From positions 372,001 to 436,000 of the forward strand of contig NZ_JABEPQ010000002.1 in NCBI RefSeq assembly GCF_013041615.1: DNA of 64,000 nt, in the 5' to 3' direction. The notes under the pieces were generated by a model. It searched no databases and was not told where the DNA came from. It was given only the letters and a program-made list of their open reading frames with translations. The position numbers and the translations under genes were made by a program. Shown here in pieces: positions 1 to 64,000 of the stretch (the stretch's first letter is position 1; each line of letters opens with the position of its first letter). Source of the DNA: Knoellia koreensis (lineage in GTDB: Bacteria; Actinomycetota; Actinomycetes; Actinomycetales; Dermatophilaceae).

Positions 1-2504
1 GCACCGACCTCGTCACCCGTGGTGCGGACCGCGGTCCAGCCTGCGCTGAGCAGGACGGCGGCGATGAGCGCGACCCCGACCGGCCAACGTGTCAACGCCA
101 CCCAGCCTCCGCGCGTCCGGCTGACCGGCAGGCCGTCCGCGGCGAGCAGGGCCATCGCGACGAGGGCGAGCGCCCACACGAGGAGCCCCGTGCCGGCCCA
201 GGCGGTGACGGGCTCACCGGCGCGCGCCAGCCCACCCGGCACGGTGCCGAGCTCGAGCCGCGGTGCGAGCACGGCATACGCGAGCCCGATGAGCCCCACG
301 ACCGCGACGAGCGAGGCGGCACGACCACGTCCGCCCACGCGGACGAGGCCCAGCAGGCCGGCGAGGACCAGCGGTGCCGACAGCAGGACGGGGTAGGAGC
401 CGGGGCCGCCGGGGTGCAGGAGCGCGAGCTGCCACGGCAGCGCCTGCGGCGTGCCCCAGACGGACAGGCCGGGGCCGGTGAGGACCAGCTCGGGTCGTTC
501 GAGCAGGGTCGCGACCCAAGGACCCAGCAGCACCAGCGGCAGCACCAGGAGGGCGAGCCCGCGCCACCGGGCCGAACCGCGACCGGCGACGACGAGGACG
601 AGCGCCACTAGGAGCGCGAGGGCGGCCAGGGCCGGGACGAAGGCGCCGAGCACGGCGATGGCGATCGCGGTCGCCGCGGAGCTCGTCGTGGTGCCGCCCC
701 GGCGCCCGGCGAGGGTGAGGCCCGCCGCCACGAGCGGCAGCAGGATCGCGGCCACGACGGCCCCGATGCGGCCGACCGCCACCGCCGTGACGAGCACGGC
801 CGACGTCGCCCAGGCGAGCGCCGCGAGCGCGCGGGGCCACCGTGAGTGGGTGACGACGCGGGCGGCGAGGTATGCCGCGAGCGTCGCAAGCGGCAGCGCG
901 AAGGTGAGCAGGAGGGTCACCACCGCACCGGCGGGTGACGCGGGTGCGGCGACGAAGGGCACGTGCGTGACGAGCCAGGCCAGCCCCGCCAGCACCGGTA
1001 GGTGCGGCCCGGCCTCGGCGGCGCTGCCGAGCCCGGCACCATGCCACCCGTCGAGCCAGCCGTGGAACAGCGCGCCCGGGCCGGCGGTGACGCCCTGGAG
1101 CTCTCCGCCGGTGACGCCTTGGTCGACGCGGGCGGCGAAGGTGCCACCCATCGCCCGGGTGGCGACGACGCTGACGACCGTCATCAGGACCACGGCGACG
1201 AGGCCGGGGTTGCGGATGGCGCGGGTCAGCCAGGTCTCGCCGAGGACGTTGAGGTCCTCGGCCTCGTCGGCCACGGGCCCGGACTCGCCGGAGGGGTCGG
1301 TCGGGCGGGTGACGGCCTGCGGGTCGTCGTCGAGGGTGACCTGGTCGTGGATGAGGTCGGCCGTGTGGCGCAGGACCACTCGCCGGGGCACGAACAGCCC
1401 GGTGAGGTCGCGGCGGCGCACGGCCCGGGTGCCGCGGGAGCGCCAGCGGGCGCCGAGCACGCGGCCGGGCGTGAGGACGGCGCCGATGTCGGCCAGCTCG
1501 GCCCAAGCAGCGCGGGGGCGCTTGGCCACGAGCAGGGCGAGTGCGGCCAGGACGCTCGACACGACCAGCCACAGCGCGAGGAACGGCAGGGCCAGCCACG
1601 AGCAGCGGGCGAGGGCGGCCCGGCGGGCCTGACGACGCACGCGGTTGACCGGGTCGGTGGGCGGGGCAGGGAGGTCGGTCTCGTCGTCCTCGCGGACCGG
1701 GGCGCCGGTGCGCAGGGTCGCACGCGGCACGACCACCACACGGCGGCCGGACTGCTGGGCCCGCCAGGAGAAGTCGACGTCGGCGCCGAAGTCACCGAGG
1801 GCACGGTCGGGACCGCCGAGGGAGCCGAAGAGGGAGCGCTCGACCAGCATGCCGGTGGCGGGGACCGCGAGGACGTCGGTGCGGCGGTCGTACTGGCCCT
1901 GGTCCGGCTCGCCGGGTGCCGGTGAGGGGATGACGCGGCCCGTGCGGGTCAGCTGCACCCCTACCGACCGCAGGCCGGTGGGGGCGTCCCACTCCATGAG
2001 CTTGGGGCCGGCGACGGCCACCGAGGGGCTGCGGCGCACGGCGTCGAGCAGCCGCGCCAGGGTCATGGGGGCGGCAGCACTGTCGGAGGTGAGCACCCAC
2101 ACGTGCTCGACCGGGGCCTCGGTCGGGGTCTCGACCAGAGCCGGGCCGGGATCCGCGGGGTCGTCGTCCCTGGTCGTTGTCGGTGGCTGCTGGTTCAGTG
2201 TGTCCAGCGCGAGCTTGACGGTGGCAGCCAGGGAGGAGGGTGCGGTGACGGTGACGTAGGAGATGTCGGGAATCGCCTCGGCGAGGGCGCGGTGTGCCCG
2301 CACCGCCTCGACGGCGTTGCCGTCGGTGCCGGGGTCGACGACGAGGAGCCGTTCGGGGCTGCGGGTCTGCCGGGCGAGGGAGTCGAGGGTGTCGCCCAGG
2401 GCAGACCGGGGGCCGCGCAGGACGAGGACGGCGGTCACGACGGCCCGAGCCGTCGGTGCGTCCGCGGGCTCGGTCAGGCCGTGCTGCGGTGGGGCAAGGG
2501 TCAT
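1..2504 (-). CDS. Large GT2-type glycosyltransferase with multi-pass membrane region (C-terminus cut by window edge)
   Basis: About 834 codons are visible; the end lies outside the window. The ATG at 2504 opens MTLAPPQHGL. Residues ~25-290 look like a GT-A fold family 2 glycosyltransferase: a start VLVLRGPRSALGDTLDSLARQ, a line LLVVDPGTDG, and an acceptor-side stretch GADVDFSWRA. The usual metal-binding DxD is not clear (TSDSAA at that place), so catalysis is uncertain. From ~330 onward there are many hydrophobic segments, interrupted by a charged loop rich in D, E and T. It follows whiB by 33 bases on the same strand and may be co-transcribed. Related large proteins occur beside whiB in other actinobacteria and are presumed to act on cell-envelope glycans. 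The substrate cannot be told from sequence. Confidence 0.8.
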   Translation of the reverse strand, partial: MTLAPPQHGLTEPADAPTARAVVTAVLVLRGPRSALGDTLDSLARQTRSPERLLVVDPGTDGNAVEAVRAHRALAEAIPDISYVTVTAPSSLAATVKLALDTLNQQPPTTTRDDDPADPGPALVETPTEAPVEHVWVLTSDSAAAPMTLARLLDAVRRSPSVAVAGPKLMEWDAPTGLRSVGVQLTRTGRVIPSPAPGEPDQGQYDRRTDVLAVPATGMLVERSLFGSLGGPDRALGDFGADVDFSWRAQQSGRRVVVVPRATLRTGAPVREDDETDLPAPPTDPVNRVRRQARRAALARCSWLALPFLALWLVVSSVLAALALLVAKRPRAAWAELADIGAVLTPGRVLGARWRSRGTRAVRRRDLTGLFVPRRVVLRHTADLIHDQVTLDDDPQAVTRPTDPSGESGPVADEAEDLNVLGETWLTRAIRNPGLVAVVLMTVVSVVATRAMGGTFAARVDQGVTGGELQGVTAGPGALFHGWLDGWHGAGLGSAAEAGPHLPVLAGLAWLVTHVPFVAAPASPAGAVVTLLLTFALPLATLAAYLAARVVTHSRWPRALAALAWATSAVLVTAVAVGRIGAVVAAILLPLVAAGLTLAGRRGGTTTSSAATAIAIAVLGAFVPALAALALLVALVLVVAGRGSARWRGLALLVLPLVLLGPWVATLLERPELVLTGPGLSVWGTPQALPWQLALLHPGGPGSYPVLLSAPLVLAGLLGLVRVGGRGRAASLVAVVGLIGLAYAVLAPRLELGTVPGGLARAGEPVTAWAGTGLLVWALALVAMALLAADGLPVSRTRGGWVALTRWPVGVALIAAVLLSAGWTAVRTTGDEVG

Positions 2505-2537
2505 GCGCTCGTCACGGGGTGCCGCCGCGGCGAGCCG

Positions 2538-2801
2538 CTAGACCGCACGCTTCTTGAGCTTGCGACGCTCGCGCTCGGACAGCCCGCCCCAGATGCCGAA
2601 GCGCTCGTCGTGGGCCAGTGCGTACTCGAGGCACTCGGCCCGCACCTCACACCCGACGCAGACCTTCTTGGCCTCGCGCGTCGAGCCGCCCTTCTCCGGG
2701 AAGAACGCCTCAGGGTCGGTCTGCGCACACAGCGACCGCTCCTGCCACGACAACTCGCCCTCATCGCCCCCGTCGAGGGCGATCAACTGAAGTTCCTGCA
2801 C
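2538..2801 (-). CDS. whiB: WhiB-family iron-sulfur transcriptional regulator (WhiB/WhiB2 type)
   Basis: 87 residues, normal for the family. The four iron-sulfur cysteines are C25, C48, C51 and C57, with the C-x2-C-x5-C spacing. The turn GIWGG is at 69-73, followed by a basic tail RRKLKKR. Wbl proteins carry a 4Fe-4S cluster, bind the primary sigma factor and steer transcription; the WhiB/WhiB2 branch controls septation and cell division. The start is a GTG at 2801 with a near-perfect ribosome site (GAGGAGGAA) just upstream. The gene faces away from fbiA-fbiB, the same order as whiB2-fbiA-fbiB in mycobacteria, which supports orthology to whiB2. The assignment to that branch is inferred from synteny and the short N-terminus. 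Confidence 0.93.
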   Translation of the reverse strand: MQELQLIALDGGDEGELSWQERSLCAQTDPEAFFPEKGGSTREAKKVCVGCEVRAECLEYALAHDERFGIWGGLSERERRKLKKRAV

Positions 2802-3012
2802 GACTTCCTCCTCGACCCTGACCGTGCCGCCGGCTCGTGTCGGCCGGTCACAACAATGGAATTACACGCGTGTCATACGTCGTTCGTCAAGCCGAACAGT
2901 GATATTTGCTCCAACCGGTGGACCTGACGTAATGGGGTTCGCGGCCCTCAGCGCCCTTCGCGGTCCGGCCCCCGCGCCCGCGCGGGTCGCCCGGTGCGCA
3001 AGACTGCTCGTC
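2802..3012. promoter_or_regulatory. Divergent whiB / fbiA promoter region with palindrome
   Basis: This 211-base gap is AT-richer in its middle (2845-2925) than its surroundings. It contains a perfect palindrome ACACGCGTGT at 2864-2873, a plausible operator for the whiB side. For fbiA, AAGACT at 3000-3005 lies exactly seven bases before the ATG at 3013, the geometry of a leaderless actinobacterial promoter. No ribosome site precedes that ATG. Confidence 0.45.
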
Positions 3013-3987
3013 ATGCGCATCACCGCCCTCGCGGGTGGTGTCGGTGGGGCGCGGTTCCTCCGGGGGCTGCGGGACCACCTCGACACCCGCGACGACCTCG
3101 CCGACACCTCGCTCACCGTCATCGGCAACACCGGCGACGACATCACGCTGTTCGGGCTGCGGGTCTGCCCGGACCTCGACACGCTGGTCTACACGCTGGG
3201 CGACGGCGTGCACGAGGGCCAGGGGTGGGGGCGCGCGGACGAGAGCCACCGCGTCCAGGGTGAGCTCGCGGCATACGGCGCGCAACCCCAGTGGTTCGCC
3301 CTCGGCGACCTCGACTTCGGCACCCACATCATCCGGTCGCAGTGGCTCGGGCTCGGGCTCAAGCTGTCCGACGTCACCGAGCGGCTTGCGCAGCGGTGGG
3401 GCCTGCCCGACCGGGGCGTCACGGTGCTGCCGATGACCGACGACCCGGTCGAGACCCACGTCGTCATCGAGGACGCCGAGGGTCAGCGGGCGGTCCACTT
3501 CCAGGAGTGGTGGGTGCGGATGCAGGCGGCCGTGCCGGCGCAGCGGTTCATCGCGGTCGGCATGGACCAGGCGACCGCCGCGCCCGGTGTGCTCGACGCC
3601 ATCCGCCAGGCCGACGTCATCCTCCTGCCGCCGAGCAACCCCGTGGTCTCGATCGGCATCATCCTCGGCGTGCCCGGGGTGCGCGACGCGCTGCGCGGAT
3701 CCCACGCACCCGTCGTGGGCGTCTCCCCCATCATCGGCGGTATGCCGGTGCGCGGGCACGCGGACGCGTGCCTCGACGCGATCGGGGTCGAGTCGACCGC
3801 GGCCGGGGTGGCGTCGCTCTACGAGGACTTCCTCGACGGCTGGCTGGTGTCCGAGGACGACGAGCGGGGCGTGCGCCTGTCCAGGGCACAGGTCCGGGGG
3901 CGGCCCCTGCTGATGTCGGACCGCGGTGCGGCGGCCGACCTCGCCGGTGCCGCGCTCGACCTCGCGCTCGAGCTGCGGAACTCCTGA
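3013..3987 (+). CDS. fbiA: 2-phospho-L-lactate transferase (F420 biosynthesis)
   Basis: 324 residues, the usual size of FbiA/CofD. The enzyme joins the phospholactyl or phosphoenolpyruvyl group of its GDP-activated donor to the deazaflavin Fo, giving (dehydro)F420-0 in the cytoplasm. Seen: N-terminal glycine-rich loop GGVGGARF (8-15), GNTGDD (38-43), GDLDFGTH (98-105) and SNPVVSIG (208-215), all hallmarks of the family. The frame is open further upstream, but MRITALAGG is the conserved family start and has a leaderless -10 box seven bases before it. fbiB follows one base after the stop. An F420-dependent LLM enzyme lies at the far end of the window, so the cofactor has users nearby. Confidence 0.93.
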   Translation: MRITALAGGVGGARFLRGLRDHLDTRDDLADTSLTVIGNTGDDITLFGLRVCPDLDTLVYTLGDGVHEGQGWGRADESHRVQGELAAYGAQPQWFALGDLDFGTHIIRSQWLGLGLKLSDVTERLAQRWGLPDRGVTVLPMTDDPVETHVVIEDAEGQRAVHFQEWWVRMQAAVPAQRFIAVGMDQATAAPGVLDAIRQADVILLPPSNPVVSIGIILGVPGVRDALRGSHAPVVGVSPIIGGMPVRGHADACLDAIGVESTAAGVASLYEDFLDGWLVSEDDERGVRLSRAQVRGRPLLMSDRGAAADLAGAALDLALELRNS

Positions 3988-3988
3988 C

Positions 3989-5074
3989 GTGCCATCCCTG
4001 ACCGTCACCGGGGTCGAGGGGATCCCCGAGGTCCGCGAGGGGGACGACGTGGTGGCCCTCCTGCTGGAGGGCTGCACCCGCACGGGGATCGAGCTGGCCG
4101 ATGGCGACATCGTGGTGATCTCGAGCAAGATCGTGTCGAAATCCCTTGGCCTGTGGGCTGATTCGGCCGACAAGGCCGCCGTCGTCGAGGGCGAGACGGT
4201 GCGCGTGGTGGCCGAGCGGGTCGCCGGCGACCGCCTGACCCGCATCGTCCGGGCACGCAGCGGCCCGGTCATGGCGGCCGCCGGGGTCGACGCGTCCAAC
4301 ACCGGCGGCGTCGACCGGCTCCTGCTGCTGCCCCGCGACCCCGACGGCGAGGCGGACCGGCTCCGGACCGACCTGCTCGCCGCCACCGGCCTGCGCCGCA
4401 TCGGGGTGGTCGTCAGCGACACGGCCGGGCGGCCCTGGCGCGCCGGGCAGACCGACTTCGCCCTCGGCGCCAGCGGCGTCGCGGTCGTCGACGACCTGCG
4501 CGGCGGCGTAGACGCCGACGGCGCGCCACTGAACGTCACCACGCGGGCCCTCGGCGACGAGCTCGCCGCGGCCGCCGAGCTGGTCAAGGGCAAGACCGCC
4601 CACGTGCCGGCGGCCGTGGTGCGCGGCACCGGCTGGGCCCTCGAGGACGCCGGTCCGGGCGCGCGGGCACTCATCCGGGTGGGCCGCGAGGACTGGTTCG
4701 ACTACGGCCGCGCCGAGGCGGTGCGTGCCTCGTTGGGCGTCGAGCCTGGTGCGTTGCACGGTGCCGCGTGGCTCACCCCGTCGGTGGCACCAGAGGACGT
4801 CCGGGTGCGGGTCGAGCGCGCGCTGGCCATCGCGAGCATGGACCCCGCGGTGGGTGGGGGCGGTGGCGACGCCTCGGAACCCGGCGTGCTCGAGGTCAGC
4901 GCCGACACGGCATACCAGGTGGGTCTGCTGGCCGCGCGCGTCGCGGCAGCCCTGTGGGGAGAAGGCTTTTCGGCGACCATCGCGACCAAGCCGTTCGTCG
5001 GTGAGGCCGGCGACCATCGCGCCCGCCTCACCTACACCGCCCGTCAATTACCCACCCAAATGGAAGATCGTTGA
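3989..5074 (+). CDS. fbiB: Coenzyme F420-0:L-glutamate ligase (CofE domain, no full nitroreductase domain)
   Basis: 361 residues from a GTG one base after the fbiA stop. The N-terminal ~255 residues are a CofE domain: DGDIVVISSKIVSKSLG (38-54), SDTAGRPWRAGQTDFALG (143-160) and KGKTAHVPAAVVRG (200-213). It adds glutamates to F420-0. In mycobacterial FbiB a second, ~200-residue nitroreductase-like domain reduces dehydro-F420. Here only ~100 residues follow CofE (RVRVERALAIASMDPAV and VSADTAYQVGLLAARVAAALW), too short for that fold. The last ten residues and the stop codon lie inside a 33-bp repeat (5043-5075), so the native C-terminus may have been altered. Co-transcribed with fbiA. Confidence 0.9.
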   Translation: MPSLTVTGVEGIPEVREGDDVVALLLEGCTRTGIELADGDIVVISSKIVSKSLGLWADSADKAAVVEGETVRVVAERVAGDRLTRIVRARSGPVMAAAGVDASNTGGVDRLLLLPRDPDGEADRLRTDLLAATGLRRIGVVVSDTAGRPWRAGQTDFALGASGVAVVDDLRGGVDADGAPLNVTTRALGDELAAAAELVKGKTAHVPAAVVRGTGWALEDAGPGARALIRVGREDWFDYGRAEAVRASLGVEPGALHGAAWLTPSVAPEDVRVRVERALAIASMDPAVGGGGGDASEPGVLEVSADTAYQVGLLAARVAAALWGEGFSATIATKPFVGEAGDHRARLTYTARQLPTQMEDR

Positions 5075-5108
5075 CGTCAACAACCCACCCATATGGACGG
5101 TTGTTGAC
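5043..5108 (-). repeat. Two abutting copies of a 33-bp repeat (array A)
   Basis: Units 5043-5075 and 5076-5108 abut without spacer. Read on the minus strand each starts GTCAAC, contains GGGTGGGT and ends TTGAC. The second unit has perfect 10-bp terminal inverted repeats (GTCAACAACC / GGTTGTTGAC). The same unit occurs twice more, in opposite orientation, at 6951-7016. The array sits between the convergent fbiB and glycosylase genes and contains the fbiB stop codon (5072-5074). A bidirectional terminator, a REP-like element or an operator are all possible. Confidence 0.85.
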
Positions 5109-5110
5109 CG

Positions 5111-6064
5111 TCAGCGGCGGGTCGGGAGGTGGGTGCGCGGCGCCATCCGCGGCCCCCGGCGCGGGCGCATCCCGGCGGACAGCTCGAGTAGACGCTGGGC
5201 GCGGAAGCGGTGCCCCCGATAGGGCTCGAGCAGCTCGGCCATCTCGTCGTCACCGAGCGCCTCACCCGTCAGCGCCCACGTGACGTTCTTGGCGATGTGG
5301 TAGTCGCCGAAGCTGACGGCATCGGGGTCGCCGAGGGCCCGCTGCGCCACCTCGGCAGCCGTCCAGACGCCGATGCCGGGCACTGAGCGCAGCCGCGCCC
5401 GCGCGTCCTCCCACGACAGGGTCGTGCACTCCTCGAGCCGTCCGGCCACCCGCGCGGCGCGCACGGCTGTCCCGGAGCGGGCGCCGTCGACGCTCGCCCG
5501 CAGCCACTCCCACGACGGGATCGCCGCCCACTCGGCGGCCGAGGGCGCCACCCACAGCTTGCGGGCCTCGCCGGGTCCGGGTGCTCGCGAGCCGAACCGG
5601 TGGACCAGCACGCGGTATCCCCCGAACGCCTCCTGCCCCGTCACCTTCTGCTCGATCGCGGCCGGCACCAGCGCATGCATGACCAGACCCGACTTCGGCA
5701 CCCGCCACGCGGCATACCGGCGCACGGCGCTCGCCACCTGCGGGTGGTGCGGGACGAACCCGCTGTCGTCGTCCTCCCCGCCGAGGAGGGCAGGCACCTG
5801 GTCGAGCGCCCACGACGCACCCGCGCCCCAGGCGCTGGCGTGCACCTCGGCGAGGTCGTCACGCTGGACCAGCCGCAGCGTCGCCGGGCCCTGCGGCGTG
5901 GGCAGCCCGAGCCACCACCCGTCGCCGCGGTCGGACTGGAAGGTCGGGTCACCGCCGCCCCGCCGGAAGGCCGACACGATCAGGCCCACCGCGGTCGGTC
6001 GGCCCGGACGCCACACGCGGGTGGACCCGCTGGAGTCGGCGGCGTCGGCGGAGGGCGGCACCAC
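5111..6064 (-). CDS. AlkA-type DNA-3-methyladenine glycosylase, HhH-GPD family
   Basis: 317 residues. The helix-hairpin-helix is SVPGIGVWTAAEV (~227-239) and the catalytic aspartate of the HhH-GPD family is D254 in SFGDYHI. Upstream, PAAIEQKVTGQEA (~134-146) matches the AlkA/OGG-like core helix. The enzyme would remove alkylated purines as the first step of base-excision repair. The N-terminal ~100 residues (WWLGLPTPQGPATLRL) match the AlkA N-terminal sheet. Two adjacent GTG codons (6064 and 6061) are possible starts; CACACT just upstream fits a leaderless start at 6061. Its stop lies two bases from the 33-bp repeat array. The neighbours are not repair genes. Confidence 0.85.
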   Translation of the reverse strand: MVPPSADAADSSGSTRVWRPGRPTAVGLIVSAFRRGGGDPTFQSDRGDGWWLGLPTPQGPATLRLVQRDDLAEVHASAWGAGASWALDQVPALLGGEDDDSGFVPHHPQVASAVRRYAAWRVPKSGLVMHALVPAAIEQKVTGQEAFGGYRVLVHRFGSRAPGPGEARKLWVAPSAAEWAAIPSWEWLRASVDGARSGTAVRAARVAGRLEECTTLSWEDARARLRSVPGIGVWTAAEVAQRALGDPDAVSFGDYHIAKNVTWALTGEALGDDEMAELLEPYRGHRFRAQRLLELSAGMRPRRGPRMAPRTHLPTRR

Positions 6065-6111
6065 ACCAGTGTGACCGGTCGTGGTGACACGCCGCGCAGG
6101 GCCGCACCGTA

Positions 6112-6117
6112 GACTCT
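6112..6117 (+). promoter_or_regulatory. -10 box (TAGACT) for the DUF3105 gene
   Basis: TAGACT matches the actinobacterial TANNNT -10 consensus and would give a leader of about 35 bases before the GTG at 6160. Confidence 0.4.
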
Positions 6118-6159
6118 GCGCGACCTGCCACCCCCGCTCCCCCGAAACCCGAGGACACC

Positions 6160-6861
6160 GTGAGCAACAAGCGCGCGAGCAAGGACCGCAAGGCCCGCCT
6201 GGCCGAGATCCAGAAGCAGCAGAAGGCCAGCGAGCGCCGGGTCCGGATGATTGTGATCGCCGCCTGCGTGGTGCTGCTCGCCGGCATCGCGGGGGTCGTG
6301 GTCTACGCCCTGAACGACGCCCGGTCCAAGCAGCTGCCCAACCTCGGCGTGACCGTCGCCGCGGCGCACTGCGACCCCGTCACCAACGACGCGTCGACCG
6401 GCAGCGGCGAGCACATCGGCCCCGGCACCAACCAGCCCGACAAGACCTCGGCGACCTACGACACGGTGCCGCCGTCGCACGGCCAGCACTTCGCGCAGCC
6501 GGACATCAGCGGCCGTGACTTCTACTCCGCCACCGACCGGCCGCCGCTCGAGACCCTCGTGCACAACCTCGAGCACGGCTACACGATCCTCTGGTACGAC
6601 GGCACCAAGGTGAAGGACACCAGCCTGCTCAAGGAGATCGCCGACAAGGCGAACAAGCTGCCCGAGGCGAGCGGCAAGTTCAAGGCGGTCGAGTGGGACC
6701 CCAGCCGCGGCGCGTTCCCGCAGGGCAAGCCTTACGTCCTGTCGCACTGGGCCAAGGAGGCCGGCCACCGCCAGCAGTGCGGCGATCTCTCCGGCCAGGT
6801 CGTGGTCGACTTCGTGAAGAAGTACCCGAAGGACGACACCCAGGAGCCGGGCGCCGCCTGA
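6160..6861 (+). CDS. DUF3105 membrane-anchored protein
   Basis: 233 residues. A basic, glutamine-rich cytoplasmic N-terminus (1-28) is followed by one membrane segment (~29-51) and an extracytoplasmic domain. The DUF3105 signatures are PPSHGQH (104-110) and HNLEHGY (135-141); the clustered histidines suggest metal or haem binding, which is inference. Two cysteines (C71 in AHCDPV and one in QQCGDL near the end) could form a disulfide outside the cell. DUF3105 proteins are common in actinobacteria and have no settled function. The GTG start follows a promoter at 6112. A strong hairpin made of two copies of the 8-mer CGGCATAC follows the stop by 25 bases. Confidence 0.88.
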   Translation: MSNKRASKDRKARLAEIQKQQKASERRVRMIVIAACVVLLAGIAGVVVYALNDARSKQLPNLGVTVAAAHCDPVTNDASTGSGEHIGPGTNQPDKTSATYDTVPPSHGQHFAQPDISGRDFYSATDRPPLETLVHNLEHGYTILWYDGTKVKDTSLLKEIADKANKLPEASGKFKAVEWDPSRGAFPQGKPYVLSHWAKEAGHRQQCGDLSGQVVVDFVKKYPKDDTQEPGAA

Positions 6862-6886
6862 TCGCCTACTCCCCCAAGCAGATTCG

Positions 6887-6919
6887 CGTATGCCGCCCGC
6901 TCACCGCGGGCGGCATACG
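6887..6919. terminator. Bidirectional hairpin built from two facing 8-mer motif copies
   Basis: Perfect 14-bp arms, 6887-6900 and 6906-6919, with a 5-base loop. Each arm contains the genome-wide motif GTATGCCG/CGGCATAC. It lies between the convergent DUF3105 and methyltransferase genes and has no T-run, as is common for actinobacterial terminators. Confidence 0.7.
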
Positions 6920-6950
6920 TGCGTCTGGGGGTCGGCAGGCGAAGCCGACC

Positions 6951-7016
6951 GTCAACGATCGTCCAATTGGGTGGGTTACCGACGTCAACGATCGTCCAAT
7001 TGGGTGGGTTACCGAC
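6951..7016 (+). repeat. Two abutting copies of the 33-bp repeat (array B)
   Basis: Units 6951-6983 and 6984-7016 are identical to each other and abut directly. Each begins GTCAACGATCGTCC, contains TTGGGTGGGTTACC and ends GAC. They are the same family as array A at 5043-5108 but inverted relative to it. Like array A, they sit between two convergent genes. Confidence 0.88.
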
Positions 7017-7061
7017 GCGGACGACGCAGGCAGGGCGACCCTCACGTGCCTGGTGCGGGCG

Positions 7062-7928
7062 TCAGCTCCGGCGGAAGGTGAGCAGGATGAAGGTGTAGTC
7101 GAGCCCGACGCGGTCCCAGTGGACGGGGCGCTCGGCGTGGGCGAGGGAGTCCGAGGTCGACAGGTCACCGACGAGCTCGAAGCCCGCAGCCTGCGCGGTC
7201 TGGACGAGCTCGCTGATGTCGGCGGGGCCGAAGATGCGGACCTCGCTGCCGTATGCCGTGCGGCCGGTGGTGTCGGGCGGGTCCTGGTCGTAGTCGGTCG
7301 AGACCGCGAGGATGCCGCCGGGTCGCAGGATCCGGGCCGACTCGCGCAGGAACGGCTCGAGCGGCACGCCGTGCTCGATGACCGACATGCAGGTGATCGC
7401 GTCGAGCGAGCCGTCCGGCAGGCCCGTCGCGGTGACGTCGCCGTGGCGGAACGACACCCCGTCGCGGTGGACCTCGTCGCCGAACTCGAGGTTGATGCCG
7501 AGCAGCGCGTCGCGCGCCTCACCGAAGCCGTAAAGCCGCAGCCACGGCAGCACGGGTGAGTAGCGGGCCGAGCCGGCGTCCATCACCCGGGCGGTGCGTG
7601 AGCCGTCGTCGGCGAGGTTGAGCACGGCCGCCACGGCCCCGAGGGCGTCCCAGTTCTTCGGCAGGTCGCGGTGCAGGGGCAGGCGCAGGTGCTTGGCCTC
7701 GTCGACGGCGCGCTGCCAGTCGGCTTCGGAGCCGAGCACCGCGGTCGGCGGGACGCTGCGCGGGACCGGCCGGTTCGCGGCATACCCGCGCTTGGACTCG
7801 GCCCGGCGCTGGACGGCCACCCGCGCCCACAGGACGTGCTCGGCGGCGCGCTTCGCGACGGCCAGCAGCGGTCCCCCGGGTGGAGCGGCGACCTGTCCGG
7901 AGACCCCCGTCTCGTCTGGAGTGGTCAT
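7062..7928 (-). CDS. Class I SAM-dependent methyltransferase (type 11)
   Basis: 288 residues. The SAM-binding motif I region is ARVMDAGSARYSP (~113-125). It is followed by GDVTATGLPDGSLDAITCMSVIEHG, the motif II and post-motif III region typical of small-molecule or glycan O-methyltransferases, and RILRPGGILAVSTDYD. The N-terminal ~90 residues are basic and lack a membrane segment. It is the last gene of a minus-strand operon with a flippase-like protein and two glycosyltransferases, so a surface glycan or lipid is the likely substrate (inference). The start ATG at 7928 lies nine bases after the preceding stop. Confidence 0.82.
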   Translation of the reverse strand: MTTPDETGVSGQVAAPPGGPLLAVAKRAAEHVLWARVAVQRRAESKRGYAANRPVPRSVPPTAVLGSEADWQRAVDEAKHLRLPLHRDLPKNWDALGAVAAVLNLADDGSRTARVMDAGSARYSPVLPWLRLYGFGEARDALLGINLEFGDEVHRDGVSFRHGDVTATGLPDGSLDAITCMSVIEHGVPLEPFLRESARILRPGGILAVSTDYDQDPPDTTGRTAYGSEVRIFGPADISELVQTAQAAGFELVGDLSTSDSLAHAERPVHWDRVGLDYTFILLTFRRS

Positions 7929-7937
7929 TGGGGAAAC

Positions 7938-8921
7938 CTATCCCGCCTCGTCCTCGGGCACCATGATCCGGTCGGCGGCGCGTTCGGCGCGGGAGGTGAT
8001 GAGGTGGTGCGACCGCGCCCACGCCCACCCGATCGCCGCGAACAGCACGTCCGCGAGGATCGTGAGGAAACGACCGACGACCACGACGGCCGCCGCCGCC
8101 GGCACCGAGATGATCGGGCCGAGCAGGAGAACGAGCAGCCCCTCACGCAAGCCCACCCCGGCCGGCAGCACGACCGTGAACATCGACACCGCCGCCGCCA
8201 GGGCGAACCCCGACATCGTCGCCAGCGCCAGCCGCCCCTGGTCGACACCCTCGGGCGCCAGGGTGCGGGCGAGGATCCAGACGGACACCCCCGAGCAGAA
8301 CCACGACAGGCAGAAGCACACGACCGTGAAGACGACTGCCCGTCCCGAGAGCTGGTGCTCGAGGGGTTCGCGGCGCAAAACCTTGAGCCCCAAGGCAATT
8401 GCTGCGTTGAGCAGCCGCGGCCACAAGACGAGGATGAGCAGCGGCAGCACGAGCAGCAGCGCCCAGCCGGTCGATGCGGTCGACTCGCGGGTGATGAGCA
8501 GCGGCAGCGACGGGAGCCCGACGATGAACCCGCAGACGGCTGCAAGTCCGACGTTGAGCAGCCCGGTGACCGCCGTGCGCCGCCGTGGGATGTGCAGGCG
8601 GGAGGCCATCTCGGCCTGGGCGACGATGGCCCACACCGACCCCGGCACGTACTTGCCGAGCTGGCCGACGAAGAAGATGCCTCCGGCGGGCGCCAGGTGG
8701 ATCGGCGACCCGAGGTCGGCCAGCAGCCTCCGCCAGACGAGGACGGTGAGGATCGGCGGGATGCAGCCGACGAGGGCGGCGAGCGCGATGGTGCCGGGGC
8801 TCATGCGGCGCAGGTCGGCCGAGACCTCGGTCCAGTTCGTGGCGATGGCGTAGGTGACGCCGGCGACCACGAGCACGGCCAGGACGATGCGCAGGATGGC
8901 GACGACGCGCGAACGGTTCAC
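7938..8921 (-). CDS. Flippase-like integral membrane protein (UPF0104 / LPG synthase TM-domain family)
   Basis: 327 residues with about eight membrane helices. The family signatures are the polar loop VWRRLLADLG, then GGIFFVGQLGKYVPGSVWAI (~80-99), and PAGVGLREGLLVLLLGP (~255-271). The fold is that of the membrane domain of MprF and of AglD-like proteins, which translocate or modify lipids. The gene sits between a GT4 fusion and a methyltransferase in one operon. A role in moving a glycolipid intermediate across the membrane is plausible but not shown. It ends in a charged cytoplasmic tail. Confidence 0.82.
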   Translation of the reverse strand: MNRSRVVAILRIVLAVLVVAGVTYAIATNWTEVSADLRRMSPGTIALAALVGCIPPILTVLVWRRLLADLGSPIHLAPAGGIFFVGQLGKYVPGSVWAIVAQAEMASRLHIPRRRTAVTGLLNVGLAAVCGFIVGLPSLPLLITRESTASTGWALLLVLPLLILVLWPRLLNAAIALGLKVLRREPLEHQLSGRAVVFTVVCFCLSWFCSGVSVWILARTLAPEGVDQGRLALATMSGFALAAAVSMFTVVLPAGVGLREGLLVLLLGPIISVPAAAAVVVVGRFLTILADVLFAAIGWAWARSHHLITSRAERAADRIMVPEDEAG

Positions 8922-10898
8922 TCAGCGCCTCCGCAGGGTCAGTCGCAGGAGCCCGTATGCCGCGTCGGTGCGCCGGGAGGCGCCCCCCGCCTGGCGCATC
9001 CGGCCGGTGATGTCGCCGTCGAGGTCGCCGACGAGGACGAAGCCGAGGTCGTGCGACCGGGCGAGGACGCCGCGCACCTCAGCCGGGCCGAGTGCGCCTT
9101 CAGCCCCGGCGTGGCCGATGGGCAGGGTGACGCAGAGCAGGCCACCGGACCGAAGGGCCCAGGACGCCTGGCTCATCGCCTCGTCGATGTCGTCGGCGTC
9201 GCAGCCGCCGGGGTGGATGCGGACGATGACGTCGAGCGAGGCGGTGTCGACGTCGAGCACCTCGACGCTCGACCGGTGACCGGTCAGCTCGAGCTCGACC
9301 GGGGCGAAGCCGATCGCCCGGGCCCACCGCGACAACGGCGAGCGGCTGCCGCTCTCGTCGACGATGACGGCGCTGCGGCGGCCGTCGTCGCGGACGCGGA
9401 CGATCGCCGCGAGGGTACCGAGCGCAGCCCATGCCGAGATGCCGTCGGTGCAGCGTGGCAGGCCGAGCTGGCGGGCGAACGACTTCGCCTCGTCGGCATC
9501 GGCGGCGTCGGCGAGGATGTCGGACGGCCGGATCCACTCGGGCAGGTCGGTGGGTCGCAGCTCGACCTCGGGTCGGGAGATCGCAACCACTTGTCGCGCA
9601 ACGGATCCCGCGCGGTGACGCAGGTTGCCCACGAGCCCGCGGGGCTGGTCGTCGCCGCCGTCACCCGAGCCGCCACCGGCATCCGGCTCCGGCTCGACGG
9701 CCGGCTCCACCGCGGCGAGCGCCTCGAGGGCGCCGACGTACCTCGCCCACGGCCCCGACAGGTCGGGAGCGCGGACCGCGGCCCTCAGCTGCGCGGCATA
9801 CCCGGGCTCGGCGAGGCGACGCAACGCGGCGACGAGCGCGTCCTTGTCGTTCGGGGGCACGAGGAGCCCGTCGACGCCGTCGCGCACCTGGCTGCCGAAG
9901 GTGCCCACGTCGGAGGCCAGCACCGGCAGGCCGTGCTGCTGGCCGAGGAGGGCGTTCTGCGAGGCGGTGGCGTGCCGGTAGGTCAGGGCGAGGACGTCGT
10001 GGGTGGCCAACAACGGCGCCAGTCGGTCGGCGGGGACATAGCCGCCGTGGACCTCGACGCGGCCACGCAGCCGGGGGTCGCGGGACAGGGCGCGGACGCG
10101 TTCGCCGCTCGAACCCCACATCTCCCCCGCCACGGTGAGTGTCGGGCCGGGCACCTGGGCGAGGGCCTCCATGAGCAGGTCGACGCCCTTGTAGTCGCGC
10201 ACCATGCCCAGCGCGAGCAGGCGCGCGGGCCCGTCGTACGGCGGTCGCTCGACCGGCGGGCCACCGGGCAGGTGGGGCGGCAGGTCGGTGACCGACACGC
10301 GCGGTGCGTGCAGCTCGTAGGCGAGCCGGGCCTGCTCGTCGCTGTGGACCAGGACCGTGTCGACGCGCTCGAAGAACTGCTGCATCAGCTCGCGGTCGCC
10401 GACGTGGGTCTCGTGCGGCAGGACGTTGTGGGCGATGACCACGCTGCGCGGGCGACCGGTGTCGGCGGCGTGCGGTTTGGTCACCTTGCGCCCTGCCCCG
10501 GCGGCCCGTAGGAGCGCGAGGTGGGCGGGCACCATGGCCGGGATGACGTGGACGACGACGATGGCGTCGAAGCCGCGCAGACGCCGGCCGGTGCGGACCC
10601 AGGTGTCGGGGCGCGCCCACGACAGCGCGCGGACGGTGCGGGGGAACGGCTCCACGTCCGGGGCCCCGCCGGGGACGGCCTGCTCCCCGGGGTAGAGCTT
10701 GGACGGGTAGAGGTGCGACCAGGACACCAGCGTCACGTCGTGCCCGGCCGCCGCCAGCTCGTGGGCGAGGGTCGTCGTGTGGGCCGCGACGCCGCCCTTG
10801 TAGGGGTGCGTCGGACCGACGACCGCAACCTTGAGCGCGGCGCTGTCCGACGATGGCGTGGTCGCTGCGGAGCCCAGCCGCGCAGGGGCGCCCGTCAT
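8922..10898 (-). CDS. GT4 glycosyltransferase fused to a degenerate methyltransferase-like C-terminal domain
   Basis: About 658 residues from the ATG at 10898; a GTG at 10916 would add six residues. Residues ~20-390 are a GT-B family 4 glycosyltransferase: N-terminal loop PTHPYKGGVAAHT, the C-terminal half opening LLALGMVRDYKGVDLLMEAL, and the donor-site region NALLGQQHGLPVLASDVG. After a Gly/Asp/Glu-rich linker (~400-420), residues ~430-658 look like a Rossmann methyltransferase (SAVIVDESGSRSPL, VIVRIHPGG, ALRSGGLLCVTLPIG) but without a clear SAM motif I. It may be an inactive or divergent domain. The gene lies between the GT2 and the flippase-like gene of the same operon. Confidence 0.8.
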   Translation of the reverse strand: MTGAPARLGSAATTPSSDSAALKVAVVGPTHPYKGGVAAHTTTLAHELAAAGHDVTLVSWSHLYPSKLYPGEQAVPGGAPDVEPFPRTVRALSWARPDTWVRTGRRLRGFDAIVVVHVIPAMVPAHLALLRAAGAGRKVTKPHAADTGRPRSVVIAHNVLPHETHVGDRELMQQFFERVDTVLVHSDEQARLAYELHAPRVSVTDLPPHLPGGPPVERPPYDGPARLLALGMVRDYKGVDLLMEALAQVPGPTLTVAGEMWGSSGERVRALSRDPRLRGRVEVHGGYVPADRLAPLLATHDVLALTYRHATASQNALLGQQHGLPVLASDVGTFGSQVRDGVDGLLVPPNDKDALVAALRRLAEPGYAAQLRAAVRAPDLSGPWARYVGALEALAAVEPAVEPEPDAGGGSGDGGDDQPRGLVGNLRHRAGSVARQVVAISRPEVELRPTDLPEWIRPSDILADAADADEAKSFARQLGLPRCTDGISAWAALGTLAAIVRVRDDGRRSAVIVDESGSRSPLSRWARAIGFAPVELELTGHRSSVEVLDVDTASLDVIVRIHPGGCDADDIDEAMSQASWALRSGGLLCVTLPIGHAGAEGALGPAEVRGVLARSHDLGFVLVGDLDGDITGRMRQAGGASRRTDAAYGLLRLTLRRR

Positions 10899-10947
10899 CG
10901 CCGCCCCCGACCACACGGCATACCGGCCCCCTCGCGCCCGCCCTCGC

Positions 10948-12075
10948 TCACACGCCCGTCCGCGATCTCACGACGAGGTCGGACAGCAGCGCGAGCGACC
11001 CGATCATGATGCCGCTGACGATGAGCAGCACCGTCGACGCCGGGAAGTAGAACGGGTGCCGCACCATGTCGACGATCGCCTTGACGACGCCGATCACGAT
11101 GAGCCACAACGCCGGTGGCATGAGCACCTTGAGCGGGTCGAAGTACATCACCATGCGCAGCACCTGAAGGATGTAGCGGTAGGCGTCGCGGACGAAGTGG
11201 AACTTGGAGACGCCCGCGCGCTTGGCGTAGGTCGTGGGGACGTACTTGATGTCGTGCTGGTTGGACAGGAACGCCAGCGTGATCGTCGTGACGCAGCTGA
11301 ATCCCGGTGGCAGCAAACGAAGATAGGGCAGCGAGACCTCGCGGCGGAACGCGCGCAGCCCGCTGTTGAGGTCGGGGATGGTCTGGTTGCTGAGCTTCTC
11401 GGCGATCTTGCGGATCAGCCACTTCGCGGGGACGCGGGCCCACTTGTGCGTGCCCTCCTCGGTGGTGCGGGCGCCGACGACCTGGTCGTAGCTCGGGTCG
11501 TCGCGCAGGATCCGCACGAGGTCGGGGATCTTCTCGTTCTCGTAGGTCATGTCGGCGTCGGTCCACACCACGATCTCGCCGAGAGCCTGCTGGGTGCCGA
11601 TGCGCCGGGCGGTGCCGGAGCCGCCGTTGCGCCGGAACGGCATGACGCGGATGTTCGCGTAGTCGCGGGCCGCCTGCTGGAGCACCTCGAGGGTATTGTC
11701 GGTGGAGGCGTCGTCGATGCACAGCAGCTCGTAGGTGAACTCGCTGGCGTTCATCGCCGCGGTGATGCGGTCGATCTCCTGGAGCACGTGCTCGCCCTCG
11801 TTGTAACAGGGCAGCACGATCGTGACGTAGGGACGCGTGGGGGCCTCGCCCGGCTGGCCGGACTGGTGCGCCGCGGGGACGGGCGCCGGCAGGTATGCCG
11901 CGTCGGCCGGGTGGGCCTGCACGGGCACCGTGGGTGCCGCGGCGCCGTGGGTCGGGCCGGGTGCGGCACCGCTGGTCGCCGGCTGGGCGGCGGCAGGCGC
12001 GCCAGCGGCATACCCGGTCGTCTGGGGCGGGTCCGCGGGACTCGGCTGCGGCACGATCTGCGTGGGCTCACTCAT
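10948..12075 (-). CDS. GT2 polyprenyl-phosphate-sugar synthase-like glycosyltransferase
   Basis: 375 residues. An ~80-residue Ala/Pro-rich, probably disordered N-terminus precedes a GT2 domain: VTIVLPCYNEGEHVL (~84-98), LLCIDDASTDNT and the metal motif VVWTDADMTYENEK. The region NSGLRAFRREV is typical of dolichol/polyprenyl-phosphate sugar transferases. Two membrane helices near the end (~310-330 and ~340-365) anchor it. It would transfer a sugar from a nucleotide donor to undecaprenyl or decaprenyl phosphate at the inner face. It is the first gene of the minus-strand operon running to 7062. A -10 box on the minus strand (TAGGCT at 12085-12090) lies nine bases before the ATG. Confidence 0.88.
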   Translation of the reverse strand: MSEPTQIVPQPSPADPPQTTGYAAGAPAAAQPATSGAAPGPTHGAAAPTVPVQAHPADAAYLPAPVPAAHQSGQPGEAPTRPYVTIVLPCYNEGEHVLQEIDRITAAMNASEFTYELLCIDDASTDNTLEVLQQAARDYANIRVMPFRRNGGSGTARRIGTQQALGEIVVWTDADMTYENEKIPDLVRILRDDPSYDQVVGARTTEEGTHKWARVPAKWLIRKIAEKLSNQTIPDLNSGLRAFRREVSLPYLRLLPPGFSCVTTITLAFLSNQHDIKYVPTTYAKRAGVSKFHFVRDAYRYILQVLRMVMYFDPLKVLMPPALWLIVIGVVKAIVDMVRHPFYFPASTVLLIVSGIMIGSLALLSDLVVRSRTGV

Positions 12076-12084
12076 CTCGCGGCG

Positions 12085-12090
12085 AGCCTA
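12085..12090 (-). promoter_or_regulatory. -10 box (TAGGCT) of the GT2-led operon
   Basis: On the minus strand TAGGCT ends nine bases before the ATG at 12075. This predicts a transcript with at most two or three leader bases. Confidence 0.4.
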
Positions 12091-12130
12091 CCTGCGCTGC
12101 GCTCCCCGCTCTCCCACCCCACGCACTTGC

Positions 12131-12182
12131 GAGTCTTCGGAACAATTCCTCCCTTGGAGCGTAGGCATTCTTCCGAAGACTC
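12131..12182. repeat. 52-bp palindromic element, copy 1
   Basis: Perfect 12-bp arms GAGTCTTCGGAA (12131-12142) and TTCCGAAGACTC (12171-12182) enclose a 28-base loop. The right arm overlaps the stop codon (12181-12183) of the DUF559-type gene. A second copy with the same arm and loop lengths and a partly conserved loop lies at 13241-13292, on the other side of that gene. The two are direct repeats 1110 bp apart. Confidence 0.85.
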
Positions 12183-13176
12183 AGGGGTCGGGGGTTCGGA
12201 TCATGCAGCCGGGACGGCGGCAGGCCCTCGGCGTGCCGGTCCAGCCCCGTGAGCGCAGGATCGCGGCGACGTCGTATGCCGTCTGGCAGGGCGTGATCGC
12301 CACGTCGGCGAAGAAGACGCGCGTGGTGACCCGGTCCTGGCCCAGCTGGCTCCGGTCGCGACGGCCGTCCCGGACCCGGTCCCGCCAGGTCTCGTGCCCG
12401 AGGCGACCATCCACCTCGAGGACCAACCGGTACCTGTCGTAGCGGTTGTCGTGGCGTTGGTTGCCGTCCGGCCCGACGGCCCGCGCCTGGCGAACTGCCC
12501 GCGGCAGTCCATGGGCCCGCTCGACATCGCGGATGTAGAGGACCTCGGCGCCGCTCTCGGCGCCCTCCTCCACGTCGGCGAGGGCGACCTTGAGCAGCTT
12601 GGAGTAGCGGTGGCCGCCGCGGTCGACGATCTCCTGGCGGAGCTGTCGTCCCGTGACCATCTCCTTCTGCACCGCCCGGGCGACAAGGGAGAGGGCGTCG
12701 AGCGGGGTTCCGTGGGTCGCCACGTCGAGGACCGACGCGACCACGGTGGTCCGGAAGGGGTCGCCGGTGGGGTCGATCACGGAGGCGAACCGCGACACCC
12801 GCCGCACGCGGACACCGTCGACCGGGGCCACGCGCCGCGTCTCCGGCACGACCACCTCGACCACCTGCGGCTCGGACCGCTCGAGCCCCCACAGGTGCAG
12901 GGCGCTGCGCCCGGCCAGCGCTGCGTGGATCGCGGGCACGCCCACTCCCGAGTAGAGGAGCGCGGCCCGCGCCCGGCTGATCCAGTCGGCCCGACCCGGC
13001 TTGGTCAGGTAGACCCCTTCGTGGACCAGCGACCACCGACCGGTCTCCAGCCGCCAGCCGATCACCCGGTCGGTCAGGCCGGCGGCAAGGCACTGGGCGC
13101 GCGTCACCAGGTCGGCCTGCCGGTCGGCATACCGCCGCAGCATGGCCCAGTCGACGTCGGGACGCGCACCACCCAT
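12181..13176 (-). CDS. AbiEi-like N-terminal domain fused to DUF559 (Vsr-like) nuclease domain
   Basis: 331 residues. The N-terminal ~75 residues (LVTRAQCLAAGLTDRVIGWRL ... LVHEGVYLT) match the winged-helix domain seen in AbiEi-type antitoxins. The middle (HAALAGRSALHLWGL, VEVVVPETRRV) continues that family. The C-terminal ~110 residues match DUF559, a PD-(D/E)xK fold related to Vsr: E-x-LYIRDVERAHGLP, YDRYRLVLEVDG, then LGHETWRDRVRDGRRDRSQLG. The acidic residues D (YDRY) and E (LEVDG) that would bind metal are present. No AbiEii-type toxin partner is adjacent. Such solitary proteins are frequent in actinobacteria and lack a known role. The gene is bracketed by two 52-bp palindromes, as a mobile cassette might be. 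Confidence 0.82.
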   Translation of the reverse strand: MGGARPDVDWAMLRRYADRQADLVTRAQCLAAGLTDRVIGWRLETGRWSLVHEGVYLTKPGRADWISRARAALLYSGVGVPAIHAALAGRSALHLWGLERSEPQVVEVVVPETRRVAPVDGVRVRRVSRFASVIDPTGDPFRTTVVASVLDVATHGTPLDALSLVARAVQKEMVTGRQLRQEIVDRGGHRYSKLLKVALADVEEGAESGAEVLYIRDVERAHGLPRAVRQARAVGPDGNQRHDNRYDRYRLVLEVDGRLGHETWRDRVRDGRRDRSQLGQDRVTTRVFFADVAITPCQTAYDVAAILRSRGWTGTPRACRRPGCMIRTPDP

Positions 13177-13240
13177 CTGCCCACTGTGCCGAACCCGCGG
13201 ACCGGCGCTGTGGCGTCATCCACAGGCCCCCCGGATCCGC

Positions 13241-13292
13241 GAGTCTTCGGAAGAATTCCGACGCTGGAACGTAGGTATGTTTCCGAAGACTC
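13241..13292. repeat. 52-bp palindromic element, copy 2
   Basis: Arms 13241-13252 and 13281-13292 are identical to copy 1 and extend by two more paired bases on each side. The 28-base loop keeps AATTCC, TGGA and CGTAGG from copy 1. It lies nine bases from the stop codon of the next minus-strand gene. Confidence 0.85.
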
Positions 13293-13300
13293 GCAGGCGT

Positions 13301-14074
13301 CTAGGGGGACGGGGCGGCTGCGATGACGGCCCGCGCCAGGGCGACGGCCTCGCGCGCATCGTCCTGGGTGAACTGCTGCCGGTCACCACGGCGGTGCGCG
13401 AGGACGCGCAGCGCGAGGCGAGCGTGCTCGGGGAAGCGTTCCGCGGCATACCTCGCCGCCTCGCTCTTGGAGATGAGCCGGTCGGTCGCGAGCAGCGCGT
13501 GCAGGCGCGGCACCCCGAGCGTCGGCCAGGTGACGACGAAGTCGAGCTCCCCCTCGCCGACCCGACCGGCGGCCAGGTGCGACTCCGCGTCCACCACCCA
13601 CGGCAGCCAGTACGTGCGCAGGTTGTCGGCCGTCCACGCGCGCAGCGCCCAGTGGTCGTCGCGCACGACGAGGTGCGGCACGGCGCGCACCGGCACGGCA
13701 TACCGGGCCAGCTCGGCCCACAGCACCGGACTCACCGGTGCGCCCCCGTCACCGGCGTCGAAGTGCCCGTGCATGACATAAGGAGCCACCATGCCGTCGA
13801 CCGCCGGCGCCGCCAGCTGCCGCACGGTGAGATAGAAGACGTCGTATGCCGGGCCGTCGCCGGCCGCGTCGACCTCACCGTGGATGCCGCGCAGCACCTC
13901 GGGGTCGGGCACCGGCGTGCCGAGGACGACGACGGCGTCGATGTCGCTGTCCGGCGGGTGGAAGTCGTTCAGCCCCACCGAGCCGGTGAGGTAGAGGCCG
14001 AGCGCACGCCCGGGCAGGCGCTCATCGAGGAGGGCCAGGTGGCGGGCGGTGATCGCCGCGACGATCGGGTGCAC
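13301..14074 (-). CDS. AadA-like nucleotidyltransferase (aminoglycoside adenylyltransferase fold)
   Basis: About 257 residues from the GTG at 14074; a TTG at 14086 is an alternative start. The N-terminal part has the polymerase-beta type nucleotidyltransferase motif LYLTGSVGLNDFHPPDSDIDAVVVL, that is, G-S then D-x-D. A helical C-terminal domain follows, as in AadA/ANT(9) enzymes (DUF4111 region; TADNLRTYWLPWV, SKSEAARYAAERFP). Family members adenylylate streptomycin or spectinomycin, but chromosomal actinobacterial relatives are diverse and most are untested. No resistance neighbours or mobile-element genes are present. A resistance role should not be assumed. Confidence 0.75.
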   Translation of the reverse strand: MHPIVAAITARHLALLDERLPGRALGLYLTGSVGLNDFHPPDSDIDAVVVLGTPVPDPEVLRGIHGEVDAAGDGPAYDVFYLTVRQLAAPAVDGMVAPYVMHGHFDAGDGGAPVSPVLWAELARYAVPVRAVPHLVVRDDHWALRAWTADNLRTYWLPWVVDAESHLAAGRVGEGELDFVVTWPTLGVPRLHALLATDRLISKSEAARYAAERFPEHARLALRVLAHRRGDRQQFTQDDAREAVALARAVIAAAPSP

Positions 14075-14139
14075 GGGACCAGCCAACCACGCAGTGGCCC
14101 CAATTTCCTCCGGTCGAGGCGGTGTGGAACGGTGGGCAC

Positions 14140-14931
14140 GTGGACACCCAGCAGGTGCTTGAGCTGATGCAACGCGTCGCCGCCGAAGTCATCACTCCTC
14201 GCTTCCGGTCACTCGCTGACGGCGAGGTCATGGAGAAGAACCCCGGCGACCTCGTGACCATCGCCGACCAGGAGGCCGAGGCCATCCTCACGCGCGAGCT
14301 GGCCGCGGCATACCCGGACGCCTTCATCCTCGGCGAGGAGCGCACGGCCACGGACCCGACGGCACTCGACCAGTTCGTCGCGGCCGACCACGCGTTCACG
14401 GTCGACCCGGTCGACGGCACCAAGAACTTCGTCCACGGCTCGCCCGACCACGCCGTGATGGTCAGTGAGGTGCGCGGCGGCGAGACCGTGCGCGGCTGGA
14501 TCTGGCAGCCCGAGCACGAGGTGGCGTGGGTGGCCGAGAAGGGCGCGGGCGTCTTCCGAAACGGCGCGCAGGTCACGCGTGAGCCGGTCGCGGATGGCGT
14601 TGCGCCGCAAGGGGTCACGTCGATCTGGCCGCTGCGCGGGCACAGCCTCGGCGACCTGCCCCCGCTCACCGGGTCGTGGGTGTGCTGCGGTGTCGACTAC
14701 CCGCGGCTCATCGAGGGCGCGACCGACTACATCCTCTACGCGCGCAACAGCCCGTGGGACCACTCCCCCGGCACGCTCATGGTGCGCGAGGCCGGCGGCG
14801 TGGCCGGGCACCCGGACGGGACGCCCTACGCACCGACCGGCCTGACGCCCGGCATCATCGTGGCCGCCGACAAGGGCACGTATGCCGCGGTGCGTCGCCT
14901 CGCAGCCGACGCCTTCGCCCGCCGCGACTGA
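14140..14931 (+). CDS. Inositol monophosphatase family phosphatase (HisN/IMPase type)
   Basis: About 263 residues from the GTG at 14140, which has GGTGGG just upstream; a GTG at 14122 is the other candidate. Metal-binding motifs are complete: GEE (64-66), DPVDGTKNF (89-97) and WDHSPGTLMVREAGG near residues 210-225. Family enzymes remove phosphate from inositol-1-phosphate, histidinol phosphate or related sugars, using magnesium. Histidinol phosphatase or inositol phosphatase are the likeliest roles. The neighbours give no clue, though inositol lipids are normal in actinobacteria. A hairpin with 9-bp arms follows the stop. Confidence 0.85.
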   Translation: MDTQQVLELMQRVAAEVITPRFRSLADGEVMEKNPGDLVTIADQEAEAILTRELAAAYPDAFILGEERTATDPTALDQFVAADHAFTVDPVDGTKNFVHGSPDHAVMVSEVRGGETVRGWIWQPEHEVAWVAEKGAGVFRNGAQVTREPVADGVAPQGVTSIWPLRGHSLGDLPPLTGSWVCCGVDYPRLIEGATDYILYARNSPWDHSPGTLMVREAGGVAGHPDGTPYAPTGLTPGIIVAADKGTYAAVRRLAADAFARRD

Positions 14932-14954
14932 GCCCCGCCGCGCACGCCGCGACG

Positions 14955-14984
14955 GCCGCGTTCGGCGGCGCCGCGGAACGCGGC
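14955..14984 (+). terminator. Hairpin after the IMPase-family gene
   Basis: Arms GCCGCGTTC (14955-14963) and GAACGCGGC (14976-14984) pair perfectly around a GC-rich 12-base centre. There is no T-run. Confidence 0.5.
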
Positions 14985-15051
14985 GTGAACGACACCGGAA
15001 CAACGCAGGAGGCCCTGCCGGGTTTCCTCCCGCAAGGGGGATCTGCGGGGC

Positions 15052-15102
15052 TATGCTCCGCTTGCGCCGGTCACGCCCGACCCGCGCCACGTCGGGAGGG
15101 GA
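15052..15102 (+). promoter_or_regulatory. -10 box and strong ribosome site for the CWB2 protein
   Basis: TATGCT at 15052-15057 fits a -10 element. GGGAGGGGA at 15094-15102 is a strong ribosome-binding site eight bases before the ATG at 15110, and fixes that start over codons further upstream in the frame. Confidence 0.45.
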
Positions 15103-15109
15103 TCTGTTC

Positions 15110-17269
15110 ATGCATCACACCACTGTGTCCACGACCAGGCCGCATTCAGCGACGGCGAGGGCATTGACCTGTCTGGCCGCGACCGTTGCGACCGTCGGCG
15201 CCCTGGGCCTGGCATCCGCGTCGGCTGCCTCGGCTGCACCGCTGCCCTGGGACATGGAACGCGCCGGCCTGCCCTGGGTGCCCAGTACCTCCGTGGACGG
15301 TGAGATCACCGTCGCGGCCGTCAAGGTCGACGACCCCAAGACCGGGGTGCTCAGGACGTTCAAGCGGGACGGCTCGCCGGTGACCTACGCCACCACCTGG
15401 GCGGGCGTGGACTCCCGCTGGGCGCCCGGTGGCGACAAGCTGCTCACCACCGCCACCCAGGGTTTCGACACCACCGCCATCGGTCCGAACGCGCCGGAGT
15501 ACGTCTACTCGCAGCGCTACGGCACCAGCCACAACTGGTCTCCCTACGGCGAGAGCAGCACAGTGGCGTCCACGGTGATCGGCAACACCCCCTACACCTC
15601 ACGCGCGTACTGGCAGGTGCGCAACACCACGCAGGTCCTCTCCCCGGCCACGGCGTCCGACCCGGGAGCCGGCGCACCGTTGCCCAGCGGTGACGGCTAC
15701 GTCGTCGACATCGCCGGTGGTGGCACCGGGGCCCGTGACCTGGGCATGGTCGAGGCGAGCTTCCCGGTGTGGGCCAACCCCTCCCTCAACGCGCCGAGCT
15801 CCGCCCCCACAGCACTCGGGTACTCCGCGCTCGACGCCCACGACGCCGCCATCTCGAACGACGGCACCCTCGCGTTCGTGGGCACCTCGGGCGACGGACC
15901 CGCCATCTTCGTCGACGAGGGCACCGGGCCGGTGGCCGTCGCCCCGCTCACGACCGCTTGCGCCGGACAGCGCCCCGCGTTCGCGCCGAGTGGCCGGTCG
16001 ATCGCCTACATCGCCCCCGTGGCGGGCGACTGCACCAGCACCGAGCTGCGCGTACTCGCCAAGTCCGGCAACACCTTCGTCGGTGGCACCGACGCCAAGG
16101 TGACCGACAGCCAGACCGGTGCGCCAGCGGGGATGACCTTCGCCAACCCCAGCTGGCGTCCCCGCACCCCGGCCGCCGAGAAGGTACGCCTCGGTGGCAA
16201 GGACCGGGTCGCCACGGCTGTCGCTGTCTCCCGGTACGGGTGGCCCGACGGGTCGCAGGGCGCGATCCTCGCCAGCTCGACGGCCTTCCCGGACGCCCTC
16301 GTCGGCGGCCCGCTCGCCGGTGCGATGGGCGCCCCGCTCCTCACCACCCCGACCAAAATGTTGGACAGCCGGGTCCTGGCCGAGCTGAAGCGGCTCATGC
16401 CGGCGACGCGTGACCGGTTCGTCTACATCGTCGGCGGCACGGGAGCCGTGTCCTCGTCCGTCCAGAAGACGTTGGAGAGCAACGGTTTCGGGGTGGTCCG
16501 GCTCGGCGCCAGCGACCGTTTCGGCACCAGCGTGGCGGTGGCCAAGGAGCTCGATGCCGGCTACACCGACTTCCCACTCCCCCGCAACACCGTGTTCCTC
16601 GCCAACGGCATGACCTTCCCCGACGCCCTGTCCGCAGGCCCGGCGGCCACGGGCTACTTCGCACCCGTCCTGCTGTCCAACGGCACGAAGGTGCCGGCAG
16701 TCGTCAACAACTACGTCTCCGGGCGCAGCCAGATCCGCAAGGTCAACGCGGTCGGCGGCAGCGCAGCCACCGCTATGCGCTCCTTCGGGGCGAAGGCCGG
16801 AGTCGCTGCCACGGGCGCGGACCGGTACGAGACCAGCGCCGTCGTCGCCCAGACCTGGTTCCCTGACGGCGCCGTCGTCGGGTACGCCAGCGGTGAGAAC
16901 TTCCCGGACGCCGTCACCGGCGGTGCGTTCATGAGCAACTGGTACGGCCCGCTCATGCTGGTGCGGTCCGCGACCGTCCCGAGCCCGGTCGGGTCGACCG
17001 CACTGGCCTACCGAGCATCCACCGACCAGACGGTGACCTTCGGTGGCACCGGCGTCATCTCCACGACCGTGCAGAACACCGTCGCCTCGCGGGCCGGCAC
17101 CCAGACCGCGGTGTGGGGCCCGACCACGCCGGTCGTCAACAACCCGGTCTACCCCGTCCCGCCGGCGGCCAAGGGCACGGCTCGCACGGACCGACCCGGC
17201 ACGCCCGACCAGCGGGGCAACCGGCTGCGTCCCGACACACAGGACTTCCGCTCGGCCAACCAGCGCTGA
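15110..17269 (+). CDS. Secreted protein: beta-propeller-like N-terminal region plus three cell-wall-binding type 2 repeats
   Basis: 719 residues. The signal peptide has a basic start, a hydrophobic core (LAATVATVGALGLA) and a likely cut after ASAASA (~40-43). Residues ~45-350 are rich in beta-type repeats with WAGVDSRWAPGGDKLLT, SNDGTLAFVGTSGDG and APSGRSIAYIAP, resembling TolB/PD40 propeller blades. Three CWB2 (PF04122) repeats follow near residues 358, 461 and 565: RLGGKDRVATAVAVS, RLGASDRFGTSVAVA and GADRYETSAVVAQ, each with a FPDAL or FPDAV turn. CWB2 modules attach proteins non-covalently to anionic wall polymers. A short Pro/Arg-rich tail ends it. No catalytic motif is visible. It stands alone as a single transcript. 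Confidence 0.88.
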   Translation: MHHTTVSTTRPHSATARALTCLAATVATVGALGLASASAASAAPLPWDMERAGLPWVPSTSVDGEITVAAVKVDDPKTGVLRTFKRDGSPVTYATTWAGVDSRWAPGGDKLLTTATQGFDTTAIGPNAPEYVYSQRYGTSHNWSPYGESSTVASTVIGNTPYTSRAYWQVRNTTQVLSPATASDPGAGAPLPSGDGYVVDIAGGGTGARDLGMVEASFPVWANPSLNAPSSAPTALGYSALDAHDAAISNDGTLAFVGTSGDGPAIFVDEGTGPVAVAPLTTACAGQRPAFAPSGRSIAYIAPVAGDCTSTELRVLAKSGNTFVGGTDAKVTDSQTGAPAGMTFANPSWRPRTPAAEKVRLGGKDRVATAVAVSRYGWPDGSQGAILASSTAFPDALVGGPLAGAMGAPLLTTPTKMLDSRVLAELKRLMPATRDRFVYIVGGTGAVSSSVQKTLESNGFGVVRLGASDRFGTSVAVAKELDAGYTDFPLPRNTVFLANGMTFPDALSAGPAATGYFAPVLLSNGTKVPAVVNNYVSGRSQIRKVNAVGGSAATAMRSFGAKAGVAATGADRYETSAVVAQTWFPDGAVVGYASGENFPDAVTGGAFMSNWYGPLMLVRSATVPSPVGSTALAYRASTDQTVTFGGTGVISTTVQNTVASRAGTQTAVWGPTTPVVNNPVYPVPPAAKGTARTDRPGTPDQRGNRLRPDTQDFRSANQR

Positions 17270-17286
17270 CCGAAGACCCTGCAGCT

Positions 17287-17316
17287 GCGGGCCCGCTCCT
17301 TCGGGGGCGGGCCCGC
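17287..17316. terminator. GC-rich terminator hairpin between convergent genes
   Basis: GCGGGCCCGC at 17287-17296 and again at 17307-17316, with a 10-base loop. It serves the CWB2 gene and possibly the convergent membrane-protein gene. Confidence 0.65.
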
Positions 17317-17388
17317 CGTCGTTGTCCCCCGCCCGTGTCCCCGGCCGAGTCCGTGGCAAGGCCTCGGTCGGTCCCAGCGCCGTGGGTC

Positions 17389-19527
17389 TCAGCGCGTCTG
17401 CGCCGACCCCGGGTAACCCAGCCACACCTGGACCGGCAGCTCGACGAGCGAGTCCGGGCGTCGCTCGAGCAGTCGGGGGTCCTCCAGGACGCGCGCGTCG
17501 ACACCGACGACGGCGCGCTCCAGCCCCAGTGCGCTGAGGGTCTCGGTCCGGTCGGCGGCCACCAGCACCAGCCGGCCTCCACGGGCCGCGACGGCCCGGC
17601 CGATCTGGTCCACGGCAGCAGTCAGCCGAGCCGGATCCTGTTGCAGCGCACGGGTCGTCGACAGGGCAGGCATGCCGCACCACCCGCGGATGACCTGAGG
17701 CCATTCGTTCGCCGCACGTGAGTCGACCATGAGCGCGACGTCGCCGGGTTGCAGCTGCTCACACAACGCGTCGACGGCGGCCACCTCCCCCAGCTCGACC
17801 CGCTCGGCCCGGTGGGGCCAGCTCGCGAGCGCCGACGGCACCAACAACGACGCGGCGACCCCGGCGCTGACGGCGACGTTCACGGCATACGGCCATCGCC
17901 TCGTCGACCACCGCGAGACGACAGCGGCGCACCCGACGACGAGCAGGACGACGGTCGGCAGGGCGATGACGAGGCGCCGGTCCGCCCACGGGTGGTCAGG
18001 GGTGATGCCCGGGCGGTAGACCGTCAGCAGCGTCGACCCGACCCCCACCACGGCCGCGCCCACCCACGGCGCGAGGGGCTTGCCCTCGACCCATCGCGAC
18101 CCGGCGCGGTGGGCCAGCACCGCGACGGCCACCAGTGCCAGCACCAGGGCAACCGGCCCGACCCACCACGACATCCAGACGAGCGACTGCTCGGCGTACG
18201 TGCGGCCTCCATCGACCGGAAGTCCTTGTCGCGCTTGCAGTCCCGCGACGACCCGCGAGCCCGGGTCGGCCGCCGACTGCCGCACGGTCTGCCACAGCGG
18301 GCGCGACGCCAGCACGACCCCCACCACCACGAAGAGCCCCGCGAGCACTCGCGGCAACCACGCCGAAACGAGGACCCCCAGCGACCACCCGCGTCGCGAA
18401 CCGACGACCAGGACCGCCCCCACCACCACGACGGCCACCAGCAACGCCACCAAGGGCAGCAGCGACCCGCCGATGCTGCGCAGGTACGACGACGACGTCA
18501 GCCAGGTCAGCCCGAACCCGACCGCCGAGCTCGCGACGACGGACACCGTGAGTGCCCGTGCGAACGCCTGCCGCTGCACCGCCGCGAGCGCCGCGACGAC
18601 GAGCACCAGCACCACCTCGCGCAACGCGTCGACGCGGATCGCGATCGAGCCGCCGAGCACGACACCGGCCACCACCGCCGACCGCCGTGCCGCCACCTCG
18701 TCCCCCACGACCGAGCAGCGCGCGGCCAGCGTCAGGGCGACGAGCGCCGCGGCGAGGGTGGGCAGCGCCACCGGTTCGGAGTACGTCGACCGCGCCACGT
18801 GCACGAGCGGGAAGAGCAGGCCGGTGGCCATTGCCGCGAGCGGTCCCCAGCGCGGCCCGACGAGCAGCGACCCGAGCAGCCCGACCCCGAGCAGGGTCAG
18901 GCCGAAGAGCACGGCCGGCAGCCAGAACACACCGCTCGACCCGCCGACCCACCAGGCCATCGAGTACCACGCGGACGGCCCGATCGGGAACTGCGGCTGC
19001 ACCGCCGGCTCCTGCGCGGTCCCCACGGAGTAGAACGCCGGGCTCGCCAGCGTGACACCGGGTATCTCGAGCACCGCGGGTCCACCCACCGCGCGCGCCG
19101 GCACCTCGATCGGGCGGGCGTGACCGGACGCGAGCTGCACGGCCGACTGGAGGTAGGAGCCGGAGTCACGTCGCGGCAGCACCTGCTCGGAGTGCGTCAG
19201 CCCGGTCCACACGGTCCCCCCGACGGCCACGAGGAGCAGGAGCGCGGTCGACCACACCGGCAGGGGCCGCACCGGCAGCCAGCTCGCCAGCCGCCAGGCG
19301 CCGACGAGGGTCACGACGGCCGCGACGGCCGCGACCCAGGGCAGCCACCAGCCCAGCAGGGCCAGGACCGCGGCCAGCAGCGACAGAAGCACCAGCCAGG
19401 CGCCGCCCGCGACCACGAGCCGCGTCACCACCCGCCCGCCGAGCGCCTCGCCGCGCAGCAGTGGCAGGTCGCCCGGGTCGCCTGCGGCCACGGCGGGGGC
19501 ACGGGTGCCGGGCGCGCGCAGACTCAC
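17389..19527 (-). CDS. Multi-pass membrane glycosyltransferase (GT-C-like)
   Basis: 712 residues with a dozen or more membrane helices and a C-terminal soluble part of ~140 residues. The first large outer loop carries LPRRDSGSYLQSAVQLASG (~117-135). An acidic residue there (D121) occupies the place of the catalytic aspartate of GT-C enzymes, which use polyprenyl-phosphate sugars outside the membrane. The C-terminal region has MVDSRAANEWPQVIRGW and RLVLVAADRTETL, probably a lumenal recognition domain. The GTG start at 19527 lies six bases after a minus-strand -10 box (TAGCGT), so translation is probably leaderless. The substrate is unknown. Confidence 0.78.
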   Translation of the reverse strand: MSLRAPGTRAPAVAAGDPGDLPLLRGEALGGRVVTRLVVAGGAWLVLLSLLAAVLALLGWWLPWVAAVAAVVTLVGAWRLASWLPVRPLPVWSTALLLLVAVGGTVWTGLTHSEQVLPRRDSGSYLQSAVQLASGHARPIEVPARAVGGPAVLEIPGVTLASPAFYSVGTAQEPAVQPQFPIGPSAWYSMAWWVGGSSGVFWLPAVLFGLTLLGVGLLGSLLVGPRWGPLAAMATGLLFPLVHVARSTYSEPVALPTLAAALVALTLAARCSVVGDEVAARRSAVVAGVVLGGSIAIRVDALREVVLVLVVAALAAVQRQAFARALTVSVVASSAVGFGLTWLTSSSYLRSIGGSLLPLVALLVAVVVVGAVLVVGSRRGWSLGVLVSAWLPRVLAGLFVVVGVVLASRPLWQTVRQSAADPGSRVVAGLQARQGLPVDGGRTYAEQSLVWMSWWVGPVALVLALVAVAVLAHRAGSRWVEGKPLAPWVGAAVVGVGSTLLTVYRPGITPDHPWADRRLVIALPTVVLLVVGCAAVVSRWSTRRWPYAVNVAVSAGVAASLLVPSALASWPHRAERVELGEVAAVDALCEQLQPGDVALMVDSRAANEWPQVIRGWCGMPALSTTRALQQDPARLTAAVDQIGRAVAARGGRLVLVAADRTETLSALGLERAVVGVDARVLEDPRLLERRPDSLVELPVQVWLGYPGSAQTR

Positions 19528-19533
19528 GCCGCA

Positions 19534-19606
19534 ACGCTAGCGCCAGAGCCACGTATGCCGTCGCACCTGCTCGGGTGCGGCCGCGCGACCACGCGCGAGG
19601 TAGCCT
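19534..19606. promoter_or_regulatory. Divergent leaderless promoters for the GT-C-like gene and tagD
   Basis: On the minus strand TAGCGT (19534-19539) ends six bases before the GTG at 19527. On the plus strand TAGCCT (19601-19606) ends seven bases before the tagD ATG at 19614. A motif copy GTATGCCG lies between them at 19553. Confidence 0.5.
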
Positions 19607-19613
19607 CTCCCGC

Positions 19614-20033
19614 ATGTCCGACGCCCCCCAGACCAAGCCGCGCACCGTCATCACGTTCGGCACCTTCGACGTGCTGCACGTGGGCCACATCCGCATCCTC
19701 AAGCGGGCGGCCGAGCTGGGCGACCGGCTGGTCGTGGGTGTCTCCGCCGACGCCCTCAACATCAGCAAGAAGGGGCGCGCCCCGGTCTTCTCCCAGGACG
19801 AGCGGCTCGAGATCGTCAGCAGCCTCAAGTTCGTCGACGAGGTCTTCGTCGAGGAGAGCCTGGAGCTCAAGCGCGACTACGTCGAGAAGTACAGCGCGGA
19901 CGTCCTCGCGATGGGTGACGACTGGAAGGGCCGGTTCGACTTCGTGTCCGACATCGCCGAGGTCGTCTACTTCCCGCGCACGCCGTCGGTGTCGACCACC
20001 GAGGTCATCGAGCACATCGCCAACAACGCCTGA
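19614..20033 (+). CDS. tagD: Glycerol-3-phosphate cytidylyltransferase
   Basis: 139 residues, typical for TagD. The cytidylyltransferase signature GTFDVLHVGH (16-25) holds the HxGH motif, and RTPSVSTTEV (122-131) matches the R-T-x-x-[IV]-S-T-T motif of the family. The enzyme makes CDP-glycerol from CTP and glycerol 3-phosphate, the donor for teichoic acid polymerases such as the two TagF-type proteins at 35741 and 43544. It is encoded apart from them, next to a TIGR03089 gene it overlaps by one base. The start is chosen because a -10 box lies seven bases upstream. A related cytidylyl- or adenylyltransferase for another polyol phosphate cannot be excluded. Confidence 0.88.
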   Translation: MSDAPQTKPRTVITFGTFDVLHVGHIRILKRAAELGDRLVVGVSADALNISKKGRAPVFSQDERLEIVSSLKFVDEVFVEESLELKRDYVEKYSADVLAMGDDWKGRFDFVSDIAEVVYFPRTPSVSTTEVIEHIANNA

Positions 20034-20743
20034 TGCCCGCGCCGACGCCCGCCCAGGTCTTGGCCGCCATGCTCGCGGCCGACCCGGGACGCCCCCGCGT
20101 CACCTACTACGACGACACCCCCGGCCCGACCCAGGGTGAGCGGATCGAACTGAGCGCCAAGGTCCTCGCCAACTGGGTGAGCAAGGCCGCGGGCGCGTTG
20201 CAGGACGAGTGGGACCTCGGTCCCGGCGACACCGTCCGGCTCGCCCTGCCACCCCATTGGCGCGCCCTCTACTGGGCCCTGGCCGCCTGGTCGGTCGGCG
20301 CGACGGTCGCCCTCGACCCCGAGCACGCCGACCTTGTGGTCACCGATGACCCGCTCACCGCCGAGCAGGAGCCGCCGGCGGTCCTCGTCACCCTGGCGGC
20401 GTTGGCGCGCGGCGCCCAGACGCAGCCCACCGGTGAGGTCTTCGACGAGGCGCGCCAGCTGGCGACGTTCCCCGACCAGTTCGTGGCGTATGCCGACCCG
20501 TCGCCGAGCGATGGCGCGTTGCGTCTCGCGGCCGGCACCACGGCATACGCCGACGTCGTCCCGCAGCGGGACTGGCCGGAGGGCGTGCGCGTGCACACGG
20601 CCGGCGACGAGCTCGATGACGTGCTGCGCACGGCGCTCGCCGCATGGGCCAGGGACGGGTCCCTCGTGCTCTCGCGCGGGCCGGAGCCCGAGGGTGGACG
20701 CGCGAACCGCCTTGCGGCAGAAGGCGTCACGCTCGAGCTGTAG
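20033..20743 (+). CDS. TIGR03089 family protein
   Basis: 236 residues. The pattern matches TIGR03089, an actinobacterial family resembling the N-terminal part of AMP-forming acyl-CoA synthetases: RVTYYDDTPGPTQGERIELSAKVLANWVSKAAGALQ near the start, then LGPGDTVRLALPPHWRALYWALAAWSVGATV. The ATP-binding P-loop of real adenylating enzymes is absent, so catalysis is doubtful. Members are often encoded beside LCP (LytR) genes and wall-polymer genes, as here beside tagD. The ATG overlaps the tagD stop by one base, indicating coupling. Function is unknown. Confidence 0.8.
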   Translation: MPAPTPAQVLAAMLAADPGRPRVTYYDDTPGPTQGERIELSAKVLANWVSKAAGALQDEWDLGPGDTVRLALPPHWRALYWALAAWSVGATVALDPEHADLVVTDDPLTAEQEPPAVLVTLAALARGAQTQPTGEVFDEARQLATFPDQFVAYADPSPSDGALRLAAGTTAYADVVPQRDWPEGVRVHTAGDELDDVLRTALAAWARDGSLVLSRGPEPEGGRANRLAAEGVTLEL

Positions 20744-20758
20744 CGGCGCAGGAGCGAC

Positions 20759-22216
20759 CTACCGGCGACGCAGCTTGGCCTCGATCGCCTGCCACGTCAC
20801 GGTCGCCACGGTCCCTGTGGAGGCCAGCTTGACGCTGCCCTGGAACTGCTTGACGGCGGAGACGACGCCCAGGTCGTAGACACCGGTGACCTTGAGGCCG
20901 AGGGCCGTCTGCAGGGCCTTGACCGCCGCGCCCTCGGAGCCGAGCCGGAGCACCGTGCCGTAGTAGGGCTTCATCGGGTAGTCGCGGCGCTCGAGCGCGG
21001 TCCACACGGGCTTGTCCGCGACGCCGGTGACCTTGAGCTGGTTGGCCTTCTGGAACGTCTTGACGGCGGTCGCAGTCCGGTCGCCGTACTGGCCGTCCAC
21101 CGACAGGCCGCCGAGGGCGCGCTGCAGCGCCTTGACCGACTCCCCCCGCGCGCCGGTCTTGAGGACCGTGCCCATGAGGGCGGTGTATGCCGTCGCGGCG
21201 CCGGGGTTGGCGACCGTGCGCGTCTTGGTCACGCCGGTCTGGGTCTGGCCGGTCGGGGTGCCCGTGGTCGGGGTGCCGGTCGTGGGGGTGCCGGTCGTCG
21301 GGGTGCCGGTGGTGGGCGGCGTGCTCGGCGTGCCCGCGACGGGGCGGGACGGCACCAGGCGCAGGGCGATCATGCGCGTCCAGGTGGCCGCGTCGAGGAC
21401 CCCGGTGACCGGCAGCTTCTGCGCCGTCTGCCAGGCCTTGAGGGCAGCGAGGGTCTGGGGACCGAACGCGCCGTCGGCGGTGACCTTGAGGGCCTTCTGC
21501 GCCACCGCCACGTCGGGCCCGTTGGCCCCGACGGCGAGCGTCGGGTAGGGAGTGTTGGCGGTCGGCGCGGGTGGCGCGGTCGGGGTCGTCGGGGTGGTCG
21601 GCGCGGGGGTCGAGCCACTCTTGCCACCCACGACGGTCAGCGCCTTGCCCGTCCACCACGAGGTGCGCTCCATCGCGCCGTCCCACGAGAACGAGAAGTG
21701 GATGTGGTCCGTGTGCGGCACCGGTCCGCTGTAGGGCGCCCACCCGCGACCGGGGTCGTAGGCGCGCCACATCTTGCGGTTCCAGATGATGTACATGATC
21801 CCGAAGCGCCGGGCCATGGCACCCGGCCGGCCCTGGGCGTCGGGGGCCGACAGCCACTGCGTCACCGAGTCGGCGATGGCCTTCTGGGTCGGGTTGTTGA
21901 CGTTGAGCATCCAGTCGACCGCGCGACCCTCCGAGTGCTCGGTCACGCCGCTGTTGCAGTTGCGCGAGATGCCGTAGGTCGTCGCCGACGTCTGCGCGTA
22001 GTAGGCCTTCATCAGCTCGGCGAAGGCCACCGCGCCGGGCTTGGCGACCGGGTCGCAGGTGGTCTGCGGCTGGTACGGCGAGGCGATGTCGAGGGCTGCC
22101 GGGAGCGTCTTCGACGGCGGCTTCGGCACGGTGGCCGCATCGGCTGCCGCCATGCCCAGGGGCAGGCTGACGACGGGGATGGCGATGATGCCGACGGCTC
22201 GCAGCAGACGCGACAC
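20759..22216 (-). CDS. Secreted M15-like peptidase-type domain with three peptidoglycan-binding modules
   Basis: 485 residues. A signal peptide ends near AAADA (~27). Residues ~55-180 resemble actinobacterial D-Ala-D-Ala carboxypeptidase-type domains: EHSEGRAVDWML (H94, D101) and PHTDHIHFSFSWDG (H168, H171, H173) supply likely zinc ligands and the catalytic site. Three PG_binding_1 modules follow (~225-285, 350-410, 425-483), each with the D-G-x-F/Y-G-x-x-T core. Modules one and two are joined by a low-complexity TTGTP repeat linker. It probably trims or cuts peptidoglycan in the wall. The GTG start has GGAG upstream. Paired TCACA boxes ~120 bases upstream resemble those before the amidase operon. 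Confidence 0.82.
   Translation of the reverse strand: MSRLLRAVGIIAIPVVSLPLGMAAADAATVPKPPSKTLPAALDIASPYQPQTTCDPVAKPGAVAFAELMKAYYAQTSATTYGISRNCNSGVTEHSEGRAVDWMLNVNNPTQKAIADSVTQWLSAPDAQGRPGAMARRFGIMYIIWNRKMWRAYDPGRGWAPYSGPVPHTDHIHFSFSWDGAMERTSWWTGKALTVVGGKSGSTPAPTTPTTPTAPPAPTANTPYPTLAVGANGPDVAVAQKALKVTADGAFGPQTLAALKAWQTAQKLPVTGVLDAATWTRMIALRLVPSRPVAGTPSTPPTTGTPTTGTPTTGTPTTGTPTGQTQTGVTKTRTVANPGAATAYTALMGTVLKTGARGESVKALQRALGGLSVDGQYGDRTATAVKTFQKANQLKVTGVADKPVWTALERRDYPMKPYYGTVLRLGSEGAAVKALQTALGLKVTGVYDLGVVSAVKQFQGSVKLASTGTVATVTWQAIEAKLRRR
21254..21316. repeat. Short in-frame tandem repeat coding the TTGTP linker
   Basis: Four near-identical 15-base units encode TTGTP inside the wall hydrolase gene. 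This is a flexible linker and a likely site of copy-number change. Confidence 0.7.
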
Positions 22217-22562
22217 AGGGCACTCCGGTCATGGTTTCGGGCGGACCCGGGCAGGGCCGCATGGCGACGGGGGGACGATCGGAACGGCCCGGCACCACCG
22301 GTCACGCGATGCACAGGCAGGACATTTGTCCCAGTGGTTCACAGCCATCACAAGTGGTTCGCCCGAACTACAACCATGGAGTTTCGCGGGCCATCGTCCG
22401 ACCGGCCGATGGGCGGCCGACGGCTGGCCGAGGGGCCCGGCGACGGCCGGTGGCGAGGGGTCGCGCGGCGAGGTTCGCATGTGGGCCGACCACGCGGCAT
22501 ACCCCCAGCTGTGTCCGGGGGCCACGCCCGGTGGAGCGGTGCCGGGAGATAGGGTCCACGGC
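22217..22562. promoter_or_regulatory. 346-base divergent regulatory region (wall hydrolase / CoA-transferase)
   Basis: The only gap above 300 bases. At 22320-22368 there is a dense cluster: interrupted palindrome GGACATTTGTCC (22320-22331), AGTGGTTC twice exactly 20 bases apart (22333 and 22353), TCACA twice nine bases apart (22339 and 22348), and the palindrome GTTCGCCCGAAC (22357-22368). These suit operators for the minus-strand hydrolase. At the other end TAGGGT (22550-22555) lies seven bases before the scoA ATG, a leaderless promoter. A motif copy is at 22495. I see no small gene or recognisable riboswitch. Confidence 0.5.
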
Positions 22563-23375
22563 ATGGACAAAGTCGTCTCCTCCGCGGCCGAGGCCATCGA
22601 CGGAATCGTCGACGGCTCCTCCCTGTCGGTGGGTGGTTTCGGGCTCTGCGGCATCCCGAGCGTGCTCATCGCGGCGATCCACGATGCGGGGGTGACGGAC
22701 CTCGAGGCGATCAGCAACAACTGCGGCGTCGACGACTGGGGTCTGGGAATCCTGCTGAAGGACAAGCGAATTCGCCGCATGGTCTCGTCCTACGTCGGTG
22801 AGAACAAGGAGTTCGAGCGGCAGTACCTCTCCGGCGAGCTCGAGGTCGAGCTCACGCCGCAGGGCACGCTCGCCGAGCGGCTGCGCGCCGGCGGCTCGGG
22901 CATCCCGGCGTTCTACACCGTGACCGGTGCGGGCACCCAGGTCGCCGAGGGCGGGCTCCCCTGGCTGTATGCCGCGGACGGCACGGTCGCGAAGGCGTCG
23001 CCGCCGAAGGAGACCAAGACGTTCGAGGTCGACGGCGAGGACAAGGAGTTCGTCCTCGAGCGCGCCATCGTCAGCGACTTCGGGCTCGTGCGCGCACTCA
23101 AGGGCGACCGGCACGGCAACCTCGTCTTCCACGAGTCCGCGCGCAACTTCAACCCGTTGTGCGCCATGGCCGGTCGCGTGACGATCGCCGAGGTCGAGGA
23201 GCTCGTCGAGCCGGGCGAGATCGACGCCGACCAGGTGCACCTCCCCGGCATCTACGTGCACCGGGTGCTGCCCCTCACCCCCGAGCAGGCCAAGGACAAG
23301 CGCATCGAACGCCGGACGGTCCGCCCGCGGCCGGGCGCCAGCGACGCCGAAGCCACGACCACCAAGGAGGCCTGA
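22563..23375 (+). CDS. scoA: 3-oxoacid CoA-transferase subunit A
   Basis: 270 residues. The alpha-subunit pattern is clear: [22 protein letters not shown] (~14-35), the glycine-rich CoA-binding region, then [26 protein letters not shown] and the C-terminal [32 protein letters not shown]. With subunit B it moves CoA from succinyl-CoA to acetoacetate or another 3-oxoacid, for ketone-body or short-chain acid use in the cytoplasm. The B subunit starts one base after the stop. The start is fixed by a leaderless -10 box (TAGGGT) seven bases upstream. Confidence 0.92.
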
Positions 23376-23376
23376 G

Positions 23377-24015
23377 ATGGCACTCACCCGTGAGCAGATG
23401 GCCGCCCGTGCCGCCGAGGAGCTGTCCGACGGCTCCTACGTCAACCTCGGCATCGGCCTGCCGACCCTCGTCCCCAACTACGTGCCGGACGACGTCGAGA
23501 TCGTGCTCCAGTCCGAGAACGGCATCCTCGGCGTCGGCGCCTATCCCGTTGACGGAGAAGAGGATCCGGACCTCATCAACGCCGGCAAGGAGACCGTGAC
23601 GCTGCGCCGCGGCGCCTCGTTCTTCGACTCGGCCACCAGCTTCGGCATGATCCGCGGCGGCAAGGTCGACGCCGCCATCCTCGGCGCGATGCAGGTCTCG
23701 GCCAAGGGCGACATCGCCAACTGGATGATCCCCGGCAAGATGGTCAAGGGCATGGGCGGCGCGATGGACCTCGTGCACGGCGCCAAGAAGGTCATCGTCC
23801 TCATGGAGCACAACGCCAAGGACGGCTCCTACAAGATCGTCGACGAGTGCTCGCTCCCCTACACCGGGCGCGGCGTGGTGCAGCGGATCATCACCGACCT
23901 GTGCGTCTTCGACGTCACCGACGACGGTCTGGTGCTGCGCGAGCTCGCCGAGGGCGTCACCGAGGACGAGGTGCGCGAGCGCACCGAGCCCGAGTTCACG
24001 GTCGACCTGGCCTGA
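23377..24015 (+). CDS. scoB: 3-oxoacid CoA-transferase subunit B
   Basis: 212 residues, normal length. The catalytic glutamate that forms the acyl-glutamyl-CoA intermediate is E47 in [22 protein letters not shown] (25-37) and [20 protein letters not shown] are also diagnostic. It works as a heteromer with the preceding subunit, from which it is separated by one base. A strong hairpin (24023-24052) terminates the operon against the convergent SpoIID-type gene. Confidence 0.93.
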
Positions 24016-24022
24016 CGCAGCG

Positions 24023-24052
24023 GCGCCCGGACAGCCGCTGCTGTCCGGGCGC
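24023..24052. terminator. Bidirectional terminator hairpin
   Basis: Perfect 12-bp arms GCGCCCGGACAG (24023-24034) and CTGTCCGGGCGC (24041-24052) with a 6-base loop, between two convergent genes. Confidence 0.75.
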
Positions 24053-24073
24053 TCGCCACGTGCGGGCGGTGCG

Positions 24074-26410
24074 TCAGCTGTTCGCGGCCGCCCGCAGCGT
24101 GCTCTCCGACAGGACACCCGCGCCACCGACGGCGGTCACCGTCCCGAGTGCCGGGGTGGACTGCAGCGTCTGCGCCGCCGCTTCGACCAGCGAGCCCTTC
24201 TGGGTCAGGGCGATCAGCCGCTGGGTGGTGCCGGCGACGAGTGAGTCGACCAGCGAGCCGTCCGCGCCCGAGGTGAGGACGACCTCCGACGTCGTGGGCA
24301 TCTTCGGCCGGTAGAAGGCGGCCACGGCACCGGACGTCTCGTACCGGTTGGCCCCGGCGAGCCGGTCCACCGTGGTGACCCCGGCGGCCTTGAGGTCGGC
24401 CACGACCTGGTCGCCCACCACGGACGTGCCGCCCACCACCCGTGCCGTCTTGGCACCGGTGGCAGCCAGGCCCTGCCGCGTGTAGGCGCTCATCGCCTTG
24501 GCGGGCGTGAGCAGGATCGGTTCCTTCAGCGCGGCCGCGGGACCGGATGCGCCGAGGGCATCGGCGAGCCCGAGCCCGCCGGCGACGACGACCGAGGGGA
24601 CGGTGCCGCGCTTGGCCTTGATGGTCTGGGCGACGAGGGCGGACGTCTGGTAGCGGTCCCGCCCGCCGAGGCGCACGACGGTGAGCCCGCGCGCCTTCAG
24701 CTGGGACTCCACGCTCGCCCCGACGACGCCTGCCCCACCGACGATGTATGCCGTCTTGACGGCGCTGCCGCGCCGGTTCAGCTCGGTGACGGTCGCCGCC
24801 GGCAGCTTGGTCTGCTGGGTGAGCAGCAGGGGCCCGCCGACGGTCGTCGCGAGCGGTCCGGACACGGACGCGTCGGACAGCGTGGTGTCGCCACCGGCGA
24901 TGACGACCGCGGTCGCGCTCGTCGGGACGCGACCGGCCACGGCGGCGGCGGACGCGTAGCGGTCGCTGCCGCTGAGCCTGGCGGTCAGGTGGCGGATCAT
25001 CGTCGAGTTGACGGCACCACCGGGAGTGGCGCTGATGGCCCGCATCGAGTCGCCACTGATGGTCCGCGTCGCGCCGGAGCTCGAGGTGGCGGTGGCGGTG
25101 TGCACACCACCGTTGACCGTGCGGTCACGCAGGTCGAGGCGCACCACGTCGGGCAGTCCGAAGCGCGACGCCAGCGCCGACCCGGTCACGGTCTGGGTCC
25201 AGGCGCGCAGCGGGTTGGACGGCCGCAGGCTCCACGGGTCGGCCACGCCACGCAGGTACGGCAGGGGCGTACCACCCCAGACGTCCTCGTTGTTCTCCGT
25301 CCGGCCGCCGGAGGAGGACGAGAAGAGCGCCTGGATGATCTGGTCGTTGTACCGGGCGACGTAGCCGGTCGTGGCCGTGCCGGTCGCCCGGACGGCGTTC
25401 TTCCAGTTCTGCCAGTACCGCTGCTGCTGCGTGGGGTCGCTGGAGGTGCCCAGGACGGTCGAGTAGCCGCCGTAGACCTGGTCGTAGATCGTGTCCACGA
25501 CGTGGCAGTTGCAGGAGGACTGCACCTTGCCGCCGAGCTTCTGGTACTTCGCCAGGACATACCCGCGCGCCGCGGCGGCCTGCGCCTTGAGCGCCTCGGG
25601 GCTCCACGACCACGGGCTCTCGGCGATGTAGTCGAGGTACTCGTCGTGCACGACCACCTGGTTGACGACGTTCATCGTGCTCGCGGTCTTCGGGGTGACG
25701 ATGAGGGTGCCGTCGCGGTACTGCGCGCCACCGATGCGGATCAGGGTGCGGTCACCCGCGTAGGGCGCCTTGTCCCAGTTGAGCACCGCCTGCGGACCGC
25801 TGAGCGAGGTGGGGGTGCACGTCGAGCAGGAGGCGCTCACGACGCTCCCGGACACGGAGAACGCCACGGTGGAGGGCTTGGTCGCCGTCATGGTGCGCCC
25901 ACCGAGGGTCAGCGTGAAGCCGCCACCACCGGACGCCAGGACACTGCTCGTCGCACTGGCCGTGGCCGCGCCGTTGACGATGTTGACGTTGACCCACATG
26001 TTGTCCGGCACGGCGTCATAGGTCGTGCCCGTGTAGTAGTGGCCCAGGATCTCGTCGGCCTTGTAGCCGTCCTTGGCCATCTCCCACGCGCCGTACTGGC
26101 TCATGCCGAGGCCGTGTCCCCAGCCGGATCCCTTGAGGACCCAGCTCGGGGAGGCGGCCGCCGCGCGCAGGGTCGAGCCCGAGCTCCCCCGCGCCTGCGG
26201 TGCCGTGGCGGTCCCCGGCTGGGGTGCCAGGTCCCCCGGCGGACCCACCGGGCGGGCCTGGTCGGCGCCCCACTGGACGCCGGAGCCGGCGCCCGGGTCG
26301 GGCTGCGTCGCCCCGGCCGCCTGCGGCAGCGCCGCACCGACCACACCGCTCGTCACGAGCACCGCGACCGCGCGGACGACGGCGCCCGAGGTCCAGTGTC
26401 GGGCCGTCAT
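24074..26410 (-). CDS. Secreted SpoIID/LytB-domain protein with three CWB2 repeats
   Basis: 778 residues. The signal peptide ends near AAGATQ (~34). The SpoIID/LytB domain spans ~85-430: SGWGHGLGMSQYGAWEMA, the diagnostic motif, then DEYLDYIAESPWSWSPEALKAQAAAARGYVLAK, and SSSGGRTENNEDVW. SpoIID proteins cut glycan strands lacking stem peptides and need an intact glutamate; the Glu in EYLDYIAESPW fits but was not aligned. Three CWB2 repeats complete it (SGSDRYASAAAVA, GGRDRYQTSALVAQ, AGANRYETSGAVAA). The ATG overlaps the stop of the amidase gene by four bases, so the two hydrolases are translated together. A hairpin follows. Confidence 0.87.
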   Translation of the reverse strand: MTARHWTSGAVVRAVAVLVTSGVVGAALPQAAGATQPDPGAGSGVQWGADQARPVGPPGDLAPQPGTATAPQARGSSGSTLRAAAASPSWVLKGSGWGHGLGMSQYGAWEMAKDGYKADEILGHYYTGTTYDAVPDNMWVNVNIVNGAATASATSSVLASGGGGFTLTLGGRTMTATKPSTVAFSVSGSVVSASCSTCTPTSLSGPQAVLNWDKAPYAGDRTLIRIGGAQYRDGTLIVTPKTASTMNVVNQVVVHDEYLDYIAESPWSWSPEALKAQAAAARGYVLAKYQKLGGKVQSSCNCHVVDTIYDQVYGGYSTVLGTSSDPTQQQRYWQNWKNAVRATGTATTGYVARYNDQIIQALFSSSSGGRTENNEDVWGGTPLPYLRGVADPWSLRPSNPLRAWTQTVTGSALASRFGLPDVVRLDLRDRTVNGGVHTATATSSSGATRTISGDSMRAISATPGGAVNSTMIRHLTARLSGSDRYASAAAVAGRVPTSATAVVIAGGDTTLSDASVSGPLATTVGGPLLLTQQTKLPAATVTELNRRGSAVKTAYIVGGAGVVGASVESQLKARGLTVVRLGGRDRYQTSALVAQTIKAKRGTVPSVVVAGGLGLADALGASGPAAALKEPILLTPAKAMSAYTRQGLAATGAKTARVVGGTSVVGDQVVADLKAAGVTTVDRLAGANRYETSGAVAAFYRPKMPTTSEVVLTSGADGSLVDSLVAGTTQRLIALTQKGSLVEAAAQTLQSTPALGTVTAVGGAGVLSESTLRAAANS

Positions 26411-28821
26411 GACCGCACCGCCTGCTGCGCGCGCCCGGCCACCAGCTCGTTCACCGCTCCGGTGCCACCGAGGACGGTGACGCTGCGCAGTCCGGGCGCC
26501 TGGTCGAGCCAGCTGGCCGTCGCCGACGGCATCACGGTGCGGCGGGCGTAGAGCATGATCCGCCCGAGCTGGCCACCGGAGAGAGTGTCGACCAGTGCGG
26601 TCGCCTCCCCCGAGGACAGCACGACGTCCTGTGCCTGCATGACGCCGCGGGCCCACGTCCCGATCGCCGTGGCGGTCGCGTACCGGTCTGCTCCCGCCAC
26701 CCGGCGCGGGCTCGGCAGTGCACGCACGACGGCGTCGGACACGACCCCGGTGCCGCCCGCGACGACGGTGCGCTTGGCACCGACCCTCGTCAGCGCCCAC
26801 CGCGTCTCGGTCGGCACCTTCGTCGCCTGCACGAGCAGGACCGGCCGCTTGAGCGCGCTGCCTGGGCCGGACAGGACGAGGCCGTCGGACATCGACCCGA
26901 TGTCACCGGAGGCGACGAGGACGTCGGGCGACGCACCGATCCGGGCCGCGACGCCGGCCGCGGTGTCGTAGCGGTTCTTCCCGGCGACCCGGTCGATGCT
27001 GGTCACCCCGAGCGAGCGCAGCTGTTGCTCGACCGCGCTGGAGATGACGCCCGTGCCACCGACGATGTATGCCGTGGTGACCCGGCGGGCGCGCAGGTCC
27101 GCCGTGACGACGGAGGGCAGCGACGTCGGCTTGGTCAGGAGCATCGCCGCGCCCTTGGCGCGGGCCAGCGGGGCCGAGACGAGGGCGTCCGGCATGGCGG
27201 CGTCCGCGCCGCTGGCGAGGACCACGGCCTGCGACTGCGGGTTCGCGGCCCGGGCCACCTGGACCGCGGTGTCGTAGCGGTCGGCGCCGCCGATGCGCGC
27301 CGGGCAGTAGCCGGGTGGTCCGCCGTCCGGTGGCGGGTTGATCTGCACCCGCGCGGTGTACGGCGGAACCGAGTTGGCGGTGCCGCTCCCGGCACTCGCG
27401 GACACGCTCACGGCATACTCCCCCGGCGGCGGCAGGGCGCCACCGAAGGTGCCGTTCCACGACGCGACGAGGCCGGCGGCCTTGGTCGCGGTGCCGCGCA
27501 GGGTCGTCAGCACGGCGGTGGAGCAGACGCTGCGCACCTGGAGGGTCCAGTTCATGGTGCGGTCGGGGTTGGCCCGCACCGTCGTGGTCACGGGCTGGCC
27601 GTAGTCCCACGACGTGACGTCGATGCGTGGGTTGAAGAACGCCGCACCCATCAGGGCTCGCGAATCAGCCCTGATGGTGGGCAGTTTCGCCTCCAACGCG
27701 TTGCCGGGGCACTCGGTGTCGTTCGGTGCTCCGTCGGCATCACGGTGGCCCGACACCGTCGAGATCGGCCGGGTCATGCCATCGAGGGTGACGGTGGCGG
27801 TGGGGTCGACGTGGGCGAGGCTCAGCTTCCAGGCGAAGAGCTTGCTGAACGCGTTGACGACGGCCGCCGGTGGGGTGGCCGTGTTGAACGTGCCGATGGC
27901 GGCTGCGCCGAAGAGCTGGCTGTTGAAGCCGCCGGTGTGTGCGCCGATGACCGGCTGGTCGACACCGCCGGCGCGCCCCTCCCAGGTGCGGCCGAAGCGG
28001 TCGACGAGGAAGTTGTAGCCGATGTCGCTCCAGCCACGGGACTTGGTGTGGAAGGTGTAGATGCCGCGGATGATGGCCGGCACCTGGCTGGCCGTGTAGT
28101 TGTTGGCGTTGACGGTGTGGTGGACGAAGCCGGCCTTGATGGTGCCGTACTCCGGGACACCGGTGCGCAGCGACTCGTCGGCGCCCCACTGCGCTCGCGT
28201 GTAGATGGTCGGCTTGGCGCCGGCACCGCTGGCCGAGCCCGCCGTGCTGGTCGGCTTGTCGGCCGGAGCGCTCGACGGGTCGATGACGTCGAGCTGGACG
28301 TCCGCCGGTGCCTGCGCGCTGGCATCAAGGACGCGGACCTGCACCGCGTCCGAGGTCACGACGTAGGGGTCGGTGCCGCCGCGCTCATCCTTGGCCTCCG
28401 CGCTGCCCGGGTCGGGACCGTGGTCGTCGGAGGTGGACATCGTCGTCCACGCGCCCCAGGCGCCGGCGTCGCGTGTGCGGTACTCGACCCGGCGGTCCGG
28501 CCCGAGCTCACCGGCCGGCCAGGTCACCCCGATGACCCGGAGCCCGCCGCCCGTCTGCTGGGCGCTGCTCTGCACGCCGGACCGGCTGGTGCCGGGCACC
28601 CGGGCGGTGCGGGCACCCTCGCGCGGGGCCACGGCACCGGCCGTCGCCGCCCGCAGGTCGTCGGCCGACATCGCCCGCAGCGGCACCCGCAGGTCCTGGG
28701 TGGGCACCGGCCGCGGTGCCGCCTGCGCGGCGGGCGGGCGGGTGCTGAGCACCGCGCCGGTCACCACCAGCACGCTCGACAGGACCAGGACGAAGACGGC
28801 GCGCAGACGCAGAACTCTCAC
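26407..28821 (-). CDS. N-acetylmuramoyl-L-alanine amidase (PGRP-type) with three CWB2 repeats
   Basis: About 804 residues from the GTG at 28821, chosen because RVLRLRAVFVLVLSSVLVV then forms a proper signal peptide; the frame is open 66 bases further up. Residues ~210-400 are a peptidoglycan-recognition amidase domain: RAQWGADESL, GFVHHTVNANNYT (zinc His), GWSDIGYNFLVDRFGRTWEGRAGG, SGHRDADGAPNDTECPG (zinc His and Cys). It would cut the bond between muramic acid and the stem peptide. CWB2 repeats with GGADRYDTAVQVA, AGKNRYDTAAGVA and AGADRYATATAIG make up the C-terminal 290 residues. It heads an operon with the SpoIID-type gene. Triple GTCACA boxes upstream suggest MtrA-type control. Confidence 0.88.
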   Translation of the reverse strand: MRVLRLRAVFVLVLSSVLVVTGAVLSTRPPAAQAAPRPVPTQDLRVPLRAMSADDLRAATAGAVAPREGARTARVPGTSRSGVQSSAQQTGGGLRVIGVTWPAGELGPDRRVEYRTRDAGAWGAWTTMSTSDDHGPDPGSAEAKDERGGTDPYVVTSDAVQVRVLDASAQAPADVQLDVIDPSSAPADKPTSTAGSASGAGAKPTIYTRAQWGADESLRTGVPEYGTIKAGFVHHTVNANNYTASQVPAIIRGIYTFHTKSRGWSDIGYNFLVDRFGRTWEGRAGGVDQPVIGAHTGGFNSQLFGAAAIGTFNTATPPAAVVNAFSKLFAWKLSLAHVDPTATVTLDGMTRPISTVSGHRDADGAPNDTECPGNALEAKLPTIRADSRALMGAAFFNPRIDVTSWDYGQPVTTTVRANPDRTMNWTLQVRSVCSTAVLTTLRGTATKAAGLVASWNGTFGGALPPPGEYAVSVSASAGSGTANSVPPYTARVQINPPPDGGPPGYCPARIGGADRYDTAVQVARAANPQSQAVVLASGADAAMPDALVSAPLARAKGAAMLLTKPTSLPSVVTADLRARRVTTAYIVGGTGVISSAVEQQLRSLGVTSIDRVAGKNRYDTAAGVAARIGASPDVLVASGDIGSMSDGLVLSGPGSALKRPVLLVQATKVPTETRWALTRVGAKRTVVAGGTGVVSDAVVRALPSPRRVAGADRYATATAIGTWARGVMQAQDVVLSSGEATALVDTLSGGQLGRIMLYARRTVMPSATASWLDQAPGLRSVTVLGGTGAVNELVAGRAQQAVRS

Positions 28822-28882
28822 GAGACAACCACCACAGGGGTCGGGGCACAGCGGGGAGGACACAGCGGACAACCCGACCAAT

Positions 28883-28908
28883 GTCACACACCAGTCACAC
28901 CCGTCACA
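28883..28908. promoter_or_regulatory. Three direct GTCACA boxes upstream of the amidase operon
   Basis: GTCACA at 28883, 28894 and 28903; the last two are nine bases apart. Tandem GTCACA-type boxes are the known binding sites of the MtrA response regulator in mycobacteria and corynebacteria, which controls peptidoglycan hydrolases. The match is by eye. Confidence 0.4.
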
Positions 28909-29044
28909 GGCGCGAGCAGGAGCCGTGGCCGTTTCGTTACCACTGCTGCGGGACGCTCGTGTCCCCCCGGCGATGCGTGGGGATACGGCCGGTGAAGGTC
29001 AGGTAGCGCGGAGCGGCGGTTCCCGGCCCGGCCGACGCCGTCAC

Positions 29045-29050
29045 TAGGCT
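29045..29050 (+). promoter_or_regulatory. Leaderless -10 box (TAGGCT) for GT2/DUF2304 pair
   Basis: TAGGCT ends eight bases before the ATG at 29059, and no ribosome site is present. A leaderless transcript is predicted. Confidence 0.45.
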
Positions 29051-29058
29051 GACCCTCG

Positions 29059-29727
29059 ATGAACGAGGATGTCTGGCTGGTCGTCCCCCTCTACAACGAG
29101 GCGACCGTCATCGCCGACGTGGTGCGCCGCGCGCGGGAGGTGTTCCCCCACGTGGTGTGCGTCGACGACGGCTCGGCCGACGACAGCGCCCGGCTGGCCG
29201 CGCAGGCCGGTGCGGTCGTGGTCCGCCACCCCGTCAACCTCGGGCAGGGCGCCGCCCTCCAGACCGGGTTCGAGTACGCGCTGAGCGTGCCCGACATGCG
29301 TTGGGTGGTCACCTTCGACGCCGATGGCCAGCACCAGGTCGAGGACGTCGTGGCGATGCTGGACCTCGCCCGCGCCGAGGGCCTCGACGTCGTGTTCGGG
29401 TCGCGGTTCCTCGACGACCGCACCGACGCGGGGCTGCTCAAGCGGGCGGTGCTGCGGATGGCCGTGGCGTACACCAACCTCACGACCCGCACCAAGCTCA
29501 CCGACGCCCACAACGGCCTGCGCCTGCTCTCGCGCGACGTGGTGAGCCGCCTGCAGATCACGCAGAACCGGATGGCCCACGCCTCCGAGCTCGTCTCCCA
29601 GATCGGCGCCCTCGACGTGCGCTACGCCGAGAGCCCGGTCCATGTCCTCTACACCGACTACTCCCGCTCCAAGGGCCAGTCGCTGTGGAACGCCGTCAAC
29701 ATCCTCGCGGAGCTGATCCTGCGATGA
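29059..29727 (+). CDS. GT2 glycosyltransferase, polyprenyl-phosphate sugar synthase type (no membrane domain)
   Basis: 222 residues. LVVPLYNEATVIADVV (7-22), VCVDDGSADDSA and the metal site TFDADGQHQVEDV are standard GT2 motifs. GSRFLDDRTDAGLLKRAVLRM and AHNGLRLLSRDVV match dolichyl-phosphate mannose synthase-like enzymes. There are no membrane helices of its own. The next gene, a small DUF2304 membrane protein overlapping by four bases, probably anchors it. This pair is widespread in bacteria that decorate wall polymers through lipid-phosphate sugars. Sugar unknown. Confidence 0.87.
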   Translation: MNEDVWLVVPLYNEATVIADVVRRAREVFPHVVCVDDGSADDSARLAAQAGAVVVRHPVNLGQGAALQTGFEYALSVPDMRWVVTFDADGQHQVEDVVAMLDLARAEGLDVVFGSRFLDDRTDAGLLKRAVLRMAVAYTNLTTRTKLTDAHNGLRLLSRDVVSRLQITQNRMAHASELVSQIGALDVRYAESPVHVLYTDYSRSKGQSLWNAVNILAELILR

Positions 29728-30116
29728 AGATCCTGCTGATCCAGATCGTCCTGATCGCGGTCGTCGTGGCCGTCGTGGCCCGGCTGTTCCGCTCGCGCGG
29801 CGCGCGCGCCCAGGCCATCCGCCGGCTGGGGCTGATCCTGTTCGCCGGCTTCGCGGTGGTCTCGATCCTCATCCCCGACGTGTGGAACCGCATCGCCCAC
29901 CTGGTGGGGGTCGGCCGCGGCACCGACATGGTGCTCTACGCCCTCGTCGTCGCCTTCCTCTCCTTCACCGTCACGACCTACCTGCGCTTCCGGGACCTCG
30001 AGACGAGGTACACCAAGCTCGCCCGACGCCTCGCGCTCGACGAGGTCAGGGGCGACCGGGCGCTTCCCGATGACGGGGACGAGCCGCCCGCGGACGACCC
30101 GCCCTCCCCTCGCTGA
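29724..30116 (+). CDS. DUF2304 small membrane protein
   Basis: 130 residues with three membrane segments (~1-20, ~34-50, ~68-86) separated by short basic loops (RLFRSRGARAQAIRRLG), and an acidic, Pro-rich cytoplasmic tail. The pattern is that of DUF2304, almost always encoded next to a soluble GT2. It overlaps the GT2 gene by four bases and likely serves as its membrane partner. A hairpin of two facing 8-mer motif copies follows the stop by nine bases. Confidence 0.85.
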   Translation: MKILLIQIVLIAVVVAVVARLFRSRGARAQAIRRLGLILFAGFAVVSILIPDVWNRIAHLVGVGRGTDMVLYALVVAFLSFTVTTYLRFRDLETRYTKLARRLALDEVRGDRALPDDGDEPPADDPPSPR

Positions 30117-30125
30117 CCAGACGCG

Positions 30126-30153
30126 GGTATGCCGCGTGCCCACGCGGCATACC
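30126..30153. terminator. Second hairpin built from two facing 8-mer motif copies
   Basis: Perfect 13-bp arms at 30126-30138 and 30141-30153 with a 2-base centre; in practice the innermost pairs would open to form the loop. Each arm carries GTATGCCG/CGGCATAC. It lies between convergent genes. Confidence 0.65.
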
Positions 30154-30182
30154 GGCTCACCACCGTGGGTGGCCGCCGTCGG

Positions 30183-31175
30183 TCAGGACAGCCGGCCCAG
30201 CGCGTCCACGGCTGCGTCGAACGCGGTGAGGCTGGTGAGGCCGCCACCATCGGAGGGGCGGCCGCCCTCGACGACGGCCCGCGCGAGGTCGGCCGCGTCG
30301 GGCGAGGCGAGCTCGACACCCACCGGTCGCGGTGCCGTGTCGGTGGCGACGACCCGGGCCCCGGCGGCGAGCGCTTCCCGGACGATGACCGAGTCGCCGT
30401 CCCAGGCGGTCGGGCGCAGGAAGACCGCACTGCGCAGGAGCACGTCGTGCACCTCCGAGGGCGACGCGTCGAAGCTGAGCTCCACCCACGGCAGCCCTGC
30501 CACCGCAGCGCGCAGCTCGGCGAGCTCGGGACCCGCGTGGCCGTAGGCGAGCACGCGCAATGCTGCATCGGGCCAGGATTCGCGCACCAGCTCGGCGGCG
30601 CGTACGGCCAGGTCGGCGTTGTAGTGGGCGAGGCCCGCGTTGGTGGCCACGCTGAGCAGGTGCGGCTCCCGGACCTGGCCGTCGCCCGCGGAGGCGTGCG
30701 CGGGCGAGGTGGCGTCGGCGGAGAACGGCGTGATGACGCGCACCGGGCGACCCGGCCCGTCCTCGAAGGCGAGCGCGATCTCGTCGTTGACCGGCCAGAT
30801 CTCGTCGTAGGCGCGCAGCGCCGTGCGCAGGACCCGGCGTTGTCGGTGGCTCATCCGCTCGAGCTGGCCTGCGACCGAACCGCTGTGCAGGACCAGTGCG
30901 GTGCGGCCGGGCAACAGAGCGAAGACGGGGGCGAGGACCATGGCGCGCCACAGCCGAGTGATGTGCAACAGGTGCAGGCCGCGGCGGCGGACGGCTCGGG
31001 GCAGCGCGCCGAGCGCCCGGCGGGGCGAGCCGGTGTCGACGTAGGTCACCGGGTGGCCCGCGGCGCGCAGCTGGGCGGTCAGCTGGGCGTGGCTGGCCAG
31101 GACACCGCCGACCTCGCCGTGCTCCTGGGCCCACTGCACGACGGGGGCTGGTCCACGAGCAGGACGCCTCGCCAT
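30183..31175 (-). CDS. GT-B (GT4-type) glycosyltransferase of the polymer operon
   Basis: 330 residues. A GT-B enzyme: N-terminal acceptor half with EHGEVGGVLASHAQLTAQLRAAGHPVTYVDTG, and C-terminal donor half with LLSVATNAGLAHYNADLAVRAAELV, VELSFDASPSEVHDVLLRSAVFLRP and SVIVREALAAGARVVATD. The E-x7-E pattern of retaining GT4 enzymes is only partly kept (REALAAG). It is the last gene of a minus-strand operon with two CDP-alcohol phosphotransferases and an ABC exporter. The likely job is adding a sugar to the polyol-phosphate polymer or its linkage unit. The ATG shares one base with the upstream stop. Confidence 0.8.
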   Translation of the reverse strand: MARRPARGPAPVVQWAQEHGEVGGVLASHAQLTAQLRAAGHPVTYVDTGSPRRALGALPRAVRRRGLHLLHITRLWRAMVLAPVFALLPGRTALVLHSGSVAGQLERMSHRQRRVLRTALRAYDEIWPVNDEIALAFEDGPGRPVRVITPFSADATSPAHASAGDGQVREPHLLSVATNAGLAHYNADLAVRAAELVRESWPDAALRVLAYGHAGPELAELRAAVAGLPWVELSFDASPSEVHDVLLRSAVFLRPTAWDGDSVIVREALAAGARVVATDTAPRPVGVELASPDAADLARAVVEGGRPSDGGGLTSLTAFDAAVDALGRLS

Positions 31176-31999
31176 CAGCGCAGCCGTGAGCTGGTGAGGA
31201 CGCCGAGGAGGTGGCCGCCGGCCGTGATGACCGCCAGCGGCACCATGACGGCCACGAGCACCCGGGTGCCGAGCAGGTCGCCGTGGGCGACGTCGACGAT
31301 GCCGGCCAGCAACGCCAGCAGTGATGCCTCGATCGCGACGAAGGCACGGAAGACCGGCAGGTAGCCGAAGGCCCGGCGGATTGCCGCCAGCCCCGACACC
31401 CGCGACCGGGTCGTGGCGGCCACGTCCTCCAGGGGCGGGCGGCCGGTCTTGGCCCGGGCGACGTGGACGAGGTCGGTGAAGGCCTTGTTGAGCAGGACGA
31501 GGATGGCGACCAGCATGCCCAGCACCGTCCAGCCACCGACCCGGGAGGGGTCGGTGAGGGTCCACCCGTCCGCGCGCAGGCCGAGCGCCGCGGGGATGGC
31601 GGCCTCGGTGGCGTAGTGACCCACCCGGTCGAGGTAGATGCCGGCCGGTGAGAACCGTTGCCGCCAGCGGGCGACCTCGCCGTCGCTGCAGTCGAGGAGC
31701 AGCTGCAGCTGCATGCCGAGGACGCACAGGAGAGGGCCGACCAGACCGGGCAGCGGCAGGGCCAGCGCACCGCCGACGCCGGCGACGATCATCAGCCAGG
31801 TCACGCCGTTGGGGGTGATGCCGGTGGGCAGCAGGGCCCGGGTGACCGGCAGCGACAGGTGGCGCATGTAGAGCGCGCCGGCCCAGTGCTCGGCGTTGTA
31901 GCGGGCGATGTGCTCGGGCGGCTGCGCGACCGCGCGCAGCTGCGCCATGGTCGGGTGGTTGTCCCGCGGGTCGTGGGCCGTGGCGGTCGGGTCGGTCAC
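31175..31999 (-). CDS. CDP-alcohol phosphatidyltransferase family protein with altered motif
   Basis: 274 residues, about six membrane helices. The family motif DG-x2-AR-x8-G-x3-D-x3-D reads DGEVARWRQRFSPAGIYLDRVGH: the last aspartate, thought to be the catalytic base, is histidine. The earlier metal-binding aspartates remain. Normal enzymes swap CMP on a CDP-alcohol for another alcohol. This one may use another base, may have unusual specificity, or may be a non-catalytic partner of the larger enzyme encoded just before it. The GTG start at 31999 overlaps that gene's stop by four bases. Confidence 0.83.
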   Translation of the reverse strand: MTDPTATAHDPRDNHPTMAQLRAVAQPPEHIARYNAEHWAGALYMRHLSLPVTRALLPTGITPNGVTWLMIVAGVGGALALPLPGLVGPLLCVLGMQLQLLLDCSDGEVARWRQRFSPAGIYLDRVGHYATEAAIPAALGLRADGWTLTDPSRVGGWTVLGMLVAILVLLNKAFTDLVHVARAKTGRPPLEDVAATTRSRVSGLAAIRRAFGYLPVFRAFVAIEASLLALLAGIVDVAHGDLLGTRVLVAVMVPLAVITAGGHLLGVLTSSRLR

Positions 32000-34056
32000 G
32001 TGGCCACCTTGCCCGCGACGGGCTGCGCCCGGCGACCACGCGCCCAGGTGAGCCACGCGCTGGCCGACTCCGCGGCATACACGACGATCAGCGCGAGCGC
32101 GCCCCAGCCGAGCACCGGCTCGAGCGGCACGCCCACGGCCCACAGGACGGCGAGCAGCACCATCCGGCCGTCGGTGCCGAGCGTCACGAGCGTCACCCAC
32201 GGCGCTGCCGGGAGTCCCGTGTCGCGCAACCGGTAGACCACGTCGTAACGGTGCCATGCCACCGCGGCGAGGTAGGCGAACACGACCCAGCGACGCGGCG
32301 AGTCGAGGTGCCACGCCAACCCGGTGACGAGCCCGGCCTCGGTGAGCCACAGCACCGACGAGAGCTGCCACGCGAGGCGATCGCGCAGCGGCGGGCGGCA
32401 GGCGAACCCGACCAGCAGCACCCCGACCACCACGAGCGCGACGACGAGTACGGCCCTGCCGTCGCGGGCTGCGGTCACCCCTGCGGCGAGCACCACGAGG
32501 GCACCGACGAAGGCGACCGGCATGGGGGCGCGCAGCACTCGGCCGGCGACCCGGGCCACGGGGCCGAGGTCGGCCTGGTGGTCCATGTCGCCCCACTGTC
32601 CGGCCAGCACGGACGGCGACGGCCGGAAGCCGTCGACACCCAGGAGTGCCTTGGCGGTGCGGCCGCCCTGGGTCCACACCAGCGCGATCGCGACCGCGAC
32701 GACGATGAGCCACAGCAGCACCAGCGGCTCGAAGGTGAGCAACCCGATGGCCAGCAGCAGGTAGCGCTCGGCGATGGGCAGGTGCATGACCTTCTTGGTC
32801 CAGAAGACGACGCGCTGCCGGCGGGTCTGCCGCGGCGGGAGGGTCGTGCGCGAGCCCGCGTCGCCGAGGTCGTGGGGGGCGTCGACCGGCAGCAGGTCGG
32901 GGGTGACGTGGGCGCGGGTCGATCGGATGCGGTCGAAGTAGGCGTAGTCCTCCAGGTGACGCGTGGTCACGAGGACCAGCGCGAGCACGGCGAGCCACCA
33001 CGTGTCCTCGCCCCGTGCGACACCGACCCAGGCAACCGCGGCAATGAGGGAGTACTCCTTGACCCGGTCGCCGACCGCATCGAGCCAGGCGCCCAGCGCG
33101 CTGAACTTCCTACGGAACCGGGCGATCTCGCCGTCGACGCAGTCGACGACGAGGGCGGTGATGAGCAGGACCGCGGCAGCGACCCACGTCCACCGGTTGT
33201 CGACTGCGGCCAGTCCGGCCGCCACGAGGCCGAGGCCGAGGCTGGTGAGCGTGACGACGTTGGGCGACCAGTCGTGGCCCAGGCCGAAGCCGGTGAGTCG
33301 GCGTGAGAGCGGCCGGATGCAGAAGGTCGAGAAGAACCCGTCACCTCCGCGGGAGGCGCCGCGAAGCCTTTGCTGCCAGGGAGATCCGTGCGATCCGAGG
33401 GCTGTGCTGCTGCCACGGTCCACGTCGAACGGCCCCAGCGGGAGAGTCCCGACGCGCACTCCCCCGCGCACCAGCGCGAGGAGGGCCAGGTCGAACGGGT
33501 CGACGTCGGCGTCCCGGGCGACCGGCGACTCGGCGGCCTCGCGCCACAGCCGGAGCGCCTCGGGGACGTCGGCTGCGGCGACGCGGAGCACGCCGGCGGC
33601 CACGTTCGTCGGGTCGGACACGGTCTGCCGCGCGGTGCCCACCGAGTGCACCAGCCGCTGGTCGCGGTCGATCCGCAGGATGGTGAAGTCGGTCGGCTCG
33701 TGCGGATCCCCTTGCAGGGCAGTGCCTTCGATGGTCGCGACGGTGGTCGCCTCCCCCGGGCGGTCGAGCTGGTCGAGCAGGGCCGCCGTGGCGATGCGCA
33801 GACCTGGCGCGACGAGGACGAGGGCCTCGTCGGGCGACGCGGCAGCGGCGACCTCGGCCAGGGCCTCGGCGGCGTCCGCAGCGGTCACGACCACGGGGCG
33901 CAGCGAGAGCTCGTGCCACGGGGTGAGGTCGGGTCCGCTGGGCTCGCCGGCGCCCTGGCCGGGACGAGCGAGGAGGTATGCCGCGGCGCCGGCGTCGTAC
34001 CCGTGGACCGCCCGCGCCGCGTCGTCACCGACGAACGGCTGGAGGGCCAGGCTCAC
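31996..34056 (-). CDS. Three-part CDP-alcohol phosphotransferase: nucleotidyltransferase-like N-terminus, CDP-OH-P domain, DUF5941-like C-terminus
   Basis: 686 residues. Residues ~1-225 lack membrane helices and resemble a degenerate nucleotidyltransferase (DEALVLVAPGLRIATAALLDQLDRPG, TDFTILRIDRDQRLVHSVGTARQ). Residues ~240-390 carry an intact CDP-alcohol phosphotransferase site DGEIARFRRKFSALGAWLDAVGD, with all four aspartates. The last ~250 residues hold further membrane helices matching the DUF5941 region seen behind this domain in actinobacteria (RWVVFAYLAAVAWHRYDVVYRLRD). This architecture recalls bifunctional enzymes that make and use a CDP-polyol, as in dialkyl inositol phosphate synthesis. 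It may build a phospho-polyol precursor for the wall polymer. The ATG overlaps the ABC ATPase stop by four bases. Confidence 0.82.
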   Translation of the reverse strand: MSLALQPFVGDDAARAVHGYDAGAAAYLLARPGQGAGEPSGPDLTPWHELSLRPVVVTAADAAEALAEVAAAASPDEALVLVAPGLRIATAALLDQLDRPGEATTVATIEGTALQGDPHEPTDFTILRIDRDQRLVHSVGTARQTVSDPTNVAAGVLRVAAADVPEALRLWREAAESPVARDADVDPFDLALLALVRGGVRVGTLPLGPFDVDRGSSTALGSHGSPWQQRLRGASRGGDGFFSTFCIRPLSRRLTGFGLGHDWSPNVVTLTSLGLGLVAAGLAAVDNRWTWVAAAVLLITALVVDCVDGEIARFRRKFSALGAWLDAVGDRVKEYSLIAAVAWVGVARGEDTWWLAVLALVLVTTRHLEDYAYFDRIRSTRAHVTPDLLPVDAPHDLGDAGSRTTLPPRQTRRQRVVFWTKKVMHLPIAERYLLLAIGLLTFEPLVLLWLIVVAVAIALVWTQGGRTAKALLGVDGFRPSPSVLAGQWGDMDHQADLGPVARVAGRVLRAPMPVAFVGALVVLAAGVTAARDGRAVLVVALVVVGVLLVGFACRPPLRDRLAWQLSSVLWLTEAGLVTGLAWHLDSPRRWVVFAYLAAVAWHRYDVVYRLRDTGLPAAPWVTLVTLGTDGRMVLLAVLWAVGVPLEPVLGWGALALIVVYAAESASAWLTWARGRRAQPVAGKVAT

Positions 34057-34802
34057 GTTCCGGCGTCCGCGTCGGCGTTGTACTGCTCGAGCACGTCCTC
34101 GATGTCGCCGTCACCGACGAGCCGGCCCTGCTGGAGGTAGAGGCCGCGCTTGGCGAACCGGCGCAGGTCGGACTCGCTGTGCGATACGAGGAACAGGGTC
34201 TTGCCGCCGCTGAGCATGGACTCCATCCGCGTGTAGCACTTCTCGCGGAAGGCCCGGTCGCCGACGGCGAGGACCTCGTCGACGAGCACGATCGGCTCGT
34301 CGAGGGTCGTGATCACCGCGAAGCCGAGCCGCACCTGCATGCCGGAGGAGAAGTGGCGGAACGGCGTGTCCAGGGCGGCGCGGACCTGCGGCCCGGCGAA
34401 GTCGATGATGCTCTCGAAGCGCTCGTCGACCTGCTCCTTGGTCAGCCCGTGCAGCCCGGAGGTGAGGTAGACGTTCTCCCGCGCGGACAGCTCGCCGATG
34501 AAGCCGCCGGTCAGCTCGATCAGTGGCGCCACGCCCCCACGCACCCGCACGGACCCGTGGTCGGGGAGCAGGACTCCGGCGATCATCTTGAGCAGCGTGG
34601 ACTTGCCGCTGCCGTTGCCACCGATCAGCCCGACGGCCTCGCCGGGCTGGACCGTGAAGGACACTTGGTCGAGGGCCTTGAAGGTCTCCTTGTTGTGCGA
34701 GGTGCCACCGGTGTAGATCATCTCCCGCAGCGACATCTTGCGACGGCGGTTGCGGAAGAAGTCGATGCCCAGGTTGTCGGCCTGGATGACGGGTGCGGCC
34801 AT
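34053..34802 (-). CDS. tagH: ABC exporter ATP-binding protein, TagH type
   Basis: 249 residues. Walker A GGNGSGKST (~61-69), ABC signature FSSGMQVRLGF, Walker B IVLVDEVLAVGD and switch histidine SHSESDL are all present. The N-terminal MSLREMIYTGGT region and absence of an extra C-terminal carbohydrate-binding domain fit the TagH/Wzt short form. With the permease encoded directly upstream it would export a lipid-linked teichoic acid-like polymer. It shares one base with the permease stop and overlaps the CDP-alcohol enzyme gene by four bases, so the five-gene set is one operon. Confidence 0.9.
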   Translation of the reverse strand: MAAPVIQADNLGIDFFRNRRRKMSLREMIYTGGTSHNKETFKALDQVSFTVQPGEAVGLIGGNGSGKSTLLKMIAGVLLPDHGSVRVRGGVAPLIELTGGFIGELSARENVYLTSGLHGLTKEQVDERFESIIDFAGPQVRAALDTPFRHFSSGMQVRLGFAVITTLDEPIVLVDEVLAVGDRAFREKCYTRMESMLSGGKTLFLVSHSESDLRRFAKRGLYLQQGRLVGDGDIEDVLEQYNADADAGT

Positions 34803-35602
34803 CAGATCTCCTTCAGCACGCTGGACTCGAGGCGCTCGAAGACGAGCGTGCCGATCACGAGGATGCCGAACGAGATGACCGCTGACAGGACGACCGACTT
34901 GTAGTTGAGGTCATGGGGGAAGAAGCCGGCACGGTACAGCTCGAGGATGCCGGTCATGGGGTTGAACAGCAGCACCTCACGCAGCGACGCCGGCGCCGCG
35001 TGCACCCCGTAGATGATCGGCGTGGAGTAGAACCCCATCCGCAGGACGATCCGCACGACCCGTGCGGTGTCCGTGACGAGGGTGGTGATGGGCGCGAGGA
35101 TCAGCCCGATCCCGGTCAACAGGACGAACTGGAGGAACAGCCCGACTGGCACCAGCAGCAGCCGGGCGTTGAGGTGTGCGTCGCCCTTGATGAGGTAGAA
35201 GATCGTGAACCCTGCCAGCACCGGCATCGACAGGATGAACTCGATCATCTTGGCGATCACGACCCGCACGACCCACAGTTCGCGCGGCAGGTTGGTCGAG
35301 CGGATGAGCCGCGACTCCGCGAGCAGTGCCCGCGAGGTCTCGGTGAGGGACCCCGAGAACCACTGCCACGCCAGCAGCCCGACGATGAGGAACAGCACGT
35401 ACGGCTGGTAACCGACCGACCGGGCCTTGAAGATGAGCGTGAAGACCACGAAGTAGATCGCGGCCATGGCCAGCGGGTCGATGATCGTCCACAGGTAGCC
35501 GATCGGGCTTCCGCCGTACCGGACCCGCAGGTCCCGGCGCACGAGGGTCGCGAGTATCCGGCGCTTGGCCAACAGCCCGCGCATCTGCCGGACCAAGATC
35601 AT
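34802..35602 (-). CDS. tagG: ABC-2 type exporter permease, TagG type
   Basis: 266 residues with six membrane helices. RRDLRVRYGGSPIGYLWTIIDPLAMAAIYFVVF near the start is the hallmark of polysaccharide and teichoic-acid ABC-2 permeases. The motif RSTNLPRELWV and the C-terminal FNPMTGILELYRAGFF complete it. It pairs with the downstream ATPase to flip the finished polymer on its lipid carrier. It is first in the operon running to 30183. A minus-strand -10 box (TAGAAT at 35663-35668) lies about 60 bases upstream. The divergent gene encodes a TagF-type polymerase. Confidence 0.9.
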   Translation of the reverse strand: MILVRQMRGLLAKRRILATLVRRDLRVRYGGSPIGYLWTIIDPLAMAAIYFVVFTLIFKARSVGYQPYVLFLIVGLLAWQWFSGSLTETSRALLAESRLIRSTNLPRELWVVRVVIAKMIEFILSMPVLAGFTIFYLIKGDAHLNARLLLVPVGLFLQFVLLTGIGLILAPITTLVTDTARVVRIVLRMGFYSTPIIYGVHAAPASLREVLLFNPMTGILELYRAGFFPHDLNYKSVVLSAVISFGILVIGTLVFERLESSVLKEI

Positions 35603-35662
35603 GGTTGTGGTGACCTACCTGTTCATGGAGTGCCCGCGGGTGCCACGGTGAAGTGCTGGGCG

Positions 35663-35730
35663 ATTCTATGCCCGCCGAGTCCTGCGACCGCACAGGCTAT
35701 ATCCTGACCGATCAGTCGTAACGGAGAAGG
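35663..35730. promoter_or_regulatory. Divergent promoters and ribosome site between tagG operon and TagF-type gene
   Basis: Minus strand: TAGAAT at 35663-35668. Plus strand: TATATCCT at 35698-35705 as a -10 region, then GGAGAAGGAG at 35721-35730, a strong ribosome site ten bases before the GTG at 35741. This selects that GTG as the start. Confidence 0.5.
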
Positions 35731-35740
35731 AGCATCACGC

Positions 35741-38554
35741 GTGGTCGACCCCGGGGCAGCCCGACCGGATGTCAGCGTGGTCGTCATCGTCTACAACGAC
35801 GCGCGTCGCCTCCCGACCGCGGTGCGGTCGGTCCTGCGCCAGACCCTTCGCTCGGTCGAGGTCGTCATCGCCGACGACCACTCCACCGACAACACGCCCG
35901 AGGTCGCGGCCGAGCTCCAGGCCGAGGACCCGCGGGTGCGCTACGTCCGGCTGCCGGAGAACTCCGGCGGCTGCGGCCGTCCGCGCAACGTCGGCACCGA
36001 GGTCTCCACGGGTCGCACCATCATGTTCCTCGACAGCGACGACCGGCTCGAGCGGCACGCGTGCAAGAACCTCCTCGAGGCGTTGGAGGACAACGACGCC
36101 GACTTCTCGATGGGCTTGGTGCGGCGGCAGTACATGGACACCGGTCGGCAGACCAAGTGGTACCCGCACCTGTTCGAGGAGCGCCGCGTCGTCGCCGGCC
36201 TCGCCGAGGCGCCCGAGCTGATCGAGGACGTCCTGTCCGTCAACAAGCTCTTCCGCCGCGAGTTCCTCGAGCGCCACGACCTGCACTTCCCCGAGGACGT
36301 CCACTACGAGGACCAGGTCTTCAGCCTCAAGGCCTACAACTCGGCGTCGCGGATCGCGATCATCCCGGAGAACGTCTACGTGTGGCGCATCTTCCCGGTC
36401 CGGGCCCGGCGCTCGATCACCCAGCAGCGGGGCGAGATCACGAACTTCCACCACCGGCTCGCCGTGCACCGCCGGCTCGATGCCTACCTCGCCGAGCACG
36501 GCACCCCGGAGCTCCAGCGGGCCAAGGACCTCAAGTTCCTCCAGAACGACATGCGCCTCTACCTCGCCGACGTGATCGACGGCGACGGCACGGTCACGGC
36601 CGAGGTGCTGGCCGAGGCGGAGCCCTACCTGCGCGGCATACCCATGGACCGGTATGCCGCGCTCCCGCTCGCGCTGCGCGCGGCCTTCGGCATGGCCCTG
36701 CGCCACGACCTCGAGGGGCTGCGCCAGCTGATGCTGCTCGACCGGCGCAACATCCTCGCCTCGCGGGTGAGCGACCACGACGGGACGACCTACCTGTCGA
36801 ACACCGACCGTGTGCCCGGCCCCGACCCGGCCCACGACCTCGACGCCCCCGAGAACGTCCTGCTCGTCGCCGGCCGCGACCCCATCGTGCGGGCACCGAT
36901 CGGCACCTACCACCTGCTGCACGAGGTCGTGCAGGCCCGCGCGGTCGGGAGCGACCTGGTGCTGTCCGGGCGCACCTATGACGCCCTGGGCAAGCTCGCG
37001 GCGGCCGACGGCTGGTCCCTGACCCTTTCCGCCCGCCGCGCCGAGTCCGACGACCGGGTCGAGGTGCCCGTCGCCGTGGACCAGCGCGCGGACGACTGGG
37101 TCACGTGGACGGCCCGGCTCCACGCCGGTCGCCATTTGGCCCGGCTCACGGCTGACGCCAGCTGGACGCTGCACGTCGCCACCCGGATCTCGGGACACGA
37201 GTCCAGCACCCCACTGATCTGGCACCCCGGCACCGAAGCCGCGCAGCTGCCACTCCCCCTCGCCCTGCACCGCGGCGCCGGGCTGAGTGGCACCCTCGGC
37301 CCGGGAAACCTGGGCAACACCGAGATCACCGTGACCATGGCCCCCGGCCTGCGACGCAGGGTCACCAACCGCATCACCAAGCGCTACCAGCCCGCCCTCG
37401 AGGAGCAGGTGACGAAGCACTGGCGCGACGCCGACACCGCGAAGGCCCAGCGCCGCCTCTACCAGGGCTGGCGCCAGCTGCCCCTCGACCGACGGCTCGT
37501 GGTCTTCGAGGCCAACCTCGGAACCATCTACGGCGACAGCCCCAAGTACGTCTACGAGGCCATGCGCCGACTGCACCCGCAGATGAAGGCGGTGTGGGTG
37601 CTGCCACCCGACCATGAACCACCGCACCCGGACGTCGAGGTCGTGGAGCGCGGCAGCGCGGCATACCGCAGGGTCCTGGCGCGCGCGGCCTACTGGGTCG
37701 ACAACCAGACCTTCCCCTCCTACATCCGCAAGCGGCCCGAGCAGCGGTACCTGCAGACGTGGCACGGCATCCCGCTGAAGAAGATGGGTCACGACGAACC
37801 GGGCGCGCCCCCACCCCCACCGCAGCCGGACCGTGGGGTGGGCGCCTGGGACGAGCTGTGCGTCCCCAACCGCTACTTCGAGGAGACGTTCGTCCCCGCC
37901 TACCGGTATGCCGGCGGGCTGGTGCGGTACGGCACGCCCCGCAACGACGCCCTGGTCGACGGGTCCATGACCCAGCAGGAGGCCCGGCGGCTGCTGGACC
38001 TGCCGCAGGACGCCCGGGTGGTGCTCTACGCGCCGACCTTCCGTCAGGACAACCGCTCGAAGCGGCTGGCGGTCGAGGTGCCCTTCGACGTGGAGGCCTT
38101 CCTCGAGGGCATGGACGACAACACCTACCTGCTGTTGCGGCCCCACTACCTGAACCGGATCCGCGTGCCGGCCTCGGTCCGGCACCGCACGCTGGACACC
38201 GCGAGCGTCGAGGACGTCAACATCCTCTACCACGCAGCGGACGTGCTCGTGACGGACTACTCCTCGGTGATGTTCGACTACGCCCTCCTGCGCAAGCCGA
38301 TCGTCTTCTACACCTATGACTACGGCGAGTACCTCGCCACGAGGGGCACCTACTTCGACCTCCTCGAGGTCGGTCCCGGCCCCTTCGTCACCACCACCCG
38401 GGAGCTCGTGGCCGCCGTCGCGTCCGCGCAGACGGACCGTGCGGAGTATGCCGCGAAGTACCAGCACTTCCTCGAGCGGTACTGCGGCGACGAGGACGGC
38501 TCCGCATCCGAGCGAGCGGTCCGCGCACTGCTCGGAGAGGCGGGTGCACCATGA
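35741..38554 (+). CDS. GT2 domain fused to CDP-glycerol:polyglycerophosphate glycerophosphotransferase (TagF-type)
   Basis: 937 residues. The N-terminal ~330 residues are a GT2 (VSVVVIVYNDARRLPTAVRSVLRQ; FLDSDDRLE with the metal aspartates; YEDQVFSLKAY). A beta-rich linker of ~200 residues follows. Residues ~590-930 are a TagF/TagB-type polymerase: YLQTWHGIPLKKMG (~669-682), with the catalytic histidine in WHG, VLYAPTFRQD, and VLVTDYSSVMFDYALL (~836-851). It would add a sugar and polyol phosphate to a lipid-linked chain at the inner membrane face. The GTG start has a strong ribosome site. It overlaps the next glycosyltransferase gene by four bases. Glycerol versus ribitol cannot be told. Confidence 0.88.
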   Translation: MVDPGAARPDVSVVVIVYNDARRLPTAVRSVLRQTLRSVEVVIADDHSTDNTPEVAAELQAEDPRVRYVRLPENSGGCGRPRNVGTEVSTGRTIMFLDSDDRLERHACKNLLEALEDNDADFSMGLVRRQYMDTGRQTKWYPHLFEERRVVAGLAEAPELIEDVLSVNKLFRREFLERHDLHFPEDVHYEDQVFSLKAYNSASRIAIIPENVYVWRIFPVRARRSITQQRGEITNFHHRLAVHRRLDAYLAEHGTPELQRAKDLKFLQNDMRLYLADVIDGDGTVTAEVLAEAEPYLRGIPMDRYAALPLALRAAFGMALRHDLEGLRQLMLLDRRNILASRVSDHDGTTYLSNTDRVPGPDPAHDLDAPENVLLVAGRDPIVRAPIGTYHLLHEVVQARAVGSDLVLSGRTYDALGKLAAADGWSLTLSARRAESDDRVEVPVAVDQRADDWVTWTARLHAGRHLARLTADASWTLHVATRISGHESSTPLIWHPGTEAAQLPLPLALHRGAGLSGTLGPGNLGNTEITVTMAPGLRRRVTNRITKRYQPALEEQVTKHWRDADTAKAQRRLYQGWRQLPLDRRLVVFEANLGTIYGDSPKYVYEAMRRLHPQMKAVWVLPPDHEPPHPDVEVVERGSAAYRRVLARAAYWVDNQTFPSYIRKRPEQRYLQTWHGIPLKKMGHDEPGAPPPPPQPDRGVGAWDELCVPNRYFEETFVPAYRYAGGLVRYGTPRNDALVDGSMTQQEARRLLDLPQDARVVLYAPTFRQDNRSKRLAVEVPFDVEAFLEGMDDNTYLLLRPHYLNRIRVPASVRHRTLDTASVEDVNILYHAADVLVTDYSSVMFDYALLRKPIVFYTYDYGEYLATRGTYFDLLEVGPGPFVTTTRELVAAVASAQTDRAEYAAKYQHFLERYCGDEDGSASERAVRALLGEAGAP

Positions 38555-39678
38555 CCAGACCCCCGGTGCTCATCCTCGCCAACCACATCGACGGTCTCGG
38601 CGGTGTGGAACGCGTCGCCCACGGCCTCGCGGCAGGCCTGTCCGGGCGCGGCTACGACGTGGCCCTGCGGGGCATCCGCCCGACGTCCGGCCCCTCGGCG
38701 CAGATGACGATGACCGGCTACACCACGGGGTTCATGTCCGACCGCACCGAACGCCCGGAGGGCGAGCGTCCCCACCCCGCGGTCGTGCGCAGGGCCATGC
38801 GCCGAGAAGCCCTCGACAACCTGCGGACCACGCTGGCGGACTACCGCGACGGCGTCGTGATCTGCATGCAGGTCTACTCGATGGAGCACCTCGTCGAGCT
38901 CGGCCTGGACGACCTCCTGGACTCGGGGACGCGGATCATCGGTCAGTACCACTGGTCCTACCAGGGGGCTCGGTCCAACACCGACTTCGATCGCCTGTCC
39001 CGCACCTACCGACGCATCGACAAGTTCCTCCTGCTCACCCAGGCCGACGCCGACAACTTCACCCGGCACAACTTCAACAACGCCGGCGCGATGCCGAACC
39101 CGTTGTGGCTCAAGGCCCAGGCGGCGGAGGACATCCCGCGCAGCAAGCGGCTCGTCGCGTTGTCCCGGTACGACGCGGTCAAGCAGCTCGACCATGCGTT
39201 GCGGGCGTGGGCACGGGTCGCTCCGGACTTCCCAGACTGGTCCTTCGAGCTCTACGGCGACGGGCCGATGCGCGCGGAGCTGGCCGCCCTCATCGACGAC
39301 CTGGGGATCTCCGACAGTGCCCGGCTGATGGGTCCCACCAACGACGTCGAGGGAGTGCTGCGGTCGTCGCGGCTGTCGGTGCTCTCGTCCCAGTTCGAGG
39401 GCCTGCCCATGGTGCTCGCCGAGTCGCTCGCCTGTGGCGTGCCGGCCGTCGCGTACGACTGCGCGCCCGGGGTGTCCGAGATCATCACCGACGGCGTCGA
39501 CGGCTTCGTCGTCCCGCAGAACCACATCCCCGGCCTGGCGTCGGCGCTACGCACCCTGATGGCCGACGAGGAGCTGACGGCCCGAATGGGAGCAGCCGGC
39601 CACGTCTCGGCAAGGCGCTACGACCGTGAGCACGTCATGGACCGCTGGGAGGACCTGATCGCGCGCGTCCAGCGCTGA
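38551..39678 (+). CDS. GT4 glycosyltransferase
   Basis: 375 residues, no membrane segment. N-terminal LANHIDGLGGVERVAHGLAAGLSGRGYDV is the GT4 acceptor-side loop. The donor side has LVALSRYDAVKQLDHALRAWARV, ELYGDGPMRAEL and SSQFEGLPMVLAESLACGVPAVAYD, including the E-x7-E pair (EGLPMVLAE). It is coupled by a four-base overlap to the TagF-type gene. Poly(glycerol phosphate) glucosyltransferases of the TagE kind belong here, so it may decorate the polymer. Confidence 0.87.
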   Translation: MTRPPVLILANHIDGLGGVERVAHGLAAGLSGRGYDVALRGIRPTSGPSAQMTMTGYTTGFMSDRTERPEGERPHPAVVRRAMRREALDNLRTTLADYRDGVVICMQVYSMEHLVELGLDDLLDSGTRIIGQYHWSYQGARSNTDFDRLSRTYRRIDKFLLLTQADADNFTRHNFNNAGAMPNPLWLKAQAAEDIPRSKRLVALSRYDAVKQLDHALRAWARVAPDFPDWSFELYGDGPMRAELAALIDDLGISDSARLMGPTNDVEGVLRSSRLSVLSSQFEGLPMVLAESLACGVPAVAYDCAPGVSEIITDGVDGFVVPQNHIPGLASALRTLMADEELTARMGAAGHVSARRYDREHVMDRWEDLIARVQR

Positions 39679-39687
39679 CCCGGGCGG

Positions 39688-40905
39688 TCACCGCAGCTGG
39701 TGCTCGGCCTCTTCCGCAGCCCGCTCGACCTGGGACTCGGACCGGTCCTCAGTGCCGCGTTCCGTGCGCCCATCGGCGTCGCCGCTCCCTCGCCGGTTGA
39801 ACAGGTTGCGCAACCGACGCTCCGCCGGACGCTCGATGGCGTAGTAGAAGACAGCCGCGAGCGCCGTCGCCACGAGGGCCATGCCGAGCAGGTCGAAGAT
39901 GTTGGCATCACTGGCCTTCCGCGGCCCGAACGCCATGGTGGACAGCCGGAGTGGGAAGTAGTGCACCAGGTAGAACGCGAAGGACCAGGCACCGAGCAGG
40001 ACCATGGGCTTGCTCGCCAGCCAGGACACCCGGCCACGCACGTCGTTCCTGGCCGCCGCACCGATCAACCACGCGAACAGCAACGGCCCCACCACCTGGT
40101 CGAGGTAGACGATGAGGTCGGCCACCCCGCCGGGCAGCAGCGGACGGACGTTGAAGTAGACGAGGATCCAGGCTGCGAGCACGACCGCCACCAGCGCCAC
40201 GCCCCCGCGGACCACGAGGCCGCGGCGCACCGCGAGCGCCAGGATGATGCCCAGCGTGAACTCCCAGATGCGGAAGACCGGGGTGCGCAGCGACCACGAC
40301 TGCATGTAGTCGGTGAGGTTGAGGCCGGCATACGTCCGCCAGGCGAACGCCGCCAGCACGATCGCGATCGTCGCCACGAGGAGCTGCCGACGCGAACGCC
40401 TGGCCAGGACCGCGATGAGGACCGGGTAGCACAGGTAGAAGAACGCCTCGCACGACAAGGTCCACGACACGGTGTTGCCGGGGAACATCGGGGTGAGGTG
40501 CGGGACCCAGGCCTGGAGCAGGACGAGGCTGAGCAGGTAGGGACCCCACTCGAACACCTGCCGGCTGACCGGCTCGTAGAACACCCACAGCGCCACGATG
40601 CTGGTCGCCAGGTGCAGCGGCATGATCCTGGCGACGCGACGCCAGTAGAAGGTGGCGACGCTGCCGCCGGGCTTCCACATCCAGGTGAGCACGAAGCCCG
40701 ACAGCACGAAGAAGAACGTCACTCCGTGGGTGCCATACGTGCTCTGGGGATAGATGAGCGGAATGCGTCCGTAGCCGCTGGCACCCGAGCCGACGAAGTG
40801 CGTCACGAACACGGCGAGCGCGCCGAAGTAGCGAAGGCCGGTCAGCGAGTCCAGGCGGGTCCTCGGTGGCAGCGCTGGCGCATTCCCTGGGGCCCGATCC
40901 TGCAT
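39688..40905 (-). CDS. Acyltransferase 3 family membrane O-acyltransferase
   Basis: 405 residues, about ten membrane helices. The family signature is LDSLTGLRYFGALAVFVTHF near the start, with the catalytic-type histidine (TH) in the first helix, followed by THGVTFFFVLSGFVLTW and YWRRVARIMPLH. It transfers acetyl or other acyl groups onto extracytoplasmic polysaccharides or wall polymers. A charged tail rich in E and R is cytoplasmic. The ATG at 40905 has GGGAG eleven bases upstream, preferred over an in-frame opening at 41022. It is transcribed away from the GT-C-like gene. Confidence 0.87.
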   Translation of the reverse strand: MQDRAPGNAPALPPRTRLDSLTGLRYFGALAVFVTHFVGSGASGYGRIPLIYPQSTYGTHGVTFFFVLSGFVLTWMWKPGGSVATFYWRRVARIMPLHLATSIVALWVFYEPVSRQVFEWGPYLLSLVLLQAWVPHLTPMFPGNTVSWTLSCEAFFYLCYPVLIAVLARRSRRQLLVATIAIVLAAFAWRTYAGLNLTDYMQSWSLRTPVFRIWEFTLGIILALAVRRGLVVRGGVALVAVVLAAWILVYFNVRPLLPGGVADLIVYLDQVVGPLLFAWLIGAAARNDVRGRVSWLASKPMVLLGAWSFAFYLVHYFPLRLSTMAFGPRKASDANIFDLLGMALVATALAAVFYYAIERPAERRLRNLFNRRGSGDADGRTERGTEDRSESQVERAAEEAEHQLR

Positions 40906-41044
40906 GGGTGAGCGGCTCCCGTCGTGACTCGAAATCTGCAGGTGCCTGCGTCGCACTCCGCGTTGAGGCTTGATGCTAACGCGTTGCCACGCGCTGTCCG
41001 AGCACCTGCCGGACCGGTCCATCCCGGGATGTCACACTTTCCCC

Positions 41045-42685
41045 GTGGACGCCAAGGACCAGCCCGTTGCCCAGCCGGAACGCTGGGTCGGGACGGCGGT
41101 GCTGCGGCTGACGGGCGCTGTGCTCGTCCTCGTCGTCGCGCTCGTCCTGGTCAAACCGGCCGACCCGAACATCGCGTACAACCGGGCCCTCGTCCTGGTG
41201 GGCCTGGCGGCTTCCCTGCTCGTTGCGGTCGCCGGCAACCTGCTGGCCGCGCGGTGGCGGAGGCGTCCGACCCGACTCCCGAGCCAGCGGGGCGGCCGGC
41301 CGTGGAACACCCCGCACGGGGCCACGGTGCTCGCCGCCGGTCTGGCCCTGGCCGGGGGCGTCGCCGGCCACCTGATGTCCCTGCCGCTCAGGTTCACCTA
41401 TGGCTGGGACGCGGGTGTGGCCACGAGGTTCTCCCGAGAGCTGTTCACCCAGGACCTCTTCTCCGCGTACGCGCACGACTACCTCTCGCGGTACCCGAAC
41501 AACCTGCCCCTCATCGCGATCATGAACACGGCGCGGGCGGTCGGAGGCCCCACGGACGCCCAGATGTACGACACGTACCTGCGTCTCAACGGCGTGTGCC
41601 TTGCGCTCGTCCTCTTCAGCACGTTCGTGCTGGTGCGGCGTGTCCGGGGGACGGCAGCGGCCTTCGTGGCCCAGGCGATCGTGTTCCTCCTTGTGGGCTG
41701 TTCGCCCTGGATGGCCGTGCCCTACACGGACATCCCGGCGATGCCGTTCGTCGGGGGGGCGGTGACGCTGGGTGTCCTGGCGGCCGGCCGACGGTCTCGG
41801 TTCCGGCTGGCCTGGGTCGTCCTTGCCTTGGTGTGCGCAGGTCTCGGGTTCGTCATCAAGTCCACCCCTGCCACGACGGCCATCGCCTTGGCCCTCGTGC
41901 TGCTCGTCGTCCTGGTCGCGGGCTCCGCGCCCGGGCGACGACGCGTGGCGGTGGCGTTGTTGTGCGCCGTGGCCGCCTTCGGCCTCACCGTGCAGGGTGC
42001 GTTGGCAATCGCCGGAACGGTGTCCGGCGTGGACCGTGCGAGCCTGCAGACCGACCGCACGCCACCCGTCGCGTGGTGGCTGGCGAACGGCCTCACCACG
42101 ACGTACGGCTCCGCCCCACGCCCCTACTACGGCGCCTACAGCCCGCAGATGGTGAAGGAGTCGATCAACCTGTCCGGCGAACGGCTCCATGAGTGGTCGC
42201 GGGACCGGTTGCGGCGCCAGCTGGACCAGATGGGGCCCGGCGGGGTCCTCACGTTCGAGCTGCGCAAGCTGGCCTTCAACTGGGGCGACGGGATGTTCTT
42301 CGCCTGGGGAGCCTTCGACTGGCAACCTGAGCGGCTCCACGAGCACGACCCGACTGCCCTGAAGGTCCAGTCCTGGCAGCACGCCCGCGGTGAGCACTAC
42401 CCGCTGCGTTCCGCCCTGACCACCGGGGCCTGGCTTGCGCTCGTGCTCTGGGCGGGGGCAGGACTCCTGCGCGCCGCCTACCGCCGGGAGCTCTTGGTCG
42501 TCGCGGCGACGGTGCTGGGCATCGGCCTGTTCACCCTCGTCTTCCAGGGCGGCTCAAGGTACCTGTTCGCCTACGTGCCCGTCGTGGTCGCCCTGGCCGC
42601 CTGCGTCAACCCACTGCGTGGTTCCGCGAGGACGGCGACGCCGAGCCTCGAGGCAGCCAAGGCCGTCAGCACTGTCAGGGCTTGA
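41045..42685 (+). CDS. Multi-pass membrane protein, GT-C-like glycosyltransferase
   Basis: About 546 residues from the GTG at 41045; an ATG at 40973 with GAGG upstream would add 24 residues of uncharacteristic sequence. About eleven membrane helices. The first outer loop has RFTYGWDAGVATRFSRELF and YLSRYPNNLPLIAIMN, the D and the R-Y-P-N-N set resembling catalytic loops of GT-C enzymes that use polyprenyl-phosphate sugars. A second outer loop holds TDRTPPVAWWLANGLTTTYGS. It probably glycosylates the wall polymer outside the membrane. Its stop overlaps the end of the convergent methyltransferase gene by eleven bases. Confidence 0.78.
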   Translation: MDAKDQPVAQPERWVGTAVLRLTGAVLVLVVALVLVKPADPNIAYNRALVLVGLAASLLVAVAGNLLAARWRRRPTRLPSQRGGRPWNTPHGATVLAAGLALAGGVAGHLMSLPLRFTYGWDAGVATRFSRELFTQDLFSAYAHDYLSRYPNNLPLIAIMNTARAVGGPTDAQMYDTYLRLNGVCLALVLFSTFVLVRRVRGTAAAFVAQAIVFLLVGCSPWMAVPYTDIPAMPFVGGAVTLGVLAAGRRSRFRLAWVVLALVCAGLGFVIKSTPATTAIALALVLLVVLVAGSAPGRRRVAVALLCAVAAFGLTVQGALAIAGTVSGVDRASLQTDRTPPVAWWLANGLTTTYGSAPRPYYGAYSPQMVKESINLSGERLHEWSRDRLRRQLDQMGPGGVLTFELRKLAFNWGDGMFFAWGAFDWQPERLHEHDPTALKVQSWQHARGEHYPLRSALTTGAWLALVLWAGAGLLRAAYRRELLVVAATVLGIGLFTLVFQGGSRYLFAYVPVVVALAACVNPLRGSARTATPSLEAAKAVSTVRA

Positions 42686-43547
42686 CGGCGACCCGGCCCT
42701 CGGCCATGCGCAGCAGGAGCAACCGCTCGCCCGTCTCCTCGAGCCACTCGTCGACAGCCGTCTTGGCGCCCTCCCACCAGCCATAGTCGTCGAGGAGCAG
42801 AACCCCTCCACTGACCAGCCGGGGGTACAGGTGGTCGAGCTCATGCTTGGTCGACTCGTACCAGTCCGTGTCGAGGCGCAGGATCGAGATCTGCTCGGGG
42901 GCCTGCTCCGGGATCGTCTGCTCCACCATCCCCTGGACGTAGTGCACCTTGTCCTCGGGGTAACCGATGCGGGCCATGCCGTTCTGCACGTCGTCCAGCG
43001 TGGCGACAGCCCACACCCCGGACTCGCGCGAACTCGTTTCGAGGAGCTCGGCAGCGGACGCGCCATCGTGTCCGCGCCGGTCCTTCTCGGTCGGCGCCGA
43101 CATGCCCTCGTAGGTGTCGAAGAGGTAGAGGTTGCGGCTGGTGTCGCCCTCCTCCATCAAGGTCCGGGCTGCGGCCTGCATGCTTCCGCCGCGCCACACG
43201 CCGCACTCGACCACGTCACCGGGCAGCCCGTGCTTGACCACGTGCCGCACCGACAGGATCAGGGCGTTCAGCTTCTCCGGGGACGTCATCGTCCACGGCT
43301 TGACCTCGCGAATCGTCGCCTGTGCCGCGTCGTCGTAGTCGCGGGGCAGCTCCAGCTGCTTGGGAGCGGCAGGGGGCGTCGCCTTCTTGACGGGCGCCGC
43401 GGGCGCCGCGGGTGTCTTCGCAGCCGGAGCACTGGCAGGCTTCGCGACCGGTCCGCGCGGAGCCGAATCCCGGCTGGTGCGGGCCTTGCGGAGCTCGTAC
43501 CCCGTGAACCGGGACAGGCCGCCGTTGACCTTGTTTCGCCAAGTCAT
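42675..43547 (-). CDS. TylF/MycF-type O-methyltransferase with Ala/Pro-rich N-terminal extension
   Basis: 290 residues. Residues ~30-65 are a low-complexity Ala/Pro/Lys stretch. The catalytic domain starts near LELPRDYDDAAQATIREVKPWTMTS, then GDVVECGVWRGGSMQAAA (SAM loop), NLYLFDTYEGMSAPTEKD, and LRLDTDWYESTKHELDHLYPRLVSGGVLLLDDYGWW, with the D-x-D-x-Y and DDY metal motifs of the TylF family. These enzymes methylate sugar hydroxyls using magnesium. It is translationally coupled to the TagF-GT4 gene upstream (four-base overlap), pointing to methylation of the polymer or its sugars. Confidence 0.87.
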   Translation of the reverse strand: MTWRNKVNGGLSRFTGYELRKARTSRDSAPRGPVAKPASAPAAKTPAAPAAPVKKATPPAAPKQLELPRDYDDAAQATIREVKPWTMTSPEKLNALILSVRHVVKHGLPGDVVECGVWRGGSMQAAARTLMEEGDTSRNLYLFDTYEGMSAPTEKDRRGHDGASAAELLETSSRESGVWAVATLDDVQNGMARIGYPEDKVHYVQGMVEQTIPEQAPEQISILRLDTDWYESTKHELDHLYPRLVSGGVLLLDDYGWWEGAKTAVDEWLEETGERLLLLRMAEGRVAVKP

Positions 43548-46204
43548 CCCGGGACCGTAGCAGGTGAGTCGGCGGCGTCGGCACCGATGGCACGGTAGAA
43601 CTCGTCCATCACCTCGGCGTTGTAGGCCTCGGCGACGAACGGCGGAGCCGGGACGTCGCCGGCCACCGCCGCCTCCATGCCGGCAGCGAGCGCCTTGACG
43701 TTGCGGTCGACGACGAGGCCCTCACCGGGGGCGAGCGCCGACGCCACGGAGGCGAATGCCGTCGACACGACCGGCAGCCCCAACGTCCTTGCTTCGAGGA
43801 TCACCATGGGCTGCCCCTCGTAGTCACTGGACAGGACGAAGACGTTGCAATGGCTCATGATCGCCCACGGGTTCGGTTGTGCCCCCGCGATGACGACCGC
43901 GTCGTCCAGGCCGAGGCGGCGCACCAGGGCGTTCAGCTTGTCCTCGAGCGGACCGCCGCCGATGATGACGAGCCGCGTCTGCGGGTGGTCGTGGTGCACC
44001 CGGGCGAATGCCTTGACGAGGCGTTCGTGGTTCTTCTCGGGGGACAGCCGACCCACCGCGACGAACGTCGTCACGTCCGGGTCCTCGGGGACGACGGCGA
44101 GGGCAACTCGGCGCTGCACCTCCTCGGCGTGCGCGGCCAGGTCGTGCTCCTCGACGAGCGCCTCGGTGACCGCGCGAACATCGTTGTCCGGCACGACGAT
44201 CCGGTGCTCCCCCGGCCACGCGGCATCAAGCGCCTCCGGGGCGCCCGGTGCGCCGAACGCCTTGCGCAGGACCCGCTCGTGGTCGATGGTGTTGCGCGCC
44301 GCGACGAACTTCTCCGCGGGTGCGAACTCGCCGAGTCGCTCGGCGTTGACGTCCCGGAGCGCCCGGGACACCGACACGAGGTGGTCGTAGCGCTGGTAGG
44401 TGGAGAACGTCGAGCCCAGGTTGTCGAAGTGCGGGCGGCGGCCGTCGACCTCGCGCATCTGGTCCGCGCGCAGGTCGTTGTGCAACCAGATCGATCGTGA
44501 CGCACCGGGAGCCAGCGACAGCATGAACGCCCAGAACGAGGAGTAGCCGCTCCAGTCGATGATGTGGTCGAACCGGGCCGCCCCGAGCGAACGTGCCCAC
44601 TCCTCGCGCATCAGCCCTTCCATGATCGCCAGGTCCTGCGGCCGCATCGTCATGCCCTGCGTGGCGAGGGCGCGGCGCCGGCGTCGCTGCGCCTTGCTCG
44701 GTGCGAAGCCGCCCACCCGCGCGAAGACCCTGGCCCGTGGGTCGATGGACTCGGCGTTGGACCTGCGGTCGGGATCGGTGCGGTGGTTGTAGAGCACCGA
44801 CACGTCGAACCGGTTGTGGTCGATGTGGCGCAGCACGTTGAGCGCTGACGCCGTGATGCCGTTCGACTTCATGCCACCGAGGTAGAACAGGATCGTCTTG
44901 CGGTCGTCGTGGGAGACGGCACGCACACCGTCCTCGGACCGGCCGTGGAAGACCACGTCGACGACCCGGCGGGCCGCCCCGCCGTCGTCCCTTGGCGCGA
45001 ACCGGTCGCGGGCCGCGGCATACCGATCGCCATGCGTGACCACGGGGTCGTCGCCCTCACCGGTGCCGACCGCGGCGCTCACGGCGGCGGCCTGCGCGGT
45101 CGTGACGACGCGTGGCCCCGGCAGCTCGTCCGGCTCGAGGTAGGTGCCGCGGCTGCCGTCGTACTCGTCGAAGTCGGGCGTGAGGAAGACGACCGGGCGG
45201 CCCGTCGAGAGGAAGTCGAAGAAGATGCTGGAGTAGTCGGTCACGAGCACGTCGGTGAGGCCGAGCACCTCGTTGGTGGCGATGTGGTTCGGCACGAGCA
45301 GCGGCGCGAGGTCGGGGCGGCGTCGGGCATGCTCGAAGACCTGCTGGTGCACCTTGAGCAGCACGCGGTGGCCTGGCGGCAGCTCGGCGGTCAGCTCCCT
45401 GACCCGCTCCCCCAACAGCGCCGCGTCGTCGACCGGGGTGTGGAACGACGAGCCCTTCCAGGTGGGCGCATAGAGCACGACCTTGTCGTCATCACCGAGC
45501 TGGACGCCGTTGTCCCGCAACCGCTTTCGCACGCCGGCTCGGCCGGCCGCATCGAGCTGCTGCCGGTCGGTGCGCGGGTAGCCGACCTCCACGAGGCGAC
45601 CGGGCGCGATGTTCGTGAGCCGGTAGGCCTGCTCGTACATCCGCTCCGACATGAACGGGCTCGTCGACAGCAGGTAGTCGGCCATCATGAAGTTGCGGAT
45701 GACGTTGCGCGACTCGATCGCACCCGACGGCTCGTCGTACCCCATGGCCTTCAGGGGTGTCCCGTGCCACGTGTTGACGTAGACCTGCCCCTCCCGCTTG
45801 CCGAACTCCGCGGGGAACGTCGCGTTGTTGAACAGGTACCCCGCGGTCGCCAGCGCCTTCCAGTACGCCATCGACCGGCGCTGGACGAACTTCACCCGCG
45901 AGTCGCCGGCGAACTCCGCCACCGTCTCGGGGAACGCCTTCGGGTCCGACAGCACCCAGACGTGGCGCAGGTGCTGGAGCTGCGGGTCGGCCAGCAGCTC
46001 GCGGAAGATCGCCTCGGGGTTGCACAGCATGCCGTTGCCCGCGAACGACTCGTAGACCACGAGGTCGCGCTGCACCGGCAGCATCCGGACCCGGGCGCGC
46101 CACTCCACCGGCACCGTCTTGACGACCTTGCGACCGGTCCGCACGATGCGTTTGGGGCGGACCGCCCGGCGGAGGCGCTTGAGGCGGGAGGCGACCGAAC
46201 CCAT
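43544..46204 (-). CDS. TagF-type glycerophosphotransferase fused to a GT4 glycosyltransferase
   Basis: 886 residues. N-terminal ~430 residues: TagF-type polymerase with YVNTWHGTPLKAMG (~141-154), VLYAPTWKGSSFH and DVLVTDYSSIFFDFLS (~318-333). After a short link, residues ~450-886 form a GT4: YLGGMKSNGITASALNVLRHI, then FVAVGRLSPEKNHERLVKAFARV (~713-735), VIIGGGPLEDKL and SDYEGQPMVILEARTLGLPVVST, with the E-x7-E pair. The domain order is the mirror of the protein at 35741. One chain could thus lay down polyol phosphate and sugar in alternation. The ATG at 46204 is preceded by CACACT, a possible -10 box. Confidence 0.88.
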   Translation of the reverse strand: MGSVASRLKRLRRAVRPKRIVRTGRKVVKTVPVEWRARVRMLPVQRDLVVYESFAGNGMLCNPEAIFRELLADPQLQHLRHVWVLSDPKAFPETVAEFAGDSRVKFVQRRSMAYWKALATAGYLFNNATFPAEFGKREGQVYVNTWHGTPLKAMGYDEPSGAIESRNVIRNFMMADYLLSTSPFMSERMYEQAYRLTNIAPGRLVEVGYPRTDRQQLDAAGRAGVRKRLRDNGVQLGDDDKVVLYAPTWKGSSFHTPVDDAALLGERVRELTAELPPGHRVLLKVHQQVFEHARRRPDLAPLLVPNHIATNEVLGLTDVLVTDYSSIFFDFLSTGRPVVFLTPDFDEYDGSRGTYLEPDELPGPRVVTTAQAAAVSAAVGTGEGDDPVVTHGDRYAAARDRFAPRDDGGAARRVVDVVFHGRSEDGVRAVSHDDRKTILFYLGGMKSNGITASALNVLRHIDHNRFDVSVLYNHRTDPDRRSNAESIDPRARVFARVGGFAPSKAQRRRRRALATQGMTMRPQDLAIMEGLMREEWARSLGAARFDHIIDWSGYSSFWAFMLSLAPGASRSIWLHNDLRADQMREVDGRRPHFDNLGSTFSTYQRYDHLVSVSRALRDVNAERLGEFAPAEKFVAARNTIDHERVLRKAFGAPGAPEALDAAWPGEHRIVVPDNDVRAVTEALVEEHDLAAHAEEVQRRVALAVVPEDPDVTTFVAVGRLSPEKNHERLVKAFARVHHDHPQTRLVIIGGGPLEDKLNALVRRLGLDDAVVIAGAQPNPWAIMSHCNVFVLSSDYEGQPMVILEARTLGLPVVSTAFASVASALAPGEGLVVDRNVKALAAGMEAAVAGDVPAPPFVAEAYNAEVMDEFYRAIGADAADSPATVPG

Positions 46205-46298
46205 GCTGGAGTGTGGATCCCATCTGTGAGGGGCGACCGGGGACGCCCCTGATGCTACGGCGCGCGGGGCGGTCCACCTGACTCGGCTCGCCTGACGG

Positions 46299-46304
46299 TA
46301 CTGT
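46299..46304 (+). promoter_or_regulatory. Leaderless -10 box (TACTGT)
   Basis: TACTGT ends exactly seven bases before a GTG at 46312, which favours that codon over the in-frame GTG at 46303. Confidence 0.5.
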
Positions 46305-46311
46305 GCCGGAC

Positions 46312-48324
46312 GTGACTCCCGGTACCACGTCGTGGCTCGAGGCCGCGCCCGTGGTCCTCGCGGCAACGCTCCTGCTCTTCGTCCCGGGAGTGGTGACGGC
46401 CCGTCTCCTGCGCGTGCCGTGGGGCGCGTCGGTCGGCGTCGCTCCGGCACTCAGCACCAGTGTTCTCGTCGCGGGCGGCGTCGTCGCCGCCCGTGCCGGA
46501 ATCGCTTGGGGCGCACTGCCGGTCGTCGTCACCGTGGCCGTCACGTGGCTGCTCGCAGCCGTCGTCGGGTATGCCGTGGTGCGGGCCGGGCGCTCCCGCG
46601 CGACGCCCGTCCGGGATGGCGACTCCAGCGTCGACGTGCAGTCTCGGCCGGCCGCGCCGTGGCTGATGGTGCTGGCCTGGGTCGGTGGGCTCGCCTTCGC
46701 GCTCGCGTCCGTGGTGCTGGTGATCACTGCCGTCGCCGGGACGCCCGACCACTTCCCCCAGCACCCGGACACGATCTTCCACCTCGCCGAGGCCCGGTGG
46801 ATGAGCGACAACCGCGACGTGTCGGTGCTGCACTCCTACCGGGTCATGGAAGCGGGCCGGACCAACGTCTACCCCGCCGACTTCCACGTGGTCACGGCGA
46901 CGACGAGCCTGCTCACCGGCGCGAACGTCGTGGTGGCCACGCAGAGCGCGGTCCTGGCGATGTCCGCCCTGGTGTGGCCGGCGGGCGTGATCGTGCTCGC
47001 CTGCGCCCTGTTCGGACGACGCGCCGAGGTGGTCGCCGCGAGCGCCGTCGCCAGTGTTCTCTTCACCGCATTCCCTTACACCGTCATGGGTTTCGGCGTG
47101 CTGTGGCCGAACCTCTTCGGCCAGTCGCTGCTGCCGGGCGTGCTTGCCGCGGCCCTGGCGGCCGGGGCGAGGCTCGTGCCACACCGCGCTCCCGCCATGC
47201 GGCCGTGGGCCGGCGTCGTGGTCACGCTGGTGACGGTTCCAGGCCTGACGCTCGCGCACCCGAACGCGCTCGTGACCTTCCTCGTCCTCGTGGCGTTCAT
47301 CGTCGCCACGCGGGTCCTGCGGTTCGCGTGGGACGAGCGGCGTAGGCCCCTGCGGGGGCTCGGCGCCATCGGTGCCCTGGTCGTCCTGGCCGCGCTCGCG
47401 GCATACGCCACCGTCGTCGTCCGTCCCGCGGGCATGTTCGCCACGGGTGCGCCCGGCCCGGAGAAGGCACTGCGCGGGGCGGTGCTCGACACCGTCTACT
47501 TCGGCCCGCGGCACGCGCCCCAGCTGCAGCTGCTCACCGTCGTGGTCGTGATCGGCGCGCTGAGCCTGCTCTGGCGGCACCGGGCCTGTGCGTGGATCCC
47601 GCTCAGCTGCCTGGCTTTTGGCGCCCTGTACCTGCTCAACGTGGCGGTCGACGAGCGGTGGACCCGTGACTTCACCTGGCCCTGGTACAACAACGCGATC
47701 CGGCTGGCCGTGGCCGGTTCGCTGCCGGCGGTGCTCACCGCGACGGCCGGTTTCGTGGCAGTGGGTGCCCTGCTCGCCAGACTGGTGCGGCGCGCCGGTC
47801 CGTGGCCGCGCGTCGTCGCCACGGGACTGGTGCTGCTCGTCTTCCTCGTCGTCACCCGCGCCTACGTCTACCCGCACCGCGCGTTCCTCCAGCCCTACTA
47901 CCACCCCAACACCGCCCACAGCTGGGCGAGCGACCAGGAGCTGCGGTCGCTGCGCGAGCTGAGCGGTCACATCCCCGACGGGGCGGTGACCGCCGCGAAC
48001 GCCTGGAACGGCGGCACCTACCTGTACGTCGTGAGCGGCAAGCCAGTCATGCCACCCACGGAGAAGGCGCTGTTCGCGGGCGACCGCAAGCTCCTCGCGG
48101 CCAAGCTCAACCAGGCCGGCACCTCACCCGAGGTGTGCGCGGCCGCCCGCCGCCAGCGCGTCGAGTACGCGATCGTCGGCGGGCAGCCGTTCGCCTGGGC
48201 TGGCGCGAAACGCGTTGCCCTGTATGCCGGGATCGACAAGGTGCCGTCGTCCTCCGCGTTCCGGTTGGTGGCCGAGGCGCCCCCGTACCGGCTCTACCAG
48301 CTCACGAGCTGCGCGGGCGGCTGA
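46312..48324 (+). CDS. DUF6541-like multi-pass membrane protein
   Basis: About 670 residues with at least thirteen membrane helices and a C-terminal extracytoplasmic domain of ~150 residues (SGHIPDGAVTAANAWNGGTYLYV ... VEYAIVGG). The first outer loop has TPDHFPQHPDTIFHLAEARWM and YPADFHVVTAT. D and H residues there match the actinobacterial DUF6541 family, thought to be GT-C-like transferases. Function is not established. It lies between the TagF-GT4 gene and a GT2 gene, so a role in polymer glycosylation is likely. The stop codon lies within a hairpin shared with the convergent gene. Confidence 0.78.
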   Translation: MTPGTTSWLEAAPVVLAATLLLFVPGVVTARLLRVPWGASVGVAPALSTSVLVAGGVVAARAGIAWGALPVVVTVAVTWLLAAVVGYAVVRAGRSRATPVRDGDSSVDVQSRPAAPWLMVLAWVGGLAFALASVVLVITAVAGTPDHFPQHPDTIFHLAEARWMSDNRDVSVLHSYRVMEAGRTNVYPADFHVVTATTSLLTGANVVVATQSAVLAMSALVWPAGVIVLACALFGRRAEVVAASAVASVLFTAFPYTVMGFGVLWPNLFGQSLLPGVLAAALAAGARLVPHRAPAMRPWAGVVVTLVTVPGLTLAHPNALVTFLVLVAFIVATRVLRFAWDERRRPLRGLGAIGALVVLAALAAYATVVVRPAGMFATGAPGPEKALRGAVLDTVYFGPRHAPQLQLLTVVVVIGALSLLWRHRACAWIPLSCLAFGALYLLNVAVDERWTRDFTWPWYNNAIRLAVAGSLPAVLTATAGFVAVGALLARLVRRAGPWPRVVATGLVLLVFLVVTRAYVYPHRAFLQPYYHPNTAHSWASDQELRSLRELSGHIPDGAVTAANAWNGGTYLYVVSGKPVMPPTEKALFAGDRKLLAAKLNQAGTSPEVCAAARRQRVEYAIVGGQPFAWAGAKRVALYAGIDKVPSSSAFRLVAEAPPYRLYQLTSCAGG

Positions 48325-48336
48325 GTCCGCTCAGCC
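48319..48336. terminator. Hairpin overlapping two convergent stop codons
   Basis: GGCTGAG (48319-48325) pairs with CTCAGCC (48330-48336) over a 4-base loop. Each arm contains the stop codon of one of the convergent genes. Confidence 0.55.
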
Positions 48337-49368
48337 GGTCCCGGCCTCGCCGAGGCGCACCCGGCTGGTGAGGAAGCCCCACCCCCACGAGAAGTGCATC
48401 GTGGGCAGCACGACCGGCATCCAGAGCCGGTCGATGAGGCGCAGCCGTGGGTCGCGGACGGTGAGTCCCCCGGCCGTCACGAGGACGAGGTATGCCGCGG
48501 GCGCCAGCCAGAGGGGCCACCACAGGAAGCCCCCGACGACCCCGGCGGCGAAACCGAGCAGGGCTGCGGGTGGGGCCAGGTAGCGCAGGTTGATGGTGCC
48601 GCGGTGGGTGCGCGCGACGACCCGCCGCCAGCGCCCGTAGTCGCGGTACTGGCGGGCGAGGGCGGCCAGGGACGGGCGGGGTCGGTAGGCGACCCGCAGC
48701 CGGGGGTCGAACCAGATCAGGCCACCCGCCTCGCGGATGCGGTGGTTGAGCTCCCAGTCCTGGGCCCGCACGAACCGCGGGTCATAGCCGCCGAGCCGCC
48801 GCAGCCACTCGCTGCGGAACACCCCGAGGTACACCGTGTCAGCGGCGCCCGGGTCGCCTCCGGTGTGGAACCGGGACGCACCGACGCCGAGCCGCGAGGT
48901 CATGGCCGCCGCAACGGCCCGCTCGAAGGACGTGACGCCCTCGGCGTCCATGAGGCCGCCCACGTTGGCGGCCCCGGTGTGGTCGAGCACCTCGACCGCC
49001 GTGCGCACGTAGCCGGGGTCCAGCACGCCGTGGCCGTCGACCCTCACGACGACGCCAACGGGGCCGAGCGCGGCGATCGCGGCGTTGAGTGCCTCCGGGG
49101 TGCGCCCCGACGGGTTGGGAACCGTGCGTACCCGCGCGTCCGCGGCAACGAGTCGGGCTGCGATCTCGTCGGTGCGGTCGCGGCTCGGGCCGAGCGCGAG
49201 GACGAGCTGGATCGGGCCGTCGTAGTCCTGGCCGAGGACGGCACCGACGGCCTCCTCGAGGTGACGCTCCTCGTTGAGGATCGGCATGACGACGCCGACG
49301 GCCGGTGCCCCTTCCCGTGTCAGCGGAAGGTCAGCCGGGTCCTCGGAGTGGGTGTGCTCGCTGCTCAT
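48331..49368 (-). CDS. GT2 glycosyltransferase with C-terminal membrane segments
   Basis: 345 residues. VGVVMPILNEERHLEEAVGAVLGQDYDG (~24-51), VVVRVDGHGVLDPGYV as the metal site (D-G-H in place of a canonical D-x-D), SRFHTGGDPGAADTVYLGVFR and YDPRFVRAQDWELNHRIREAGG form a succinoglycan-type GT2. Two or three helices follow (~265-310). It likely adds a sugar to a lipid-linked intermediate at the membrane. Its ATG overlaps the stop of the LCP gene by four bases, coupling the two. Confidence 0.85.
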   Translation of the reverse strand: MSSEHTHSEDPADLPLTREGAPAVGVVMPILNEERHLEEAVGAVLGQDYDGPIQLVLALGPSRDRTDEIAARLVAADARVRTVPNPSGRTPEALNAAIAALGPVGVVVRVDGHGVLDPGYVRTAVEVLDHTGAANVGGLMDAEGVTSFERAVAAAMTSRLGVGASRFHTGGDPGAADTVYLGVFRSEWLRRLGGYDPRFVRAQDWELNHRIREAGGLIWFDPRLRVAYRPRPSLAALARQYRDYGRWRRVVARTHRGTINLRYLAPPAALLGFAAGVVGGFLWWPLWLAPAAYLVLVTAGGLTVRDPRLRLIDRLWMPVVLPTMHFSWGWGFLTSRVRLGEAGTG

Positions 49369-50915
49369 GTGGCTGCCGAGCATACGGAGGAGAGATCGCT
49401 CTCCGCCGCATTCCCCGCAGCCTTGGCCGGGTCCTGCACGGCAGTCCCAGGCTGTGGGGTCGGCTTGGCCTTGGGCTTCGCCGCCTTGGCCGTGGTCGAC
49501 TTGGATGTCGCCGGGGTCTTGGCCACCGTCGACTTCGACGACTTCGCGGAGGACTTCTCCGACTTGGCGATGGTGGACTCGACCGTCCTGGTGATCACGC
49601 CCGGGTCGTAGTCCCACGGCTTGATCAGCGGCGGGACGAAGTTGACGCCGCTGATCTTCTGGCTCCGAGTCTTCAGGGCCAGGTCGGCGAACCGACCGAG
49701 CTCGGACTGGGGCAGGTCGGTCTCGATGAGGCCCGAGCTCGCGGCGGCGATGTCCTGGAAGCGCAGCAGGACGGTCTGCGGGTCCAGCTGGTTCGCCATC
49801 GCGGTGATGACGCAGCGCTGCCGCGCCATGCGTTCGTAGTTCGTGGACCCCTGGCGCGAGCGCGCGTACCAGAGCGCGTGGTAGCCGTCGAGGTGCTGCT
49901 CCCCCGGCTCGATCCAGCCGACGATCGGTGACGTGCCGCCCCCGATCGGGGTGCGGTACTTGACGTTGACGTCCAGCCCGCCGACCGCGTCCACCATCTT
50001 GCGGAAGCCCTTGAGGTCGACCATGACGTAGTACTGGATCGGCAACCCGCTCAACGCCTCCACGGCCTCCCGGGTCGCGAGGACGCCCGGGTTGCGGGTC
50101 CCGGCGGGGAACTGCGAGGCGTGGTCCTGCGCCCACGTGTAGAGGCCGTTGAGCAGGCACTGGTCACCGCAGTTCCAGCCCTGCGGCATCAGCCGCGCCA
50201 TGGTGGAGCCGGGGCGGAAGTTGATGTTCTCGGTGTCCCGGGAGAACCCGAACGTCACCGCCCGGCCGGTCTTCGCGTCGACGCTGACGAGCTGGATACT
50301 GTCGGGTCGGGTGCCGACCCGGTCCTTGCCGGTGTCCGCGCCCAGCAACAGGATGTTGTAGCGGCCGTCGACCGCGTCGGCCGCGGTGGTGCCGGTGAAG
50401 AGCGCCCCCAGGGCGTCACGTCCGGCACCCACGCTGTTCCCGGCATACACGAGGCCGCCCGAGGTGACCACGAGCAGGCCGGCGGTCATCACCGTCAGCC
50501 AGCGCCGGGTCTTGACGAAGAGGTCGGCCGGCCGGCCGAGTCGCCACGCGTCGACGAAGAGCACCGCCCAGAAGAGGGCGAAGCCGAACAGGAGCCACTG
50601 CAGCCCGGCCAGCACCCAGCCCCGACCCATCACGCCGATGGCCGTGGAGCGGCTCACGAGAAAGACCAGTCCGAGCGCGACGGTCAACGCAATCGCGGTG
50701 AGCCACAGGCGAATTGCCACGCGACCGAGGCGACGGTGGCCCGCGACGAGCTGCGCGCTGCCCGGCACGAGGAGGGTCATGACGACCAGGGTGAAGGCCC
50801 TCCGGCGGCGTTGCCGCGGACCCATCGAGTCGGTGTCCCCGATCCCGCGCGTGCCCGAGGAGAGGTAGACGCCGGGCTCGGCGGGTGCCGGCGGCGCAGC
50901 GGGTCGGGGACTCAT
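49365..50915 (-). CDS. LytR-CpsA-Psr (LCP) family wall-polymer ligase with multi-helix N-terminus
   Basis: 516 residues. Four or so membrane helices occupy ~45-165, unlike the single anchor of most LCP proteins. The LCP domain (~180-370) has YNILLLGADTGKD, RPDSIQLVSVDAKTGRAVTFGFSRDT (D and R for phosphate and metal) and ALWYARSRQGSTNYERMARQRCVI. LCP enzymes move polymers from undecaprenyl phosphate to peptidoglycan. The tail (~450-510) is Lys/Ser/Thr/Ala-rich. A minus-strand -10 box (AATACT at 50924-50929) lies eight bases before the ATG. It is adjacent to and divergent from a second LCP gene. Confidence 0.9.
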   Translation of the reverse strand: MSPRPAAPPAPAEPGVYLSSGTRGIGDTDSMGPRQRRRRAFTLVVMTLLVPGSAQLVAGHRRLGRVAIRLWLTAIALTVALGLVFLVSRSTAIGVMGRGWVLAGLQWLLFGFALFWAVLFVDAWRLGRPADLFVKTRRWLTVMTAGLLVVTSGGLVYAGNSVGAGRDALGALFTGTTAADAVDGRYNILLLGADTGKDRVGTRPDSIQLVSVDAKTGRAVTFGFSRDTENINFRPGSTMARLMPQGWNCGDQCLLNGLYTWAQDHASQFPAGTRNPGVLATREAVEALSGLPIQYYVMVDLKGFRKMVDAVGGLDVNVKYRTPIGGGTSPIVGWIEPGEQHLDGYHALWYARSRQGSTNYERMARQRCVITAMANQLDPQTVLLRFQDIAAASSGLIETDLPQSELGRFADLALKTRSQKISGVNFVPPLIKPWDYDPGVITRTVESTIAKSEKSSAKSSKSTVAKTPATSKSTTAKAAKPKAKPTPQPGTAVQDPAKAAGNAAESDLSSVCSAAT

Positions 50916-51091
50916 GGTGGACCAGTATTGGGCAGGACCAGTGTGAAACATGTGACGCGTGTGATTGTGCGAGTGTCGCCCGAGCGCGCCCGGAAGAAAC
51001 CCTTTCGTCCACGTATGCCGCGTGATTTGCGTGCCACGCCGACCGACGTGGCGTTTTGCCTCGCGGTGCCGCGGCACCGGACACTGAGGTC
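50916..51091. promoter_or_regulatory. Divergent region between the two LCP genes
   Basis: Contains the minus-strand -10 box AATACT (50924-50929) and a motif copy GTATGCCG at 51013. On the plus side GACACT (51080-51085) lies six bases before the GTG at 51092. The middle (50940-51060) is somewhat less GC-rich than the genes. Confidence 0.4.
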
Positions 51092-52387
51092 GTGGCACCA
51101 CGACCTCATCACTCCGATGACGCCCGCGCGATCCCGACCGGCGGGTCAGCCGCCGGCGACCCCGACCGGGCCGGCGGTGACGACGGCGACGACGTCTACA
51201 CGGTCGACGTCCGCGGTCGACGCCGCCAAGCGGTCGGTGGTGCGGCCGCGCGCAAGCGCCCCGCTCCGGCCCCGCGCTCGGCCACCCGTGCCATGCCGGT
51301 GCAGCAGTCCGACCGCCCCGCACCTCGCCCTCGCCGGAGCGCAGCTCCACCGCCGCCGCCCGACACCTCCCGTGACGACGAGTGGGACGAGGAGCCGCCG
51401 CGACGCAGGCGCCGGTTCCCCGTGGTCCGCCTGGTCGTCCTGCTCCTCGTCGCGTGGCTCGCCTTCCTGGTCTTCACCCCGATCCACGCGTGGAACTCGG
51501 TCACCAAGGTCGACACCGCTCCCCCCGGCCAGCGACCGGCCGACACCAAGGGCTACACCTACCTGCTCGTGGGTTCGGACAGCCGCGAGGGCCTGACCGC
51601 CGCGCAGCGCAAGGAGTACGCCACGGGCAAGGCAGCGGGCCGGCGCACGGACTCGATCATCCTCGTCCACGTGCCGAGCGGTGGCGGCAAGCCGGCGCTC
51701 ATCTCGATCCCCCGCGACTCCTACGTGCCCATCCCCGGACACGGCAGCAACAAGATCAACGCCGCGTTCTCCCTCGGCGGCCCCAAGCTCCTCGTGCAGA
51801 CCGTCGAGGAGGTCACCGACCTGCGGGTCGACGGCTACGTCGAGATCGGGTTCGCCGGTTTCGCCTCCGTCGTCGACAGCCTCGGCGGCGTGAACATCTG
51901 CGTGCCGTTCCACATGAACGACAAGAAGGCCGGCATCAACCTGCAGAAGGGCTGCCAGACCCTCGACGGCAGGAACGCCCTCGGCTTCGTGCGCGCCCGC
52001 TACTCCGACCCGCGTGGCGACATCGGCCGCGCCGAACGCCAGCGCCAGTTCCTCGCCGCCATCATGAAGAAGGCCGCGACACCGTCCACGGTGCTGGTGC
52101 CGACGCGATACTGGGGCTTCACCCACGCCGCGGCCCGCGGCGTCATCGTCGGCGAGGACACGTCCATGCGCGACGCGAGCCGGGTGCTGCTGGCGATGCG
52201 GTCGGTCTCCAACGGCGACGGGCTCAGCCTCGTCGTCCCGATCTCCAGCGAGAACTACCAGACCAACGCCGGCTCGTCGGTGAAGTGGGACACCCCGCGG
52301 GCCAAGGCGTTGTTCACCATGCTGCGCGAGGACCAGCCGCTCGAGGCCCCACCCGCCGGCACCGACGGGAAGCCCAGCGGGGGCTGA
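51092..52387 (+). CDS. LytR-CpsA-Psr (LCP) family wall-polymer ligase
   Basis: About 431 residues. A long disordered cytoplasmic N-terminus (~1-105; Pro/Arg/Asp-rich, ending EEPPRRRRR) precedes one membrane helix (~109-128). The LCP domain (~150-320) has YTYLLVGSDSREGLT, RTDSIILVHVPSGGGKPALISIPRDSYVPI (catalytic R and D), NKINAAFSLGGPKLLVQTVEEVT and FVRARYSDPRGDIGRAERQRQFLAAI. It would ligate the locus polymer to peptidoglycan. Start is a GTG at 51092. It may be coupled to the acyltransferase gene, which begins three bases after its stop. Confidence 0.91.
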   Translation: MAPRPHHSDDARAIPTGGSAAGDPDRAGGDDGDDVYTVDVRGRRRQAVGGAAARKRPAPAPRSATRAMPVQQSDRPAPRPRRSAAPPPPPDTSRDDEWDEEPPRRRRRFPVVRLVVLLLVAWLAFLVFTPIHAWNSVTKVDTAPPGQRPADTKGYTYLLVGSDSREGLTAAQRKEYATGKAAGRRTDSIILVHVPSGGGKPALISIPRDSYVPIPGHGSNKINAAFSLGGPKLLVQTVEEVTDLRVDGYVEIGFAGFASVVDSLGGVNICVPFHMNDKKAGINLQKGCQTLDGRNALGFVRARYSDPRGDIGRAERQRQFLAAIMKKAATPSTVLVPTRYWGFTHAAARGVIVGEDTSMRDASRVLLAMRSVSNGDGLSLVVPISSENYQTNAGSSVKWDTPRAKALFTMLREDQPLEAPPAGTDGKPSGG

Positions 52388-52389
52388 GT

Positions 52390-54459
52390 GTGACGAGCAC
52401 CGTCGCTGCACCGACCCGGGTCCGGACCACAGGTCCTCGGACCCGGCAGGAGCGGCGGTTCCTGTTCCGCCGCGACATCGAGGGCATGCGGGCGGTGGCG
52501 GTGGGTCTCGTCGTGGCGTACCACGCCGGGATGCCGTTCCTGCGGGGCGGATTCGTCGGGGTCGACGTGTTCTTCGTGCTGTCGGGGTTCCTCATCACCG
52601 GGCTGCTGCTCGACGAGCTCGCCCGCAGCGGCCGGATCTCGCTCAAGGACTTCTACGCCCGCCGGGTGCGGCGGCTGCTGCCCCTGGCCGCGCTGGTCGT
52701 CACGGCGACGGCGCTGGGGTCGTTCCTGCTGCTGCCTCCCATCGACCGCGGCGGCCTGGTCGTCCAGCTCGTGGCCGCCATGGGGTCGGTCGCGAACTGG
52801 GTCTTCGCCGCGCAGTCCACCCAGTACATGGCGGCCACGGACCAGAGCCCGGTGCTGCACTACTGGTCGCTCAGCGTCGAGGAGCAGTTCTACCTGCTGT
52901 GGCCGCTGGCCCTGCTGCTCGTGGCCGGTCGGGGTGGCCTCGCGACGCGGGCGTGGCCCGTCGTCGTCCGGCGGCTCGTGCTGGTGCTCGGCGTCATCGG
53001 TGGGTTCTCGCTGTTCCTCTCCTGGCAGCAGACGGCCAGCGGTAGCACCTACGCCTACTTCGGGTTGCACACCCGCGCCTGGGAGCTCGCGGTCGGCGCC
53101 GCCCTCGCATTGGGCCGACCCGCCCTCCGGCGGGTCACCCGTCGGGCGGCTCGACTGTGTGGCACCACGGGCCTGCTGCTCGTCGTGGGGGCCGCGGTGG
53201 GCATGAACGAGGCCACACCCTTCCCGGGTCTGGCGGCCACGGTGCCCGTCCTCGGAACCGCCCTGCTCGTGGTTGCCGGGGCGCGCGCCCCCGACCACGG
53301 GGTCTCCGGCGCGCTGTCCGGCCCGGTGCTCGGGTTCGTCGGCCGGGTCTCCTACGCGTGGTACCTCTGGCACTGGCCCGTGCTGGTGCTCGCCAACGCC
53401 AGGTGGGGCACCCCGGAGCAGGTCGGCGGCCCGCCCCGCGTCGGGTTCCTCGCCACGACCGCACTGGTCGCCCTGTCGTTCCTCCTGGCGGTGGCGAGCC
53501 ACTACGCCGTGGAGCAGCCGTTGCGCCGGGCCAAGCTGTTGCTACGCTCGCGTGAGCGGACGTTCGTCCTCGGAGGGGCGCTGGCGACGGTGGCTCTCGT
53601 CTCGTCGACCGCGCTCGCCGTGCCCAGCCACTCCCGGACCCAGGACCGGGTGGCCGCGGCGGCGAGCGAGCAGCCGGCGACGACGCTGACCAACCTCAAG
53701 GCCTGCTACAACGACTTCACGACCACCTCGGTGCCCGCTGCCGACGTGTGCCGCATCGGCCCCAAGGAGGGCGCGCGTCGCATTGCGCTGATCGGCGACT
53801 CCCACTCCCAGCACTGGATGCCTGCCCTGGAGCGGCTCGCAGCCGAGCGCGGTTGGACGGTCTACCTGTTCGCGAAGAGCTCGTGCGCCGTCGTCGACGT
53901 GCCGGTCTGGCTGGCCTCCACCAAGAGCGAGTACGCCTCGTGCGCCACCTGGCGCGAGTCCATGCTCCAACGCCTCGCCGGGATGCGGGTGGACGCCGTG
54001 CTCATCGGCCGGTGGATGGACTACCGCGACCTCGTCCTCGACGACAGCGGCCAACGGCTCTCCCGCACGGAGGCGGTCGACGCCTGGCAGGGCGCGGCCA
54101 CCCGGACCTTCGCCCGGCTCAAGGAGACGGCCCCGCGGATCATCGTCATCCGTGACACCCCACGACCGGCCGGCGTCGTCCCGAGCTGTGTCTCGCGCAA
54201 CCAGGGAGTCGCGGCGAAGTGCGCCTTCGACAAGGTGGCGAGCACCGGGCTCGACGCCGGTCTGGCACGGGCCGAGAAGGCCGCCGACCCGGCTCGGGTC
54301 CGCTTCGTCGACCTCACCGCGCAGCTGTGCCCGACCTCCCGGTGCCCGGTCGAGCAGGACGGCGTCCTGATGTACCGCGACGCGCACCACCTCACGGTCC
54401 AGTTCGCCAGGACCCTCGCCGACCCGCTCGGGGACGCGATCAGCGCCCAGCTCCGCTGA
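52390..54459 (+). CDS. OafA-type acyltransferase: membrane acyltransferase 3 plus SGNH domain
   Basis: 689 residues. N-terminal ~370 residues, ten helices: FRRDIEGMRAVAVGLVVAYHAG (~26-47; catalytic-type H), GVDVFFVLSGFLITGLLLDEL, and HYWSLSVEEQFYLLWPLAL. An eleventh helix leads to an extracytoplasmic SGNH domain (~450-689) with nucleophile block LIGDSHSQHW (~468-477) and DAHHLT (~663-668) near the end, holding the Asp and His of the triad. It O-acetylates wall polysaccharide or teichoic-type polymer outside the cell. It follows the LCP gene by two bases. A small hairpin overlaps its stop. Confidence 0.9.
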   Translation: MTSTVAAPTRVRTTGPRTRQERRFLFRRDIEGMRAVAVGLVVAYHAGMPFLRGGFVGVDVFFVLSGFLITGLLLDELARSGRISLKDFYARRVRRLLPLAALVVTATALGSFLLLPPIDRGGLVVQLVAAMGSVANWVFAAQSTQYMAATDQSPVLHYWSLSVEEQFYLLWPLALLLVAGRGGLATRAWPVVVRRLVLVLGVIGGFSLFLSWQQTASGSTYAYFGLHTRAWELAVGAALALGRPALRRVTRRAARLCGTTGLLLVVGAAVGMNEATPFPGLAATVPVLGTALLVVAGARAPDHGVSGALSGPVLGFVGRVSYAWYLWHWPVLVLANARWGTPEQVGGPPRVGFLATTALVALSFLLAVASHYAVEQPLRRAKLLLRSRERTFVLGGALATVALVSSTALAVPSHSRTQDRVAAAASEQPATTLTNLKACYNDFTTTSVPAADVCRIGPKEGARRIALIGDSHSQHWMPALERLAAERGWTVYLFAKSSCAVVDVPVWLASTKSEYASCATWRESMLQRLAGMRVDAVLIGRWMDYRDLVLDDSGQRLSRTEAVDAWQGAATRTFARLKETAPRIIVIRDTPRPAGVVPSCVSRNQGVAAKCAFDKVASTGLDAGLARAEKAADPARVRFVDLTAQLCPTSRCPVEQDGVLMYRDAHHLTVQFARTLADPLGDAISAQLR

Positions 54460-54474
54460 CCGGCTCGCGCCGGT
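54459..54474. terminator. Short hairpin after the OafA-type gene
   Basis: ACCGGC (54459-54464) pairs with GCCGGT (54469-54474) over TCGC, starting within the stop codon. Confidence 0.4.
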
Positions 54475-54480
54475 TCCCGC

Positions 54481-56457
54481 CTACCGCTGGCCGCAGGACG
54501 CCGTCGTCCGGGTGCTCCACAGCGCCAGCTGGCCCGCCTCGCTCGCGTTGCGCTGGGCCGCCGACAGCTGGCGCACCGGCTCCTGCACACCGCCCCGGTA
54601 CCCACAGGCGTACGGCAGCAGGCGCAGGTAGCCCATGACGTCGCTCGCGGTCCGCGCCTGCGGGTCGGGGTGCACCCAGCCGCCGGGCATGACGAGGTCG
54701 AGCGAGCGCTGCCCGGCGACCACGTCGAGCTGGAACTGGAAGTCGATGCTGGCCGCGTTGTGGTTCCAGTCCTGGCGACGCGTCGGTGTCAGGGCGCTGT
54801 AGGGCCACCAGCCGTCGAAGTAGACCTTGAGGTCGTGCTGGTACAGCCGCTGGGCCAGCTCCTGCTGACCGGGCCGGCGCACCCCTGCGTCCCAGGCGGA
54901 CTGCAGGAACCAGGCGGCGGCCGAGTTGACGTTGTAGACGCACGTGCGTCGGTCGCTCGGCGCGTTGGAGTAGGCCAGGCAGTCCTCGTCGCCCGTCACC
55001 CGTGGCCAGGCCAGGACGAGGTCGACCAGGCTGCCCACCTCGTCGGCCTGGACCGCACCGGCCCGCAGCCCCGCCAACATCCCGATCCCGACGTGGTCGG
55101 TCATGGTGACGAGGTACCCGGTCGAGGCGGGGTTCACCGAGCCGTCGCCGAAGGCGTCCCACGCCCGCTCCATGCCGTAGGTCCCGTCGGGCTTGCGCAC
55201 CGACCGCATCCGGGTGAGCTGGGCCTGGACCTCCGGCTCCTGCCAGCCATACAGGGTGCCGAGGGTGGCCGCCTGGTATGCCGCGTCGTGGGCCGTGTAG
55301 GCACCGGCCGGCAGGTCCTGCTGGCGGCGCAGCAGGTCCAGCGAGAGCTGGAGCCACGGGCCCACCAGCCGGGCCCGCGCGATGTCGGCCGACAGTGAGG
55401 ACAGCGCTCCGCGCTGGCCTCCGGTGAGCAGGACGGGTCCACGCGCCGCGGCCGCGGCGACGCCGCCGACGAGGGCGTCCGGGTATGCCGTGCCGGTCGC
55501 CACGACGACCCCGCTGGAGGCCGTGGTGCCCGTGATGAGGGCCGCGAGTGCGGAGGAGGTGGCGTAGCGGTTCGCGCCCGCTGCCCGCACCGGCACGGTG
55601 CGGGTGAGGCTCGCGACCGTGCGCTCGACCCCGGCGCTCACGGCACCGAGGCCACCGGCGATGACCACCTTCCCCGGGGCGAGCCTGGGCAGCTGGGCGC
55701 GCACGGGGTCGGGCAGGCTGGTCGGACCCGTCAGCAGGACAGGACCGCGCAGCGACGCCGCCACTGGTCCGGCGGCGACTCCGTCGGGGAAGGTCACGCC
55801 CGAGACGAGGACCGTGCCGGGGGTCCGTGCCGGGAACTGGGCCGCCACCTGCGCCGAGGTGGCGTACCGGTTCGGTCCGGCCAGGCGGCGCACCGCGACC
55901 CGGCTCCCGCCGGCTGCGGCCCGCGCATCCGCGACCACCTTGTCCGACAGCGCACCGGCGCCACCGATGACGGTGATCCGCGACGGCACGAGCCGCCGGA
56001 GCTCGGTCGCGACGGAGGCGGGGAGCCGGTCGCGGCCGGACAACAGCAGCGGGCCACGCAGACGGCTGGCAAGGGGTGCCGCGGACAACGCGTCCGGGAA
56101 GTCGGCGCCCGAGGCGAGGACCACCTCGCTGCTCCGAGCGGGTGCCACCACCCGGGAGACGGCGACGGCCGTCGCGTAGCGGTCCGAACCCGCCAACCGC
56201 GCGCCCTGCCCGGCCACGTCCTGGGCCCGGCGCAGCACCGGGTCCGGCACGACGGCCGCCCCGCCGAGCACGGAGGCCTTGATGACGGGGCTGGAGCTGG
56301 TCGCGACGAGACCACCGCGGATGGCGGCGGCTGCGAGCCGCGACGGCTCACGGTTGCGGTTGTCGGCGTGGGCCGGGCTGGCCTGCATGACGCCCACCAG
56401 GACGACGCCAATGGCAGCCAGCGACACGGCGGTCCGCCCCCAGGGCCAGCTCGGCAT
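54481..56457 (-). CDS. Secreted protein with three N-terminal CWB2 repeats and an uncharacterised helical C-terminal domain
   Basis: 658 residues. Signal peptide 1-31, ending SPAHA. CWB2 repeats lie at ~85-300 (AGSDRYATAVAVS, AGPNRYATSAQVA, AGANRYATSSALA), here at the N-terminus instead of the C-terminus. The last ~270 residues lack any family I recognise: LQLSLDLLRRQQDLP, HDAAYQAATLGTLYGW, TYGMERAWDAFGDGS, VNSAAAWFLQSAWDAGV and DFQFQLDVVAGQRSLDLV. The helix-plus-aromatic pattern recalls alpha/alpha-barrel glycan-active enzymes. Two or three Cys pairs are possible. A leaderless -10 box (TACGGT) lies seven bases before the ATG. Confidence 0.83.
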   Translation of the reverse strand: MPSWPWGRTAVSLAAIGVVLVGVMQASPAHADNRNREPSRLAAAAIRGGLVATSSSPVIKASVLGGAAVVPDPVLRRAQDVAGQGARLAGSDRYATAVAVSRVVAPARSSEVVLASGADFPDALSAAPLASRLRGPLLLSGRDRLPASVATELRRLVPSRITVIGGAGALSDKVVADARAAAGGSRVAVRRLAGPNRYATSAQVAAQFPARTPGTVLVSGVTFPDGVAAGPVAASLRGPVLLTGPTSLPDPVRAQLPRLAPGKVVIAGGLGAVSAGVERTVASLTRTVPVRAAGANRYATSSALAALITGTTASSGVVVATGTAYPDALVGGVAAAAARGPVLLTGGQRGALSSLSADIARARLVGPWLQLSLDLLRRQQDLPAGAYTAHDAAYQAATLGTLYGWQEPEVQAQLTRMRSVRKPDGTYGMERAWDAFGDGSVNPASTGYLVTMTDHVGIGMLAGLRAGAVQADEVGSLVDLVLAWPRVTGDEDCLAYSNAPSDRRTCVYNVNSAAAWFLQSAWDAGVRRPGQQELAQRLYQHDLKVYFDGWWPYSALTPTRRQDWNHNAASIDFQFQLDVVAGQRSLDLVMPGGWVHPDPQARTASDVMGYLRLLPYACGYRGGVQEPVRQLSAAQRNASEAGQLALWSTRTTASCGQR

Positions 56458-56464
56458 GGACCTG

Positions 56465-56470
56465 ACCGTA
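56465..56470 (-). promoter_or_regulatory. Leaderless -10 box (TACGGT) of the CWB2 gene
   Basis: On the minus strand TACGGT ends seven bases before the ATG at 56457; no ribosome site is seen. Confidence 0.5.
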
Positions 56471-56555
56471 ACGGAGGGGTCGTGCCGGCGGGGGGTTGCC
56501 ACGTCAAACCGGACCATTCGGACGAGTCGGGCGATCCGGTGCCGCGGACCCCGCC

Positions 56556-57719
56556 TCACTTGAGCAGCTGGCGGGCCATCACGAGGCGCTGGATCTGGTT
56601 GGTGCCCTCGTAGATCTGGGTGATCTTCGCGTCGCGCATCATCCGCTCCAGCGGGAAGTCGCGCACGTACCCGGCACCGCCGAGGAGCTGCACCGCATCG
56701 GTCGTGATCTCCATCGCCACGTCGCTGGCGTAGCACTTGGCAGCCGCGCCGAAGAACGGCAGGTCGGCGTCGCCACGCTCGGACTTGGCGGCCGCGGCAT
56801 ACACCATCTGGCGGGCGGCCTCGAGCTTCATCGCCATGTCCGCGAGCATGAACTGCACGCCCTGGAACTCGGCGATGTGCTTGCCGAACTGCTTGCGCTC
56901 CTTGACGTAGGCGACCGCGTGGTCGAGCGCGCCCTGGGCGATGCCGACGGCCTGCGCGCCGATGGTGACGCGGGTGTGGTCGAGCGTCGCGAGCGCGATC
57001 TTGAGCCCGGCGCCGACCTCGCCGACGACGCGGTCGCCGGGGATCGGGGTGTTGTCGAAGTGCAGCTCGCGGGTGGGGCTGCCCTTGATGCCGAGCTTGC
57101 GCTCCTTCTCCCCGAAGGTGAAGCCCGCGTCGGACTTCTCGACGACGAACGCGGTGACGTTGTTGCCGCGCTTGCCCTCGGGGTCGGTCACCGCGAGCAC
57201 CGTGTAGTAGTCGGAGACGCCGGCGTTGGTGATCCACGACTTCTGGCCGTTCAGGACCCAGCCGTCGCCGTCCTGCTTGGCGCGCGTCTTCATCGCGGCG
57301 GTGTCGGAGCCGGCCTCGCGCTCGGACAGGCCGTAGGAGAACGTCGACTCGCCCGCGGCGACCGGGGTGAGGTAGCGCTTCTTCACGTCGTCGTTCGCGG
57401 CGAGGATCAGCGGCATCGTGCCGAGCTTGTTGACCGCCGGGATCAGGGACGCCGAGGCGTCGGCACGGGCGACCTCCTCGATGACGATGCACGTCGCGAG
57501 CGCGTCCGCGCCCACGCCGCCGTACTCCTCGGCGATGTGCGGGGCGAAGAAGTCGCTCGCCACGAGGGCGTCGTGCGCCTCCTGCGGGTAGCGCGCCTCC
57601 TCGTCGACGGCCGCGGCATACGGCGCGATCTTGTCCTGCGCGACCGCACGCACCGCCTCACGCAGCGCCTCGTGGTCCTCGGAGACCTGGAACAGGGGGA
57701 AGTCAGGGTTGCCGCTCAC
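56556..57719 (-). CDS. Acyl-CoA dehydrogenase
   Basis: 387 residues, standard length. FAD/substrate motifs: YGLSEREAGSD (~129-139), WITNAGVSDYYTVLA, RVTIGAQAVGIAQGALDHAVAYVKERKQFGK, and the catalytic glutamate E371 in YEGTNQIQR close to the end, the position used by short- and medium-chain enzymes. It would introduce a double bond into a short-chain or branched-chain acyl-CoA and pass electrons to ETF. The GTG at 57719 is preceded by TAACCT at eight bases (57728-57733), a leaderless promoter. It stands alone. Its substrate is uncertain. Confidence 0.92.
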   Translation of the reverse strand: MSGNPDFPLFQVSEDHEALREAVRAVAQDKIAPYAAAVDEEARYPQEAHDALVASDFFAPHIAEEYGGVGADALATCIVIEEVARADASASLIPAVNKLGTMPLILAANDDVKKRYLTPVAAGESTFSYGLSEREAGSDTAAMKTRAKQDGDGWVLNGQKSWITNAGVSDYYTVLAVTDPEGKRGNNVTAFVVEKSDAGFTFGEKERKLGIKGSPTRELHFDNTPIPGDRVVGEVGAGLKIALATLDHTRVTIGAQAVGIAQGALDHAVAYVKERKQFGKHIAEFQGVQFMLADMAMKLEAARQMVYAAAAKSERGDADLPFFGAAAKCYASDVAMEITTDAVQLLGGAGYVRDFPLERMMRDAKITQIYEGTNQIQRLVMARQLLK

Positions 57720-57727
57720 GAGGGTTC

Positions 57728-57837
57728 AGGTTACTCGCAGGTATGCCGCGTGGTCGCCGCCCGTGTCCGACCTCACCCGGGCGCTGGCGCCGACCGCCGC
57801 GGGGCGGCGCGGCGCACAGCCGCGCGGTCCATAGACT
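57728..57837. promoter_or_regulatory. Divergent leaderless promoters (acyl-CoA dehydrogenase / GT4 operon)
   Basis: Minus strand TAACCT (57728-57733) ends eight bases before the GTG at 57719. Plus strand TAGACT (57832-57837) ends seven bases before a GTG at 57845. A motif copy GTATGCCG is at 57741. Confidence 0.5.
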
Positions 57838-57844
57838 CATGCCC

Positions 57845-58990
57845 GTGAGCGCGCCCCGGATCCTGTGCATCTCGCTGTCGCCCCTCACCCGTGATGCCCG
57901 CGTGCTGCGCCAGATCGACGCCCTCGCGCGGCACGGGGAGGTGACGACCGTCGGGTACGGCCCCGCACCGGCCGCGGCGACCGAGCACCTCCAGGTGGAG
58001 GACTCACTGAACTCCCTCCCCCGGACACCTCTGGGCGTCCTCAAGCTGGCCACCCGTCGGCTGCACTCGGCCGAGCTCGACGCCCCCGGCCTGCGCCGCG
58101 GGCTCGAGCTGGTGGGCGACCGCACCTTCGACCTCGTGGTGGCCAACGACGCACGGTCGCTGCCCCTGGCCCACCGGGTCGCCCGTGGCGCGCCGGTGTG
58201 GGCCGACATGCACGAGTGGGCAGCCGAGGAGTTCTCCCACGTCCGGACGTGGCGCCTGCTCGTCGGCCCACTCATGGAGCACGTGTGCCGCGAGTACCTC
58301 CCCCGGTCGGCCGCCGTGACCACCGTGTGCGAGCCGCTGGCCGACCGGTACACCGAGCACTACGGCGTCCCGTGCGAGGTGATCCGCAACGCGGGGCCCT
58401 GGCGCGACCTGGCGCCGACGCCGGTTGCCGACGACCGGATCCGCCTGGTGCACAGCGGTGCCGCGATCCGCGGGCGCAACCTCGAGATGCTCATCGAGGC
58501 CACCCTCGAGCTGCCGCAGTGCACCCTCGACCTCTACCTCGTGCCGGCCGCCGACGGCGGGCGCTACCTCGCCGAGCTCGAGCGTCTCGCCGGCGGCTCC
58601 GACCGCATCACCATCCACGACCCGGTGGCCCCGGCCGACCTGCCGGCGACGCTCAACGCCTACGACGTGGGGGCGTTCTGCATGCCGCCGATCAACGTCA
58701 ACGCCGAGTACGCGCTCCCCAACAAGTTCTTCGACTTCGTCCAGGCACGGCTCGCCCACGCCGTCGGGCCGGCACCCGAGATGGCGCGCCTCGTGCGCCA
58801 CTACGACCTCGGCGTCGTGTCCACCGACTTCGACAAGGACTCCTTCGTCACCGCGCTCAAGGGCCTCGACGCCGCCTCCGTGCGGGCGGGCAAGCAGGCC
58901 TCGCACGAGCACGCCCACGACCTGAGCAGCGAGCGCGACGTCCTGGTCGTCGACGGGATCGTCGAGCGGCTGCTGTCGAGCGGCTCGTGA
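57845..58990 (+). CDS. GT4-type glycosyltransferase, first gene of a polysaccharide operon
   Basis: About 381 residues from the GTG at 57845; the ATG at 57839 is the alternative, but the -10 box TAGACT lies seven bases before the GTG. RILCISLSPLTRDARVLRQIDALARHGEVTTVGYG is the N-terminal half of a GT-B enzyme. VWADMHEWAAEEFS and TTVCEPLADRYTEHYGV follow, and the donor half has RLVHSGAAIRGRNLEMLIEATLEL and the region AFCMPPINVNAEYALPNKFFDFVQA. It adds a sugar to a lipid-linked glycan. Overlap with the next gene is four bases. Confidence 0.84.
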   Translation: MSAPRILCISLSPLTRDARVLRQIDALARHGEVTTVGYGPAPAAATEHLQVEDSLNSLPRTPLGVLKLATRRLHSAELDAPGLRRGLELVGDRTFDLVVANDARSLPLAHRVARGAPVWADMHEWAAEEFSHVRTWRLLVGPLMEHVCREYLPRSAAVTTVCEPLADRYTEHYGVPCEVIRNAGPWRDLAPTPVADDRIRLVHSGAAIRGRNLEMLIEATLELPQCTLDLYLVPAADGGRYLAELERLAGGSDRITIHDPVAPADLPATLNAYDVGAFCMPPINVNAEYALPNKFFDFVQARLAHAVGPAPEMARLVRHYDLGVVSTDFDKDSFVTALKGLDAASVRAGKQASHEHAHDLSSERDVLVVDGIVERLLSSGS

Positions 58991-59967
58991 CACCTCCGTC
59001 GGCCCTGCACGTGGGTGAGGCCGCCCGCACCGCCGAGCTCCTCGTCGCGCAGGCGCGACGCGAGGGGCTCCGTTGGGACCAGCGGCCGATCGTGCCGTCG
59101 CGCGACTGGAGCGGGCCCGTCGGCCGGGCGCGCAAGGCGGTCCGCGGGGCGGCCTGGCTCGCCGGGCTGCGGGTGGCCGCCGGCCGCCACGACGTCGTCC
59201 ACGTCCACTCCGCCACCACGCTCCCGCACGTGCGGCCCGTCGTGCCGAGGTTCGTCCTGCACTGCCACGGCACCGACGTCCGCACCGCGCAGTACGAGCC
59301 GCAGCGCACGGCCGCGATCCGGGCGGGCCTGCGTGACGCGGAAGCCGTCTTCTACTCCACACCCGACCTGGCCGAGCACGTGCTGCCGCACCGTGCCGAT
59401 GCGCAGCTGCTCCCCGTGCCGGTCGATGTCGACGAACTCCCTTCGTGGACAACGCAGTCCGGCGAGCGCCCCTATGTCGTCTTCGCCTCGCGGTGGGAGG
59501 CGGTCAAGGGTCTCGAGCCGCAGCTCGAGACGGCGCGGCGGCTCGTCTCCGCGGTCGGTGACCGTGTCGATGTCGTCGGTCTCGACTGGGGGCCCGCTGC
59601 GGCCGAGGCCGCCGCGCTGGGGGTGCAGCTACGACCGAAGCTCGACCACGCGGCCTACCTGCGGCTCCTGGCCGGGGCACGGGCGGTGGTCGGGCAGGGA
59701 GCCGGCATCCTGTCGGCCAGCGAGCTCGAGGCGCTGGGCAGCGGGGCGCCACTGGCCGTCCCCGCACCCCTGCCCCTGTATGCCGCGGACGCTCCCCCGG
59801 TGCTCGGCGACGACCCGGCCGGCGCCGTCGACGGCATCATCGACATCCTCGAGGGCGGCACCCACGACCCTGCCGCAGGGCGCGACTGGGTGCGGTCGCG
59901 ACACGACCCCAGCGTGGGTGTCGCGGCGATCAGCACGGTCTACGCCGACGTGGTGGCGCGGCGATGA
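58987..59967 (+). CDS. GT-B glycosyltransferase, second gene of the operon
   Basis: 326 residues from the GTG at 58987, overlapping the previous stop. VVHVHSATTLPHV and VLHCHGTDVRTAQ are typical GT4 acceptor-half loops. The donor half has VVFASRWEAVKGLEPQLETARRLV, ARAVVGQGAGILSASELEALGSGAPLAV and a C-terminal helix. It lacks an obvious E-x7-E pair but keeps E-L-E-A. It is coupled by a four-base overlap to the flippase gene, so it probably builds the same repeat unit. Confidence 0.82.
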   Translation: MTPPSALHVGEAARTAELLVAQARREGLRWDQRPIVPSRDWSGPVGRARKAVRGAAWLAGLRVAAGRHDVVHVHSATTLPHVRPVVPRFVLHCHGTDVRTAQYEPQRTAAIRAGLRDAEAVFYSTPDLAEHVLPHRADAQLLPVPVDVDELPSWTTQSGERPYVVFASRWEAVKGLEPQLETARRLVSAVGDRVDVVGLDWGPAAAEAAALGVQLRPKLDHAAYLRLLAGARAVVGQGAGILSASELEALGSGAPLAVPAPLPLYAADAPPVLGDDPAGAVDGIIDILEGGTHDPAAGRDWVRSRHDPSVGVAAISTVYADVVARR

Positions 59968-61436
59968 GCCCGGGGGCTGCCTTGCGGCGCATGGTCCGGC
60001 CCGTGGACCTCACCGACACGGGCAGCTCGTCACTGGTTCGCGGCGGAGTCCTGAGCACGACCGGCCTACTGGCACAAGGGATCCTGCGATTCGCGACCGC
60101 CTTCCTCGTCGGGCGCGTCGCCGGGAAGGCCGAGCTCGGCGTCGTCGCCTCGGCCATCGCCACCGCCACCCTGCTGGCCCTGCTGTGGCCGACGACGACG
60201 GGCAGCGCCGCGTCGAAGTTCATCGCCCGCGCGCGCGGTGCCGGCGACCTCGACGAGGTGCGGTCGGTGGCTGCCCACCTGTCCCGGCGCACCGTGCAGA
60301 CCAGCCTGCTGCTGGCGGTCGTGAGCGCCCTGGTCTGGGTGCTGATCGACGACGGGTCGTGGGCGGGTGCGGCGTGCGTGGCCGGCCTGACCCTCGCCTA
60401 CTCGGGCTACAGCTTCACCCGGGGCGTGCAGTTCGGGGCGATGCAGGTGCCGCGCGCCACGTCGTGGGACGTCGCCAGCGTCGTGCTCGGCCTCGTGGCA
60501 CTGGTCGGGGCGCTCGCCGCCGGTGTCCGCGGGCCGGCGCTCGTGCTGCCCCTCGTCCTCGCGTATGCCGTGTACGCCCTGGCCGGGTGGCCGCACCATG
60601 CCGCCGGCCAGCCGGCGCGCGTCCTGCGGCGCGAGCTCGACGTCTTCGTGGCCCTGGGCGCGGCCGGGTCCCTGGCCAGCACGGGCTTCCTCCAGCTGTC
60701 GCAGATCACGGCCAAGGTGAACGCCGGCAACTTGGAGGCCGGCCAGTACGCCGCCGCCCTGAACCTCGCCACCCCCGCCTCGATGCTCGCAGCGTCGCTG
60801 AGCCTCGTCCTCTTCCCGTCGATGGCGCAGGCGTGGGGGCGAGGCGACCACGCTGCGTTCCACACGCAGACCGACCGGGCCACCCGCTCCCTCGCGCTGG
60901 TCATGGTGGCGATCTTCGGGTCGATCATCCTCGGCAGCCGGTTGCTGGTGCAGGTCATCTGGGGCTCGCGCTTCGCCGGCGCCGCCGACCTGCTGCCGCT
61001 GCTCGTGCTCGCCGTCCTCGCGACGAATCTCGGTGTGCCGAGCGTGAATGCGCTCACCACGAGGAACCAGCGCGGCATGTGGGTGACCACCGGGGCGAGC
61101 CTGCTGGGTCTGGCCGCCGGCGCTCTCCTGTGGCTCGTGCTGACCGGCCCGCTGGGCACGACCGGCGTCGCCCTGGGCTACCTGTGCGGCACGATCGTCA
61201 TCGCCGCGATCCCGATCGTGGTCACGTGGCGGCACGGGCAGCACCGGTGGACCGGGGTCTTCGGCCGGGTCCTTCTCGCACTGGCGGTCATCGGGGGCCT
61301 CTTCTGGGCCCAGCGCGCGGCCGACCTCCCCGCCTGGACCGACCCGCTGGTCGTGCTGGTGTTCCTCGCGCTCTGGCTGCTCATCGACCGGCGCGACCTG
61401 CGGCTGATCCCCATCCCGGGACGACGGCGACCATGA
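59964..61436 (+). CDS. Polysaccharide flippase (Wzx/MOP family)
   Basis: 490 residues, about fourteen membrane helices. LVRGGVLSTTGLLAQGILRFATAFLVGRVAG near the start and the second-half repeat LRRELDVFVALGAAGSLASTGFLQLSQITAKVNAG match oligosaccharide flippases of the MOP superfamily. FAGAADLLPLLVLAVLATNLGVPSVNALTTRNQ is also typical. It would move the lipid-linked repeat unit across the membrane. The operon also holds three glycosyltransferases but no polymerase within the window. Confidence 0.87.
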   Translation: MSPGAALRRMVRPVDLTDTGSSSLVRGGVLSTTGLLAQGILRFATAFLVGRVAGKAELGVVASAIATATLLALLWPTTTGSAASKFIARARGAGDLDEVRSVAAHLSRRTVQTSLLLAVVSALVWVLIDDGSWAGAACVAGLTLAYSGYSFTRGVQFGAMQVPRATSWDVASVVLGLVALVGALAAGVRGPALVLPLVLAYAVYALAGWPHHAAGQPARVLRRELDVFVALGAAGSLASTGFLQLSQITAKVNAGNLEAGQYAAALNLATPASMLAASLSLVLFPSMAQAWGRGDHAAFHTQTDRATRSLALVMVAIFGSIILGSRLLVQVIWGSRFAGAADLLPLLVLAVLATNLGVPSVNALTTRNQRGMWVTTGASLLGLAAGALLWLVLTGPLGTTGVALGYLCGTIVIAAIPIVVTWRHGQHRWTGVFGRVLLALAVIGGLFWAQRAADLPAWTDPLVVLVFLALWLLIDRRDLRLIPIPGRRRP

Positions 61437-62641
61437 GCCCGACCGACCCCACCCCCGACCGCCGGAGAACGATGCCCACCAACCGTGTCCTCATCGCCAG
61501 CCGCCTCTTCCCCCCGGAGGCCGGCGCCGCGGCATACCGCCTCGGCGCCCTCGCCCGGGCACTGGTCGGCCGCGGCACCCAGGTCGACGTCCTCACGACC
61601 CGTCCGCCGGAGAGCGCGGGACAGCCGGACGACCCCGCTGGGGTGCGCGCCTCGCGGTGGCCGGTCCTGCGCGACGCCGGTGGCAACGTCCGTGGCTACG
61701 TGCAGTTCGCGAGCTTCGACGGGCCGCTGCTCGTGCGGCTGCTCACGGCTCGCCGGCCGGACGTCGTCGTCGTCGAACCGCCTCCCACGACGGCGACGGT
61801 GGTGCGTCTGGTGTGCGCGCTGCGACGCATCCCCTACGTCTACTACGCCGGCGACGTCTCCTCGACGGCGGCGAAGGGCATCGGCGTGGCGGCACCTGTC
61901 GTGGCCGTGTTGAAGCGGGTCGAGGCCTGGACCATGTCCGGTGCGGCCGCGGTGCTCGCGGTCTCCGACGGCGTTGCCGACGAGGTGCGCGGCCTCACCC
62001 GTGGCCGGGTGCCGGTGACGGTGGTCGGGACGGGGGTCGACACCGATGTCTTCGCACCGACCGGCCGCGCGGCCACGGACGACGCGCCGACGCTGGTCTA
62101 CGCCGGCACCATGTCGGAGATCCACGGCGCCGGTGTCTTCGTCGACGCCTTCGCGCGCGTCCTGCGCGACGTGCCCGGGGCCCGCCTGGTCATGTGTGGG
62201 CAGGGCAGCGAGGAGACCGAGCTGCGCGAACGCGCGGCCCGGCTGGCGGGCGACCGGGTCACCTTCCGCGGCCTGCTGCCCGGTGCCGAGGTGGCCACGC
62301 TGCTCTCCGGCGCCCGGGCCGGACTGGCGTCCCTGCACCCGCAGATGGGTTACGACTACGCGTTCCCCACCAAGATGTTCGCGACCACCGCCTGCGGCAC
62401 ACCGGTCGTGTATGCCGGGCCCGGCCCCGGACGCGCCATGGTCGCCGACCACGACCTGGGGTGGGCCTGCGACTGGTCCGTCGACGCGGTGGCCGAGGTC
62501 ATGGCCGCGGCACTGCGCGCGGCGCCGACCGCGTCCACGCGGGCGCGGCTGCGCGAGTGGACCGTCGCCAACGCCAGCCAGCACTCGGTGGCGGCCCGCG
62601 CCGCCGACGTCGTCGAGCAGGTGGCCAGGGAGGGCCGGTAG
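61433..62641 (+). CDS. GT4 glycosyltransferase, last gene of the operon
   Basis: 402 residues. NRVLIASRLFPPEAGAAAYRLGALARALVGRGTQVDVLT (~17-55) is the family 4 N-terminal loop. The acceptor half has VVVVEPPPTTATVVRLVCALRRIPYVYYAGD, and the donor half TLVYAGTMSEIHGAGVFVDAFARV, LVMCGQGSEETELRERA and FPTKMFATTACGTPVVYAGPG. An ATG at 61433 overlaps the flippase stop; an internal ATG 13 codons on is also possible. It resembles WbuB/Pel-type enzymes acting on lipid-linked sugars. Confidence 0.87.
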   Translation: MSPTDPTPDRRRTMPTNRVLIASRLFPPEAGAAAYRLGALARALVGRGTQVDVLTTRPPESAGQPDDPAGVRASRWPVLRDAGGNVRGYVQFASFDGPLLVRLLTARRPDVVVVEPPPTTATVVRLVCALRRIPYVYYAGDVSSTAAKGIGVAAPVVAVLKRVEAWTMSGAAAVLAVSDGVADEVRGLTRGRVPVTVVGTGVDTDVFAPTGRAATDDAPTLVYAGTMSEIHGAGVFVDAFARVLRDVPGARLVMCGQGSEETELRERAARLAGDRVTFRGLLPGAEVATLLSGARAGLASLHPQMGYDYAFPTKMFATTACGTPVVYAGPGPGRAMVADHDLGWACDWSVDAVAEVMAAALRAAPTASTRARLREWTVANASQHSVAARAADVVEQVAREGR

Positions 62642-62652
62642 CCCGCCGGGTC

Positions 62653-63714
62653 CTAGCGCCGACCCAGGTGCCAGAGGTGGCCGTGCTGCTCGCGGTCGGT
62701 CAGCTCGGGCATGACGTCGCGCTCGAACATCGCGATGCCGGTGGTGTCGTAGGCCGCCTCGTAGAAGTACGTGATGAGGTACTTCATGCCCAGGCCCTCG
62801 AGCTCGCGGAGGCGCTCCACGATCTGCTCGGGCGTGCCCGTGCCGGGGCTGCGGCGGATCCCCTCGATGCGGTCGGTGAGCTCCTTGTCGGGCACACCCG
62901 CGCGGCGCATGTGGTCCTCGAGCCAGGCGATCCGGTCGGCGACGTCGCGCTCGGTGGCACCGATGAAGATGTCGAGGTTGGTCGAGCGGGTGATCTCGTC
63001 GTAGTCGCGGCCGACGTCGGAGCAGCGGGCCGCCAGGACCTCGCTCTTGGCGGCGAAGTCCGCGGCGACGCCGGCACCGAAGTTGGTGTAGTCGGCATAC
63101 TGCGCCGCGATCCGCAACGTCACCTTCTCGCCGCCACCGGCGATCCACATGGGTATGCCGTTCGCGGCCGACCCGGGGACCGCGGTGCCCTGCAGCGGCT
63201 GCGGGTAGCAGCGGGCGCCCTCGGTCGTGTAGTGCTTGCCGGAGAACGTCGAACGGCCCTCGGTCCACATCTGCCGGAAGATCTGGACGCCCTCGTCGAG
63301 CCGCGCGAGCCGCTCCCCCGCGCGGGGGAAGCCGTAGCCGTAGGCGCGCCACTCGTCCTCGTACCAGCCGGCGCCGATCCCCATCTCGAGCCGGCCCTCG
63401 GACACGATGTCGACGGTGGCGGCGACCTTGGCGAGGTAGGCCGGGTTGCGGTAGCTCATGCAGGTGCACATCTGGCCCAGCCGCACCCGACCGGTCACCC
63501 CGGCGAAGGCGGACATGAGGGTCCACGCCTCGTGGGTGGCCTCCTCGCTGGGCACCGGCACGGTGTGGAAGTGGTCGTAGACCCAGACCGAGCTCCAGTC
63601 CTCGTTGGCGTCGGCACGACGCGCGAGCCCGGCCATGACGCCCCAGTGCTGGCTCGGCTCGATGCCGACGAGGTCCATCTTCCAACCCTGCGGAATGAAC
63701 AGTCCGAACTTCAT
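62653..63714 (-). CDS. LLM-class F420-dependent oxidoreductase (TIGR03560 type)
   Basis: 353 residues. A luciferase-like TIM barrel: MKFGLFIPQGWKMDLVGIEP start, WSSVWVYDHFHTVP, VRLGQMCTCMSYRNPAYLAKVAATVDIVSEGRLEMGIGAGWYEDEWRAYGY, and MWIAGGGEKVTLRIAAQYADYTNF, which fits the F420-binding subfamily. These enzymes oxidise or reduce small molecules with F420. The substrate is unknown. The ATG has GAGGAG eight bases upstream. F420 genes at the other end of the window support cofactor supply. The codons at 63153 (GGC ATA CCC) carry the 8-mer motif and the rare Ile codon ATA. Confidence 0.88.
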   Translation of the reverse strand: MKFGLFIPQGWKMDLVGIEPSQHWGVMAGLARRADANEDWSSVWVYDHFHTVPVPSEEATHEAWTLMSAFAGVTGRVRLGQMCTCMSYRNPAYLAKVAATVDIVSEGRLEMGIGAGWYEDEWRAYGYGFPRAGERLARLDEGVQIFRQMWTEGRSTFSGKHYTTEGARCYPQPLQGTAVPGSAANGIPMWIAGGGEKVTLRIAAQYADYTNFGAGVAADFAAKSEVLAARCSDVGRDYDEITRSTNLDIFIGATERDVADRIAWLEDHMRRAGVPDKELTDRIEGIRRSPGTGTPEQIVERLRELEGLGMKYLITYFYEAAYDTTGIAMFERDVMPELTDREQHGHLWHLGRR

Positions 63715-63775
63715 CCGGTCGATCTCCTCGTGCTACCTGGTGGTGAAGTGCCTGGTGCGCGGCCGCGCTCGCGGC

Positions 63776-64000
63776 TCAGCCGTCGAGGACGACCGTACGC
63801 CCGCTCGTGGCCGACTCGATGCAGGCCTCGGCGACGCGCACCGTGGTGAGGCCCTGCTCCATCGTGACGATGTCGGCCTCCTTGCCCAGCACCGCGTCGC
63901 GGAAGTTCTCGTGCTCGACCCGCAGCGGCTCCGGCTTGGCAATGGCGTAGCGCACGACGTCGCCCTCGGACACCCCACGGAACTGGGCGAGGTCGCTCCA
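63776..64000 (-). CDS. Gfo/Idh/MocA-family oxidoreductase, C-terminal fragment (start beyond window)
   Basis: The last 74 residues of a minus-strand gene are visible. RVEHENFRDAVLGKEADIVTMEQGLTTVRVAEACIESATSGRTVVLDG is the closing helix and strand of NAD(P)-dependent sugar dehydrogenases of this superfamily (the ENFRDAV...GL.TVRVAEA pattern). The Rossmann part is outside the window. It lies 61 bases before the LLM enzyme gene and in the same direction, so co-transcription is possible. It may supply an oxidised sugar nucleotide for the neighbouring polysaccharide locus. Confidence 0.82.
   Translation of the reverse strand, partial: WSDLAQFRGVSEGDVVRYAIAKPEPLRVEHENFRDAVLGKEADIVTMEQGLTTVRVAEACIESATSGRTVVLDG

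Follow-up and report, generated by a model that had tools for sequence, protein, structure and literature searches.

RAYT genes are flanked by palindromes, copies of which are dispersed at extragenic sites, and the RAYTs themselves are distinctive single-copy genes whose phylogeny largely agrees with that of the species (PMC3116915 and PMC3733652). REPINs are composed of two inverted conserved ends and a spacer (PMC3116915). The CGTC-tagged REPs are dispersed palindromes that apparently lack a dedicated transposase, and the accessible part of the source reports no association of these elements with a nuclease (PMC3733652). The AbiEi protein binds two 23-bp inverted repeats that lie 3 bp apart and span 49 bp in total in an S. 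agalactiae promoter, and AbiEi and Rv2827c alike occupy 23-bp inverted repeats within the promoters of their own genes (PMC7319586).

Here, we describe a gene and its flanking palindromes in Knoellia koreensis that can be compared with these systems. The likeness to REP/RAYT lies in an enzyme gene flanked by palindromes, in dispersed copies that are mainly extragenic (13 of the 17 in this genome are intergenic), and in enzymes that occur as distinctive single copies with a largely species-congruent phylogeny. As in REPINs, two inverted ends are constant, although this constancy comes partly from how the copies were collected. Whereas RAYTs have the HUH motif and the catalytic tyrosine of IS200/IS605-type transposases, the protein studied here is an AbiEi-PD-(D/E)XK fusion. 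RAYT-associated REPs have a GTAG foot, which is missing here, the unit being a single palindrome of about 50 bp; the tag of the CGTC-tagged REPs is likewise a different sequence. The system works like a REPtron but is not one, as the HUH enzyme and the GTAG foot are both absent. The resemblance to AbiE and Rv2827c resides in the N-terminal ∼200 residues, which have the two-domain fold of these proteins (known members of which bind the 23-bp repeats mentioned above), and the 49-bp span of the AbiEi binding site is close to the size of the palindromes. However, the protein has a fused nuclease domain, palindromes are found downstream of the gene and elsewhere in the genome as well, and no conserved toxin gene adjoins it at this locus; the AbiEi fold is present, yet the locus is not an AbiE toxin-antitoxin pair. 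We consider it probable that this is a REP/RAYT-like system built on an unrelated nuclease that binds, and probably cuts, a palindrome of its own; the binding, the cutting, and the part played in spread all rest on inference.

A lone nuclease gene between two copies of a palindrome

The window (the whole 64,000-nt stretch of K. koreensis DNA that was analyzed) contains a minus-strand gene at positions 12181 to 13176, with its ATG at 13174 to 13176 and its TGA at 12181 to 12183. Its 331-amino-acid product is predicted from the open reading frame (ORF), Pfam, PADLOC, and an AlphaFold2 model to combine an AbiEi-like DNA-binding module with a Vsr/homing-endonuclease-like nuclease. It is the single ORF enclosed by two 52-nt palindromes. 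Copy 1 (12131 to 12182) is located at the 3′ end of the gene and shares two bases with its stop codon, and copy 2 (13241 to 13292) lies upstream, 64 nt from the start codon, and follows the stop codon of the next gene at a distance of 8 nt. The two elements have the same 12-bp arms (GAGTCTTCGGAA/TTCCGAAGACTC) around a 28-nt center, are 1110 bp apart, and are 79% identical across 66 nt. The initial annotation of this DNA had described the pair in just these terms, including the arms, the equal centers, the spacing, and the overlap with the stop codon, and all of these particulars were reproduced to the base. The exact-arm pattern was found at 11 places in the 4.28-Mb genome (G000, 15 contigs) and at none when the pattern was read backwards, so the palindrome is not a chance occurrence. 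Allowing up to three mismatches gave 17 copies genome-wide; a covariance model returned the same 17, with the next match at an E value of 0.69. The Rfam matches near the locus were all below gathering scores and were taken as chance.

The gene is found in the order GT4-GT2-nuclease-IMP in seven congeners, where the nuclease has diverged fast (55 to 60% identity, versus 80 to 93% for GT2 and 82 to 86% for IMP). In two further congeners, G001 and G009, the gene and the palindromes are both missing from the locus; the direction of the change and the cut site remain unresolved. Vertical conservation without empty sites had been named beforehand as an outcome that would refute a link between nuclease and palindromes, and on this point the result is mixed: the gene occupies the same place in seven species, yet two lack it together with its palindromes. 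A recent insertion of a mobile cassette at the window locus is not supported, as the gene is syntenic in the seven congeners.

A nucleotidyltransferase-like gene (13301 to 14086, minus strand; subthreshold matches to NTP_transf_2 and AadA_C) sits between the nuclease gene and IMP. It was absent from the locus in 7/7 syntenic congeners and was found there only in this genome. Therefore, the nuclease gene has no conserved partner on that side, and we rejected a toxin-antitoxin pair formed with this neighbor.

An AbiEi-like module fused to a Vsr-like nuclease

The AlphaFold2 model, built from 49 natural sequences, has a mean pLDDT of 92.6. Residues 5 to 203 (12568 to 13164, minus strand) form a winged helix-turn-helix and a second domain and match the S. 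agalactiae AbiEi antitoxin (6y8q_A) with a Z score of 12.1 over 184 residues (root mean square deviation [rmsd], 4.6); Foldseek places the AbiEi match at an E value of 2.2e-6. The C-terminal domain, residues 207 to 312 (12241 to 12558, minus strand), is assigned to the PD-(D/E)XK/Vsr type from fold matches and invariant residues. Its matches to Vsr and to EDxHD homing endonucleases span Z scores of 8.4 to 11.6, with NGO0050 (3hrl) at 11.6, the catalytic domain of I-Bth0305I, which we take to be an EDxHD homing endonuclease, at 11.5 (3r3p; 96 of 97 residues; rmsd, 2.4), and Vsr itself (1cw0) at 9.5. Unlike these enzymes, the nuclease described here carries an AbiEi module and has palindromes on both sides of its gene. 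Foldseek alone was weak on this part (3r3p at an E value of 0.17), and against viral models it returned DUF559 proteins at 6.2e-4. Eight residues of the domain (E211, H222, D243, E254, D256, H261, D270, and D274) are invariant in the 49 sequences. The suggestion of a PD-(D/E)xK, Vsr-like domain that had been made from the letters is thus backed by a confident structure model. A Vsr/EDxHD-type fold with conserved acidic residues is supported on the strength of that model, and catalytic activity is only inferred from it.

Pfam assigned AbiEi_1 to the window protein above the cutoff; among the 49 members, at E values of ≤0.01, AbiEi_4 was matched by 37 and DUF559 by 8. In the libraries searched, the family is labelled merely by domain, for example, AbiEi or DUF559. 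Among Pfam models, the window protein and 48 relatives matched AbiEi, DUF559, and DUF7119 and no Y1 transposase; these scans were not genome-wide. No match was obtained in PHROGs with the window protein, in NCBIfam with the 49 members, or in a plasmid search. A phage collection contained a relative with 47% identity (MT835975.1:8485-9459) in an unannotated 14-kb record labelled Bacteriophage sp.

The PADLOC AbiEi model matched all 49 aligned members, and some genomes contain many copies, as might be expected of a defense-type nuclease that attacks invading DNA and for which the flanking palindromes serve as control or self-recognition sites. We find this explanation very unlikely, because the nuclease has no conserved partner on the nucleotidyltransferase side and because defense would predict neither the dispersal of the palindromes nor the inversion of the gene that are described below.

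Matched palindrome pairs recur around related genes

We scored the best local match between the upstream and downstream flanks of each gene, together with the palindromicity of both matched pieces. A locus passed with a match score of ≥18 and palindromicities of ≥8 and ≥11; these thresholds were fixed after the phylum-wide nuclease loci had been viewed and before their controls were. Within the genus, 23 of the 25 members found by protein search (the window gene included) passed, and all 25 had flank scores of ≥20, the two failures having scores of 21 and 34 and weaker palindromes. Two pairs of protein-search fragments were each merged into one gene for this count, and a profile search adds further members (8 in G000 and 3 in G001) that are partly outside the 25. 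None of 99 control ORFs, taken from loci of the Actinomycetota collection, passed. Across the Actinomycetota, 47 of 78 loci passed and 49 reached a score of 20, versus 0 of 177 neighboring ORFs for either measure; the 78 are the best 80 of 142 confirmed loci minus the truncated L155 and L182. The family was present in 88 of the 118 class genomes searched, with at least 19 members in one genome. For a class-wide count, 30 loci were at hand, of which the K. koreensis locus L086 was excluded; among the other 29, which are best hits from 29 of the 88 positive genomes, 16 passed and 19 reached a score of 20. The loci that failed (31/78 across the phylum and 13/29 across the class) include some at contig ends and some that are interrupted. 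Judged by eye, palindromes were present on both sides in 11/11 close relatives (the window gene included), with differing sequences, and in 9/19 more distant homologs (28 to 42% identity).

The initial annotation had proposed that a Vsr-like nuclease is associated with palindromes of its own, much as RAYTs are with REPs, and that palindromes should be sought around other DUF559/AbiEi genes. The matched-pair counts for genus, phylum, and class, set beside controls without a single pass, support this association well beyond the window locus. The alternative that it had offered, an integron-type cassette, gained no support in our analysis, which did not extend to attC sites or integrases.

Several loci depart from the simple arrangement. 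L150 and L163, the two phylum-wide loci that have in-frame stops within the match, are also without a matched pair; these two cases hint that pairs decay with the gene. L217 (C9:232000-237200 of the K. koreensis genome) is a TGA-interrupted member with two tandem palindromes per side, and L117, from a Dermatophilaceae metagenome-assembled genome, has arrays of several related half-palindromes on both flanks of the nuclease gene. At L105 (G110:C23), the flanks match with a score of 169.5, far above the palindrome level, suggesting a long flanking duplication.

Each gene has a palindrome of its own

The K. koreensis genome has at least eight members of the family, recognized among 19 scored candidates, and the five that were fetched have five different matched pairs. 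The two palindromes of one locus had a median mutual score of 34.5 (37 loci). Between loci, the bin medians were 7.0 to 9.25 for nucleases less than 70% identical, and the median was 22 at ≥70% identity (6 pairs). Nuclease similarity and palindrome similarity were correlated (Mantel r = 0.33; 0 of 1,000 permutations as high). No exact-arm copy of the window palindrome was found in 57 other genomes searched.

This privacy also bears on the possibility that the palindromes are moved by a classical RAYT or another transposase encoded elsewhere in the genome, with the link to the nuclease being hitchhiking. In other bacteria, the movement of REPs is attributed to RAYTs (PMC3116915 and PMC3733652). 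In our data, the private palindrome follows the nuclease paralog and not the genome, and no GTAG foot was present at the 15 of 17 K. koreensis copies that were read, which end in GAGTC/GACTC, mostly with TGC..GC outside. We give such a transposase hardly any credence.

Dispersed copies and their placement

A palindrome with CATGATCAT ends was present in 41, 12, 29, 12, and 44 copies in five genomes of another family, whereas the reversed-pattern control gave 0. By inner sequence, those in G166 make up three subfamilies, of 26, 13, and 5 copies (counted manually), and two of these subfamilies correspond to the palindromes found on both sides of two G166 nuclease genes. Seven genomes of the genus have 4 to 13 copies each of the GTCTTTGA-type palindrome, counts that include nuclease-flanking copies and in which one G006 site is counted twice. 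All 15 dispersed copies in the K. koreensis genome matched the flank of that genome's own orthologous nuclease best. With nuclease-flanking copies excluded, the same was true of the GTCTTTGA-type copies of G010 (4/4), G004 (2/2), and, in part, G006 (6/10), and of none in G002 (0/10), G008 (0/5), and G005 (0/10, with two ties). Among the fetched paralogs of G002 and G005, the GTCTTTGA type is likewise absent. The palindromes of G002, G008, and G005 match none of the nuclease flanks examined in those genomes and may have outlived a nuclease that was lost or belong with one that was not found. G001 has six GTCTTTGA-type copies, no ortholog by protein search, and three more distant members by profile search.

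The initial annotation had foreseen a genome-wide search and had held that palindromes scattered widely without a link to nuclease genes would speak against its idea. Copies are indeed scattered, but they are also linked to nuclease genes, and that objection fails.

Tandem genes border 8 of the 17 copies in the K. koreensis genome and convergent genes border 5, with none between divergent genes; 2 are inside a called gene, and 2 were left unclassified. Twelve are within 33 nt of a stop codon. At 31 loci in other genomes, a few of which are nuclease flanks, 14 sites are convergent, 11 are tandem, 5 are inside genes, and 1 is divergent. The gene calls used for placement came from an ORF and GC3 heuristic. 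The sole divergent site (1 of 26 classified intergenic sites) is the upstream palindrome of a nuclease gene.

These positions matter for autoregulation, in which the protein would be an AbiEi-type repressor, the upstream palindrome its operator, and the downstream and dispersed copies either a small regulon or sites of secondary importance. The protein clearly has an AbiEi-like part, one palindrome does lie upstream of the start codon, and AbiEi and Rv2827c bind repeats in their own promoters, as noted above. But the second window copy is at the stop codon, and the dispersed copies come after genes, with 0 of 13 intergenic sites in the K. koreensis genome and only the one in other genomes being divergent. 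Autoregulation also leaves the conserved nuclease domain, the spread, and the in-place inversion unexplained. As a full account it seems unlikely to us; it may hold in addition to a role in mobility, with the upstream copy additionally acting as an operator.

Gain, inversion, and differences in location

Four dispersed sites were compared with congeners, and two of them could be aligned (C8:187004 and C8:71141 could not). At C8:60610, no such palindrome is present in the four relatives anchored on both sides, in which the gap is 39 to 43 nt shorter. At C8:202286, the K. koreensis palindrome is absent in the seven relatives anchored on both sides and also from the stretches read in G001 and G010, which are anchored on the left side only. 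Here, five relatives have a GGTATGCC-type hairpin (a variant in G006), the left arm of which persists beside the K. koreensis palindrome. In G007, the site holds a different palindrome that matches the flank of another G007 nuclease gene (C10:381413), so that, in two species, one intergenic space is occupied by two different nuclease-linked palindromes. At the aligned sites, no target duplication was resolvable. To judge from these two alignments, dispersed palindromes are gained.

Among 65 counted locus pairs with conserved flanks, 16 had the nuclease gene inverted relative to its neighbors; these represent at least five groups, with L131, L129, L146, L175, and L189 as the odd ones out, and in none of the 65 pairs did counted flank matches fall on mixed strands. 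As pairs that match in one piece through the gene were omitted (e.g., L125/L126 and L121/L134, both direct) and some pairs match on one side only, 16/65 should not be taken as a rate. In the four groups examined for collinearity (L131/L134 with L121/L131, L146/L159, L129/L133, and L175/L192), the flank matches end inside the palindromes or within 70 bp of them. L145 and L159 are 80% identical and have no detectable common flanking sequence, which indicates that cassettes differ in location too.

Hairpin or half-sites

The window copies are able to fold, at −22 to −27 kcal/mol (there was no shuffled control), and we asked how the two halves of the palindrome vary in the dispersed copies. Pairing at variable inner positions was 0.559 versus 0.556 after shuffling in the K. 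koreensis genome (17 copies), 0.446 versus 0.458 in G166 (26 copies), and 0.5 versus 0.418 in G005 (10 copies); a second G166 type gave 0.0 versus 0.483 (12 copies, one position). Inner positions of the two halves thus vary independently, and a hairpin maintained by compensatory change is not supported, since the inner stems pair no better than their shuffled counterparts. Little can be read from the constant arms, as copies were collected, and in G166 also grouped, by their arms. Compared with selection for a hairpin, a pair of duplex half-sites, each read by one protein monomer, would fit the independent inner variation better.

The same numbers weigh on a reading of the palindromes as insulating terminators, that is, hairpins around a lone gene that are kept alike by gene conversion of inverted copies and spread by unrelated recombination. 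Their frequent position just after stop codons, several of them between convergent genes, and the folding energies above are what one would expect of terminators. Against it stand the 0/177 and 0/99 other ORFs with such matched pairs, the inner stems that pair no better than shuffled ones, and a sequence that is private to each gene. We therefore think this reading quite unlikely.

Proposed mechanism and implications

Sequence comparison establishes a large actinobacterial family of predicted AbiEi-nucleases, many of which are boxed by private matched palindromes of ∼45 to 55 bp that are dispersed in the genomes searched. That gene-specific pairs are also scattered elsewhere suggests a new kind of small mobile DNA. 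In the mechanism that we propose, the palindrome would be the enzyme's own DNA site, with two inverted half-sites of ∼24 to 26 bp each read by one AbiEi-type module; half-site binding is inferred from the fold and from the published binding of AbiEi to inverted repeats. The fused Vsr-like domain would cut at or near the bound palindrome, and cutting followed by copying repair may establish palindromes at further positions, chiefly in intergenic DNA past stop codons. Cuts at both flanking palindromes would allow the cassette to be rejoined either way, leading to in-place inversion; this step is inferred as well, and the inversions could instead be ordinary homologous recombination between inverted repeats. 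Enzyme and palindrome would then change in step, so that each gene ends up with a distinct specificity. We lean, by a little, toward the wider view that these are mobile DNAs found throughout the Actinomycetota, in which each AbiEi-Vsr nuclease mobilizes a private palindrome of ∼50 bp and flips or moves its own cassette, convergent with REP/RAYT and built on a homing-endonuclease-type fold.

If the mobile-DNA reading is true, it gives a role to an orphan gene family that is present in most class genomes searched (the 88 of 118 mentioned above). The private palindrome is a ready-made candidate DNA target for each enzyme, which opens function to direct tests of binding and cutting. Should the nuclease indeed drive the spread of the palindromes, this would be a second, non-HUH route to REP-like elements, and the diverged enzyme-palindrome pairs would be a resource for studies of DNA recognition. 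We found no report of the nuclease-palindrome association in the open-access literature, searched without preprints and most subscription journals. Nor did titles and the starts of abstracts in the open-access literature on DUF559 mention repeats of this kind, and no open-access literature was found that joins AbiEi with DUF559 or RAYT/REPIN with Actinobacteria.

Apart from the palindromes, the window is rich in an 8-mer, GTATGCCG/CGGCATAC, which occurs 31 and 29 times in the two orientations (for example, at 30126 to 30153 and 6887 to 6919) versus ∼0.56 expected for each from dinucleotides. It is reminiscent of uptake-sequence or Chi-like words, the cause being unknown, and is also present as inverted-pair hairpins. 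The 8-mer is frequent in the sampled Intrasporangiaceae loci and absent or rare in those of Nocardioides, Planosporangium, and Microlunatus.
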